Made by a program: the position numbers and the translations under genes. DNA of 64,000 nt from Dictyophora rubrovolvata (taxonomy: Eukaryota; Basidiomycota; Agaricomycetes; Phallales; Phallaceae): assembly GCA_029959195.1 (NCBI GenBank), contig CP114119.1, positions 2,666,001 through 2,730,000 of the forward strand. The letters are read 5' to 3'. Every line of letters starts with the position of its first letter. The stretch's first letter is position 1. Under the pieces are notes generated by a model. That model saw nothing but the letters and a program-made list of their open reading frames with translations, made no database searches and was not told the origin of the DNA. Below, in pieces: positions 1 to 64,000 of this stretch.

Positions 1-479
1 GGACTGGAGCTTGCTGCACAGCCTTGAGCTTCATGTCGATGATTTAGATTTCCGGTTTGATTCCATTGGCCATTACTTTTGCTGTGGACGAGCGCACCCC
101 TCCGATAATCTCCAGGATACTCGTGGGGAAAGCAGTCGGCAGAGGCCTTTCCAAGAATGCAGAAAAAATAATTCTACATACGTGAATTGTTATTACCTAG
201 TCAATGGACAGCGTGTTCTAATTGGTGTACTTACCTGATGGTTCAATTTGCAAATTTCCGGCTCCGTGACTTTGGCAACCCTGTGCGCATCATTACATAA
301 CACGCACTTAATTACGTAATCTGGACAAGTGTTGCGCTCATTAAAAAGGTCCCCACTTCTCGGTGGGTCACTCTGGCAAAGCCACGCACACCCATATCCA
401 TTTCCTTTTTTTTTCGTTGTCGTTTCGCTGCACATACCATCATTTTGTTTAGGTTTTGTTATTCAAATCTATCTAGCAC
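1..479. other. Upstream region of the first gene, no gene assigned
   Basis: Only short unconvincing frames lie here. The last 120 bases are pyrimidine-rich, with a T-run near 405-415 and an AT-rich stretch just before the ATG at 480, as expected of a fungal 5' leader. No TATA box or other clear control site is seen. Confidence 0.4.
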
Positions 480-3400
480 ATGTCTGTGCGATACGTCTAC
501 AAACTCGTCCTACCTGGCGGCGAAGCTCGTCGTGTTAGCCTCAATGCTCAACCCACATGGGATGTGCTTGCTTCTCGTGTACACGAGCTTTTTTCTATTC
601 CTGTGAATGACGTTGGATTGGTTTACGTAGATGAGTATGTGTTTAATTTCTTCCTACTGATCGAGCCTACATGCTAAAGTTCCGGTCTTTCACTTGCATC
701 TTTGTTGTGCGCATGAAGTGATGGGTGAGTCATACATTCTTTCACAACTCCAGCTCTCCCGCGCTCATTCTGATATTACCTCCCAGAGACGAAATCACCG
801 TAAGCTCGGATTTCGAACTTCAAGATTATCATGACAACCTCGACCGCCGGGCCATATCCGTACACCCTTCACCCAGAAAATTCATCGTTCGCAACTTAGC
901 GGTCTCTGGTGCACGCCGTCCTGCGTCTGATTCGTCCAGCTCCAGCTTTAGCTTTGTTAAACATTCACCTGTTGAGCGTAACCCTTCCGTATCTCCGAAT
1001 GGATTACACAAGCCTCGCTCTTTGTCGTCGCCGCAGCCAGTTCATGAGCGCGGCCGGTCCCCTTCTCCTGTTCTTCTTTCCGAAAGTCGAATTATTGCTC
1101 AAGAAGAGGCTGAAGGCTTGATTTCTTTCATCCACGGCCAAAACCAGGTTAGACCCCCGAGTAACATCGGCTTGGAGATCGAGGCGCGTAACTTCATATC
1201 ACCTCCAATTCGCCGTAGATCTCTATCCAACCAGAGGTCTCGATCGTTATCCCCTTCTTTTATCAGGATGGCTGGATCACCCCCTTCTGACGCTCCCGAA
1301 TTCAGCCAGTCTTCCAGACATACTCCCATTCTCCCGGAAATTGTTCGAGACTATCCTCCAACTCCACCTCTGCACTATAGTCATCCTGCCTCTCCTTTTC
1401 CTTATTATCGCCCAGCGCAGTCTTCTCGGTCCGCTTCTCCACCTATTATTCTGGGGGGGATTAGAGGTCCAACTGCGACAGCGAATAGTCCGGTACAATA
1501 CATAACAACTGAAGACATTATGAATTTCATTAACCCTGTTTCGAGGCCACTCTCGAGCCCTTCACGAAGGTCATTAAGCAGTCCAGCGCCTTTTTGGAGA
1601 AGACCACTATCTGTAATCAATACCGACCGCACCAGTCCTCCAAGCCCAAGGCCGTCATCTAGTAACGCTAATTCAAGGCCGCAATCTGTGTCGCTTTTTG
1701 ATCAGTTGAATTCGCGCATACCATTTGTGTCATATACACCGGAGCAAAGGTCGAGACGCTCCTCTGTGGCTACGAATGAACGGAGCACCAGACCCCCGAC
1801 ACCACATTTGATATGCGGATGCCCGTCGCTTCGAGATGATTTTATTCAATCTATAGGGACGAGCCCTTCTCCAGAACGTAGAGGCGTGGTTTTACAGAGA
1901 ATCTTGTATGTTTCTAAGAAAAAACTATACTAACTTCATAAACTAATTTGATTTATCAATTTCGCCCCCCTGTTAGGTCTCTTTCCACCAGGACTTCAAG
2001 GTCGCCTCCTGATAGAACTTCAAGGTCCCCTTCTCCGCGGAGACATAGCCCTCTCTCGACGGCGTTCGTTTTTTTTTACTAGTCTTCAATATTTATGAGC
2101 TTACACTGATTTAGTTCTCCTCAACCGGTGTCTTTTTATAGCCCTCGGTCCGTTGCGAATGAAGCAGATTTTCCGGTGCCCGTTCCAAGGGATCCCTTCG
2201 AATCCCCTTCCAGGTCTCCCTCCAGGGCTTTTTCAAGGTCATCTTCGTTCCCTGGTCGAGCTGGGTTGCGATCACCTCGGTATGTAACTATTTTTCTCTA
2301 ACATCTGAATACGATTAATATTTAACCCAATTCAAGCTTGAGAGCACCTTCAGTTTGCGAGGAAGGTCATATTATCCTTCCTCAGCCCATGTGCTCGAGG
2401 GGGCCTTCGGTTATATCAGAACATCGATCAAGCCTGGGACGCTCGAGATCACCATATCGACCAATTCTCCCTTATATAATCTCCGTTTCAAGACCAGCAT
2501 CGGTGGCGCCATCTACACCAGAACGGTGTCCGGCACGAATCTTCGTCAGCCGCTCGAGATCATCGTCGAGGGAACCGTGGCCTAGTCGAGAACAACCACC
2601 CCGGCCTCCATTAGAGACTTTATATTTGGTGACAGCTCGTAATAATCTAGTCAAAACAACGCTGGAACAATTGCGTAACGTCTCTCAGGGAGTAATGACG
2701 AGTCTTGGACAGGAGATGGAAACACTGAAGGACGAAATGACACAGTCGCTTCAACAGAGATTCGAGGATATGAAACAAGAGACGTTAAAAGGTGCTCAGC
2801 TATCTTTGGATTGCGTTAGGACCGAAATGGATATTGTCAAAGTGGAAGCGCGCGAACTTTTGGAAGTGAAGGACAAGCTTAGAAATGATGTGTCTCAGCT
2901 CGTACATGAGATGCGCACTCTCCGGTGGGACATTGATTTGGCGAAGGATGATCTTAGGCGCATTTCCAGTCAAGTTAACCAGGAAAGGGAGGGTATGGAA
3001 GTGCAAATGCGAGATATGATATCGCAGTTGCAAAAAGAGAGAGCGCTGAGAGACAGTGAGAGGAAGGCGGAGGAGAAGGCGAAAGAGGAGCAAGTGTCGA
3101 CTCGCGGACCGGTTTATAATCCTTATTATATTCCTGTTCCACCGGAATCTCGGCATGAAGCAGCTTTGGGAGAAGATGAAGAGACGGAAGAGGAGGAAGA
3201 AAAAACACAAAGACGTGCATCGACGTACAACCCTTCATATGTCTCGCTCCCAACAAACAAAGAGTCGGCGGATGAGAAGATCGAAGAAAGGATACACACG
3301 CGTGAATCTACAAGTGGTCCCATTCCTGTTTCCCTCCCGCCGGTTGGATTTTGGGCACCGCCGCAGAGAAGAATGACGTGGGGTGGACATTTCCCTATTG

Positions 3401-5598
3401 GACCTGTCGCGCCTCTTCCTCCACCAGTCACGCCTCTTCCACCACCACCTCCACCACCACCTCCACCGCCGCCACCTCGCCCTTTTTCTGAAACATACTC
3501 TGATACTCCCGGAACAAATGTCAACGCTAATGAGAGGCGTTTCCCTAGACATTTGCCACGCCCTCCAACGCAAGAAGATGCTAATGGAAACTCTACACTC
3601 TCCGGTTCTGATCTAGATGGGAACAGCGCACACGTTGGCAGTAATGGATTTAGATCGCCTTTCGTGCCTATGAACTTGAGTCGTGCTAATACAGTTGGCG
3701 GTGGACGGTTCTCTGATTATAGACGGTGGGGTAGAGGGGATGACGTGCTTGGATGGGGAAACTTTGGTGTTCCGGGCAGATACCGTCAGCACCGAACACG
3801 TCCGGATGAACATGAACATGAACATGGGAATTCGTCTTTTGCTAGTGAAGAAAGCCGTGTGATAGATGTACGACGTGGGTTTGTTCCCACTGGTCCTTTA
3901 CCTGCGCACCCCGTGCCGTTCCATGGGCCTTTTGGACTACGAAGAATGAACAGCGTGCCTGGTCGTTTGAACGGTCCAACACGATTTGCTCATCATACTC
4001 ATCATGCCCATAATCATTGGAGACACAGTTTTGATCCCGTTGGTACTATTGTAGAGAACGTTGATCTACCCTCCCATGTTGCGTCTTTTGCACCTCCTGC
4101 GCCTGCACCTGCACCAGGAGCTTCGTCCACTGGCGGTGATTTGTCTTCAAAACCTTCTGCCGAAAGAATGTCTTTGGATAGCACGCGTATTGAGCGAGTC
4201 GAGGTTGAAGAAGCTAGAAGGTCCTACAAATCTAAGAAAGCTGCATGGAAGAGGCGAGTACCCTTTCTTGTTTTTATTTAGTCGTGTTACATTAACCTTT
4301 TTTTTTCAATTGCTCTTCGTTTAGACAACGCGATGAAGCCAGAAAGGCTTTTATGACTCAGACGCCAGGACAGCCAGATTCTTCGACCACGCAACAGCAA
4401 CCCCAACCCGGCCGAGTTAGACCCTTTGATGCCATGACAATTCCTGCTGAACTGCCCAACAGTGGCGGAAACGGTGCTGTCCCAACAATGCCCGGTGCAT
4501 TGCCTGAATTGCCAGCTCCTCGACAAGGTGTACCGCAATCTCGAGCCACCCTACCACCACCGCCGCCTCCTCTGCCGCACTTTCATCAGCAGCAGCAACA
4601 ATCACAGCGGGCTGCAAGTCTGTTTTCGAACATAAGAGTTGGGTATCCTGCCATGCCTGGGTCGTTGCCCATTCCGCCTTCACAGGGGACACCTCAACCG
4701 GATTTACATCAACAACAGCAACAACAACAACCACCGTTACAGCAAGGTTCGGAGTCTAGACCTGTTAGATGGTCTGTTCGGTTTGCGCCACCTCCTGGAC
4801 CTGGATATCCTCATCCACCGTCTCCAGAGCATGTTCGACCTCGCAGTGTTCCATCGCCTTTTCCACAACCGGTTGGTACAGGTGCCGAGTCCACGGATGA
4901 AGAACCGTATGTCCATGTTCTAGTTTCTTGAGATTGAAATTTGTTTCTTAATTAGTTTACATTTAGTAGGCCTGCTCTTCGACCTGTGAATGTAAATGTT
5001 GAATCAAGTGATGAAGAAGGTCGGGATAACTTGTATGTTGTTATTTTCATTCTTAGACTATTGTACTAAGCTTTATTTAGACCCGTCTCACTTCCTCCGC
5101 TGGTACAGCCTGCACAAAGGCTTCCGTTGATTCAGACAGAAAGACAGCTCAAGAATTATGTTTTGAACAAGTTGTTCGCTGTATGTGTGCATTTTTTTTT
5201 TGTGTGGAAAGGAGTAATTCATTTGACATGATTATTTTTGACAGATGGGCTTCAGATCTCAATTCGTGTCAGGTGGTCATTTTGACTATATCGTCGAGAA
5301 AGAAGTCCGAGATGAGGCGGCTCGTGTGAACGGGAACCTACAAAGAGCTGATGTTGTCTCAATTGTGGAACGTCTTGTGGAGCGGTTGCTCTCGAACTCC
5401 AGTTTTTTGAATGGAACGAACGCGAACTCGAATTCTAACTCAAGAAGTATGAGTCCTTCTCCTCGCGTGCCTGCAGCATTGGCTGCTGCGGATGTCAATA
5501 CTTCTAATTCTGGCGTTGGCACTGGATTTGGTTCTGCGGCTGTTCCTGCTTCTAATAGCGGATCTATCCCGGGACAATGGAATGGACGTGATCTCTAA
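480..5598 (+). CDS. Large Ser/Arg/Pro-rich disordered protein with PB1-like N-terminus and central coiled coil
   Basis: Nine exons keep one frame: 480-634, 754-1905, 1977-2063, 2115-2279, 2337-4253, 4325-4906, 4967-5032, 5081-5180, 5245-5598, giving 1525 residues. Residues 1 to about 80 begin with a basic beta strand and end with an acidic D-F-E-L segment, the layout of a PB1 interaction domain; this is inference from pattern. Then comes a long Ser/Arg/Pro-rich stretch with many SRS-P repeats, a strong coiled coil (about residues 618-770, coded near 2630-3095), a polyproline run (near 3415-3480), Gln-rich tracts, and a conserved-looking helical C-terminus around 5140-5400. The intron 4254-4324 must start with GC, not GT: only GC-AG splicing keeps the frame. 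The function is unknown; a scaffold role is plausible from the PB1-like end plus coiled coil. The existence of the gene is secure, its role is not. Confidence 0.85.
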
Positions 5599-6849
5599 AT
5601 CAATTTTGATACTCTTTTTTTTCTCTGATTGTGTATGACTAAACTGTGCTGGGTGATATGGAAAAAGGGGATGGAAAATTTTTGTAGTGAGAGCTTAAGT
5701 AAAATTGTACGCTGTTTTGTTGTTTTGTTGCGTAGCCATCATGCTCCATTGTCTCGAGTGTATGTTATTTATTGCTGTTATTGCTGAACAATGAGAAATA
5801 TACATAAATATGTGCTTGTGAGATGAATGGGATCGATCGGATCGTGCTGCTCCTGCATTGCAGGCTCTTTTTCCCCTGACGACGACCACTGTGTAAATAT
5901 GTAAATACGTGTACAGTGACGTAACCCCGACGATTCCACAAAAAATATCCCGGATCCCCTGAGCAACTTTGCTTAGGCACACACTAATACCCGAATTCGC
6001 ATCTCCAATTAACAAAAAATAAAACAAGTCGAACAACGTGTATCACGAAAACAACGTACGATAGGAGAATAGGACGAGTCATTGTCGACTCGGGAGTAAA
6101 TTCTTCTCGAAATTCATTCCACAAACTGCGCATATATTGTACTAAAAATGGGCAAACAGGATCGAGCATGTGTTGCCTTCATTAATGAAACAAGCACTAA
6201 ACTGGTTACTGGGCTGTGGGCTGTACAGCGAGCAGGGTTAGGGCATGCAATTATGAGCCCAGAAGAGCCTGAGCGTGGACATGCCGTTGGCGGAACGCGC
6301 AATTCGTACACGCGCATTTGCAGCGGAATGACACGAGGTAAGCTCACGGACGGGCGATGGAACGACAAGCTCTAAAATGTCATTGGCTCCCTGGCTCCTT
6401 TCTCACGCGTTACTGACTCGGTCAAAGCTTGCGTGAGGGCTGAAGGGCGTATTTTGGGCGTTGCCTTTTTGTTTATCTCTTTGCTCTCAACCATTACCAT
6501 CTTCCAGCAATCGGTAAATATCATCCTTTGCTCGCTCGCTTTCTGCGCAAATTACCTTCATCTCTCTGTGTCTACCTCGGTCATATATATATACCCCCAC
6601 AGTCTTCGTGCATCGTGCATATCTGCTCGTTTTCTTCCGAACTTTGTGTGAGTGTTCGAGTCATATCGTTGCAAATTGATCCCTTTGCTTATTGCTGTGC
6701 CAACCCCCACCGTATCAGGCTTTCTTTTTCCAACTTACTGTCTCCGAATAATCATAATAATACTCTCTCACCATCGCCTGGTTTCTGTCCAAAGCTACCC
6801 CTTCTCAAGCTACTCGTATTTGAAGATTTTATAACACTTTCACTTCTTC
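5599..6849. other. Intergenic region and long leader of the next gene
   Basis: Holds the 3' end of the first gene and the promoter and leader of the gene starting at 6850. From about 6480 on it is CT-rich, typical of a strongly transcribed basidiomycete leader. I see no further gene; the small frames here lack coding character. Confidence 0.4.
6583..6593 (+). promoter_or_regulatory. TATA-like alternating TA stretch
   Basis: An 11-base alternating T/A run followed by a C-rich patch lies about 260 bases before the ATG at 6850 and just ahead of the CT-rich leader. Position and make-up fit a TATA element, but the transcription start is not visible from sequence. Confidence 0.35.
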
Positions 6850-9800
6850 ATGCCTACCAATATTTTTCACGAGAATATCAATAACGACCGGAACAAGAAA
6901 GTGACCATGAAAATCACTCGCGCACCAACGCTGCACACTCTTTCAACAGATGTTCAAACCCTTTTGCAGACTTCTTCTCTCATATCCTCCGAATTAACAA
7001 CCCTCCTTCGCGCAACACAGCAAATCCTCAGTGCGCATAACGAGCTCAAGGCCCGAATCAAGAGCGTGTCTGAAGGTCTCCAGGATGTCGTCAAAGTCGA
7101 GGAAGGCGTTGTGGGTGGCGACAAGGATGCTTTCCTCGGGTTTGAAACTGATCACGCTCATGATGTCGCCTTTGGTAAAACACCCCCTACGACACCACCT
7201 ACCCTTGCCCTTAGTGACTCTCCTGGGCAAAAGATTTGGAGGCCCAAGGGTCGAGAGGAAGACGACAAGGACGGCATTACGAAGATGAATATCAAGCGTG
7301 ATAGAAGCTCGCAACAATCGTCTCATTCTAACTCACCTTTCCATCAAACATCTCATATAAACTCATCTAACGCGAATACTAACGGACACCCAAAACAACC
7401 ATCCCCTTCTATTCCTGGTGCTTACGTCTTCTCTGAGGCTGCGTCACCCGTCATTGCTGAAAGGGACGTTCTACAACCGTTCAATGGACTCGGCAGAGGC
7501 GGAGAGGAACCAATCGATATCAATGCCGTTCTGGCTCAGCTCGCTGCGCAAGAACGTGAAAACACAGAAGCAAGCAGAAAGAAAGCCCAAGAAAGCGCCA
7601 ATTCCAAGCAAAGTTCCAAAGCTTCCTCTAAAAAATCGACGCCCGCATATCGTGCAAGTCCTCCTAGAACGACAACGGAGAAGATATTAGACCAACAAGG
7701 ACAAGGACAAGGACAAGGGCAGCAGCAGAATCATATATGGAAGCCATCTAGTACATCTCCTAGTCCGTTATGGTCAACATCGACTGTTATTCCCCATGCT
7801 TACTTTATTCCAGACTCTACCGCTGTGAATGAAAAAAACGGCGATGATAATTATGCCTTCTTCCTTAACCCCGACGTCGAAGAAATCGAATATGTTGATT
7901 CCCCGCGCGCTTCACCCGCTACTCAAACCGGTAAACCAATGTCGTTTTTGGTTGTGTTCTTCACCTTACTGATTGAGTCTTGTTTGCAGCGAATGTCCCG
8001 ACAGGTAGCAAGAGCAGCTACGCCTATACTAATGGTCATTCCAATGGCCTGAAACCAGCTGCCAAAACGCCTCCTCAAGTCCCAAGTACCGATCACCTCA
8101 AAAATGGAAGAACCAACAGTGCCTACTCCTACGCATATCCTAACGGCAACACCGCCTCTACCACGAACAACAACAACAACAATGGAGCGACAGCCCAAGA
8201 CTATCAAGCGACCATCCGCGCTACAAGCAACAACAACAACGGAGCGCCGTCCCGTCCTTCCAATCCATTTGCTCATCCCGCTTCTACTGCCCACACAAAC
8301 GGAAACGGTGTTCATATCCACGCCCCTGCACCTGCATTGCCTGCCGGAGCCGCACGTGCGACAAAAGTCCCACTAAGACCTATCACCCCTACGGTTAGCA
8401 GGTCGACAAATGGAAACGGAAATGGAAACGGAAAGGGCAAGGGCAAGGGACATACCCGCTCTCATACCATCCAAAACCAAACGAATGCGGAACTTGGGTC
8501 TACTATTGTTCGTTCCGCGTCTGCGATGTCTAATGCTAGCGCATCGTCTACAAACGTTATGTCTCCTCCATATGCGGTCTTCCATCCTCCGCCCGTTCGC
8601 AAATCTGGTTCCGATTCTGGCTCGGATTCAGACTCTGACTTGGAATCCCAAAAGTTTATGGAAAAGCTGCTTGAAAGAGCAAGTGATACGGAAGGAATCG
8701 GGCAGAACAAAGACAAAGGAAAGGGCAAAGGCAAGGAGAAGGAGAGAGTCGTTGAAGAGAAACGCGGTGCTCCTCCGCTGCAAGTCGTAGTAGAGACCGA
8801 CCGCGACAACAGCGAAACTCGACCTCGACAGACTCCCGAGAGTTCGACATCAAAAGACGCAAGCTCAAGTTCGCCGGCAGCCGATTCTAGCTCAAAACCC
8901 AATTCCAAGCCTCCGTCTGTCAAGTCTGATACGTCGCCCAAGACGTCAGGACAAGCCTTGTCAGACACCGCAGCCACACCCGTAGCAACAAACCCCCAAG
9001 AAAACGCCAACAACAGAACTGGTGATAATTCTCAATCCGATTCCACAGACGCAGTGAACAATCTTTCGGAAACGTCGGCTGCGCCACTCGCCGCGACGCA
9101 AGAAAACACACCGACGCCAGTAACGTCTTCGAGACTCCATGTCTCTCCTTCTCATTCTACGGTGTCAACCTTCTCGCATGACATGCTGAAGTCGCCTCAG
9201 GCTGGACAACGGACCCCTGAACCTGGCGAGACGCCTCGTATTGGGAATGGGAACGGAAATGGGAACGGAGGTCACTCTTCCTCTGGGAGCGCGTCGACGA
9301 CAAGCTTGAGTCTCGGAGCCGCAGGCGAGGCGATGCAGAGTATGAACATCGGTACCACTGCTGTCAAGAATGGTATTCAGACTATTCCACCATCAGCTTT
9401 CGGTAACGTCTCTGCAACCTCATCGCTGAAGAATCCTGCCGCTGTGGTGTCGTCGTCTACGTCTCGCAATTCGACTGTGAGCATGGCTTCTTTACATCCT
9501 TCTTCGCCTTCGTCAAGTTCGACTGGTGGAAGTGGTGGATCTGCACCTGGAAGTTCAAGTGCTTCGCCCGATAGTTCGCCGGATGTTTTTCAAAATGGTA
9601 ATATTCACTCGGGTGGTGGCGGTGGATTGAACTCGATTTCGTCGACCAACGTGAATGAACAAGCACATAGCACCAGGACAGCGTTGAACGGTGGTGGTAG
9701 TCGTGGTTATAGTCATGGGAGTCATGGTCATGGTCATAACCATGGTGGTCATTCGTCAGCGTCATCTTCAGTTTCAACAACTTCAGAAATGTTCGCCCGC

Positions 9801-10852
9801 GCAACCATAACTCGTCAAAGTCACCCTACTAATATCTCCTACAGTAACGGAGTGAACCACGGACACAATGCCGTCAATGGCAACGGCAACCGTGACGCTG
9901 GTGGACTTTTCGGACAAGACGGTCGATCGACATCATCGTATGTGCCGGCGGGATATGCACCGGGGTCGACGCCTCCATCAAGTTTAACGCGCCATACGTC
10001 TTTGCGCCGCGAGAGAGAGCGTGAAAGAGAGCGTGACCGCGAGCAACGGGAGAGAGAATCACAACGGCCTATACCATCCCCTGTTCGAGCTAGTTCGGCT
10101 AGGAGGTCAACTGTGAAAATGGCATCTGTGAAAACCACCAGTGCAAATTCAGGTGCTAACGGCAACGCGGGAGATGTGACCGCGGCCAAGGTCAACAACA
10201 ATGGCGATGCTGAGCATGTACGCAGTTATGCACGTGGACATGGGCATAATCGTACCGTGTCGGATTCAAGCACGATTTCAGGTGTAACGCCGACACAAGC
10301 CAACTTTTCGTCTTTCCATTTCAACCATTTCCCGGGATCGTCGTCTTCGCAGAGTAATAATAATAATTTGGCGACTATATCTGCTCTTCCGACTTTCCAA
10401 CCTCCCACGACGATTAGTATGAATCCTGGTAAGACTTCAGCGACGACTAAGCTGGTACGCCTCGTGGTTCGTCTCTTTTACCGAGTTGAGTTGCTGATTT
10501 GGGGTTTCGATGCTTTTTACAGGAACGATGGATTCCCTCGCTGATGACTCCTGAGGAGAGAGAAAAGAAGCAGGAGGGTGCTACCGGTAATGGAAACGGC
10601 GGCAATGGCAATGGCAGTGGCAATACTACTACTGCTAGTGGTGGAGCTAGTGGCAAGGAAGCTAGGAGATCGGTTCATGGAGTATCACCTTCCTCTACTA
10701 CGACTACCAGCTCTTCATCCTCGTCGGCATCTATCTCTGCCTCGGCCCACCAAGGTCAACAACCATCAGCGTCAACATCAAATGGGAACGCCACCAATGT
10801 CAATTCCACCGCCACTTCTAACGGCGTATCGAAACCTACTTTCGAATGGTAA
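6850..10852 (+). CDS. Large low-complexity (Asn/Ser/Gly-rich) hypothetical protein
   Basis: Three exons, 6850-7930, 7990-10454 and 10523-10852, give 1291 residues. The second intron must use the GTACGC donor at 10455; the tempting GTAAGA at 10429 would break the frame before the final exon. The only ordered-looking parts are a helical N-terminal segment (about residues 20-95, leucine and alanine heptads) and a short charged C-terminal piece with the motif WIPSLMTPEER. The rest is repeats of GNGN, KGKG, SSS, HGH and an Arg/Glu run (10005-10060), meaning intrinsic disorder. No domain is recognised. It follows the first gene in the same direction and could, like it, be a regulatory scaffold, but that is only a guess from composition. 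Gene reality is well supported by length and frame. Confidence 0.8.
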
Positions 10853-12627
10853 ACTCAGAGCATTGACTTAGGGTGCCATTACTTGCTTTGTGAATAGTTA
10901 TTTTTTCTTGTCGCGGCCGTGATTATAGACGGAGAGTGTGTGAAAGGGTTGTTGTATTAGTCTGTCGTTTTGGGAACGGTGTCGGTGACGAGGGATTGAG
11001 GGTGTTTATTTATTTCAAGGTATGCACAGCTGTGTGTCGTTTGTTTTGTTTGTCTTTTCTCATAAACTGATTATTTTTTCCCCGGAAAGTAGATTCTCAT
11101 TCCCTCAAACAATTTATCCCGTGAAAGACTATCTTGGATCTATATTTTGTATCGCGTTGCCAGATGCATTGGTAGCATCGCTCGACCTCCGAAATGTTAG
11201 TTTCTTTCGTCAGGAGCTAGCATTAATGTCGAGCTATGCTTATGCATCCCTCGAGTCAAACCTGGTGTACACGACTTTGGATGGGATGCTCAAAACTCTT
11301 TTTCTTGGCATAAACAACACCCACTGCTGTATTTTTTCCTCCGTGCTTTCTGTTTTGCTCTACCCCTCATGATCTGTGTTTTTCAATAATGACCTCGCTT
11401 TGTTCACGTTGTTGCTTCATCATCGTCATCATCTCGTTTCCGTCGGCTTTCCCAGCGACAGATTTATGAACACCCAATGACATAATTATTTGTATCACAA
11501 GGTTTCCCCTTTCTTGCGTTCCTTTCTCTTTTAGATTATGTCTCCACGTACTGTCGGTTCTTACTTGATTTATGTATACCTAAACTGTCGAAAAAAAAAC
11601 ATATTATTTATGTATAATCGGACTGCATGTTTATTACTAGGCATCATAGTTTTGTGGCTTTATCAAATTTGTAATAGAGTACTATTATCTGTTGTTGCCA
11701 GACAGCAGTTTGTCGGATAGTGGCGTAGGTCTTGATTAGATTAACCGTTCACATCTTATGCTGGTCTGTTACTGTGATACATACAATGGTATAGAGACGC
11801 GATTCTCCGGAGTCTGGTTTATCGTCGCCAATTTTAATGGCTATTAGATTAAGGTCTTAATATTGTAGCGGAGAGAGCCAAGATCTTCTCAGAGAAGAGG
11901 CTCTCACGTGCGAATGTAGAACAATAAGCACCTTCAAAGAGTGAATACGGAAACGCGATCGCTTCAAAGCTCTCAAGTCCAAGTCACAAATTCGTGCATA
12001 ATCACGGCGATTTGATATCCATGTCTTTCCGTAAGAGCCCGCCTAGAAATCTCTCAGATTCAAAGTATGCATTATCGTTATTGATTTCACTTACTTTAAC
12101 AAGGTCGATTTTCCTAGTCAAAAGGCTGCCGCTGCCATCAAACTGATATGAACATACTGGTAAATGCCGCTTCGGACCTACACAGCTGCAGCTCGGGCAT
12201 CCGAAAAACCGCGTGAGGGGAACTCTTTTTTTCGAGTCTCACTTCCGCAACAAAAATCGTTACGATGAGGCTTTAATACAGGAGGCAAGAACTGTGACTG
12301 TGTGACGTCACGTAACGGGCGTCTGGTCTTCCTTCCGTCGCAGTACGCCAGCAAGTTTGTTGTGAATCCTAGTTCCCGTCAAACGGCAGGTCGTTTCAAA
12401 TGTTTTTGTACGTTTATGTCCCAAATTTATTTCTAATAGATGTGTTGAATATGCGGTAAAGATTCGGGTGAATCCCAACGGTGCCGGGAGTCTGGGATTG
12501 ACATTAATGTCAAACACTATGGTGAATTAATCCCAAGCTGTAATGATATCTTAAATGGCCATTTCCCCACTCTCTTTTGGAAAATCATAGAGTCAATTTG
12601 ACGAAATAGGCATGTTCTTTGTATACC
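10853..12627. other. Intergenic region, no gene seen
   Basis: AT-rich sequence after the stop at 10852; the first few hundred bases are likely 3' UTR. Small frames, such as one from 11022, have no family resemblance and no splice logic. Confidence 0.35.
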
Positions 12628-12852
12628 TCAAATCCAAATCGTCTTCGCTGAAACAAATACTCTTGCAGCGGTGGAAGAAGCCGTCTGACTTCGCAAACGA
12701 AACAAAAACGTGATCAGTAACATTACAGCTATAACAGCCGGAACAACCAAAGCGTCAGAAACACTACTACTCTCGCAATGGGAACTGACACCGCCATCCA
12801 CATAAAAATTCTCGAATCGTTGGCTCGCAATTTGAGCCTTCGTTGACATCAT
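12628..12852 (-). CDS. Possible small single-pass membrane protein
   Basis: An uninterrupted 74-codon frame opening with two Met codons. It has a polar N-terminal half with two Ser-rich blocks, one Cys, and a clear hydrophobic helix of about 18 residues (VVPAVIAVMLLITFLF) followed by basic residues, the pattern of a single membrane anchor. I recognise no family. Codon make-up looks coding, but the piece could also be one exon of a larger gene. It stands alone between the low-complexity gene and the TFIIF gene. Confidence 0.35.
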   Translation of the reverse strand: MMSTKAQIASQRFENFYVDGGVSSHCESSSVSDALVVPAVIAVMLLITFLFRLRSQTASSTAARVFVSAKTIWI

Positions 12853-14069
12853 GTGCAGGCACTAAGCTGACTTCGCCACTCGCCATCTTTGTTCTCGCGT
12901 ATTGTTACTCCTCTGACTCTTAAGCGACGTTTCAACGGCGATAACGAGGAGTGCTTCAGAATTCGGATACTGCATGTACGCCTAGTTCAATGTCCCAGCA
13001 TCACTCGAGTGACTCGACCCTTCATGGCCGCACGGGCAGCGTGCTGGCTTTGGGGATTGACAGAGAGCGTGAATGGCTGTTTAGCCCGACCAGTATGTTC
13101 TTACCAAAGTCTTGTCTCATGTGCTTGCATAAATCTACAGGCGACAGCACAAGACCTTGCTTGCTACTATATTCTCACTCCGTTGGGACCCTACTGGGGA
13201 GATTGATGCTTTGTCGGCTAGGTCAGAGAGACTATGTGTTAGACATCGAAATATGATTAAAATAATGTAGTAATTCAAATTGGATTGGTGAAAATACATT
13301 GACACCCTTGTATAATGAATGAATTGCGGGGCGTCCGTCCCCGGTACCTACCTTTTTTTTTCTGATCCCTAATTTAGACGACCACGTTCGTCAGCATACA
13401 AAAACTGAAAACGAACTACCCACTCTTTTACCCTAAACCTGCCGAGTGGCTTACGTCTCGGTGGAGCGAGCCTGGATTGAGTGTGCATATTGTTAACGAA
13501 TGATTGGTCGTTTTTCTTGGATGATCGGATTTTTAGTCTATCCCTTCTGCGCCCCTTTTTGGAGAAGGAATTTGGATGTCCCGGGTTGCGTTTACCTATG
13601 GGACAGAGTTCGATGAAGTGATGATGTTTGTGTTTGCTTTCTTGGATGGATGTGTTCCGTAGGATCAGGCTCGAGTTTTGCGACACGTCGCTCAAGCGTT
13701 TCACCCGGTAATGCCTAAACGGCATTGTCTATTATTCATAGAACATATTGGGGTTTGTCTCTCAATGGCTCTCACCAATTTATCGCATATTCTAACATCT
13801 TTACCGAGATTGAAGCTCAAGAATGCATTAAACCCTAATATTATTATATGTATGTATGTATTTATCATTTGACAAATAAACGTATTCTTTTTTTTGTGGA
13901 GCCTTTGTTTTTCGAGGTATTTGAGCCTCGTCAATCAACTGATGTTTCACTTGGTGGTGTTTGCTGTTATTATTGAGGTGACCGAGACTGATGTTTTTCC
14001 CCTGGGAGAGAATGCCGTTAGGCACCCCTCTTTCTGAGGGAGTGTGAGACTCCTCATTATAGCTCGTTT
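12853..14069. other. Intergenic region, no supported gene
   Basis: Several overlapping frames on both strands, including a 118-codon basic one on the minus strand (13369-13725), but none shows a domain or splice-consistent neighbours. Left unassigned. Confidence 0.3.
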
Positions 14070-15459
14070 TTAGCAAATCTCCTCCATATCACCATCATCT
14101 TCATCACCATCGAGACCGCTTTTCGCAGCATTGCTGCTCTGACTCCCGGCCTTTTCAGACGAAGAGTCAAGAGCGTTCCTGTAGCCGGGTATCAAATTCC
14201 ATTTTCCCTTGTCCTGATAAGTTGAATGCATCAAAATTGAGGCGATGAGATTGAGAAATCACAAAATTCATACGAACCGAGCCTTTGACAATTTTTTCAG
14301 CGATTTTAGGCAATACCTCTTTGAGATACGCCTCGGGCTGTTCGGTATGCAGCCTCAGCGCTTTAATACCCCAACTGGGTTGTTGTCTGAACGCGAGGAA
14401 TAACACATCCAACAGTGCCTCCAGCGGCATACGTGTGAACCTGTCTTTTGGGTCCCCTGGCCTTTTTGCAAGCTTGGATTTTCTCTAGAAAAATGCAAAT
14501 ATATTGAACGTCGGGGGAGGGAGAAAGAAAACAAAAAGCAAGTAAAACAACTGACGGTTGCATTGATCACGTCTTTCTTCGACACATCACGTATCATGAG
14601 TCTGATACCCTCCCAATAATCGATCTCCTCTATATGTCTTTGTGGTAGGGCCGCTTCGTAGCGTTCATGCATTCGCTTACTGTAAGCAGCGTCGTATGTC
14701 GGTTGGGCGGCGAGCCTGCTTGTGATTTTTCCTGACAGGATTTTGTGTTCTGAGGAAGATGGAAATCAGGCCTAAAAAATCACCCCGTAGAGCGAATCAG
14801 ATCAGGACTCACTGGCCCGAGGCGCTTTATCGCTGTTTGACTCTTTCTCTTCATCGCCCTCGCTATCGTTATCCGCCTGTGCTGCAAAAACGTACCGATT
14901 CTTCATAACCTCCTCAAACACAGTGATGTGGAACTCTTCCATCACTTCCGGGTCCTCTTCGGACGGCGTTAATATAGTCATGTAAGGAAGACCGGTTTCA
15001 GGATCCTTCATGTCCCAAACTCGCACAGTCCCCAGTTGGCGGCCGTCTTCGTTTACCGCCGACCAGCGTTCTAGCAAGTATCCCGGAAGCTAGTAGGAAT
15101 GAAATGAAGAGACATTAGATGGACTCGACTCTTGAGCTTAGAGTGACACTGACCTTTATCAGCCACATGCAATCTTCCGACCCGGGAGCTTTTGTGGGGA
15201 CGAGGAGGGTTTCATCCTCATCGTCGCGTTCGTCGTCGAGGCCTTTGGTGTTGTCATCTTGGGCCACTGAAGTTCATCGAAAAACACGTTTATGTAATCA
15301 GCTTGGATTTCGCTGTAAAAGACGCGACAAACACGTACCGGAGCCGGCGCCGGAACCAGAAGCGCTGTCTTGGTTTCGACCTCGACGAGCCTTTGTCGCC
15401 GGCTTGCGGATTAGAGATTCTAAATCCTCGTGTCTTGCATTGGTCGAGATGGATTTCAT
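14070..15459 (-). CDS. TFG2: Transcription initiation factor IIF subunit beta (RAP30/Tfg2)
   Basis: Six exons on the minus strand (15459-15339, 15266-15154, 15089-14813, 14749-14556, 14484-14278, 14213-14070) give 351 residues in one frame. The N-terminal half holds the RAP30-type dimerisation region, with WLIKLPGYLLERW and GTVRVWD as landmarks. The C-terminal half holds the winged-helix DNA-binding domain, marked by LLDVLFLAF, a QQPSWGIKAL helix, QPEAYLKEVLPKIA and the closing KWNLIPGYR. The tail is acidic. TFIIF escorts RNA polymerase II into the preinitiation complex; the beta subunit pairs with RAP74/Tfg1. Length matches fungal Tfg2. The acceptor at 14213 and donor at 14277 are fixed by the winged-helix frame. 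Nothing looks broken. Family assignment is firm. Confidence 0.93.
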
Positions 15460-17092
15460 TGCTTCCTTTAGTACCGTTTAAATTTTAAACTGCTTAGGAG
15501 GATGAAGTTGGGTAGACTACAGGGTGCGACCAAAGTGCTGGCCTTTTATATTGTTTGTCAAGCAGCGATGGAGGACAAAAGTGAACAAGAATGGGAAATG
15601 CGAGGGACGAAGGATGGTGGATGGACATAGGTTGTGTTGTCTTTGAGGATGCAACTATGTGGACCCGGGATACTGGGGACAAAGAACTCGAGTAGAGATT
15701 ACGTCTGATAACATTAATTGGTTCAGTACTATAATGCAAACTCAAACTATACGTTCTGTTGTCTCCAATCGATGGCGATGATCTCGTGGCTTGAGAAAAA
15801 CAAAGGACCGTACTAGGTGAGATACAGCAATGGAAACGTTACATAGTCAAATCCAAATCTCTCCGAATCATTATGCCGAATAAATCCTCTTTTTTGGTAA
15901 ACAATCAATTTTACGAAGTGGCCTAATAACAACCCACCGAATGGGGGGTCTTAGAGGAGTTTGGCAGACGTTGGGATTGGAATGATAGACGTATCGATCT
16001 GTATTTTATTTTGTTTTCGGTGCCGTGCCACTGATTCATGGAAAGAGCTTCGTTCCTATTGCATGGTCTAATATTGGTATCGCGTCTACATCACCAGATA
16101 TCAAAAACTGTTGACCTAACCAGACTGTAGTTGATATTGTATACAGTTTCAAGTTTGATTGCTGCCCCTGGACCTGGTGGTATAGTCAAGTTCAAAAAGT
16201 CTTCAGCCAATTGCCCTTACACAACACCTGCACCATGATTGCTCGTAACATTTCTTTCGCAAATGAAATTGATAGATGTGAAACTGGAGATATCAGTTCA
16301 AAAAATTGATCATAGTACTTCCTTCTCATAGACATTTGAGAGTATTGGTTGCAGCACTCAACGCCACAGTGAGATTTAATCTCTCCAAAATTGACTGTTG
16401 GTAAATCTTTCCGTGCGTGCGCTGAGTAGGGATTTCCAGTGTCATATCGAAATCAATTACATGTATCTTGACAATATCACGAAAATGAATGCATGTCGAA
16501 ACCGGAGATCGCGTGCGCCGAGCTTTGACTTCTTCCCCAAGCCAATCAGTCAATCAGGAACCTCTCAACACCACCTCAGGCGCATTGACCTGCGGGACTG
16601 GCAGAATATCAGGTCCTCCAGCATTCCAAGACTTGCCATTAGAATGATAAAAGTTGGAAATCAAGGTATTCTCTCGGTTATGGCTCATAACGGATACCAA
16701 AATAACAGCATGATTTTCTAAAGTCACTTTGCTTTTTTTCAAGAATTCTCAGACTTGTCAAAATTCCTTTTGTTTTTGCTGGTATGTTGCAACTTCAGCG
16801 TTCTCACAGCTGATCAAGAAGTCGAAGATGTAATGATTACAGGAGCTCTTAACATTCGATACCCCCGCGATCTACTATTTTCAAATCATTGATACAAGCT
16901 GTCTTCTTTGATGTACTACAGCCCAGAGTATAGGGCGTGGTAATGTCGGTGGTGAGGCAATGAAACACTGGGATGTTGTTTTTGTTGACAAGTTATATTT
17001 AATGCAGTCGCCATGGCATATTCTATCTTCAAAACTCGGATCCAGTTACAAAGTATCGCAACTCCTTTCAACATTTCTGTGCTATCCCAAGG
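15460..17092. other. Intergenic region with unassigned coding-like pieces
   Basis: No gene could be built. On the minus strand around 16326-16742 two adjacent frames read like protein (one contains GGPDILPVPQVNAPEVVL) but I found no consistent splice chain or family. The rest is AT-rich and featureless. Confidence 0.3.
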
Positions 17093-18858
17093 ATGAACTC
17101 TAGTAATGACACTTCAGTCGTTGTCTCTGAACTCACTCAAGCAACATATGAAAGGTACGTGTTTTATCTCCATTTTTAATCTTGAATGTCCGGTGCTCAC
17201 TCAATGGTGGGATGCCATTAGTTATATCAGTAATCTTCTTGCTGTTAGCTCACTAGGCAAGAGAGTGCTTTGATCAGCCTCAAAGTTTAAATAGTCCTAA
17301 AAATGAATCTTCAGCGCTTTGTTTCTACGCGGCCTTGCTGGTGATTGCGCAAGAAACAGAATATTTGTGGTTCAAGCGTTTCAGTCTCCCAGTTTTGCTT
17401 TATATTTTAACAAGATACGCATATCTGATTCTCCAAGGCCTTAACTTTTGGCTGGGCCTTTTGCCAACGGTGAGCTAAATATTCCTGCGCTGTCTGAAAA
17501 TTCCTACCGGCCATTTCTAATTCCTTGCAGCTTGGAAGGTATGATTCAGTAAAGATGATAACCAATAAATTATTGAGAGGAGCCGAAGCTTGTGCAATCG
17601 CATTGTTAATACAGGAAATGCCTTATCTGTTTTGGTGTATATCGGTGTTCAAGGTTAGTGCTTCATATTTTGTGAACAGACTTCAAGTTGAGACCTATTT
17701 TCAGGGTTGCTGATCGCTAGAGCATGTTCACTTTGCGAAGGAAATAAGATCGTAGCTTGTGTTTTAGCCTTTTTGTTATTAGGCGCGTTGACTTTAAGCA
17801 TATATGGTAAGAGAGCGCTCTCACTACTAGCGCAACGAAAAAAAAAACTTACTCCTGATTTAGCAAGAATAGCGTTTAGCGGATGCATTACAAGGTAAGC
17901 TAGGCTATATCTTGAAGTTGATTCACATTGTTCAGCTCATTTCTCAGCTTCACCTGTACGTTCAAGCTAGCATTTAAGCTTCCCTAAATCCATGGTAATT
18001 TTGATGGTTTTCAGCTCAGAATGCCTTAATTGATTTGCTGGCAAATATTTGTGACGTTTTAATCGATTTTCTCGTCTTTGTTGTATGCTTGTGGAAAGTT
18101 TGGAGCACATGGAGGCTAAAGCGGGAGGTTGGCATTCAAGGTAATAACGACCTTGTTTCCATATTACTCAAACAAAGTAAGTACCACAGACGTTCTAAAA
18201 ATGGACCTTTAATTAACAATTGTCAGTTGTTTCACGGTTCTTGTACGCTCTCAGTCTGAGTCCTTTTTGTTCCGAATTTTGATTTTCTGCTAGGTTTGTG
18301 CTCTTTATTACGATCACCTGTACAATCCTTAGTGCGGTAAGGTTCATAGACAGGGACCTGAATTCCTTTAGCATCTGACTCATAGTTTTTCCTTGTTTCA
18401 GATTCCGAGTCTGACAAATGTAAGTGCATTTGTGTGGTCAATGGGCAAAGGCCGCAAGTTCACCTGCATTCAAATTTACATACCACTTTCAGGACCTAGC
18501 AATAAATTCCTTGGCTGTTGTCCAACAAACGTAAGAATCCTTTTAATCCTCATTCCGATGTTATGTAAGTTTTTCTGAGCGTAAAACTTTTTTTTTTTTC
18601 AAAAGTGCATCCTCCATTCTCATAGCCAGTTTTACTTTGGACCTCCGTCAACAAAATTCCGCAGCAATCGAAGCTATGAATGTAACGTTGCCGACAATTC
18701 AATTTCAAAATGTGCTGCAATATGTACAACAATCCATTCTTGTGGAAATGGGTGATCAGGAGATCGGAGATAGAAGGGAAGCGAGTGACCTTGACGATAG
18801 CTCGCCATCTGTGGATGATACCAAGTCTACGCCTTACGATCATGTTATTTCTATATGA
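17093..18858 (+). CDS. Seven-pass integral membrane protein, DUF6533-type, with very small exons
   Basis: Twelve exons keep frame: 17093-17154, 17222-17256, 17315-17469, 17531-17636, 17705-17894, 17936-17955, 18015-18176, 18227-18242, 18294-18336, 18402-18419, 18493-18530, 18606-18858, giving 365 residues. The order of parts matches fungal DUF6533 proteins: a first block with a hydrophobic helix, acidic E-T-E-Y, then a KRFSLPVLLYILTRY stretch; five more hydrophobic helices; a conserved Gly-Cys (SGCIT); the TM6 block ending in a basic KxWxTWRLKRE; and a soluble acidic tail. Role unknown; such proteins are expanded in Agaricomycetes. The intron after 17256 would be GC-AG. A frame-neutral 57-nt segment, 17807-17863, has good splice ends and may also be removed (346 residues). 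The sixth exon may start at 17936 or 17948. Exon borders are inference; the family call is fairly sure. Confidence 0.72.
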
Positions 18859-19629
18859 GCAAGCAGTGTCATTTTGGGGTGTAAGTTTGATGTGAGGTAT
18901 GATATTTCGGGGGAGGAAGATAGTAGGTAAAAATAAAAATAAAACTTGTGTTGTACTATGGTGAAAAATGTTTCCGGCAGTGTGCAACATTATTTACGAT
19001 CTTTTCTAATATATTATAAAGCATCAGTTCTGTGAATGTCATGCTTTTCGTGCCCCCCGAGCTCCTCTGAAAAGTGAAGTCTGATTTTGGTCTGAGAAAA
19101 CGGAAATCGTCGAATACTATTTCAAGTGGGACACTGTACTTTTGACACTAGTCCTAGAAAGAGTCCGCTATGTGAAATGGTTAAGATCGTACTCAGAGCA
19201 TAATAATATCCGAATGAAAATAGTCACGATTTTGGTCCAGTATGTATGTACAATGTGTGAACTCGTGTACATTAGTATTTCGACAAGAAGATGCAACAAG
19301 ATAATATTTCTGTTGATTTATACACATTAACGACTAAGGCATAATTTCTGAAATCATATTACCGGTCTTAGTCTACACTGAGACCTAAACCGCGGGCAAT
19401 GCTACTCAGAAACGGAGAAGCCAACAGAACACCCGTCGCCTTGTTATCAATTTCATTTTTCAATCCTAATATGGCTGCGCCTAACTGCAAGCATGTTACA
19501 TGACTCTAATAGAAACGATGCATACATTGGGATTAGCTGCTTGCCGCCCCGTTATTACTCCCTGTCCCCATGCACGCAATGCTGTCAACACCTTGACTTG
19601 AAAGAATAGTCGTAGGCACTTACGTTAAG
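18859..19629. other. Intergenic region, nothing recognised
   Basis: AT-rich sequence between the 7TM gene and the decayed secreted-protein locus. No coding frame with recognisable content. Confidence 0.3.
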
Positions 19630-20020
19630 GAGACTCGGAGCACTCTGCAATAAAGGTGATAAGATGATAAGTGATCTCATTATTGTGTCATCTTTAGCAT
19701 CAAACGCTGATATGGTCCTGGTCACTTCCCGTTGAAGCGTTGTCATTTTCATTAGAATAGTTTTCGACTCGGATAGAATGATTGTATCTCCGAGGCCCTA
19801 TATACCCAATTCAATTCGTTACTTGCACTTAGGTTCATCAGCATTCTCACCTGAACATCAGCGGTTAATTCTGATAACTTGAAGGACCTACAACATTCTC
19901 TGTTAACTTGTCGATGTCGGTCATGATCGTCGAATCGCTGGATGCTCTCCTTGTATGCACTGCTGCTGGAGATACGAAGATCAGGGATGTGATGAACAGG
20001 AACACGAAAACAAAAAGCAT
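19630..20020 (-). pseudogene. Decayed small secreted protein gene, related to the one at 29212
   Basis: On the minus strand an ATG at 20020 opens a clean signal peptide (hydrophobic LFVFVFLFITSLIFV, then a small-residue cleavage region) and the short block VHTRR followed by a Ser/Thr/Asp-rich helix; the first exon would end at 19892 with a GTAGGT donor. The secreted gene at 29212 has the same plan, including the VHTRR block and a phase-0 first exon. Downstream, amphipathic helices read well around 19700-19800, but I could not connect them without a frame break near 19870-19885. It is therefore called a probable pseudogene; an unusual splice pattern is the alternative. Confidence 0.35.
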
Positions 20021-22329
20021 CTTGGGTTCGAATGCAGCTACTAGTTAGCTTTAATGTTCAAGTTGCTAGCTCAGCGTCAGTCGAGCAATAACGTGGTCTT
20101 CCGCTCTTAATTTTGATGAACTGAATCGAATAGAATTGTGAAAGGTCAATTCAATTAGTTCGATTTTCAGCTAGGCTTTTGATCAACATCGCCGGAGCTC
20201 CATCTGTAAAGTGCCGAACCACGGGTAAAGGGATTTGTCAAAGTTTATTAGAAAATTATAACTTCATTGAAATTTCGATGCAGAGATATGGGATATGGGA
20301 TTAGAAGGGTAATCATTTCATGTAGAAAAAGGGCTCAAGGCGGTGGTTGGACTTTCCGAGTCTATCGCAGTTGTGTTTATTACCGAGTCAATTCATTGGT
20401 TCCATTACTATAGCTGTAACGACATGGCTTTAATCGCCGTGATGTTTTATCCAGTGTGTTGGCTCATTCACAGAATAGTTGTTTGCGACTATCAATGAGA
20501 TCACGCTATTTATAGGGGCGTATCGTTATCGAAACTCAATGCATATGAAGAAGGTCATTTCTGAGTAGCTTACACGAATTGAACGCGCGCTTCCTCTTAG
20601 CATCTACATCTTCCATTCGCTTATGAACGGAGATAATAATAAGCACTGAAGATCATGGTCTTTGACGACTTTAAAATTGAAAACACCGGAGGTTTGACCA
20701 GCAGGAGAATTCGGGATGAAATCACATACAGTTCATAGCGCGATCTTCGACACGCGTAAAATTATGTATGACCACGCAGACGGGGATGTACTGGTTTCGC
20801 ATTGAGAAGCTCAAAAGCTAAGCGCTAAACGTTGAAGTTGAAGTGTTGCGGGCATTCGCATATAATTTTCTACGATCCCTTCGAACCTTCCATTCGACCT
20901 GCTTTGGGTGCGAGCTCAATTCTGGGTGTGGGGCTGTCACACAAGGAGGTCAAATGTTCTTCTGCGTTTTTGCATTCTTCTTCGTAAAACTTGAGTAAAA
21001 CTTGAGCTTCTCCATTAAACAAAAAAAACTTTTCACTTATCTAATGTTTTCGGCCTTCCCGCCGCATTCTCTGCACACATCACGCCTATTTACTCACTCA
21101 CCTCGTCACCCAGAACTACATAAAGAGGTAGATCTCGGAGTTCCTGCGGCCTTTGAAGTTTCAGCATGTACATACTTACTTGCGCCGAACATATAGGAAC
21201 TCGTGTCGACCTCTTAATTTACTGAAACGTGTTGGGTAACGGAATGAAGATATCCAGTGCCTTGAGAATGGAAAAAAGGGCTTTTAAAGCTCCTTTCCCT
21301 GCCTTTATCCTAGCTTACTTTGAGTCAACACCACTTGAAATCGTTCGCGCGGTTAGTCTGCCAAGGCCCAATTGATTCCAGTCACCTTCAGCATACGGAC
21401 TTGTTTTGAAATTTTGCAGAAGGATGGTTATCTTTATCAATCCGAACCAAGACAAGCCGAACCTTCGAACTGACATACCATGCACCGTCATGCTGATTCC
21501 GAAAACCAACAGAATATCTAGTAGAAATGCAGCAGCAGGGATGGATACACACGTTTTTGTCACAGTGATACAGGTTTCAACTTTTAAGCTCCGCTTTTGG
21601 GCCTTCACCCTGAGCGTGTTCGTGTCAAATGACGCATCGGAATTCGGAAATCGATTCCTTCGGACCCATTTAGCAGAAGATCGTTCGTTTTCGCAACATT
21701 GAAACATTTGGATTCTATGGTATTGACAGCCACGTTTCCGAATTCTTGCTCTGTTGGGTAACCCAGAATGTTTCCTGCGAAAAGCTCCATTCTTTCGGAG
21801 TGCCAGGTGGATTCAGTTTCCGATATTTATTTATCTTGCATAACGCGGGTCAACTCGGATGTTGGCCCGAACTGTTCAGCCTATTCACGTACGTTTTATA
21901 ACTCTGAGTGTACCGTTAAATAAAAAAGACACATTTCGTACGCAATGTGTTGAGAGTAGAAATTGCTAGTTGAGGTAACATTATCTACTTAACAGTTTGA
22001 TCATTTCACCTTGAGTACCGGAGATGACATCATAGCCTAATCGATGGTATTAAAAGCCCCACTCCATCAACAACCCGCATTAATTATATCATATCCGTTT
22101 GTAGGCCATTTTCTGCTATGTACTTAGTAGTGGAAATGATATCTTCTTCTTGTGACTTTCTGTGATCCAACGCGGGCCGCCGGGGCGTGAGAAGAAATGG
22201 TCAGTTGAGATGCCCATTTTCGGCGAACAAATTCTCCAGAGTTTTCCCGGCTCATATATCTTTCGTCGCCTTCTGTCTTCTTTCTTCCCACTGACTCCCT
22301 GTTGTCCTCGCACACAATCTAACGCTAGC
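20021..22329. other. Gene-poor region with a possible eroded minus-strand gene
   Basis: No gene could be built. Around 21315-21830 on the minus strand several frames read like protein in turn (a Pro-rich KLNPPGTPKEW piece, then a hydrophobic helix near 21480-21540), which suggests an eroded membrane-bound enzyme gene, but no single chain holds. The last 200 bases before 22330 form the leader of the reductase gene. Confidence 0.3.
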
Positions 22330-23878
22330 ATGGCATCTGTTACTTTGTTGAGAACTGGCCAAAAGGTGTGTTCAATCAATTGACTGGTTAATCGCTCAAG
22401 CCTGATACGATCACTATCAATTGTCCAGATGCCCTTAGTCGGGTGAGTCGCATAGCATATAGCCTATTGAAAAGAGTCGTTCATAGTTATCCTCATTAAG
22501 GCTCGGTATTTGGAAGGTGCGCAGTCTACAGATCATCCTTTCTTTGCAATTAACTGACTCTTCGTTTGTTCAGATTTCCAAGCAGCAGACCGCCGACGTA
22601 AGATCGCGCTCCAATCTCAGGATAGTATTCTTTCTGACTTTTTCCAGGCTGTATACAACGCGATCAAAACTGGATATCGTCTTATCGATGGAGCATGCGA
22701 CTATGGTAACGAGCTCGAAGCTGGAGAAGGCATCAAACGTGCCATCGACGAAGGTATCATTAAACGGGACGATATCTGTGCGAGTTATCATTCATTTATT
22801 TTTCAAATTCTACTTGACTGAACGTTGTTGAATTTCCAATTAGTTGTTACTTCCAAGGTTTGGAACTCTTTCCACAGGAAAGAGCATGTGCACGAGGTCG
22901 CACGATACCAGCTTAAGCAATGGGGACTCGACAGTCGGTTCCCTTTCTACAATATTGCAATATCATCTTATATATCAATTTATAGAATTTGACTTGCTTC
23001 TTGTTCATTTCCCATGTTCCCTCCAATACGTTCCCATAAACGTACGCTACCCTCCGGAATGGCACTATGACGCCGAAAAAACCGAAATAAGACTGGGTCT
23101 GTCTCACTTTTTGGTGACGTTTAGGTTGTATCAGTTTTTATTGACCTGATTTCTCAGATAATGTCCCATTCCAAGAAACCTGGGAAGCTATGGAAAAGCT
23201 CGTCGACGACGGTATCACTAAAAACATTGGTGTCAGGTCCGACTGTTTCTTCAATTGTTGTATGTATACCGAGTGACTTTTTTCCTTTTCTCGCAGCAAT
23301 GTCGCGAGTTGTTTGCTTTCCGACATCGTGAAATACGCACGCTACAAGCCTGCAGTCCTCCAAGTCGAACTCCACCCTCATCTGACTCAAGAAGGCCTTC
23401 TTAAATTCGCCAAATACCTCGGGATAGCAGTCACAGGCTATTCCAACTTTGCTGCTGAGGGATGGTACGAGTTGGGTGTATCCAGAGAGAAAGTCAAGAG
23501 TTTGTTTGAACAAGAGTGCATCATCAAAATCGCTAAACACCACCAAATTAGTAAGTGAATTACTAAATTTTTTCTTCTTTGGATTCTGACGGTATGCGGG
23601 ACATAACTTCAGCTCCTGCTCAGACTATCCTGGCATGGGTTATTAATCAAGGCGTGGCAGTCATTCCCAAGACCAGCGACCCCGCTCGTTTGGTGGAGAA
23701 CTTGAATGTGACGGATATTAAACTGTCCGACAATGAGATGAAGGAAATTAGCTCATTGAACATTAATCTCCGGTATGTTCTGACCTTTTTTTGATTGTCT
23801 GCTGTCTTCATGTTTTTTTCCTCCTCTAGTTTGAACGACCCTTCCGGAATGGATCCGGGACTTACTATTTTCGCCTGA
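22330..23878 (+). CDS. Aldo/keto reductase, xylose-reductase-like
   Basis: Eleven exons (22330-22365, 22429-22442, 22501-22516, 22574-22597, 22648-22777, 22844-22933, 22986-23096, 23158-23236, 23297-23550, 23613-23772, 23830-23878) give 320 residues, the usual AKR length. The catalytic tetrad is complete: Asp44, Tyr49, Lys78, His111. The substrate-loop region (YPPEWH) and the cofactor-binding [13 protein letters not shown] segment match fungal D-xylose reductases rather than glycerol or arabinose dehydrogenases. The family reduces aldoses with NAD(P)H in the cytosol; xylose to xylitol is the likely reaction, with other sugars or aldehydes possible. The cofactor loop has Thr-Ser-Asp where yeast enzymes carry Ser-Asn-Arg, so coenzyme choice is open. 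The first exons are very short (14, 16 and 24 nt). The next gene starts 193 bases downstream on the same strand. Confidence 0.9.
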
Positions 23879-24071
23879 GGAAAATCAAATGCTCAATATT
23901 AGAGTACTTTTTCCATATTGTATGTTTGGAAGTCAAATAAAGAAGAAAGAAAGTGTCAAATTCAGTGTCATTCACCAAAATGCGGGACGCAACTAAAAAA
24001 AATGACGAGATCCGCTTAGTCAAAGTAAATAAAAAACAAGGGCGCTTGTCGAGGTCCGGCGACATTCACAC

Positions 24072-26527
24072 ATGTTATCCTCAGCCATAAGCTCGTCGTC
24101 GAGACATGGTCTAAGCCTATCTCGCCGACTATCTCAACAATTACTTCGCCCAATGTCACTGTCTTCAGTTCAGCTACCTTTAAAACCCCTCTCGGTAGAC
24201 GAAGAATCCCACGACTTTGAAGCACGCGTCCAGGAAACTGAAGCATGGTTCAGCTCTCCCCGTTTCGCTGCAATAAAAAGGCCATACACTGCGGCATCTG
24301 TCGTATCCAAACAAGGATCGTACAGACCTCTTGCTTTGCCTTCTACACCGCTCGCCGAAAAGCTGTTTCGCATGCTACAAGAAGCCGAGAGGGAGAAAAA
24401 GCCGTTGCATACTATTGGGGTTATTGATCCTGTGCAGATGACGCAGATGGTGGAACGGCAGGAGGTTGTGTATATTTCCGGATGGGCTTGTTCGAGTACT
24501 TTGGTTCATGGGAGTAATGATGTTGGACCTGATTTAGCGTATGTTTTGGGCGTTCTTGTATGACTGTTGGGTCTGATGGGCTGATTATTGTATCGCATCA
24601 GCGACTATCCGTATACTACTGTTCCTAACCAAGTTCATCGCATTTTCCGGGCGCAGCAGTTACATGACCGAAAGCATTACGACGAGCGATTTTCGATGCC
24701 TTTGGAGAAGAGGAAGAACTTGAAATATATTGATTATTTGAGGCCTATTTTAGCTGATGGAGATACCGGGTTTGCTTATCAAGGTTTTACTTATATGTTT
24801 GTTCAAAATTCATGGTTTTCTTTCATTCTAGCCATGGTGGTCTTTCATCTGTAATGAAAATTACAAAGTTGTTTGCCGAATCCGTAAGTAATTACTAGCT
24901 TTGAGCCTATACCTCGCCTTTAGCTGAAACTTCTTGAAGGGTGCATCAGCCTTCCACTTTGAAGATCAACTACCTGGCGGCAAAAAGGTTAGCATCGCAC
25001 CCTATTCTCTCTCTCACACACATACACAATAACCTTCTGACAACTTTTATAGTGTGGTCATCAAGGCGGAAAAGTAGTCGTACCCACAAACACCCACATC
25101 TCCCGTCTAGTAGCCTCTCGATTCCAACTAGACATCCTGCAATCGCCATGTCTCATCGTAGCTCGAACAGACGCTGATTCGGGGCGACTCCTGTCTTCTA
25201 ATATTGATCCGGCTGATCATGAGTTTATTCTGGGAACGACTACCCGTGATGATGATGATGGGAGAGGTCTTGCGGAGGTGTTGGCCGAAGCTGAGGCGCG
25301 TGGTGCGAGTGGGGGTGAGCTTGATGAGATTGAGGCTGGGTGGATGGCAGACCATGAGCTTGTCACTTTTGATCAAGGTTTGTCGTGCGGATTTTTTCAT
25401 CATGTTGGGGGAGGTTATCTGATATCGTTGTTTTTTCAGCTGTGAAGAAGGAACTTGATGCGATTGGGAAAGGATCTGTTTGGGATGATTATAAGAAAGC
25501 TGTTGATGGGAAATCGAATGCTCAGGCAAGGTTTGTTGCGCGAGAGTTTTTGGGAAAGGATATATTTTGGGATTGGGATTGTGAGCTTATTGCTATCTTT
25601 GCTGGGTAATCATATTGGTAATCTCTTGTGCTATCTTAGTACCCCGTACGAGGGAAGGGTTTTATCATACCACTGGCGGTAACGATGTAGGATCCTATTA
25701 TCGTCATTTTAACCTTTTCACGTGCTTATTTTCTACAGGCCGTCATCAAACGTTTACTCGCTTTTGCACCATACGTTGATATGCTATGGTACGAAACGAA
25801 TACCCCGACAGTCGAAGCTGCAACGCGTATCGCTCGTATCGTTAGAGAGAAATTCCCTGGAAAGTAAGCATACACTCTACTACCACGCCGCGGGTTTTTT
25901 TTAGTTGTTCATCATTTACGTCAGACAATTCGTTTATAACTTGAGTCCTAGCTTTAACTGGGCAAAGCATGGGTTCAACGATGAGACGCTCAAGACGTTC
26001 ATCTGGGATATCGCGAAAGAAGGGTTCGTTTGATTTCCGGCCTTCCACAAAACGACTCGTCATTTATTGATGAATAAATTTTTTAGGTATGCTATTCAGT
26101 TGATTTCTCTTGGTGGATTGCATAATACTGCCGTTTCGGCCGGTACGTCTATAACTCTATATCCTTTGTTGAAAGAAAAGAATGAATTGTAATTGTTTGT
26201 AGCTCATTTGTCCAAGAAATTTGAGACGGAGGGTATGCTTGCTTACGTGAATGAGGTTCAGCAGAGGGAAAGAGACATTGGTTGTGATGTTTTGACTCAT
26301 CAAAAATGGTTAGTTCAATGTTACGAATTCCTTTCCTATGGTTTATTTTACGTTGTTGTGTTTAGGAGTGGGGCAAGTTATATCGATAGAATTATGACGA
26401 GTAAGAGTTTTATTTTTATTATTGAAAAGCGTCAAGTCCCCATTTGTGTATTTGTCTGTTAGCAGTGCAATCTGGAAATTCTAGTACGGCTGCTGGTGGG
26501 AAGGATTCTACGGAGCATACGTTTTAA
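24072..26527 (+). CDS. 2-methylisocitrate lyase, mitochondrial (methylcitrate cycle)
   Basis: Thirteen exons (24072-24538, 24602-24769, 24832-24883, 24940-24987, 25053-25377, 25440-25580, 25640-25686, 25739-25863, 25925-26023, 26087-26142, 26203-26308, 26366-26400, 26463-26527) give 577 residues. The N-terminal 30 residues are Ser/Arg/Leu-rich without acids, a mitochondrial presequence. The isocitrate-lyase superfamily signature KKCGH is at residues 244-248, with the DGDTGHGG metal site before it. Blocks such as [33 protein letters not shown] and HEFILG follow fungal 2-methylisocitrate lyases, not glyoxylate-cycle isocitrate lyase, and there is no peroxisomal C-terminal tripeptide. The enzyme splits 2-methylisocitrate into pyruvate and succinate during propionate breakdown. 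The last intron ends in a tandem AGCAG acceptor, so one residue may be optional. Very firm call; paralogue choice (versus isocitrate lyase) about 90%. Confidence 0.93.
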
Positions 26528-26829
26528 GGGTGTGTATGTGCAGGTCAGACGATGGAGAGATCTATTTGTATTTGTTATGGTCTGTGAAATACCAAATTAT
26601 GAATATGTATATTGGTTTACAATATATACTGATAAATTCTTTTTAGTATTGCGCCGGTCTGAGTGAAGTGTCTAATACATTGAATTATTTTTTTGTCGAA
26701 TACTTGGTGTAAATCACCTTGGACATTAAACCTTGACCCCTAACCTTGGATTTCAGCGTTCAGGTGCTACAGAAATCACACTGCTGAATCCACTAGGATA
26801 CGCCAAACCTAGAATTTATTAGCTTGGTT
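26528..26829. other. Shared 3' region between two convergent loci
   Basis: AT-rich 3' UTR-like sequence after the lyase stop, running into the end of the broken oxidase on the other strand. Nothing else seen. Confidence 0.3.
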
Positions 26830-27705
26830 TCATGGAGCAAGATAATTGACATCGAGATATAACCCCCTGCGCATCCAATGATTTGTCGGTGAATCAACGG
26901 ATGCGTCCGTGGGGAGGGAAAGAACGGTGAGTGTGCCTGCGGTGGGCCATTGTAAAAAATCACCATCATAACCATAGGCTCTCAAATAATTGACAGCTAA
27001 GTAGGAATCCGAACGAAATGCAATTACCGATCCGTCTGGACCACGTGCGAAATCTAAACCAGCGTAATAGTCTTCGGTTACGTCGAGTATCCACTCGTCA
27101 AAGGTATTGGTAACCTCTTCCAACTGAGCTGGAGTGAATAGAAACATACCGGGACAGATAGTTGGTTTTTGGTCGTACAGCTGCAATTTGAATCTTGTCA
27201 CGCAACGCAACCGAAGTTGCCACCACCACCGCCACGAAGAGCCCAGAATAAGTCTAGATAAGAGCTTTCGTTGACTACGAGGATAGACCCATCAGCAATA
27301 ACCACGGTCATTTCCAGAATATTGTCGGATGCTTCGCCATATTTCCCGGTTAAAAGTCCGTGATCTCCATTCGTACAATAACTTCCTATACCTATTAGGT
27401 TGACTGTGCCACCAACGGTAGCTAGACCATAGGCAGCACTCCTCCCTTGACGACAAAAGTAACATCGTTCTCAACAGAGTATTTTATCGCCCGAGAGACA
27501 TTCTCGGCATCTCTGGGGTAAACCACGTATCTTCAAAATTGATGTTAGGGTTGAGGATGCTACCTTGGATGGATGAAATATGGTCTACCTCGCTTTATGA
27601 ACGGCATTACCAGCCCAACGACTGATAGCATCTTCGTAATCAGGTGAGGAGGGATCCACGATATCCCCCTTGAATGCTACTTTCAAAAGTTTCGAAGGAA
27701 GTCAT
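26830..27705 (-). pseudogene. Broken FAD-linked oxidase (berberine-bridge / PCMH-type)
   Basis: Read on the minus strand from an ATG at 27705, the pieces match the N-terminal two thirds of a fungal FAD-linked oxidoreductase: an opening with DIVDPSSPDYEDAISRW, then the PCMH FAD-binding blocks YPRDAENVSRAIKYS, VTFVVKGG, GLATVGGTVN, HGLLTGKYGEASDN and FWALRGGGGNFGCVTRF. They lie in different frames: an extra G in a run near 27668, loss of roughly 50-60 residues after VVKGG (near 27440), and a 5-bp tandem duplication near 27210. A normal 58-nt intron (about 27537-27594) remains. After 26830 the C-terminal part, including the BBE region, is absent. Three breaks plus truncation make it non-functional. 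It faces the methylisocitrate lyase tail to tail. Confidence 0.8.
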
Positions 27706-28474
27706 TGAGAGCTAGTGATATGCATATGAGTGTACGGAATATCAGATGATCGATGAAACCTTCTAATCAGATAATTAATCTATAAAGCAGGAAAGCGCGG
27801 AAACGCTTCCAGACTTTCCAGGCACTTGGTTACTCAGAAATAATGCTCCACGTGTCACGACTTGTATTGTGCAACCATTCTTGCATTATCGAGGTCCTGC
27901 TGCTCATGGAATGACCTTAAAAGGACTGTTCGATGATTGGAAATTGGAATAGCGCTTTCAATGATTTCCTATTACGTACCCACGAGCGAAATCGACTCAT
28001 CATAGAAATCATTCAGTTCTACTACAATGACCGCGATAGTGCTAGCTCCAATAGGGAAAGTGAAACTGTCGGAAACTCATTGGGAAGAACCATGGGTGAA
28101 AGCACAGGTGATACGTTGAAGGAAGACTGTATGAATGTAGATCCCAACCTGGCAAAAATCCACCCCCCTCCCCCGACATGAGAACAAATCATAAGATGGA
28201 AATTTACCATGTGGGGAAGAAGAGGAGTGGGGTCGAACCGAGCGCGTTTATAACGCAAAACATAATGGAACCAAGTGTCACCGCTGAGTCAGGAGAAGTG
28301 CATTGCAACCATTAACACAGGATCAGAGGCGTGCTTGCAAGATAGTCAAGGAACATTTGGATCAGGTATTACAGTCGAACCTCCAATAGTGCATAGTACA
28401 TACCCCTCGGTGGACACCCTAGTACGATTTTAAAGATTTAGCCTGATCAACACGAAGGTCACGACAAAACGACG
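27706..28474. other. Intergenic region, no supported gene
   Basis: Contains an 82-codon plus-strand frame from 27933 with no recognisable content, overlapped by minus-strand frames of equal quality. Left unassigned. Confidence 0.3.
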
Positions 28475-28937
28475 TCAAAATTGACGGGCCTTCGTCTTGT
28501 TAGATTCATCAAGAAATCTGCTCATTAGCTGTGCCGCCTGGAGAAATTCTTGAATAGTCGGACGCGGCTGACTTGGGGCCTCCACATCAATGTCGTCATC
28601 GCCGTTCGTATGCACTATTGCAGGTTCGACTGTATAGGGTATTATGCGGACATGCCAACTGTTCACGCAGATCGTAGGATCGGGAGGCGTAGAACGGTAC
28701 CTGATCGAGAGTCATTGTACAGTGGCTGTAGGGTAGTGTATGAGGTGTAGGCCTTGCCCTCGCCGCAGGCTATGCGAAGACCGAATCCTAACACAATCCG
28801 ACCTTGGGAGAGGTTACAGGCGTCGGGTCGACGCCTTGTTGAAGGGGGGTGGTGGAAGCATTTCATTACCTTGATGGTAGCTACGTAAAACCCTAGCATA
28901 GCATTGCATGCAAGGGAATGGATGACCATCTATGTAA
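28475..28937 (-). CDS. Hypothetical protein, 3' exons only (5' end unresolved)
   Basis: Three minus-strand exons fit together in frame: 28937-28870, 28802-28721, 28658-28475 (introns of 67 and 62 nt with GTAATG and GTACAA donors). They code about 111 residues with a C-M-Q-C pair near the start, a Gly-rich GRIVLGFGLRIACGEGKAY block, and a C-terminal amphipathic helix (TIQEFLQAAQLMSRFLDES). I do not recognise the family. The first of these exons starts after a good TTTCAG acceptor, so at least one upstream exon with the start codon is missing from the model; it should lie in 28938-29050. The neighbouring secreted-protein gene at 29212 runs the other way, so both may share a promoter region. Confidence 0.45.
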
Positions 28938-29059
28938 CTGAAATGCTGGATCATGTAATCCCTGTTTTTCATTGCACAACATCGTGGTGCTCAAGATACT
29001 CCAAGTCCCTTCAGGCTCGCATGTCTGCCCAATGAATAGAAAAAGCCTGAACATTCCAT

Positions 29060-29125
29060 ATTGAATATCTCCGCATTATATTCCACACCGAAATATTGAA
29101 CATCTCCGCATTGTATTCCACACCG
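29060..29125. repeat. Two-copy 35-bp tandem repeat in the promoter of the secreted protein gene
   Basis: Two copies of a 31-base unit begin at 29060 and 29095 with 35-base spacing; they differ at only two positions and share the core CTCCGCATT. The second copy ends about 86 bases before the ATG at 29212, so the pair may be a duplicated regulatory site or simply a recent tandem duplication. Confidence 0.6.
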
Positions 29126-29211
29126 CACCCGGTCGGGTCACGCCGAATTTTCAGGGTTTTTGCATATAAGAATCGGAACATTTTCAACACATTATCCTCA
29201 TTCATTCAGAC

Positions 29212-30204
29212 ATGTACTATCCCATAGCACCTTTTGTACTCTTCACAGCGACTTTCGTCACTACTGTTTTGGCAACTCCCATGAATGTTCACACTCGGCG
29301 AAGCGCTACCACCGCTACATTCCCGGATCAAATTGTTGATGCTCTTAATGCAACAAATTCGGCTGTCGTAAGTTTCGCCCACACCTCTACTCTGCTTCCT
29401 AGTAGTTCCTACACATGAACTAAATTCTGTTCCTCTCTTTCCCTCTCCGTCCGGATAAGCAAACACTCCACGATGATATTAAAAATATTTCTTCAATCCT
29501 TAATCAAGAATCGGAAGTACAAGTAAGTTACTTACCAAGTTATATATGTTGTGAGGTGCTGTTTAAAAGTTTCATTGTCAGACATTCTTAACTAATTTCT
29601 CAAATGTCGCAACCGAAGTTGAGTCGGTAAGAACTATCCCTTATTCTCATCCAAAGAAATTTTTTTATTTGATTGTTTAATTGAAACACATAGTTAGCTA
29701 TGTTCCTGCAGGTCAGAGAACTTGAGTCTTAATAGGAAAAGGAAGCTGAAATTAATATATCAACAAAGAGTTCGGCACCGGGCACTCTCAGCGAGGATGA
29801 ACCGGATAGTCAAAGAATCATGAATTTCACCATACCGGTCTTCGACAACCTCGTTGGCACCGTTAAGGGGTTAACTCAACAGGTAGGCGTCGTAAGAGCC
29901 GGGTTAATTACCTCTACCAGTGATGACAATCTATTCTACCTCCGGGCATCGCTCCATAATATGCAGCTGGGTTTCAATGTAAGATAGTTTAGTTAGCTAA
30001 TAGTAATCCTTGATGATGGTGATTCCCAGGATTTTGACAAAGCCATCAGAAACTTAATTGCTCTGGTATGTTTTTGATTATATCCGAGGAATGCTAGACA
30101 CTCACGTGCATGCCTCTTTTCCCCTAAAGGATGTAATAGAACAGATGGACCCTGTTTCTAATGAAGTAAACAATACCTTGCTCGCTGCTATTGCCACTAT
30201 CTAG
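29212..30204 (+). CDS. Small secreted protein, HsbA-like
   Basis: Six exons, all in phase 0 (29212-29367, 29460-29522, 29582-29626, 29736-29978, 30030-30065, 30130-30204), give 205 residues. The N-terminus is a signal peptide (hydrophobic FVLFTATFVTTVLA, then ATP as a likely cleavage site) and the mature part is a series of amphipathic helices rich in Asn, Ser, Asp and Val with no cysteine. That plan, Arg-Arg shortly after cleavage followed by repeated helical segments, resembles hydrophobic-surface-binding (HsbA) and cell-wall galactomannoprotein families; this is a resemblance of layout, not an identified motif. The intron before 29736 ends in a weak AATAG acceptor, needed to avoid stops. 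It is expected outside the cell. A related decayed copy lies at 19630-20020. Confidence 0.6.
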
Positions 30205-30633
30205 GACGTAAAGGAACAAAGAACGGATTATATCGTCAGTGGGATCGACAATATACCAAATTGGCATTCCCACTCGACTAGTTTTCTTTCTATATCACTT
30301 GTTAGTTAATATGAATATTTATGCGTACACATCAACATTGTGATTACTCACTGAATGACAACTTCCGCGCCAAATTCGACCTATTGACTCGAAGCTTGGA
30401 TTCCGACTATCCTAGATCGACTACAAGCCTTAAAAAAGGCTGGACTTGCCAATATCAACAACAGTGGGCTGAAACCACCCTGGTGCTTGCCGGACATGTG
30501 ACATCACCAAAAGTCACAACCTTTTGTCCACATCTCCGAGTGTCCTAGCCTCCATTTCAGAGGTTAAATACTTAAGTCATTTGTTTGATATACCGTAAGT
30601 CCTTTATTAATTACCGCTCAACTTCCAGTCTCA
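30205..30633. other. Intergenic region before the FunK1 kinase
   Basis: AT-rich sequence with a 75-codon frame from 30321 that has no family resemblance. Serves as 3' UTR of the secreted protein and promoter of the kinase. Confidence 0.3.
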
Positions 30634-32993
30634 ATGGTTGCAGAATTTAGGCTATCCGATTCAGAAATCCCCAAAGCCGACTTCTTTCCTCCGTCTCCCA
30701 ATCCAGATCCACCCCAGTCATCGGTCTCAAAACCAGGAATTCACGACACTCCAATGGTTTCCAAACAATCTGCAAGTGAATGTTTCACTTCGACACCTGA
30801 CGAGCGCGACCCGCGGCTGATGCTTATGGGGAACGAAGTGGTGAACAAAATCGTCGGCCCCATGCCGGTGCAAGAGTTTCTCGACGAATTCCTCCCCGTT
30901 TCAAATGCAAAGTTGCCGTCCTTGAGAACTTATCAAAATGAAATAATGAAAGTTTCGCATAGCAAGAACGAAAGGGAGATGTATAGCCCCTTTGTAAGCA
31001 CCTTCATTTAGCACCTTTCGTTCAAAACCCAATCATGGTACATAATACAGGTCAAAGCCATTCAAAGCCTATGTCGTAATTTCTCGGTTGTTGGCACGCA
31101 AGATAATCCCTTCACCGTGTTTCACAAAGTGACAATCAAACCCGACGTCTGTTTATACCCGAAGAATGACACTGGACACATTTCCAAAGTTGAATTAATG
31201 ATCGAGGCCAAATACCACAAAAGCTCTGACCCATTCGTTGATACACCCGGAAAACCTCTCATCCATGATAATGACGCCACCAGGGAGACGCTGGGACAAA
31301 TTACTTCATACGCTTCCGCTCATCAAGCCGCTCAGTTTCGCTCTTACGCTTTCTCTTTGCTTCTTCTCCCAACATACGCTAGAATACTTCGATGGGATAG
31401 ATCGGGTGTAATCGTTACGAACAAAATCCCTTTGTCATCTACGGACTTGCCTGAATTCTTTCACCGGTTCGACCGCATGACAGCAGAGCAACGGGGATTT
31501 GATCCAACAATCACCAAGCCGTCTAGTTCAGATGAGCTTCGTGCACGTCAAGTATTTCGGTTCAACGACGATGTTTGTCTTATACAACTATCGGTCGGTG
31601 ACTCGGGCTATATTGTTCCCCGAGACACGTACATGGGTGGTACACGTTCGCCACTAGGCCGATCGACACGCGCGTTTTTCGCGTATTCGCTGTCCTTGAA
31701 GAAGAAAGTGTTTCTCAAAGACACCTGGCGACTGCAATCTCAAACCGCGGAGCACGAACTTTACGCCAAACTGAAGGAGAAAAAAGTCCCTTATATAGCG
31801 ACCGTTCTCGCTGGGGGAGATGTCCTTGATCAGCAAACTCTTACACAAGACTTTGTTGAAAAAGAACTTAGTTGGGCAAAAGATCGACCGAAAAGATTGA
31901 GAAAACATTTTCACTATCGACTGGTTTTAGAGGAAATTGGAACCCCTTTGACGACGTTTTCTTCCACGAAATTGCTCGTAAAGGTTATGCACGAAGCGTT
32001 GATAGGTTCGTTTATCTTTGACAAACTCTGAGTTCATATATTTATTTTGTTTCAGCGCATAAAATGGCGTATGAGCAGGCCAATATACTTCATCGCGATA
32101 TCAGTCCGAACAACATTTTAATTTATAATGGTTCGGCGTTGCTAATAGATTGGGACTTGTCAAAGAGCCAAGAAAATATCCAGCAAGCAAGGGAGTCTGA
32201 AAGAACTGTACGTCCTTCAAATACTATATTATAACCCAGCCTGAATTCATTGAATCCTTTCATTTTATAGGGAACATGGCAATTCACGGCGGCCCGGCTT
32301 CTTAATCCTGAAACGGCTGGACCACAGACGCTTACAGACGATATTGAATCATTCGTACACGTTCTGACGTGGACAGCTTTCAGATATGCGGATCATAGAA
32401 TGGCCCAATTGGAGCTTACAGATTTCCTTCAGAGTGTTTTCGATCATTCTTTCACAGACGAAAATGGCTGCAAACGAAATGGCCGTGCCAAATCTCGATA
32501 TCTACTAGCACCGCTCGATCTTAAAGCAGCAAGATTTAAATGCACCAATCTGGTGGAGTTACTTCGCTGCCTAACTGGCGTAGTTGCCACCCGCTATCAA
32601 GACCCGCCTTCAGCGAAATCTGCCATTCAAAGGCGAGCTAAAATCGTAACACTCCAGCGCAAGAATCAACAGGTAGAAGAAGATAGAAGGCTTAAAGAAG
32701 ACCTGGAAGAATATGAGACCACATTGAACGCACTCAAGTCTTCAGATTGGATCATACGAACATTCGAGGACTTTTTAGACTTGGATGATTGGCCCGAAAA
32801 TGATGCTGCTGAGGAACATGAACTCGATAAACTTGTCTCGCGACTGAAGACGAGTACTCACGGCTCGAGCTTAAAAGTGCAATTATTTGCAAATGATCAA
32901 GATGAAGAGGACGCGAGTGATCCAGAAGAAGAATCAGAGTTAAATGGGCCCCCTGCAAAGAAAGCTCGGTTCAACACGAGCGGGAGAAGCTAA
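30634..32993 (+). CDS. FunK1-type fungal protein kinase
   Basis: Four exons (30634-30993, 31051-32005, 32056-32207, 32271-32993) give 729 residues. After a Ser/Pro-rich start comes the FunK1 N-terminal module (about residues 60-260), with a KxDVCLYP block and EAKYHKSSDPF, which resembles a nuclease-like fold in the family. The kinase core follows: the loop HRDISPNNIL has catalytic HRD at 451-453, the metal site is IDWD at 469-472 in place of DFG as usual for FunK1, and an activation-segment GTWQFTAARLL comes next. The C-terminus is acidic and ends in a KKAR basic patch, a possible nuclear signal. FunK1 kinases are expanded in multicellular basidiomycetes; substrates are unknown. The gene looks whole. 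A piece of a close relative lies at 59095-59288. Confidence 0.9.
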
Positions 32994-35900
32994 TGGGTGT
33001 CTTGTTTCTGTGTAGCTGTTTATTGTGCTGTGTTAATGTCTTGTCTTGTTCTGTTCTATTAAGATGATAGTAGTATACATAATAGTCTAAATGTACGCTC
33101 CCCGTGAAATTTGTATTCAAATAACGAATGATTATAAAACAAAATCTATGCTATACTTCTGACCATCATTACGAATTCAAAACAATTATTTGCTATCGAC
33201 AGCGCTATTGCCTCGTTCGAGCGTTATGGCGTTCTTTTGACCGGAAAGCAAAACAGTACTGAGTAGACCTAGCAATTAGTGACCTTGCAGAACGATGCTT
33301 CTTTTACTAATTCATGTTTTCCCTTTGCAGCCTCCACAATGAATGTTTAACCAACCAGAACCCCAACCCTAACGGGTGTAAACTTGCCCAACCTAACTAT
33401 TCCCTCACTATACGAACACTAGTATAATGAGCGGACTCAGCAGCGGCCACTGCCAGTGTCCGTCACACGATTACGTGCCTCGCTAAGGTTCTTATCCCAA
33501 TTTCTCGGCGTAAAATTCAATTGGCTGCGAGAACTTTGACAAGAGTTGCAGCTTGCCAGAGATGTAATTAACGCAGGATTTAAAGTGAATCAGGACGAAG
33601 CAGTGACGATGTGAAAGGCAATATTTATATGATAGAAGGCCTAGCGCTCCACTCACGTCTTGGGGAAGCTAACGATTAAATTGCCTGTCATATAGCACTC
33701 CGTCTCTTTCGGCGGTAGCATATGAAAACGTGCTAAGCATTTAGTTTTATTGTCATGGTGTCATTTCCAGATAAACGACAGTAAATACCGATGAGCTTGT
33801 CATCTAACTCGTATCAACGAAATAAGCTTTATACATCTGTCTGTGGGAGGGATCACTTACATCCCATATGCTCCTGTAATAGGTCTCAGATAAAAGCTCC
33901 ACTGAACAGTGATCTGATTAATTTAGTTTAGGACCTTTGAGGAAGCGGAATGCAACCCATTGATGTCTTCAACATCTTTAATATCATGACAACAAGCAAT
34001 TGAGTAAAGGGGACGAGACGGAAGGCAGACGGGCATGACACTGACAAGTGGGAATCGCATGCTGTGTCTGGTGCTTAGTATATCGTAGCGTCCTGATTAA
34101 AAAAGGGGAGGTATAATTGGTAATCATTAGTATGATGATAAGTCTTGCCTGAGTTGCGTAAATGAGAATGCCCGTAATCTAATGTTCGCCAGGACATCGG
34201 CCCAATCCAGAACATTCAATGTCTCAGTCGACACTTCTGTTAACGGCACGACATTATGGCCCATTTTCTGCCGCGAGAGAGTGCGTGGAGTCGTAGGGTT
34301 TACTGCATTGAAGGATCTGTCTAGATGTCAATTTCCACTGAAATCGTTCACGCAGCCTTGGTTGTAATTAAACGGAAATTCCAAGCATTGATGACATCTT
34401 AGGCGAGAGAACGTAATTTGGATGCATTCGTGAAGATGTTAATAGGGACGACTCTCCTGTCCTGGTTCACCTTTTGGGATCCTGGTTTTCAGATGAGTGC
34501 TATGACAGGGTTGCGCCCGTCAGCTTGAAATTGGCAATGGCATATCTTTAGCTGGATAAGGTGTAGCCGTTGTGTGTGCTGCGGATGGACTGGTTGCCGG
34601 TTGAGAAAATGAAGTTTCCGGCCCGCTCCTCTTCGCTATCGGTTACCGACCCGCGGAAAAGGCACCATGCACCATGCAAGTCACTGTTGTCGTAGGAGAC
34701 CCGCGGGATTTTCGGTATAATCCTGCAATACAGAAGTCAGCTTCGAAATTATATGATGTCGAAAATGGGACCGGAGAGTAACATGGAGTAACCTGTGCGT
34801 GTGTATAACACATTGAAATATTTCCTGAGAAGAACAAGGAAAGGGCCCTAAATAAAGTATTTCATTTACTCGAATTATACGTGGGTGCGAGGAAGAACAA
34901 TGTCACTGAATTCCGAGTCGGCAATGAGAGATTTAATAATGTCGATGAACTGATGATGGAATTGATGGAATAGATGGAATAAAGATGTCAGCCCAACAAC
35001 TTTCAGAGTCGGGTACGCGCGTCTTATGTACCTTCGTACATCTCTTTCCTCCGAGCTTTACTATATTGACCTCGGGTGCGATGTTTGCGCTCGGCACTGT
35101 TACATCTACAACCATGGCTAAGACTCTCCCGAGCCCGCATCTCATAGACCTGATGTCCGTTGTTCCATTTGGTTATCTTGGCAAAATCGAATCTTCCCTC
35201 ATATCAATGTAATTGACCATTCAAAAATTTGAAATAAAGCTGGTCTTCAGGTATTCTTCAAGTATAAGTTGTACGAATGAGTCCCCGGCGTGGATCCGAA
35301 TTAAATTGATGAATCGATGCTACTAGTATTGTTGGCATCAAGACCGTAAAGAATAATACCCCTAGGTGAAATCGATACTCAAATAGAGACTCGTTTCCGA
35401 AATACGGACGAACCTTGTCAAGTCATTAAATGAGTCCAAGTCGATTCGTTACAAAGTTAAAACCTAGTGCAATAACAGCCTTCAAAAAATGTCGCGAACG
35501 TTGGCTGTTTAGCAATGGATCTTTAACAACGACAACTTAAGTAGAGTATAGTCAAGAGAAAGGGATGCCGTAAGGTATTGATTCGCATTGGTTCCGTATT
35601 AGAATTGTAATTGAATCAGAGGAAGACCCTGCGAAGAAACTTCTGAATCAGCCATAGAAACAGAATTAGAATTCTGTGATATCATGTGCACGAGGAACGA
35701 CTGGGCCAAGTTCTTCTCTCATGATCGGCTTAAGAAACCTGTAAAAAAACATTTTATTTTCTCCAAAAATGGTATTTAGTACTCACGTGGAGAAGGTGTC
35801 GTCATGCAACAATTACCCAAGTGCCAATCTCTTGAGATGGCTATTCTGAATTGCCATCGCTTGGGCTCACAATGAAAGGCTCCACTCAGGCTGTATGTAT

Positions 35901-37568
35901 GTAACGATGGAAAAAGGCAAGGTCAGGCCGTTGAGTAAACGTTGTTTCTCTATTGACGTGCGTTCGTGATTCTGTCTTATCAGTTTTGTATTGTTCTTCC
36001 GTTCCTGCGCATTGATAATGAATGTGACACGTTGCACGGGTAATATTTTAAGATGACTCGCGACGGGAGGCAGCGGCCATATCTTGACTGATCAATGTGT
36101 TAATTTAGAAGGCTCGCTGGGCTGGGCAATTCAATCAAGCTCGACGCAACTCCGTAGATGACATCGGTTGCTCTTGGTGTTTTAAAATGGCTTTCAAGTC
36201 ACGCCTATACAAGATTTGAATGCGAATAGAATTAATGGAACACCAAAAAAGATTACCCAACATCCATTAGACATTCCGGGGAAAGCGTCGCACAATGTGA
36301 TGCCGTGAATCAGTGGTGGTTAATTTGCTAAAAAATGCCCTTCCGTCTCATACGAGAAACAAAAAAATGTACTGATGTCATTTAAGGGAAGTCCATTTAT
36401 GAACGGAGAATGAAATTTGTGTTCCAACTCTGATACGATATTTAAATTTTTGAAACACGTCAAAAAATAGTGTGGTACAACTCACCTACGGATGTTTTGC
36501 CGGGTACACTAAAGTCACTTGCGCCCTGAAAGGGTGTCAGATTCTCTATGTTTGGAAATGATGAAGAAATACAACCAATAGTTTGACAGCTTGCAGATCC
36601 TTTCAGAACTTTGTTATCGTATTATTGTGACCCACGTCGACGTTCTCAAGTTCTAATAATGCATGGGACTTCTGTTTTGGCTCACGGTGCCATATGGAAG
36701 GGTCCTATAAGAAAGGCTCTACGTTCAATGTGAACAAGAATATAGTTCTGTACACACCAAAGGAGAAAATGATATTTTTAATTCATACAGGACCGCCCGG
36801 ATTCACTCCCGTAGGGGTAGGATATCTCGTTGGTTGTCAATTAATCTTAGGAAGAACGGTCCCCCCGAAGCCTCAAGGAAATCAGCCGACTGGTTCCTTC
36901 CGGAAGAGTCGCGAAATAACGTGAGATATTTTGATTTGATGTCCAAGGAACGAATAAGGCTGTTTATTGTTCATGGGCACTGACTTCGGAACGTGCACTT
37001 TGACAACAGCGATTCGGTGGATGAAATAGACGTGTGACAATGTGACAAATTTTTGCGATTGTACTATGTATGTATTCATTCCTAATCATTGATAAGAGGT
37101 CAAACAGCACGGCGAAATCTGTTTTCAGGACAAATATCATGAATGGGAAGTGTGGGTCCGATTTAAAATCCTCCCGGGGTAATTTTAGTATTCTTCCAAC
37201 CCTTCAAAAATGGCCTAGCGTTGTCATCGTTCGTTGACGTATTATTTTTTTCCCCTTGCCTAGGCAAACGAGGCTTTTTTACCTGCTGGTTTTTTTCTTC
37301 TTTCCAGCCGTATCTTGACGCCGCGTTGTGTTTTCTCGAATAATTTTTTCCATATTACTCTGATATATTACGCTCCATCCTAATACTGATGTGAGTTGTT
37401 TCCTGACGTCTACCCGCGGTTTCTTTAATACCGGTAACTGGTAGCTGACGACATATTTTTTACATGCGCGCAGATTCTAAAAATTCCCGAGACCCTTCAA
37501 ATATAGAGAACGTGTGATTTCCGCCTTTCTTTTCCGTCATTCTTGGAGCGACTAGTGCTGCCCGTTCC
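32994..37568. other. 4.5-kb gene-poor stretch
   Basis: The largest gap of the window. AT-rich with many stops. A 75-codon single-exon frame at 34985-35212 (+) and an opposing 70-codon frame at 34933-35145 (-) overlap and neither can be preferred. Minus-strand pieces near 34643-34837 have plausible splice ends but no family. I see no transposon ends, tRNA or long repeat. The promoter and any first exon of the gene at 37569 must lie in the last few hundred bases. Confidence 0.35.
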
Positions 37569-39651
37569 TTGAACTCAATTCAATTCAACCTGGAAACGAA
37601 CATCTCTTCTTTTTCACCTAGTTTATCATCGGGGACGCAATCTTCCACCACCTCCATCCTGGTTCAGACAGGTGTCACCAGCAGGTCAACAACGACAAGC
37701 ACAAGTCCTGATCCAGCCAATAGCAGTAGTACAGGGAGTGCGGGAAATTCCTCAACTTTTATGCCCGCAAACGGTACCTCATCGGTGCTCACAACTTCAA
37801 CTTCGTCTCCACAAACCATGTCCTCCGTGACGAATACCGAGGAACCTCAAAAAGCGTCTGTGTTTTTTTCTTTAATGGTTCTTCGGCAGTTTGTTGTCTG
37901 ATTTCGAACTCTTGATTGTTTAGTGATACAACCTCGACAAACAGCTCTTCCTCGTCAACTGCTTCTACACCCAGCACACCTCCACCATCATCCCCCACTT
38001 CTTCCTCATCTTCCAGCTCGAATCCACCACCCCTACCTTCACCTCCACCTTCACACTCCCCAACACCACCACCCTCAACTCCAAGTCCCTCCCCACCAGC
38101 CCACTCTCCTTCAAACCCAACATCAAGCCCATCTAATTCCCCACCAACATCAGCACCGGCACCACCGTCCGATAGTTCTTCCGGTACCTTATACCCATCT
38201 ACATCCTCATCCGAGGCACAAGCACCAGGCACCACCGTGCCCAATTCGGCGCCTAGTTCGCCTGCTGCAAGCTCTACAGGGCCGGTCACTAACAACATCA
38301 CTTCTAGCCTTACCGGATCGCCCTCCACCTCTCCCACGTCATCCCCACCGCATGGTGCACCGATCACCGCAGTCTCGACCGTACTCATTACGACACAAGC
38401 AGGAGGTGAAATTGTCACTCTCACAACCGTTCTCAGCGATCCTACTCTCAGCACAAATACTCTTCCGGGACAGTGCGTTTTTCCCTGGCATTGTTCTAAT
38501 TTTTTTTCTTTCTTTGTTTGAGACTTATGAAACGTTTGTTATTTAGTTCGGGTGTGAATACCCGTGCAATCGCAGCTGCATCTGTCATCGGAGGCTTGGC
38601 AGTTATATCAGTCGCAGCATGGGGACTGTTTACGTTTCGCCGAAAACGACGCCGGTATCACATCGAACGTGATTCAGCTACAGCCGCAATGGTAGCCGCG
38701 GGCGTACTTCCTCCGCCTTTCCATGATTCGACCAATGTTACGCCAAATATCGAACGTGGCTCCACCACTCAATATTTCGAAGATGGAACTCCGATCACCA
38801 GCATTCTCGAGCCTTTCAACCCGTATGCTTATCCAGCTGTAGGCCTGCGTACGTCGAGTAATGGGACCAGTGTACCTTCTGGAGTTGAATTCAGCGGATC
38901 CGGGCCGAAACGTTCGCCTTCTGAGCGTAGTGCTGCTGTTGTCAGTGTAGGACAACAGGCTTATGAACCCATCTCCCGATCCCAATCTCCGCCTGATTTA
39001 GCAGCAGCAGCAGCAACAGTATACCCACCAACTGCGTTCAACAACCTTCGTCGGAGTATGAGAAGCTCTAACAGTTCTTCGGAGGATAGTCATAGCCAAG
39101 GGCACACTTCTTTCGTCATACCTCAACAGCCACCACAACCACAACCATTTGCACCTCCCGTCTCTCCCAGTTCACATTCGCATTCGCAAGTTTATACCTA
39201 CCCTCATGTCTATGTTTCGAATGTTGTACCTGCTGGAACAAGTCCACCAGGCTCCGGCAACTCGCATGAAGACCATGAGGCGATGACTATTCCGCTGCCA
39301 CAAGCAAGAAGCCAGAATCAACTACCACATCTGGTCCCTCGTGATCTAACTCCCGATGAAACACCGGAAACGCAAGAGGCGTATCATCTTTTGACGGGTA
39401 CACCAGCTGGTATTCCTGTTTCTTCCAGCGAAATTAGTATTGGATATGGCAACGGCGGCGAAGGCTATGGGTCATTGTTAACAACGAGACCTAGATTAGA
39501 GGTAAAAAGTCCATGCACATTTGGCACGCCGGTGTGGAAAAGTTTGACGAGAGACCCCCATTGTAGATCCGGAATCGAACCGGAAGCTTCAAGACGACAA
39601 ACAGTGAGACCTCCAAAAATGACGCGCCGGAGAAGTAGGAGAAGTACGTAG
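37569..39651 (+). CDS. Ser/Thr/Pro-rich single-pass membrane protein (Mid2/mucin-like plan)
   Basis: Exons end or begin at 37855, 37924-38472 and 38547 onward. The first 300 or so residues are almost only Ser, Thr, Pro and Asn, with a VSTVLITTQAGGEIVTLTT stretch close to the membrane. A single helix (AIAAASVIGGLAVISVAAW) is followed by FRRKRRR and a cytoplasmic tail rich in Ser/Pro/His. This is the plan of fungal O-glycosylated wall-stress sensors such as Mid2 and related mucin-like proteins; no cysteine-rich WSC head is seen. The 5' end is unresolved: no ATG precedes 37569 in frame, and the first in-frame ATG is at 37761, so an upstream exon with a signal peptide is likely. The 3' end may also differ, because removing 39501-39566 gives a stop at 39638. 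Confidence 0.65.
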
Positions 39652-41187
39652 GACTGTGTGCACGACAATCGGTGACGGATATTACACATACGAGGACGGA
39701 TATCTCACCGCGACGCGCATCAATTTCACGCATCAAACTGCTTACGACCTATAAGATAAACGAAAATTAATGAGGATTAGCACTTCAAGTTGTGCTTCTT
39801 TACGAATCAACAAATCATTTCGCATCTACACTTATTTTTTTTTCCTTTTTTTTTGGCTGTCGCATTGTTTTAGATATTAATCTTCGCATTTTCTTTCCAT
39901 TGCATTTCATTGCATTTTTTCACATATCTCTTATTCTAAAATTTAGTGTCCATTTTTTCTCATTTTCCTATCTTGCTGAATCGTCTTTTGTAAACCCTGC
40001 TGCATTTATTGCATCAATTACGCCACCTTATATAACTATGAGCGTGGTGGATATTATTGTATATGTATATAGGCGATCATATGATCTGGGAGGTTCTGAA
40101 GGTAATGGTAGTGTGTACCGATATTTCTGGCCGCAGTAATGATGACTGGCTCGGAAACATCCGGAGATGGCGTCTAATTCTCCCACCCGTGCAAATTGTT
40201 CGGTGTCGTTTGTGCTTTGCTTCTGCAGCTGCATCCCCGCTATTATTCACGCTAATAAATTGCTTTGAAATTTGACGCGGTCGTCCGTCTTCGCTTATGA
40301 TAAGAAGCCTTCGCATGCTGGGTACAACTTGCGGATGGCCCGTGGGTGCCTGACAAACCCCGGTTTTCTACCATATTTTTCTTGGACTTCAATCAGTTCG
40401 GAGAATTGTAGAGTGTTCCCTTCCTTATGACATTTTCAGACTCTGGTCGTCAAGTTGAAAGCGCCTTGTCGACTAACGGAAACATTTAATATGTGACTCG
40501 CTGCTCAGGCTATGTTAGCCAAAATTTGACATTAGAATAAATACGCGAGCGTACAAGGTTTGCTATTCCCAGCCCTAACGCGAGAATGACATTCAGAATC
40601 CTCTGAAGGCGAAAATCAGCGATCGTGTTCAAGTACGCGCCTTCTTCATTCGGTTCCCTCAATGTAGAGGCCTTCCTTTTGTCTCATATCGCTAATTTTT
40701 CTACATTCATTTTGTTTAAACCCGTGTTTATCGTGATTTTCAAAGATTGGGGGTGTCAATGATGAGCTGCAATGAAACGGCTGGTCTATCACTCCATGAA
40801 CTTTTTCCCATTTAAATCACCGGCGGATTCGGATTTTTCAGTTCAGTGATTCAATATCTCTGATCTTGACAATTTTATCATATATCTTTGTATATGTATA
40901 TTGACACACGCAGGGTACAGATAGACATTGACAATTTGTCAAATTATTGATAATGCATGTTCGTAATTCATCGTTACAAAAATCAGTTATGTATACAAAG
41001 TCAGAATAAATTAATATTGTCTGCGAAAAATTAAAAAGAAGATAAGTAATCAAGACGGATTTGTTTCAATGAGCAGTCGCACTCACTATTGTTGGATGAT
41101 GATATGATTACAAATGCAAAAGACGACAAAAGCACCAAAAAAAACCAAACGCACGGAAAAAACCTTCATTGGAAATGAATTACAAAA
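39652..41187. other. Convergent 3' region, no gene seen
   Basis: AT-rich with long T-runs (39835-39855) after the membrane-protein gene; AT-rich again toward 41187 where the bHLH gene ends. No frame with recognisable content. Confidence 0.35.
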
Positions 41188-41988
41188 TTAACGGCTTCCA
41201 TCTATTTCAGCAGCCAGCTCAATCCGCTCGACTTCTCTCCGCAAGGATTCACAACCTTCCTCAAGCCATTTGCAATACTCGACTGCTCTGAACAAGACAC
41301 CACTTTTGCCTTTAGCGCCTGTTGACTTGCCACGCGAACCACTGCCTTTTGGGCGTCCTCGCGTTGGCAAGCCGGAGCCTGCGGGTGCACCAGCTGGCGC
41401 AAGCATATTGCTGAGAGTTGCGTACCCGTCTCGGATGGCGTTTCGTCGCTTTTGTTCGGACATTATGTGGTTTAGTCGTTTTTGGGGAGTTGAGAGCAGC
41501 GTTTTGTTTCGTGTGGAGTGATTTTGGTCAAGGTCAGGATTGTGGTTGTGGTTGTTGTGAGTGTGAGTGTGGGTGTGGATATGGATGTGATGGGGTGGTG
41601 GTGATGTATGATATGAACTGCCGTTCGAGCCGATTTTCAAGTTCGGTCGTAGCTGATGGCGACTCTGATTAGTCGAGGGTGGTGTTAGTTGTGGTGGAGA
41701 TTCTGGGCGAGCGGGAGGAGGAAGGGTATGGTTATGATTATGATCATGATTGTTATTATAAGATGGCGTGAATACGGGTAGTCCGACAGGTAAGACAGGG
41801 TCAAACTCCCATTCAAAGTTCTCGAGAAACCCGAAAATCGAGTTTGTCTCTGAGCTTGAAAGGAGAGATGAATCAGAGTCGAGCAGTGATATGTCGGTAG
41901 GAGGAGGTAAACTGTCCAAAAACATGGGATCGTCCATGGTGAATTCTGGGAATGGGGCTGGCGGTGGTAAGTGCGACATGATCGCCAT
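41188..41988 (-). CDS. bHLH transcription factor with AT-hook-like loop
   Basis: One uninterrupted exon of 266 residues. The N-terminus is acidic and rich in Pro/Ser with FGFLENFEWEFD, a possible activation segment (residues 51-64); residues 80-155 are Asn/His-rich with an HTHTHTHNN run. The bHLH starts near residue 170: the basic region HIMSEQKRRNAIR carries the His, Glu and Arg expected for E-box contact, helix 1 is GYATLSNML, and helix 2 is VLFRAVEYCKWLEE followed by a short leucine-poor coil. The loop between the helices is unusually long (about residues 198-228) and holds RGRPKGSGSRGK, which matches an AT-hook core. It should bind DNA as a dimer in the nucleus; the target pathway cannot be read from sequence. 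The first Met is followed by a second at residue 4. Confidence 0.85.
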   Translation of the reverse strand: MAIMSHLPPPAPFPEFTMDDPMFLDSLPPPTDISLLDSDSSLLSSSETNSIFGFLENFEWEFDPVLPVGLPVFTPSYNNNHDHNHNHTLPPPARPESPPQLTPPSTNQSRHQLRPNLKIGSNGSSYHTSPPPHHIHIHTHTHTHNNHNHNPDLDQNHSTRNKTLLSTPQKRLNHIMSEQKRRNAIRDGYATLSNMLAPAGAPAGSGLPTRGRPKGSGSRGKSTGAKGKSGVLFRAVEYCKWLEEGCESLRREVERIELAAEIDGSR

Positions 41989-42958
41989 TTATGCAATGAT
42001 AACCTCGTTTATTTATGACGATCCCTGCACTGTAATGATGACCCTCGACTTTCAGAAGGTGGTGGAGTGATTGAGCAAGGAGCAGGAGCAGAAGGGGGAC
42101 GCAGATGTGTGGATGACTTGAGTCGCTTATTTAACGGGCCTCGGTCGCAAACAGTAGCCGGGTTTTTTTTCAGCGATTATGTAATGTGACTCCGTTTGTA
42201 AGCCACCTGCGGACGCGTCGAACCACATGGCTTCCTGATGCTCGCTGGCAACAAAAATTGGTTAAACCATAAGGTCCCGATGACTTCATTGTTTGGAAAT
42301 TTGGCGTACGGAAACCAGAATAATTACGCTCCATGTTCGCTGTATTCCTGTTACGCGGACTACTAACAGGTTTCTCAGCCTGAGGACAGCCCGATAGCAG
42401 GCTTATGCACCGATATGCCCGTTCAAGTTTCCCACATCCTTCGGGACTGCAACGTATGCCAGCGCTGGATTGATTTGATTTACTAATTGAGGCTTTCTCC
42501 AGGTTTATTTTCCCTTGATCCGCAGGATCGGATGTCTTTTGTCATAGCACAATCGATTGCCTGTCGCGCCTACTGGCTACTTAAGCCTGCTCAATTAAGC
42601 TTGTAAATCTCGATACACGGATCTTGGTTTGGCTGTAGCATCGACTGAACAAGGTAAGACCCATGCTGTGTCTTCTTGTTTCCGCCATCTTGGCATAAGT
42701 ATGTTGGTTTGCCATATTTTTGCCATTTGCAGTGTAAGATCTACGTCATCTTTGTGGCAATACGGCACCTCTTTCAAGCAACGAACCGGTCGAATCTCTT
42801 TCTCATCTGATATTGGATAGCACATTAATAGCGCACCAAAAAACCAAAAATGCTACAATCGTATTGTCAGGGTCGTATCTCCACAATCAGGCATGTTTTC
42901 TCCAAATTAATATAATTGCGGCGAATTAGAGAAGAGCGCCTTTTTTAAACGAAACGAA
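41989..42958. other. Promoter of the bHLH gene and spacer, no other gene
   Basis: The 200 bases before the bHLH start hold AT-rich and homopurine patches. A 76-codon minus-strand frame at 42595-42825 reads as ordinary protein but has no splice partners or family resemblance and is not called. Confidence 0.3.
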
Positions 42959-44795
42959 CTATAAGATAATCATTCTTTCAAAAACCTTTTCAGAAACTTT
43001 CTGGTCAGGTGCACCCAGACCGGTCACTGAAGTCCCATAACCGTCTTGGATGGTATTAGTATAAGGTATCGTGTTTCCGGTAAAGCTTCCTATGTTCGTT
43101 TCGGACCCAAATTCTGTGACAATAGTTTTGCAGAAGACCCGAACTGCAGTGATTGGATGGCGGAAAGATACCGTAGCCAATGCTGTTTCGTCTTCAACTT
43201 GCTCCCTAAGGTTTTGGCTTCGAAGGTCTAAGGACAATCGATATATAACAATTGTCGAAAGACTTGGTGGGTACCATAATTATGAGAAAAATCATCATGA
43301 TTGACGTTGTAGATTTTACCTTTCTTGCATAGGGATGAGGATTCCGGTCAAAGTTGACTAAATATTCATCTCCAGTTCCTGAAAAAAAAGAAATCATTTA
43401 GGTAAAAATGACTTACCCATACTGTCTATTATTTAATTAGTTCAGGGATATAAGCCAAAAATAAATAATAAATAAAAAACCCACTTTGTGTAGCACAAAG
43501 GCGGTCAAGCTAATGGCAAGGACGAAACTGAGAAACGGACGGTTGAGTCGAGTATTATTCATGAAATCCAAAACTTACCAATACCGAATCACTCCTGTAA
43601 TATACAAGGATTTACAGACGCGAAATAAGACTAATTACAAGACGAACCTTGTTCCAACAAAACTCTGTAAAGAGGAAATGTTTCGAAACATGTTTTGCGC
43701 GAGAGACCTGGATGTCTCAAAACTTTAAACGTGATGAATGCGAAAACGATTGTATCGGAAATAATTATAGATAATAATTGAAAGGAGGATACTGGTTTTT
43801 GTTTAGCATCTGGAATGTAAAGGTTATGTAACAAAGATACATACACCTATTTCCGGAGGAAAAGATGCATAGAGGGGGTCAATGTAAGGTTATGGGACGT
43901 GGAACTTAACTTGGATGCTAAAACAGCCTGTGAAGTGGAAGGAATGCACAACGGAGCTACGATGATATCTGCAGAAAAATTGTATATATTATTATGACTG
44001 TAAGTCGCTGAGAATGTCATTCAAGCTCACCTCCAAGCGACAAACCCAAGCCGATACACAGGAGTGATACAAAAACCAATAAAACAAGTTTATTGCAGTT
44101 ACAAATTGTATACGTCCGAGCGGCTAGAATTCCTGATAAAATTCCGTCAATAAACAAACTGCATAATCCGGCTGTCTTTTTTCTTGATCCAACCTTGAAT
44201 GCCGATTATGGAGAATAGTGAAATCACAGAGGCGAGAACGTATATAATGTTACATGCACTATTATACAAACCGAAAGTTTTTCTTTGTCAGTGAGTTAGG
44301 ACAACATGAGTTAGAACACAAAACTTACGCAATTTGCTATATGTGAGGTATGTAAGTGTCAATTCACTTCTTGTGATTGATTTGAGCTGACGCACTCACT
44401 GGTGACGTGTTTAAGGGCAAAAAGAGAGTGGAGCACTGAATGGCGAGGGTAAAGAGAGACGGATAGCGTGCGCAGTAATATAATACGGATGCAGCACTCA
44501 GTCTCCGAAGAGACATGAGTTCGAGTTCCAAAGGAAGTGTTGAAAGGATATCATACGCTAACAGAACTACATTAGATTTCAGGTGAGATGGCGGGTTGCT
44601 GTGTTTTCTGTGGGACGTTTGGGGTTTTTATTCACCTGTAGAGGCTAAAGTGACGGTAACGAACGCATTACTGTGAAAATTGTGTGTCGATGGTTTGGGA
44701 AAAAAAGAAAGATATGAGACGCACAAATCAGATGTTTCTTGAATGTAAGCCTGCAGCGCAGCCTGCTGTTCTGGAGGTAGTGTAGTGATATTCAT
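42959..44795 (-). CDS. Second seven-pass membrane protein, DUF6533-type
   Basis: Eleven minus-strand exons keep frame: 44795-44725, 44670-44636, 44566-44400, 44336-44329, 44258-44194, 44132-44031, 43968-43906, 43809-43648, 43594-43579, 43527-43481, 43227-42959, about 334 residues. The start MNITTLPPEQQAALQ leads into the DUF6533 block (YDILSTLPLELELMSLRRLS, then YYCARYPSLFTLA). Later landmarks are AARTYTICNCNKL after TM4, the TM6 piece IISDTIVFAFITFKVLRH, a last helix FVLAISLTAFVLH, and a soluble tail starting LRSQNLREQ. The fourth exon is only 8 nt and the ninth 16 nt. The last intron (253 nt) is long and could hide another exon. It shares plan and probable origin with the gene at 17093 but the sequences are well diverged. 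Role unknown. Confidence 0.65.
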
Positions 44796-46100
44796 GATTA
44801 ACACAACAGATTTTGTTTTTTCTTGCACACCATATGGGATGTAAGATGAACGAGAAGAATAAAAGCGGGAGTCCAGGGACACAACACAAACTTAAACCTG
44901 CGAAGGAACATTAGCCGCTGTTTGGTTCGGTGACATCAAGCCGGTTCCATTTTCTCGTCAGGTACAAAGTTACTATGACTTCTAGAAACATGTAGTCAAA
45001 ACTAACATGACTTCAAGTGAAAATGAAGTAAAAGATCATACAGAATTGGTACACGTAGACAATATTCATCCTCCAACAACGAATAGAGGTTCAAGAGCTT
45101 GGGCTGGTAACTTGTCCGAGGATCAACTAGGAAAAGAATAAACATCAAAGATACTTTCTTGAATGAATCAATTCAGAAGTATGGTTGGTTTGACTTTGAT
45201 TAATTGCGGAGCACCTTTCATTTCTGCGAAATGAAGTATGTACGTACGTTACGCATCATTGGTTGACGATCTTCATGACGAAGGACAGCTCCAAAAGTCA
45301 GACGTCGACCAAGGCTTTTTAGTTTTGGCGAGCACGCAAACAGACTGACGATGTTTTAGTGCCCAAGGTCTAGGCTTACCTGGCAACCAATCATAACGCA
45401 GCTCGGGCGTCCACACGTTTACATTCGCTCAAGCTTCAGTTTCAGGAGGTTTTAGGTGCGCCATGTGAGAACGACACTAAAAATGCCAATGTTATCCTTT
45501 TCTCAACATCGCTGCTGTTTCTGTTGATAAAACGTAGAGTGCTACCGATCAGACGTTGATGTACAGAAAGAATATCGTACGTTGGCTGGAAGACCCTGAT
45601 GACGTCGGCGAGAATGAAATTAGAAAGAAAGGACATACAGTTTTTGCTGAGCGCGTGCAGGCATTCGAATCAGTCTGTCGTATATGTCAAGACAAGAAGA
45701 GACTCCCATAGTTCCATCATAAAACTTGATTTCAAATGCGTCATACATCCTTGTATTGAATCTGGATGTGTTTGAATGGCATTTGCAATTAGCCCAATAA
45801 ACGCGACCTCCGCTTTCGCAGCACGATGCGCGCACAAGTGAAAAAGATTCTGGCTGAACTTTGTTGCAGACAATGCTCCCCTTTGTTACTGACACCGATA
45901 TCGCCAGCTAGGTTGCAGGCTAAAGCCTCGTGCCTACCAGCCAACGTGTTAGCCGAGTGCAATACAGTCAAGACGAAAATCCCATGATCCGCAAACTTGT
46001 TACATGTTACACCTTAGCAAAGAACCAAAGATTGAGTAAAAGATTATATGACTTCGGAAATCAAGGCTCTTGCTGGGTTCAAGAGTTGAATTCAAACGCC
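44796..46100. other. Region with unassigned minus-strand coding-like pieces
   Basis: Around 45442-45960 (-) successive frames read like one protein: a piece with NTLAGRHEALACNLAGDI, then AEVAFIGLIANAIQTHPDSI, then FILADVIRVFQPTYDIL. Plausible splice ends exist (for example near 45857 and 45897) but I could not build a full chain or name a family. The rest (44796-45440) shows nothing. Confidence 0.35.
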
Positions 46101-46110
46101 GACTTCTGTG
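46101..46110 (+). repeat. Left target-site duplication
   Basis: The 10-mer GACTTCTGTG stands directly outside the left inverted repeat. The identical 10-mer stands directly outside the right one, each exactly 11 bases from the strongly conserved part of the repeats. This is what an insertion with a 10-bp target duplication leaves. Confidence 0.75.
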
Positions 46111-46173
46111 AGAAAAGGCCAGCGACTGGGAAAGTGTCCCATGGGACACTGTCTCATGAGACACTTAGGCGTC
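46111..46173 (+). repeat. Left terminal inverted repeat with two nested palindromes
   Basis: The outer 11 bases are loosely matched to the other end, then the GCGACTGGG arm, then palindromes GTGTCCCATGGGACAC (46133-46148) and GTCTCATGAGAC (46151-46162), then the inner arm GGCGTC. The right end has the same parts. Confidence 0.75.
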
Positions 46174-46310
46174 TAATTTGAAAGACCGACGGCACCAGCC
46201 TCGGCTAAATTTTAACTCCGCTTTTCAAGCGTAACCCATTATCCATAATACTAATTCTAACATCTACACATTCCACACATACATCAGCTATATGCATATT
46301 GATACTCAAA

Positions 46311-46562
46311 ATGAATGACTCTGAACTTCCAATCCGTCATGTCAAATGTCTGAAATGTCCTGGTGAAATGGGAATATTTGAGGCATGTCTTGGTTCTTCC
46401 ACCCCTGAAAATAGAGGAAGGATCATGCAACGGGTTTGTTATCTTTCTCCTTAACTTCTAAGAATTTTATATTTCTGCATTATTTCATGACATTAGTGCC
46501 GGAATCGTACCTGCAATTACACAGTATTTCACAGTGCTGCTTATCCGATTGTCAACTTGTAA
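46311..46562 (+). CDS. Small GRF-like zinc-finger protein inside the mobile element
   Basis: Two exons (46311-46433, 46497-46562) give 62 residues. The spacing C-x2-C near residues 13-16, ENRGR followed by MQRC, and a last C-x4-C step with aromatic CNYTVFH match the GRF-type zinc finger found in many nucleic-acid-binding proteins, here as a stand-alone domain. GRF fingers bind single-stranded DNA in characterised cases, so a role with the element's own DNA is conceivable but unproven. Its second exon overlaps the last two exons of the CxC gene on the opposite strand. The gene starts about 140 bases inside the left inverted repeat, which may supply its promoter. Confidence 0.5.
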
Positions 46563-47512
46563 TTCAATGTGCTTGAGAAAGGAAGCGTGGAAGCCCAGTC
46601 CAGTTTAGAAGCCTCCATATTGTAAATCCGAGCACAGTTCTCAGCGGACATCCTGAAAGGTCTCAAAAGTGTGTACTAATAAATCCCAGAATAAATTATA
46701 ACGCACCATGCGAATGCCATTTGGTCCAGGAACCGTTCACAGACAGTTCTTTCGGCGAAATAGTGAGGAAGAACCTGAATGTATTTGTATCCAGCATCAT
46801 CAAATTCACAAGAGTCATAGTATGTTCTAACATCGCTCTGGACTGTATAATTGTGATAAAATCGCGTGTTACAGCCTACAAATTCATTCTTTTTAGCAAC
46901 AAACCCACGATCCTGATATAACATACCACGGCAGTATAAAGAAGTAGTAAAAACAGGAATAGGGCCATTGACTGTGGTGAATAGTACAGCTTGGTGTGTC
47001 AATGGTTCTGTTAAGTCTTGAATCGGAAGATTTTCTTGCTTGCGAGCATGGAAGTTGTTGCGGCATCCCAGTCTGTTACAGTGTCGTGTAGGAGGGAAGA
47101 AATGTATTATTGCTGTAAACAATTTTTATACCATCCTAGAACACAATTAATTATTAAGCATACCTAATTCCAATGGCAACCCATACTCCAGGAAGAGGGG
47201 AAGCATGGTTGTGAAGTCAACTAGCAGTCCTTTTCCGGCCTTTACATCGCTGCTCCAGGCAAAATCTTTCAAAGCCATCCAACAAATAGTCATAATGTCT
47301 GACTCAAGACGAAGGCAGTTACACAGAAAAGCATGGACCTTTGACAGCAGGAACAGTGGTGGTTCATTGCAAGCAGTAGATGTTTGACTGTGCGAAAGGA
47401 GTGGCTTCATTTGTTGAACAAGGGATATAAACATAAAAAGAGTGTCGGCAGAGAAAGAGAATAGAACGGGGTACTGAGCACAACGTTCATATAGTGTATT
47501 TAATGTGAGCAT
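46480..47512 (-). CDS. KDZ-transposase-associated cysteine-cluster (CxC5/CxC6-like) protein
   Basis: Five minus-strand exons (47512-47164, 47112-46927, 46875-46707, 46652-46557, 46510-46480) give 276 residues in one frame. The N-terminal 115 residues are helical and leucine-rich, as in this family. The cysteine cluster follows: HCNRLGCRN, then the landmark SLYCRGCNTRFYHNYTV (seen only when the 51-nt intron 46876-46926 is removed), then RTYYDS and a WMSAENCARIY stretch. Relatives in agaricomycetes sit beside KDZ transposases and continue with a second zinc-binding cluster that is absent here, so the copy is shortened at its C-terminus or its last exons differ. Role in transposition is suspected, not shown. 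The start lies about 75 bases inside the right inverted repeat. Confidence 0.7.
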
Positions 47513-47587
47513 GGTGTATTTGTTGGTTGTAATTGCACATAACGTGCTGTGCAACGACGCTGTCTATAGTCGGAGTCTGAACGGATT

Positions 47588-47648
47588 GACGCCCGTGTCC
47601 CATGGGACAATGTCTCATGAGACACTTCCCCAGTCGCGGTCGTTTCGT
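47588..47648 (-). repeat. Right terminal inverted repeat with two nested palindromes
   Basis: Mirror of the left end in its arms: CCCAGTCGC at 47629-47637 and GACGCC at 47588-47593. The palindromic core between the arms reads the same way on the plus strand as the left core, with GTGTCCCATGGGACA first and GTCTCATGAGAC second. Confidence 0.75.
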
Positions 47649-47658
47649 GACTTCTGTG
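47649..47658 (+). repeat. Right target-site duplication
   Basis: GACTTCTGTG, identical to 46101-46110. It lies 160 bases before the start codon of the fasciclin protein gene. Confidence 0.75.
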
Positions 47659-47818
47659 GCTGCTGACCTCTGCTGACTGTGTGATGTGACGTAATACATT
47701 CGGCACGTGACGTACCTGCACGGCGCAAAGTGATTCCATCCACACACACACCGCAAACTTTTGCCCTCCTCGCTCGTCAACATTCTTAGCGGCATTGCCC
47801 TTTGAGACGTAGCGAACG

Positions 47819-50800
47819 ATGCGCCTGTCGCTACCCGTTGCTCTCCTCGCTCTTCTCACCACAGTTCTTGCTGAAGTCCCCAGTCAGGATCAAACCCAGC
47901 GTCAGCAATATCAACGGCCCTTCACAGCCAGCAATAGGGAGTCCCACCATGCACAACAATCTTCTCGTCCCTCGCATTCCTTCCAGCCCTCCACAACATC
48001 GACAACGCTAGTTGACGCTCTTTCGGCAGATGGCAATTACACACGGCTGCTTCAACTACTGCAAAAAGCACGTCTTATCCCAACGCTCAACAGTCTAAAC
48101 GACACAACACTCTTCGCGCCGACAAATGACGCAATTGAAAAGGATGCTTTGCTTAGCATGGAGAGTGAAGTGGGAGAAGATGATTATGCTTTCGAAGCCA
48201 ATGACTTCCTATCGAACTCCGAACCGAAAGATAATATCAACGAAAAGCTTCGACAACAGTTGTTATATCATCTTCTGCACACGAGGCTGCAAGAATTGCC
48301 GAAAGAACTTAAGACCCATAACACATATTTATACCCTCGACCAATATCTTTGGATGTCCCTTCAACGCCCCCGTGGATACCTGTTCCTGGTGGGACACTA
48401 GGTGGCGAACCGCAGCGCATACGTGTTTCGGCGGGCGATGACAAGACCTATGTCGCCACTGACTACGAAGGCAAAGGAGGCATCGAAATCATACGCCCAC
48501 TGGTAAAAGCCGACAATGGCGTATTAATTGGTATTGCAGATGTCATCCAACCCCCTCCAAATCTCAGTGAGTGAAATCAAAATTCACCTTTATCTGATCA
48601 AAATGCTTTAACTAAACCACGATAAATTTCCCAGTGGAACTAGTGGAATCTTACGAACCATTATCATATTTCAAGAAAATTCTATCTGACAAATTACGAG
48701 CGGAAATTCAAGACAGTTCTGCGTTAACGTTGTTTCTCCCTCAGGCTTCGGCATGGGAATCATTAGACGAGGTCGAAAGGCTATATCTCGAAAGTGAATA
48801 TTCCGATGATGACGTTAGCAAAATCTTAGACATGCATACCGTCAAAAAAGGAAAAAAGGACAAAACGCCTGTGGGATGGTCGGATACATGGGTGAATAAT
48901 ACTAACTGTAAGCCTTTTGATCCGTATCAGGATGAGACGGATGCAAATTTATATATATATTAAAAACATGCAGTAACGACCGTTTTTGGAGACAAGCTGG
49001 ACATTATAATTTCTCCCGATTCAAAAACTACCATTTCTGGAGCTGAGCTCCTCCATCCAGATATCTATGCTTCAAATGGGGTCTTGCACCTAGTGTCATC
49101 GTTACTCATACCCCCAGACGCTCTCACGCTTACAGCTGAAAAGCATCTACTCGCTCTCAATTGCACTAATTTCGTCACACTTCTCAGATCCGTTTCATTA
49201 TCCAGTTTAGTAAATGACACAAAGGCGTCATATACAATCTTAGCTCCTCGGAACGATGTTCTAACCTTACATACTGACCAACCCCCGTTTCCTCCCGAAG
49301 GAACCGAAGACCTAGCAAGATATTTGAAATATCATTTTTTGCCTGGTAAATGGACGCGAGAAAATTTGCGCGATGGTATGCTTGTTGAAACTGCTCTGGA
49401 CGAAGCCGAGCTTTCTGGGAATCTTCAAGTTCTGAGCGTCGGTGTTGCTCCTGAAACTAAAGCTCTTTCCTTTGGTGGTGCAGGCGTGAGTGGTGAAAAC
49501 CCCAGTGGGTATTCTCATCCTTTTTTCTAGAAATTTTTTGAATTAACAACATAGACTCTTAGTCGAAATCAAGAATAATATTATTTATTTTATCACAAAA
49601 CCTCTCGCTCCTCCTGAAGACGTCTGGAAAACTGCATTGCCTTCCTTACAGTTCTCGACATTCATTGCTACAGTATTTTCCACTTCCTTAGCCGAAACAC
49701 TCAAAACCGCCCATGCGACTACATTCTTCATCCCTCAGAATAAGGCATTTGAACGACTAGGACTAGTTGCTAAATATCTTCTTGGGACTACCAATCGCGC
49801 CAAACGAGACCTTGAGCAAGTGATTCTGCATCATGTCGTTGATGGAATAGAATATTCTCGTGCATTGCTCAAGGGAACTCAGAAAACTTATCCTACCCTT
49901 GAAGGCTCGGATTTACACGCCACTAGACCTGATGATGGCTCGTTGCAAATATTCCCGAGTGGTGGATGGAGTAATTTGCGGGCCAACTTCGTCGGGGGAA
50001 ACACGAATGAGAACGGTAATGGAGGCGGGAAGAAATTTGCGAGTCTCGTTAACGACTATTTGGCTACTCCAAATTCTGGAGTAGCGGATTTATTAACCCG
50101 TACTGGCGTGATTCACGAAATTGATGCGGTACTTCTTCCACGAAGTGTAGATATCACACTGGCGAAGCTAGCTGATGCGGCTGATGGGAGTACAATGACG
50201 GGATTAGTGACCAAAGCTGGACTAGGATGGATTCTGAACGGCACGAAACCCCTCGCGGATGCGGTTTTTGATGAGTGGAATGAGTATTTGAGGTGGAGAA
50301 CTCCCGATGAGACTATTAATAATGGACGGCGAAGACAACGACAGCAAGGTGTCGTGTTGGATGATGTTGTTGGTTGGGTATTTTTGTGTCCCACAGAGAC
50401 TGCGTTTAAAGGAGTCAATATGACCCGGCTTTTGGCTGATACTATGGCGACGAAAAGACTGGTTGCGCAGCATTTGATTCCTATTGTTGTTCCACCCTCG
50501 AAACCTAAGCCTTCGTCGTGGTTTTCGTCTATTCCAACCATGAGGTCGTCAAGTTCGTTTTCGTTTTCGTCGTCGTCGTCATCATCATCATCTTCGCCTT
50601 CGGATATCTACAAACCCATCGGACTCGATGATAAAGCGACATATTCTACCGTTCTTTCCCAATCATCGCTCTATGGCGATATCACCTTCCGACCTGTAGA
50701 TGAGAATGACAAAAGTAAAGGGTACATCGTAGGAATCAAGGACGCGCGTGGAACGAATGGCGCGAATGACTGGGCAAATGTCTTAGCGTGGGGTCGCAGT

Positions 50801-51088
50801 ACGGTCGGACCTCGGAGTTCCCTTCACATTTCTTCGAGGTCTTCTTCTTCGAGTTTCATCAGTTTCGCGGATACACCCTCTGAGGGCGGTGTAATTCAAA
50901 TAGATCGTGTTTTAGTTCCGTATGAACCTAAATGGTGGATTGAATACGGTCCACCGGGGATTGTACTAACCCTCGGTCTATTTTTCATCGGTTCATTTTT
51001 CATGGGTGTTCGTAAACTATGGAAAAAAGACACTGTTGAAGCGACATATGAACCTATTGGTGGGTTTGCGAGGGAAGATGACGATTGA
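47819..51088 (+). CDS. Multi-fasciclin (FAS1) domain membrane protein
   Basis: Four exons (47819-48566, 48635-48907, 48974-49504, 49563-51088) give 1025 residues. A signal peptide (LSLPVALLALLTTVLA) opens the protein. Four or five FAS1 repeats follow, recognised by the H1/H2-like pattern in which a leucine-rich helix leads to a 'TLFAPTNDA' type strand: TTLFAPTND near residue 100, LTLFLPQAS near 295, YTILAPRND near 475, TTFFIPQNKAF near 590 and a divergent VFLCPTETAF near 815. A helix near the end (IVLTLGLFFIGSFF) precedes a basic KLWKK, giving a type I membrane topology with a short cytoplasmic tail. FAS1 proteins act in adhesion and wall contact; large anchored ones in fungi may be vacuolar or plasma-membrane. 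A Ser-rich insertion (50540-50600) lies within the last domain. The promoter is cut short by the mobile element ending 160 bases upstream. Confidence 0.85.
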
Positions 51089-53392
51089 AGGGTTGGAGAT
51101 CCTATTAGACTCCTTTCTCTTTTTTTTCTTTGCTCATTTTCTCTGTTGCTCTGCGAGTCTTCAATTCTTTGTTTCTATAACTCTTTTTGCCTTGCCCTTC
51201 CCTCCGTTTCATCATCATCATCGCCATCGCCCTAATCCTGCGCCTGTGTTGTATAGTTTATTTGCATAGTGGACTAAACGTGTTAATTAATAAATCGGTT
51301 TATGTATCCTTTATATACGTAAATATATGAGATCGGGGTTTTTCTATAGCATTATTTAGATTTTTGTTTTGACTCGAAGGGGGAAAGTTGATTGTAATTG
51401 TAACATTGTCGCTTGAATTTGAACGTGCATAACTGTCAACATTGGCATTGATCTAGTAAATTCGTGCAATAGGGCACGAGAGCAAACGCCGTTACGCAGC
51501 TAGACCTGTTATATATCCAGAGAACTTGTCAAAGAGGAAGGGTGGTCGAAGGAGGAGGTGAATACAACTCTGATCATTACACAATTAGGAAAGTTTGGGA
51601 AGTTTTTTTTTTTTTTCAAATAAGGTACAATGAAAATTAGTTTTGATGCAACGGCCGAAACTCTGTCAGCCTTTTTCGTGTTTCAGCCAGTTTTATTTAT
51701 CTTCATGGTTCAGCGGAATATTCAGGTTAGGGTGACGCAAGATTGGTTATTTGTATTTGTATTTTGATTTTGATTTTGACATTTGGCAATGGAAGATGAA
51801 ACTTTGAAGGGTCGTGCAGTGAGGCCATTCAGGGTTGAGTTTGGGTTCGAATAACTGCGCCATAGGTTTTAGTAAAGAAATCCACAAAGATCGATGTTTC
51901 AAACTGGTAGGGGTAACGTGTTTCAAAAATTATGGTGCTAAGTAGTGCCGAGGAAGCGTGAGTGAGAGCTCAGGAAATGTTAGGAGGTGCCCACCGCGGC
52001 GGGTAATTCAGATTTAATCATTCCATCCTTGTCAGTTAAGTTTCTGATACTCACCAGGAAATAAAATTACGTCTGAAAAAGATAAGTGAATGCGGGAATC
52101 TCGGGGAACATTGTTGGTTAATGCTCCCATGATCTAACAAACAATAAAAAGACTGAGAAAGGTCCTTATACTAGCCTGTCACCCAGATTCGGAGCATTGA
52201 AGAAGATAGAGCTTCTTTATGCTCAAAATAAGGGGCTGGCAATTATACCCTGTCAATCATTTGAAGGCTTCTGAAGGTGTTTATAATGCGAGAATTCTGA
52301 GCGGGTTTGTTCATGTCAATAAAATTAGCAATACTACCACAAAAGCATTACCATCATACCAGACATTGTTGAAAAAGGAAAGAGGTTAACACGAGGGACT
52401 GATCTCGATAAGGAGTCCGAGTCGGCCGGATAGCTGGACTTTCCACTTTACGATTGATCATGAATTCATGATAGATTGACGCACGGTTCTGTCAGAGTAA
52501 GTGGAAAAAGGAAATGGGAGACCGAGAAAGAAAGGATTTTTCTTCTTTTCAAGTCATGTCGTCTCTGAAGTTATTGTAAGGTTAAGGTTAGGCTTAAGCT
52601 GTTGTACCCAATTGAAATTTGCGCCTTTTAGATTGATGGACCAAGATAGAATTCAAAGTTGAGACCATAAAGGATGCTCATGTTAGTGAAAGACCATAAA
52701 CATGGAACCATGAAGAAAGAAAAGCCAGAGGATAGATCGATGGGCTTGGGTACATCAGCGACGACCAATCTACATCTCGATTTGATTGACATAATATGGA
52801 TAATGATATATCTTCGAGCCGAGCATGTCCAAATATGCTTCTTGATAATGCACGTGAAGATGGCCATGTCGTGAGTCACAAGTTTTAGAAGACAGACATA
52901 TAAAGAAGTCGGCAGTACACGAACTGTCCATAAGAAGATTTGAGAGCCGTGAAAATAAAGGAATGATTGATGGGCATATTATTGGCCATGAGACGAGTCT
53001 TAAATTGTTTTGGCGAGGCACGTCAGGAACAAAATCACGGGTGAAAATTTGATGTTGGTATTGCTCTATGAATTAGGTATCGTCAATAGGTCCTCCCTAG
53101 GAGGTAATGGGATGCTATAAAAGTACAACGGGGAGCCAATCAATTGAAAGTTTCCTCGGATCCAAAAGAAAGCGAAGATGGAAGACAAAAAGGTGACGGG
53201 TGAAAACAAAAAATGGAAAGCAAACAAAATACTAACACAGTAGCAAAGTAAAAGATGCACAATATATACTGATATAAAGTAGAAAAAAAAATGTGATGCT
53301 TTGGGATGTAATTTCGGATCTGCATGATATTTGAAAAAAATGAAAGAGTCCATGGGGACAATAAAATAATGTACGCTAGTTTTCGATGAATT
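51089..53392. other. Intergenic region between convergent genes, nothing recognised
   Basis: Begins with a pyrimidine-rich 3' UTR (51110-51240) and continues AT-rich. Overlapping minus-strand frames near 52628-53400 have hydrophobic runs but no domain and no consistent splicing. Confidence 0.35.
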
Positions 53393-56300
53393 TTATAAAA
53401 CATCACCTGAATATGAGGCGGAGGGTGTCATACGACGAGAAGGTATGACTTCGAAGCTCTCATCGGCCAAACCACTGCTTATAGTCGACTGCGGCTGTGA
53501 TTGCAATGACGACGACAACTGCGCGAAATCAGTGAATCGCGATGACGAGTTTAACACACTCCCAGTTGGTAATGAATGCGACATCGCCATTCCCGAACTT
53601 CCATTCAAACTCGTACGTTGATTATTCCCAGCACCTGCAGGTGGAAGATCAAATTGCAACTGAAGCAGGCGACTTTGCGAAGTTGACCGACGCGCTTTTG
53701 GTGGGGAAGGTGGCGGAGAGGGTACACTCCTGCGACTATCTGAGACCGACCGATCAGAAGTTGCGCTTGCTGTAGATTCCGGCCGTGACTCCGACGGACG
53801 CCGTAATCCAAGCGCACTCTGTTGCTGATGTATTCGTGCTTTCCGAAGCTCGACATCCGCCGGACTAGTACTTCCCCCCCAATTTTTCAGTATACCCTTT
53901 GAACTGACACTGCTGGTGTTAGGCTTATGACTCGGTCCTCCTCCAGTCGGGTTTGAGACACTACTCAGCAAACTCGGAGTGGACGGTGATTTGTATAGGA
54001 CACTATCAAACTGGAATGGATCGCTTCCGGAATCGGGGCGAGGAATGGGGGAGACAGAAGGGCGTCTCGGGCGCAGTTGAGGTTGAGGCGGCTGAGGCTG
54101 CTGAGGTTGTGAAGATGACGATGTTGCAGGTGGTCGTGGTAAGCTTCGAACACTAGCCAACGATTCCTCCCGCGAATGCTGCGACAAAATAGAGCTTGGC
54201 TTGGTGCTGCTACTCGATATAGATGTAGACGCAGATGTAAAGCCAGACGTAGGTGGTGTAGGCAGTCCGTAATCGACAGAACCAGGACCAGAAGTAAGAG
54301 GTAACGGCAGTGGCGGCATCGCCGGAAGAGGTGGCGGATCCGCTACGCCATACCCAGCCATAGATCTCGATCCATTACCATTACTCGACGGATTCGATCC
54401 AGGCCCAGGTCCAGATCCAGAGCTCGCACCCGCACCCACACCCGGTGTCGTCGTCGCTGAACTCTTACGCCACAAGTTCCGCAACCCACGGACAGACATA
54501 ATAGAATTGCTCCTCGCGCGCTTCTGTCTCAAAGAATTGTTGCTGCTGCTACTGCTGTAAACAGCCGCTTCAATACTCTGCTCAGAATCAGCCGAGAAAC
54601 GACTAGACTGTTTCTCATTTGGTGACGTCTCCACTGTCATTGCAATGCTGTGAAGAGTACTCTGGGATTCAATGGAATTCGAGGGATCCGCAGCGACAGT
54701 AACTGGCGGAGGCAATGGCGGAAGATTTAGATAGGAATCATATTCCGACATACGGGAGGTATCCCCGAAGCTCACATCGCGTTTTCCAAAGGGATCGGGA
54801 GAGAGAGGAAGCAAAGGAGGCGAATCGGGAACCGGTCCGTTGCTAGGCGCACCATTCGGGGCGGAATTCAATGAACTCGATCCTCTCAAAGGAGGAACAA
54901 TAATTAACTCCTGAACATCATCGATCTCACTGGCAATTCTGTTCCCGTTCCCGTTGCCATCATTCATTTTATCCGAGTTGAAACCAGCCTTTGAGCCTAT
55001 GTTTGCCGGGCTATTTGAGGCAATTGAGACTGCGGCACCTAAGGCAGGGCGTAATGTCAAATGAGGCGGCGTTCGTTCGACGGCACCAGGTTTGGCCGAA
55101 TTCAACGGTGGAGTAATCAGACCCTTGGATCCCTTTGAGACGTGGAGTGCATGCGTTGCGACTTGTTGATGCGGCAGCTGCTGATGCTCCATGTGGGAAC
55201 GGGACGACGAACTACAAAGGGAAACGAAGGACACAATTGAGTTGACACATATGGAATCTCTTTTGGGTTAGATGATAACTAACCTTGAAGAGCTCATTGA
55301 ACTTCTGCCCCGTTTATGTACTGATAGCCGTTTTTTTGGAGAGGTGGATGGAGATGGGGATGGAGACGTAGAAGCAGAAGCGGGCGCAGAGCCCTCTTTT
55401 TCTCTGCGTGACGATGGTGATGACAGGCCAGGTAGTTTCTCAGCTGGACTGAAACCGGCTGAAGGGAGAGGCGGCAGAGGAGGCGATGCCGCACTGAGTT
55501 TCCGGGGTGATAGTTGTGCCAGTTGCTGTTGTAAAGAAATATCAGTTGACGTGAGTTGAAGAGAAAGAGAAAACAAGAACAAACAAACTTTTTCGAGAAT
55601 GTCCAATTTTTGCTTCATGATAACTTGACTGGAACGGTCGGCTTCCTCCTCCTATCAAAGCTCCATGAGAAAAAAAGCCATGGAAGAGAAAACAAAACAT
55701 GGATCCGTACTGCGATAGATTCCTCAATGAACTTCCCGGCACGCACGCCGAACCCAAAACCTAGGCCATCACCATCACCAAACACAATACCAGTACGATG
55801 CTTCATTCGCTTCTCATTAACACCATTACCATCTTTGCCAACAAGATTGGTTTCCGAAAACGATCTTTGCATCACAGGGAACGCACTCCGGGGACCGGCG
55901 TTACCACTGATACTTGTTGCAGACGCAGTTGGCGGCGCAATCTTGAGAGGAGGCGGTGCAGGTCTTCTAGGTGCCAAGGGGGCGACAACACCTTCATTCT
56001 TCAATTTCAAAGTTGGTTTCTGGTGATCACTCCAGAGTTTGAGGACTTCGCCTTCATCATCAGCGATAGGGACGGCACTTTCATCAACATCAGGACCATC
56101 TCCTTCAATAACTAGTGCCAAATCCCGTGGTTTCTGGTTCCTCCGGGTCAAAGGTGCTTCATGTTTCATCGCATCCCAAGTGTCTGCGTCGGTTCCGAAA
56201 ACATCGGCGAGGGGATCAATGTCCCTATCTCCATCACCGCCAGACCCTGGTCCTCCTTCGAGTAGCGGGATGCGCATTTTAACGGTCGCATCAATTTCAT

Positions 56301-57819
56301 CCTCATCAGCATGAGCATGAGCAATAGCGTCACTGTCTTGAGTCGCCGTTTTCCCAACCGAATTAGCAGAGTTGGGATCGTGATTACCATCACCATCGCC
56401 ATCATTATCACCATCATGAAGCAAAGCGTAGCCAATTCTTTTCAGCGCAGCATCGTGTACCTTTTCTTTTTCCCTATCATCGTCAGAAGTTGAAGTGAGC
56501 GAATCGAATCTCGACCTCGATTTTGCCAAATCAGGGAGCTCCAGTGGGAGAGGAACAAGTCGCTCGATAGAAGAAGCGTTAACATTCGTATTAAGATTGA
56601 AGTTCGTGTTGGCGTTAGCATTGGCGGTGGATGCCTTCCATTTAGCTCGATCTTTTCGTGCTTTGAGCCAACCGTCGTACCATTTGGCTTTGCGCACGTC
56701 AATGTCGAATTCTACTTTAGCGAGAATCGGTAAAAATGGATTGGGTGTAAGGTCAGATGCGATGGCAAGAAGATCTGGGTGTGTACGCGTGTGGGTGCTC
56801 TCGTTATCGAGGGAAGTAAAGCCTGTGTTTGCGGTGCTCGGACTTGGGTTGCTGGTGGTACTAGTAGTTGTACTCGTGCTCGTGTCGGTATCTGAAGGTG
56901 TATCAGAAGGATGAGAATTATGAACTGGGGTAGGCGTAGGCGTAGTAGACAATGATGAAAGTGAAGAAGAGAACTCTCGATCAAAGGGAAAGGGTGAAGA
57001 ACTCGATGGGGTCAGGTTTCCAGGTAAAGATGCAGATCGGAAAGCAAGAGAGGAGGGTGCTCTTGAAGTTGTAGCGACACCCAATTGTTCTTGTCGCTCA
57101 GCTTGTAAAGCACGATACCAAAGTAATTTCCATACTTCGTCGGATATTCGTGGACCGTCGTTTGTCCCGTCTGGTGTAATCTGAGACAGATAGAGCACTA
57201 GCCCGCCAGTGCTTGGCAAACTGTATTCTCGGGCAATAGCGCCGAGCTGACTGCGTAAGGTTGGATAGAGAGGAATGAGAATGCCTCTGCGAAACTGGGA
57301 GCGGTAGCTGTTTACTGAGATAGAATTAACACCGTGCGGTGGTGAAGAAGACAAAGTTGGATCATCATCGTCATCAGATGGAAGAAAGGGAGGAGGTACA
57401 ATGTGTAAAAGGAAGCGAGACGGGGGACGAAAGGCCGATGGAGAGGGCGAACGGATGTATGCTGCAGGCATGGGAGTGTTCACCCCAAGTGCATTAGCAA
57501 TGTTCGCTAACTTGGTAGGGGGAAGAGGAGAGCGGGGACGAAAGAAGGAAGAGGATATTTGAATGCCAGTGTCGGGAGAAGGCTGTTCAAATTCATTTTC
57601 GTTTTGGGAAGGATCCATGGCATAACTCGAGGTGTCAAGGCGCAGAGATGGAGGCACCGGTGTGGACTGGGATGGGGTCTCGTTGTCGTTGTCATTGTTA
57701 TTATCGTTGGTGTCACGAGGAACGGATTGTTCCTGGAATGGACCGACAGAGATTTCCAGAGGCTTTGGCATGTGGACTGTTCGTTGATGTCGAAATGGGA
57801 AGGGACTCGTGAGATCCAT
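53393..57819 (-). CDS. Large Ser/Pro-rich conserved hypothetical protein (1410 residues)
   Basis: Four minus-strand exons (57819-55711, 55651-55589, 55525-55284, 55211-53393) join in frame, linking what otherwise look like two genes. Near residues 195-255 there is an ordered block (GILIPLYPTLRSQLGAIARE, then YSLPSTGGLVLYLSQI and DEVWKLLWYRAL), the type of segment conserved among fungal orthologues, which I cannot name. The next part has Thr/Ser and Asp-rich stretches; a short helix MKQKLDILEKQLAQL spans the small second and third exons (possible coiled coil). The C-terminal 600 residues are low complexity with many SP and PPP motifs typical of phospho-regulated scaffolds. Function unknown; cell polarity or signalling would be a guess. 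The stop at 53393 follows a possible donor (CAG/GTGATG), so a further 3' exon is conceivable. Confidence 0.8.
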
Positions 57820-59094
57820 GATGGGTGTACAGAAGACTTGTCTGATATGATCCGACTTTTAATAAACCCGTGTTGAAAATAATGTTTTTCAAGCTATTGG
57901 ATTGGTATGGTGAGGTAACCGGGGCCCTCAAGCGGGAAACGCAATGAACTGAGCTGAAGTAAACGCGAAAAGCCAACGAGATGCAACTGGTTCTTGCTGT
58001 TACAAAAAGATGAGATATACCAGGAAAATTAATATAGAAGTAGAACAGATATTATACCAAACGGCGCAATGTGCCCTTGCAATAGCAGTTTAAACAAAAG
58101 GCCAAAAAAGACCAAAAAAGACAAAAAAGAAAGGCGTGGGTCGTGTAGGCCGTGTGGATCGTCTTAGTGTCGTCACTTGACGATTAAGAGGCTCTTCGCT
58201 GTTTACTGCAGCCCTGAAATCGTATTCACCAACCAACAAGGGGAATGTCAACGTTTTCAGCGAAAAAAGCAGGGCGAACAACGAAATGTTTCCCAGAATA
58301 ACTTGGGACACACAAACGTAACGCGCCCATAAGGATCCACATCACTCGGCTAATTTCCCGCCCCAAATGGCCATCACTAGGAAATAGTTAGACTAGATCG
58401 CGCGCCACAGACTGTCGAAATAAAAATAATTATAATTAATTTTTTTTCTTCATTTTCATACGTTGGTACTAACGTCAAAAGTCAAATCTCTATTTACTCT
58501 TCACTCTTCTGCAACCAGAGTAATGTTCTCTGGGTCGATTCATCCTGACCCAATCGAATTCATGGCAACATAAATCTTCATCAGAAAACTTCCTCAACTC
58601 TCCACTCAACGGTGTGAGTTTCTTTCAATATCCGATTCAATGACGGATGCCAGCCGACCAACCCAGACTTGTATTCGATCTCCAGTCAATTAGCAACGCG
58701 AACCCGGAGGTCGCCAGCAAATTCATTGCCAAAGTGGGCGGATGCTATCAATTACAAATGACGTCGGCGTAAGACCCTTGTATTCATTTTCAATCTTCAA
58801 CCTGAATTCAGCGGATAGCACGAACGTGGCTTAGATCACTGATTCTGATGGGCAAATATTTCAATTCAGTTTACGAAAGTCGAAATTTTCCATCTAAACT
58901 GAGCTCAATGTTCAAGTACTTACCTATATCTGCAGGCTGATGTGAAAGTCGGAGGCAATGTCTATATCTTGTGTGACAGTCTCATGTAACGTACAGGATG
59001 ACAAAGAAGGGATGGACTTCTACACTGACAAAACGAGACTCTATAGCGTGCTTGGAAGTTCGCACTGTGCGCAGCTTTCGAAGCCATCTTTTTT
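57820..59094. other. Promoter region and an unassigned coding-like exon
   Basis: Upstream of the large minus-strand gene. On the plus strand, 58656-58772 reads as a good exon after a GCCAG acceptor, with DQPRLVFDLQSISNANPEVA and AKVGGCYQLQM, ending in a stop or a GC donor; a second short one, beginning GCTGATGTG near 58937, codes ADVKVGGNVYILCDSLM. They suggest a small gene or its remnant; the start could not be found. Confidence 0.35.
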
Positions 59095-59288
59095 TCGCTT
59101 CTTGCTGTTTATGTGCCATTTATGCGCTGTAACAAAATAAATTGCCAAAAATAAACAAACGAACCTATAAGGCATCGTGCATAACCTTTACAAGCAATTT
59201 CGCGGAAGAAAACGTCGTCAAAGGGGTTCCGATTTTTCGATAATGAAAATCTTTTCTCAATCTTTTCGGCCGATCTTTTGCGCAGCTT
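59095..59288 (-). pseudogene. Fragment copied from a FunK1 kinase gene, intron included
   Basis: On the minus strand this stretch matches the kinase gene at about 31871-32094 at both DNA and protein level: AKDRPKRLRKDFHYR and GTPLTTFSSAKLLVKVMHDAL differ from the intact gene by few residues, and four codons (VLEE region) are missing. The match goes on through a shortened version of the following intron and into the start of the next exon (GCGCATAAA), so the copy arose from DNA, not from mRNA. No rest of a kinase is found on either side, so it is a gene fragment without coding ability. Confidence 0.8.
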
Positions 59289-59602
59289 TGATCTTTTTTA
59301 AAAAAGTAAAAGACATTACAGTAAGAGACTAAGAGACATTGGGACAGTGGGGACATCGATAAAGGCGTGCCTTTCCTCTTCCTGCTCTCAGAAATAATAT
59401 CACCGGTTAAAAGGAGCTATACCCACCATTACTTCACAAGTAAGAGATTAGTAGCCCGTCATGATTAGCAGTAATTGAAACGACTGACCGCTCTGCGGAG
59501 CCGCGTCTTCCATCGTCTTCAGGTCATCCGAAGATATCCTTCCGACAGACTTTCTCTAAAAACGGGTCATTCATTGTTGACAGACAAGAATGTTATCGAA
59601 TA

Positions 59603-60264
59603 TTATCGGGGACATACGATGCTGGCGTTTACAATAGTCACTCTGTCTTTCAAGTTGTCCCATTGTGCTGTGTTCATAGCGCCAGGGCCTGCGACCGAAG
59701 ATAAAGCTACTTCATGAATAGACTCCTTTGACACTGGGTGGATCGAGAGGAACCATTTGTGATAAGTTGCATTACAGACGGTGGCGAGAGATTTGGCATT
59801 GCCAAAGGTAGTAATCAGGTACCCTGCGAATAGACAGATGAAAGCATGGCTTGGTGTATAGGTTAGGGGAATATACCTGTGACAGATACTCCTTCACTAA
59901 CGATGATAATAACATGGTCGCCAATCCTTCCGCATGTAGTTTTCGTGATGGGAAATTTGTCGTCATTCAAGTCTGGAATCCGAGCAAAGACTAATTCGCC
60001 ACGCGCGAGTGATTTTGCCTACATATTGATTTCGCGATTTAGCGCCCAATTTAGGGTTTTAGTTCGTCTTAGGTTTGTCTGTAATTATCCCCAAGTATTG
60101 AAAAACACGAATGGTGTGCTGAGATTCTGCGCTGTTTGGTGATAATCTGCATCTTGTGAATACTCAACGCATTGACATGATGGAACGAGAGAGGTTGGAT
60201 GGCAAGCATTTCCGTACCTCGGGCTTCGACCGGCCAAAATACTCTGTCGCTTCATCTCATGCAT
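59603..60264 (-). CDS. Hypothetical small protein, 172 residues
   Basis: Three minus-strand exons (60264-60109, 60018-59877, 59823-59603) fit in one frame with introns of 90 and 53 nt and normal GT/AG ends. The N-terminal 40 residues are polar with several Cys (NACHPTSLVPSCQCVEY). A compact middle follows with alternating beta-like segments (GELVFARIPDL, CGRIGDHVIIIVSEGVSVTG, YLITTFGNAKS) and a C-terminal part with VAGPGAMNTAQWDNLKDR, looking like a small globular, perhaps beta-rich fold. No signal peptide. I do not recognise the family. Two Met codons (residues 1 and 4) could start it. Exon 1 reads well in two frames; the one given is the only one that joins exon 2. Confidence 0.5.
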
Positions 60265-61568
60265 CTGATAAAATGTAAATCAACGCGTTTTTGTGCATCA
60301 AAATGATCTTTTACCTCGATGCTTTCTTTAGATAGTCCGGCGGGCCGGTTGGTGTCCTAGCGCGGATTTAAAGAGGAGAGCGCGGCAAACACATTTTTTC
60401 CGTAGTGCTGTCCTACCCGGAAAGCAACCCAAAATCTCACTTCCCGCCCCAAGAAAGCGCCAATGTCACACACGCAGCCCCGAAATCGACTCTGTCAAAA
60501 AGGTCGTGGATACTGAGGACGAGGAGGGCAAGGTGTCTTGTTATCGTGTCTAGTACTCTATATATACACGACGCGTGACATAGGCACGTCACACGTCCTC
60601 CTTTCTCGCGCGAAATTCTTGATCGTCTTTCGCTTCTTCTTCGAAAGTCTCCTGTTCGCGTGCTGTCAGGATCTGGTCGATGTCGGTATTGTAGAAGTCC
60701 GTCGTATCCTTCAATCTCTCTTTGTCTTTCATATTTTCTCTTTTTCTCTCCCACCATCCCGTCCCAAAAAATCCTTATTGCTTCTTTCTTTTCTCGTATT
60801 ATAAGACAGTACCACTCATTAATGCCTTTTCTCGTATTGTAATACAGTATCACTCATTAATAAAGTTTGTGTCTCTCCCTGAGAGGTGGCGTTCGAATCC
60901 GCCGAGCAGGAGCTCGCCCACCGGGCGGTCTTCCTGTCCCGCGTTCTGAGCACAGCTCAACCCCCAACCTACCACGGACACCACCTCGGGGAGCGAGAAG
61001 AGACAGGATAGAGAGTCTCTTCCTGCTCCCGACTTTCACAGCATCTTCCCTTGATGGCGGAGAAAATGATGATTTCTCGTCACTGTCCTCGTAGGTCTCC
61101 TTTGAGCCATGGGTGTGACCAAATCGCAGACATCGACGTTTCCAACACCAAAATCTAACATTATGTTGGTTGGGGGTGGGTTTATCATAACTACGACGCT
61201 CCCTTCGCTAGCAATGCCTTGATCTTGTTGCAAAGGTGGGTTGTTGATTGAATTCATTACGTCGTCGAGAGTGCGCTGATCTTGTTGTGAAAGTTGCCTT
61301 TGTGATTCCGAAATTTGGAAAACACTGCTCTAGCTCTCTACCCCCCCATGTGTCATCTGAACAGCTCCTGTTCATGAGTTGTCAGGACTTGGTCGGTATC
61401 GGTGTCTCAATTTCGGTCGGAAATCCTCGAAAACATGATTCCTCACGGGTGGAAGGGGACGGCGATTCGGAAGCCGATAAATGAATATAAATGAGTGGGG
61501 AGAGGGTCCTATTGGTACCGTGCACGTTCAAGCTTGAACAGCCACGGCGGCGGAAGCGATAGGCGATA
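60265..61568. other. Repeat-rich stretch without a gene
   Basis: Contains a two-copy tandem repeat (60788-60863), a diverged dispersed pair (60649-60690 and 61365-61406), a pair around TGATCTTGTTG (61211 and 61276) and CT-rich tracts (60700-60800). A minus-strand 138-codon frame (60437-60853) runs through the repeats and lacks protein character. Confidence 0.4.
60788..60863. repeat. Two-copy 38-bp tandem repeat
   Basis: Copies start at 60788 and 60826, each beginning CTTTTCTCGTATT and ending CACTCATTAAT, with three or four differences. The array sits in a CT-rich tract about 25 bases before a short palindromic stretch (GGCGTTCGAATCCGCC, 60887-60902). Confidence 0.6.
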
Positions 61569-62632
61569 TCACCAAAAGTCGCTCGCTGCAAGATTGACCG
61601 TGCATGATTGTCTCCGTTCATCAGCAGGTGCGATGGAATCAAATATGAAATCCGAATCGTCCAATCCACTGCTCCCCTGGTCTTCTCCCTTCCAAGTGTT
61701 TTCCTGTGTGCGCCTATTGGAGATCTGCACATATTCCTTCAGCCATCCATTTCGTCCTTCCCATGTTATCTCTGACGGTTGTGAGACATCAGAAGCAGTG
61801 AGAGGTAACACGGCTCCGAAGATGCTTGGGAAGATCTCGTATTTGCTCGACTTAATTTGCTTGGTCTCGGTACCGTCCGTGGCCTCTATAGGTTGATTGT
61901 GCTCCAGCTTAGGACGTACTTTGCGAAGCTTCTTTTTGAAAGTATTTAGAGCTGCGGCATCTTGGAGACGCCACTGGATGATATCAGATTCTGAAATCGG
62001 CTGTAAAATCATGATGAGATGATCCGACGAACGGGGTGAATAAAGAGACATACAGGCTGGAGATACGGATCAATAGATACAGTGAGTGTCATGCGTGTAT
62101 TGTAAACACAAGTGTTCTTGCGTGTCCAAGCAGGTTGAACGGCTGGACTCCTGGGGTCAGCCGTCGAGTCCGATGCTAAAGGAATGAACTTCCCCTCTGC
62201 ACTCGCAGGCAGCGTATCCCGCCTCATCAGAGGATAGACCGAGATCTTAACCCCTTCCCTCCCCTTCCTCACGACAACACCCCTCTCGATTGATACAACA
62301 ATGGCCGGTCTGTACTCAGTCTCCCAATCCCGTCCGTCCAGAGACGGGGGCTGCCAGTAGCTAGGATCCATTTGGACACTATTCCGTGGCTCACCGAACT
62401 GAAGGCTTGGCACCAGGAGGACTTTCAGTTTGATAAAGTCGCCAGGTCTGAGTGATGAAACGAAATTGGTGGTCGCTTTTGGAACATCTGAAAACTTTGG
62501 TCGCTTGATGGCTAAAGGAGGGACATAATCTGTACTAATGAAAACGATGAGTACTGATGGACAATCTATAGGATAAATGTAATACGTCACCTTTTGCGCC
62601 CCCGTCTTCAGGTCATTCGACTGGCAAGCATT
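61569..62632 (-). CDS. Hypothetical protein, 5' end overlapping the kinase gene
   Basis: Three minus-strand exons are supported: up to 62586, 62534-62054 and 62000-61569, about 320 residues. The start reads NACQSNDLKTGAQK and continues DYVPPLAIKRPKFSDVPKA; later come a beta-rich block (ETEYRPAIVVSIERGVVVR) and a C-terminal acidic tail. Around residue 210 a KLRKVRPKLEHN basic segment may bind nucleic acid or another protein. I recognise no family. No ATG is found in this frame; the frame stays open back into the coding end of the kinase at 62613, read one base out of step. Either a start exon is missed, or splicing joins the kinase to this part. The gene body is sure; the start is not. Confidence 0.6.
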
Positions 62633-63939
62633 TGACGTAACCTCCGCTCTCGATGTCCCTGTTAAAAGCCTCCAAAACCATCTTATAATCGGGCTCTTCG
62701 TCGAACTTTAGCCCGAGCGCATGAGCAAGCAAGGTCTGAAAAGACCCAGGAAGACCGGCGCATAGTCGTTCAGGCGTCCATGAACGTTTCTTCTCCCTGA
62801 CTCTGTCTTCAAACTGCTTGTGGGTCCCACCCGTGATACGCCCCCATGGTAGGTCCCGAAGGCAATCAATGAGTGTGTACGCGAGACATTCGATATCATC
62901 GCGACGCGTCTGAGCTGGAACAAGAGGGGGTTAGAGAGCTACAAGCCAAGCGACATCTGTCGTACTCACCAAATCCAAGATGGGTATTGAGACTCGCATA
63001 ACGAACCGTCCCAATAACGGGCTTCCCTTCAATAACAGGCATGTGGACCTTAGTGATGGGATCCCTGTATCGCCTGGCTAGACCAAAGTCGACCAGAAAG
63101 ACTCTTTGCTCGTCGCCTTTGCAGCCTTGCAGGATATTACCCGGTTTAATATCCCTATGAACGAAATCTTTGGAGTGGATGTGTTGAATAACGGGGACCT
63201 AAACGAAAGGATGAGCGAGGATTTGTTAGAGTAGTAGATAGTGTGAGCTACGCACGATGAGAATTGCCAGAGTCAATACCGTTCTGATGGTGAATCTATC
63301 TCCACCTTTCCTGCGAAGCGTTTGGAAGTCATAGCCCAAGAGGTCAAGGACTAATGCTTCGGATGATGCTTGTCTGTCGTAGCCGTAGTCGATCACGTTG
63401 GGTACACCAGGAGTCGGTGTAAGGATACGTAGGACGTTGGCTTCATGCTCCGAAGGATGCCTCAGACGCTTCTTCAGAACTCTCCCGAGCTTGAGTGCGT
63501 ATTCATTCTCGTCGTCCTTTACTCGATAAACCAGGCCTGTTGCCCCCCCTTTCAGTCATTTTATTGACTCTCATTGGATGAATTCCATTCCTGCGCCAAG
63601 ACGATCTAAGATTTCGTATTTACCCAGAATTGGTTCACGCACCATATGTAGCAAGTGCTTGAACAGCAAGTCGGGTAAGTCTCAGCGCAATCTCAGCGCC
63701 GTTTCAATTGGTGCTGCTCAGTGTCACACGGCATGTGACAAACTGACGCCTTCAAGAGATTCTTCCAGACGTAGCGGATATGTATTCAGATACGCACTGG
63801 GTGTATTTATATGTAAGGTAAGTATACCTTCTCGTTTGTATGTGAACGAATGTAGGCGATACTAAGATTATCGCACTCACTGCTTAATAACTGATTATGG
63901 ATTGTTCCGAGAGTTGCATTGTACACGCTTCCGCCGAAC
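62613..63939 (-). CDS. CK1-like protein kinase, 5' end beyond the window
   Basis: Four minus-strand exons: 63939-63881 (glycine loop FGGSVYNATLG), 63536-63256 (VAIK-equivalent NEYALKLGR and hinge region), 63198-62970 (catalytic HRDIKPGNIL, metal site VDFGLARRY) and 62914-62613. The substrate-recognition block IGTVRYASLNTHLGF is the casein kinase 1 form with R-Y-A-S and replaces the APE motif, and WGRITGGT follows, so it belongs to CK1, in the group of short kinases multiplied in agaricomycetes. The sequence begins inside the N-lobe; at least one exon lies past 64000. The intron 63537-63880 is about 344 nt, far longer than others here. All catalytic residues are present, so it looks active. 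Confidence 0.82.
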
Positions 63940-64000
63940 CTGATAAATGAAGACGCTATTTCCGTTGTCAAGAAGAAATGATTTGACTGATGGGAGAGGA

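Follow-up and report, generated by a model that had tools for sequence, protein, structure and literature searches.

In the genome of Dictyophora rubrovolvata, a unit of about 1.5 kb bounded by inverted repeats encloses a gene for a cysteine-cluster (CxC) protein. A preliminary description made from the sequence alone took the unit for a CxC gene packaged, as a passenger, in a small mobile unit of its own that is flanked by a 10-bp duplication. The question raised by the locus is therefore whether this gene travels by itself or belongs to something larger, and, if so, which protein moves it. We examined the window (the whole stretch of DNA analysed here, 64 kb in length) together with the genome from which it comes. 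CxC names are used throughout; they reportedly originate with Iyer et al. 2014.

We conclude, with a probability of roughly 0.85, that a 5.2-kb DNA transposon of the cut-and-paste type gave rise to the unit by internal deletion, leaving it non-autonomous; the transposon makes 8-bp duplications, and its putative transposase is a CxC5-CxC6 protein. The features of the window on which this reading is based are collected in Table 1.

Table 1. Features of the window copy and its surroundings (window coordinates)
Feature	Position	Strand	Remarks
Left target-site duplication	46102..46109	.	ACTTCTGT, 8 bp, identical to 47650-47657
Internal-deletion derivative of 5.2-kb CxC5/CxC6 element	46110..47649	.	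1540 bp
Left terminal inverted repeat, imperfect	46110..46163	.	subterminal palindromes 46135-46148 and 46150-46163
5' fragment of second gene	46311..46550	+	RTC4-like domain in deleted part
Truncated exon 3, CxC5-CxC6 gene	46541..46652	-	frame crosses junction into stop
Deletion junction	46550..46550	.	parent 1-441 joined to last 1100 bases, one base common
Exon 2, CxC5-CxC6 gene, most of CxC5 domain	46707..47112	-	PF18718, E 4.4e-21 on frame 46676-47125
Exon 1, CxC5-CxC6 gene	47164..47512	-	start codon 47512; GT-AG model of L019 mapped to window
Right terminal inverted repeat	47596..47649	.	palindromes 47596-47609 and 47611-47624, same as left pair
Right target-site duplication	47650..47657	.	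ACTTCTGT, 8 bp
Host FAS1 (fasciclin) protein gene	47819..48574	+	PF02469, E 1.5e-11

Copies in the genome and the ends of the element

The genome search covered 28.2 Mb in 11 contigs, the window included, and the repeat counts that it yields are lower bounds. A query of 99 bases from the left end gave 16 matches: nine are left ends (the window's own among them) and the remaining seven are to the palindromic part of right ends. Eight of the nine left ends match at 99-100% identity and one at 90%. Seven are paired with a right end; the other two are a diverged copy on contig C8 and a truncated copy on C4, which has an internal deletion and stops inside the element, with no further match over the next 5.5 kb.

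The preliminary description had proposed looking for other copies with other duplications, and these are indeed present. All seven complete copies, including that of the window, are flanked by perfect 8-bp duplications, and the seven duplications (ACTTCTGT, GATTTGGT, CATTTCCT, CCGAACCC, GTTGTATG, ATTGGCAC and CATGCCAG) differ from one another. When these same-genome copies are aligned, they start GAGAAAAGGCC and finish GGTCGTTTCGTG, with an 8-bp direct repeat adjoining each side, and the tips have G as first and last base (GAGAAAAGG...TTTCGTG) in seven of seven cases.

Because seven aligned copies fix the ends of the element, the duplication is 8 bp rather than 10 bp, and a 10-bp duplication is ruled out. 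An identical 10-mer does lie at both ends, as first reported (GACTTCTGTG, with two occurrences in the window, at 46101-46110 and 47649-47658), but only its inner 8 bp are duplication; its outer G's are the element tip at one copy of the 10-mer and a chance match at the other. The proposal that the duplication is longer than the 8 bp usual for KDZ and hAT elements is thus contradicted by every complete copy. The 1.54-kb mobile unit with a target-site duplication on both sides holds up, as do its inverted terminal repeats, which had been put at about 60 bp; the arms comprise 51 nt, are 82% complementary and lie just inside the 10-mer copies. The two subterminal palindromes have the same left-to-right order at both ends of the element.

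When the flanks of the window copy were joined and compared with this genome, only their own two halves matched, and therefore no paralogous empty site was found in it. Five older relatives, 76-87% identical, came up in a query with the right end; three of them retain the tip CCCAGTCGC.GTCGTTTCGT, and a fourth has it slightly altered. By a crude test, none of the four old relatives examined has an 8-bp duplication fitting an element end; the test gave two chance-like 8-mers at shifted positions, and for one relative (L070) the anchor was off its true tip. Two old right ends on C8, L072 (C8:771566) and L073 (C8:794643), share 40 bases beyond the end, as in a segmental duplication with its parts about 23 kb apart.

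The window copy as a deletion derivative

The seven complete copies measure 1540 (window), 5278, 5230, 5231, 1498, 1498 and 464 bp. Three of them, designated L017, L018 and L019, are full-length (5.23-5.28 kb). The window copy is composed of full-length positions 1-441 and the last 1100 bases, with one shared base, and over its 1540 bases it has one mismatch to L018 and two each to L017 and L019. This copy retains both parental ends, is nearly identical to the parent in sequence, has an internal gap and carries a duplication of its own.

At least three different internal-deletion forms exist, the 464-bp and 1498-bp forms having other deletion points than the window copy. The two copies of 1498 bp do not differ at any of their 1498 bases, yet their duplications are different; a deleted form has therefore moved. 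The near-identity of the copies suggests that the transposon was recently active. As the short copies keep both ends, full-length copies could move them in trans, and the window copy may retain the N-terminal part of the transposase gene merely through the position of its deletion.

Genes of the full-length element

In L019, the minus strand holds six exons, with five GT-AG introns of 48-54 bp between them, that join, by inferred splicing (a model), into one frame of 687 aa. The same 687-aa protein is predicted from L017, that of L018 has two substitutions, and the frame is uninterrupted in each of these three full-length copies. The spliced protein matches CxC5 at residues 117-264 (E 1.5e-25) and CxC6 at residues 368-431 (E 3.1e-23), both over the Pfam cut-offs; at E values up to 10, CxC5 and CxC6 are its only Pfam matches and no transposase domain is among them.

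In the window copy this frame is cut after about 286 of the 687 residues, and the predicted product has 288 aa, the last two of which come from beyond the junction. Of the 'CxC5/CxC6-like' gene named in the preliminary description, the CxC5 part is confirmed (PF18718, Table 1), whereas CxC6 falls in the deleted part. The statement that the unit holds no transposase agrees with a scan of three reading-frame pieces, which gave 0 transposase-domain matches. A search of the genome for CxC5 led to four places only: the window copy and each of L017, L018 and L019. Neither the 464-bp nor the 1498-bp form has a CxC5 match.

The full-length element has a second gene, which lies on the plus strand, convergent with the first, and encodes a Cys-rich protein with an RTC4-like domain in its last part. 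The domain match is to the last open stretch of the gene (E 5.2e-6). Our model of the gene covers the first 656 residues, the last exon with the RTC4-like domain being separate, and this 656-residue part has no Pfam match. Compared with L019, the longest full-length copy (L017) has one substitution, a one-base difference in an A run and a 48-bp insertion, the last falling in the stretch of the second gene that is rich in Ser, Thr and Gln.

Which protein moves the element

The best transposase candidate is the CxC5-CxC6 protein, both by elimination and on a D...D...E-like pattern that was picked out by eye in two families. Of the two proteins of the element it is the better candidate for two reasons: every full-length copy has its frame open, and a CxC5/CxC6 ORF is the only ORF named for an insert in the Pleurotus gene poMSH4. 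The second family in which the pattern was read is degenerate (C2:1274478-1277035); it has a CxC6 match and a similar C-terminal core, with 38% identity over 97 residues. Residues kept between the two families, as judged by eye, are an Asp in VVVDG/AIMDG, an Asp in HDNNC/YDKTC, a Glu in AEQVNSW/AEQFNAW and an FC...CNP cluster. In such a protein the zinc clusters and the N-terminal part might read the tips or the subterminal palindromes, and the C-terminal core would cut and join.

We give even odds to the possibility that the element is KDZ proper, its CxC5-CxC6 protein being a diverged KDZ transposase with the first catalytic Asp at the start of CxC6. Pfam labels both CxC5 and CxC6 as KDZ-transposase-associated, and duplications of 8 bp are reported for Zisupton and a Dileera element (PMC12730594) and for KDZ1 of Cryptococcus, with 4-8 bp for KDZ2 and KDZ3 (PMC12810828). 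The order D, D..C, FH..H..C, E is also alike by eye in both proteins, the KDZ pieces of the same genome having IAIDGN, YDIGC, FH..H..C and CEQ. On the other hand, the KDZ domain (PF18758) is absent from the 687-aa protein at E values up to 10, and none of the six matches to it listed in the genome falls within the element. KDZ-domain matches lie at C5:453035, C9:654126, C4:2786501 and C10:1418776; some pieces of the C5, C9 and C4 matches contain stops, and the piece on C4 is less than 1 kb from the contig end.

Alignment scores also stand against KDZ membership, as they remain inside the shuffled range. With hhalign, the core scored 12.4 (two sequences) and 16.1 (one sequence) against KDZ copies of its own genome, in shallow alignments, where 60 shuffles of the one sequence had a mean of 14.3 and a maximum of 23.7. 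Smith-Waterman comparisons used three matrices on each of three KDZ pieces; in all nine, between 226 and 924 of 1000 shuffles equalled or exceeded the observed score. Fold predictions for single exons, made without alignment, had mean pLDDT values of 34.9 and 40.3 and were unusable. Since the tests of resemblance to KDZ failed and the folds could not be used, the transposase role is one that we infer, and membership in KDZ is not established. By sequence, the 171-aa core had no match in the PDB (best E 0.72). Searches for relatives gave 16 pattern matches for exon 5 and 81 for the whole protein in viral_contigs, and 31 for the whole protein in genome_contigs, none of which was confirmed.

At somewhat under even odds, we put forward that CxC5/CxC6 proteins are not KDZ companions but the transposases of a two-gene fungal DNA transposon group of their own. 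The inverted repeats of such a group would be short and imperfect, its subterminal palindromes would be paired and follow one order at both ends, and its duplications would be of 8 bp; besides the transposase gene it would carry a convergent partner gene of the RTC4-like kind, and in the catalytic domain the zinc cluster CxC6 would be set between the first and second acidic residue.

We consider it unlikely that the transposase is instead the product of the second, RTC4-like gene, with the CxC5-CxC6 protein in an accessory role. The L018 version of the second gene does have an open frame, both over the 656 modelled residues and over the RTC4-like stretch; however, the modelled part is interrupted in L019, with one of these interruptions common to L017, whereas the CxC5-CxC6 frame is open in every full-length copy. 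One more RTC4 match lies in the genome beyond the element, and no such gene figures in the description of the Pleurotus insert (PMC7641404). The second gene could nevertheless be catalytic, or be required as well.

Truncated P-element proteins act as repressors of their element, and by analogy the truncated 288-aa CxC5 product might repress the element here, which we consider quite improbable. Its start codon, first two introns and CxC5 exon are intact; however, it occurs as a single copy, which, with one difference in 1540, is too young for a selection test.

That a passenger CxC gene has been packaged into a small mobile unit of its own, flanked by a 10-bp duplication, is hardly tenable, and we rejected this reading. 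It is true that the two ends, a duplication and a CxC5 domain are all there. However, the gene is truncated in the unit, whereas a 5.2-kb element whose ends are identical holds it complete; CxC5 is confined to the full-length copies and the window copy; two other deletion forms of that element share the ends but have no CxC5 match; and the duplication is 8 bp.

Neighbourhood of the element

The end of the element (47649) is 169 bp upstream of the start codon of the FAS1 gene, and the element could affect the promoter or 5' leader of that gene. Elsewhere in the window, an inverted pair (31850-32000 and 59169-59307) is 81% alike and was found at only these two places in the genome search; its members are perhaps parts of two paralogous genes.

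Significance and comparison with known systems

Taken by itself, the window copy is ordinary. More useful is the family behind it, which may represent a distinct group of CxC5/CxC6 transposons. Cleanly bounded, near-identical copies with 8-bp duplications provide a means of annotating CxC5/CxC6 elements. With this bounded set, the origin of the sporeless mutation of the oyster mushroom can also be tested simply. If CxC5/CxC6 elements are a transposon group of their own, the CxC5/CxC6 insertion behind that mutation would be an ordinary transposition of such an element.

In sporeless Pleurotus ostreatus, an insert of 6,792 bp (6.8 kb) is reported in poMSH4; its only named ORF is a CxC5/CxC6 ORF of 739 aa, no KDZ gene is reported within the expected distance, and the authors tentatively suggest that a Copia retrotransposon was possibly involved (PMC7641404). 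The same source gives 44 and nearly 60 CxC5/CxC6 regions, complete or truncated, in two P. ostreatus genomes. Compared by description only, the insert and our element are alike as repeated DNA units with several copies and a CxC5/CxC6 ORF (687 aa here); they differ in length and in that no second gene is named in the description of the insert. The words 'inverted repeat' and 'duplication' are absent from the main text of that paper (PMC7641404), whereas the element here has both features. Among the matches listed, the mushroom literature on CxC5 or CxC6 concerns the sporeless Pleurotus variety only, and the matches listed in the CxC5/CxC6 and KDZ literature include no description of a CxC5/CxC6 element with defined ends and duplications. 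For RTC4, no title among the matches listed ties it to a transposon.

With the KDZ superfamily (Kyakuja, Dileera, Zisupton) the element shares the 8-bp duplication, in all seven complete copies, and CxC domains, but PF18758 is missing. A further CxC domain, the CxC7 of Zisupton, is reported to have been captured by fish F-box genes (PMC12062965). Cryptococcus KDZ1-3 likewise have terminal inverted repeats, 8-bp duplications (KDZ1) and a CxC zinc-binding domain in the presumed transposase. They are about 9-11 kb long, with inverted repeats of 139-241 bp and putative transposases that carry CxC1 and a recognisable KDZ domain (PMC12810828); the element here, by contrast, is 5.2 kb long, its repeats are short and imperfect, its CxC domains are CxC5 and CxC6, and PF18758 finds no match in it.

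Duplications of 8 bp are also usual for hAT elements (PMC12730594). Our element resembles these in its 8-bp duplications and short inverted repeats, but its 687-aa protein has no hAT transposase or dimerisation domain (Pfam, E up to 10). Maize Ds and short P elements, which belong to other superfamilies, have kept their ends and lost their middle, with varied deletion points, and are mobile in trans. The short copies described here are like them in having both ends and different deletion points, and they would probably be mobile in trans as well.
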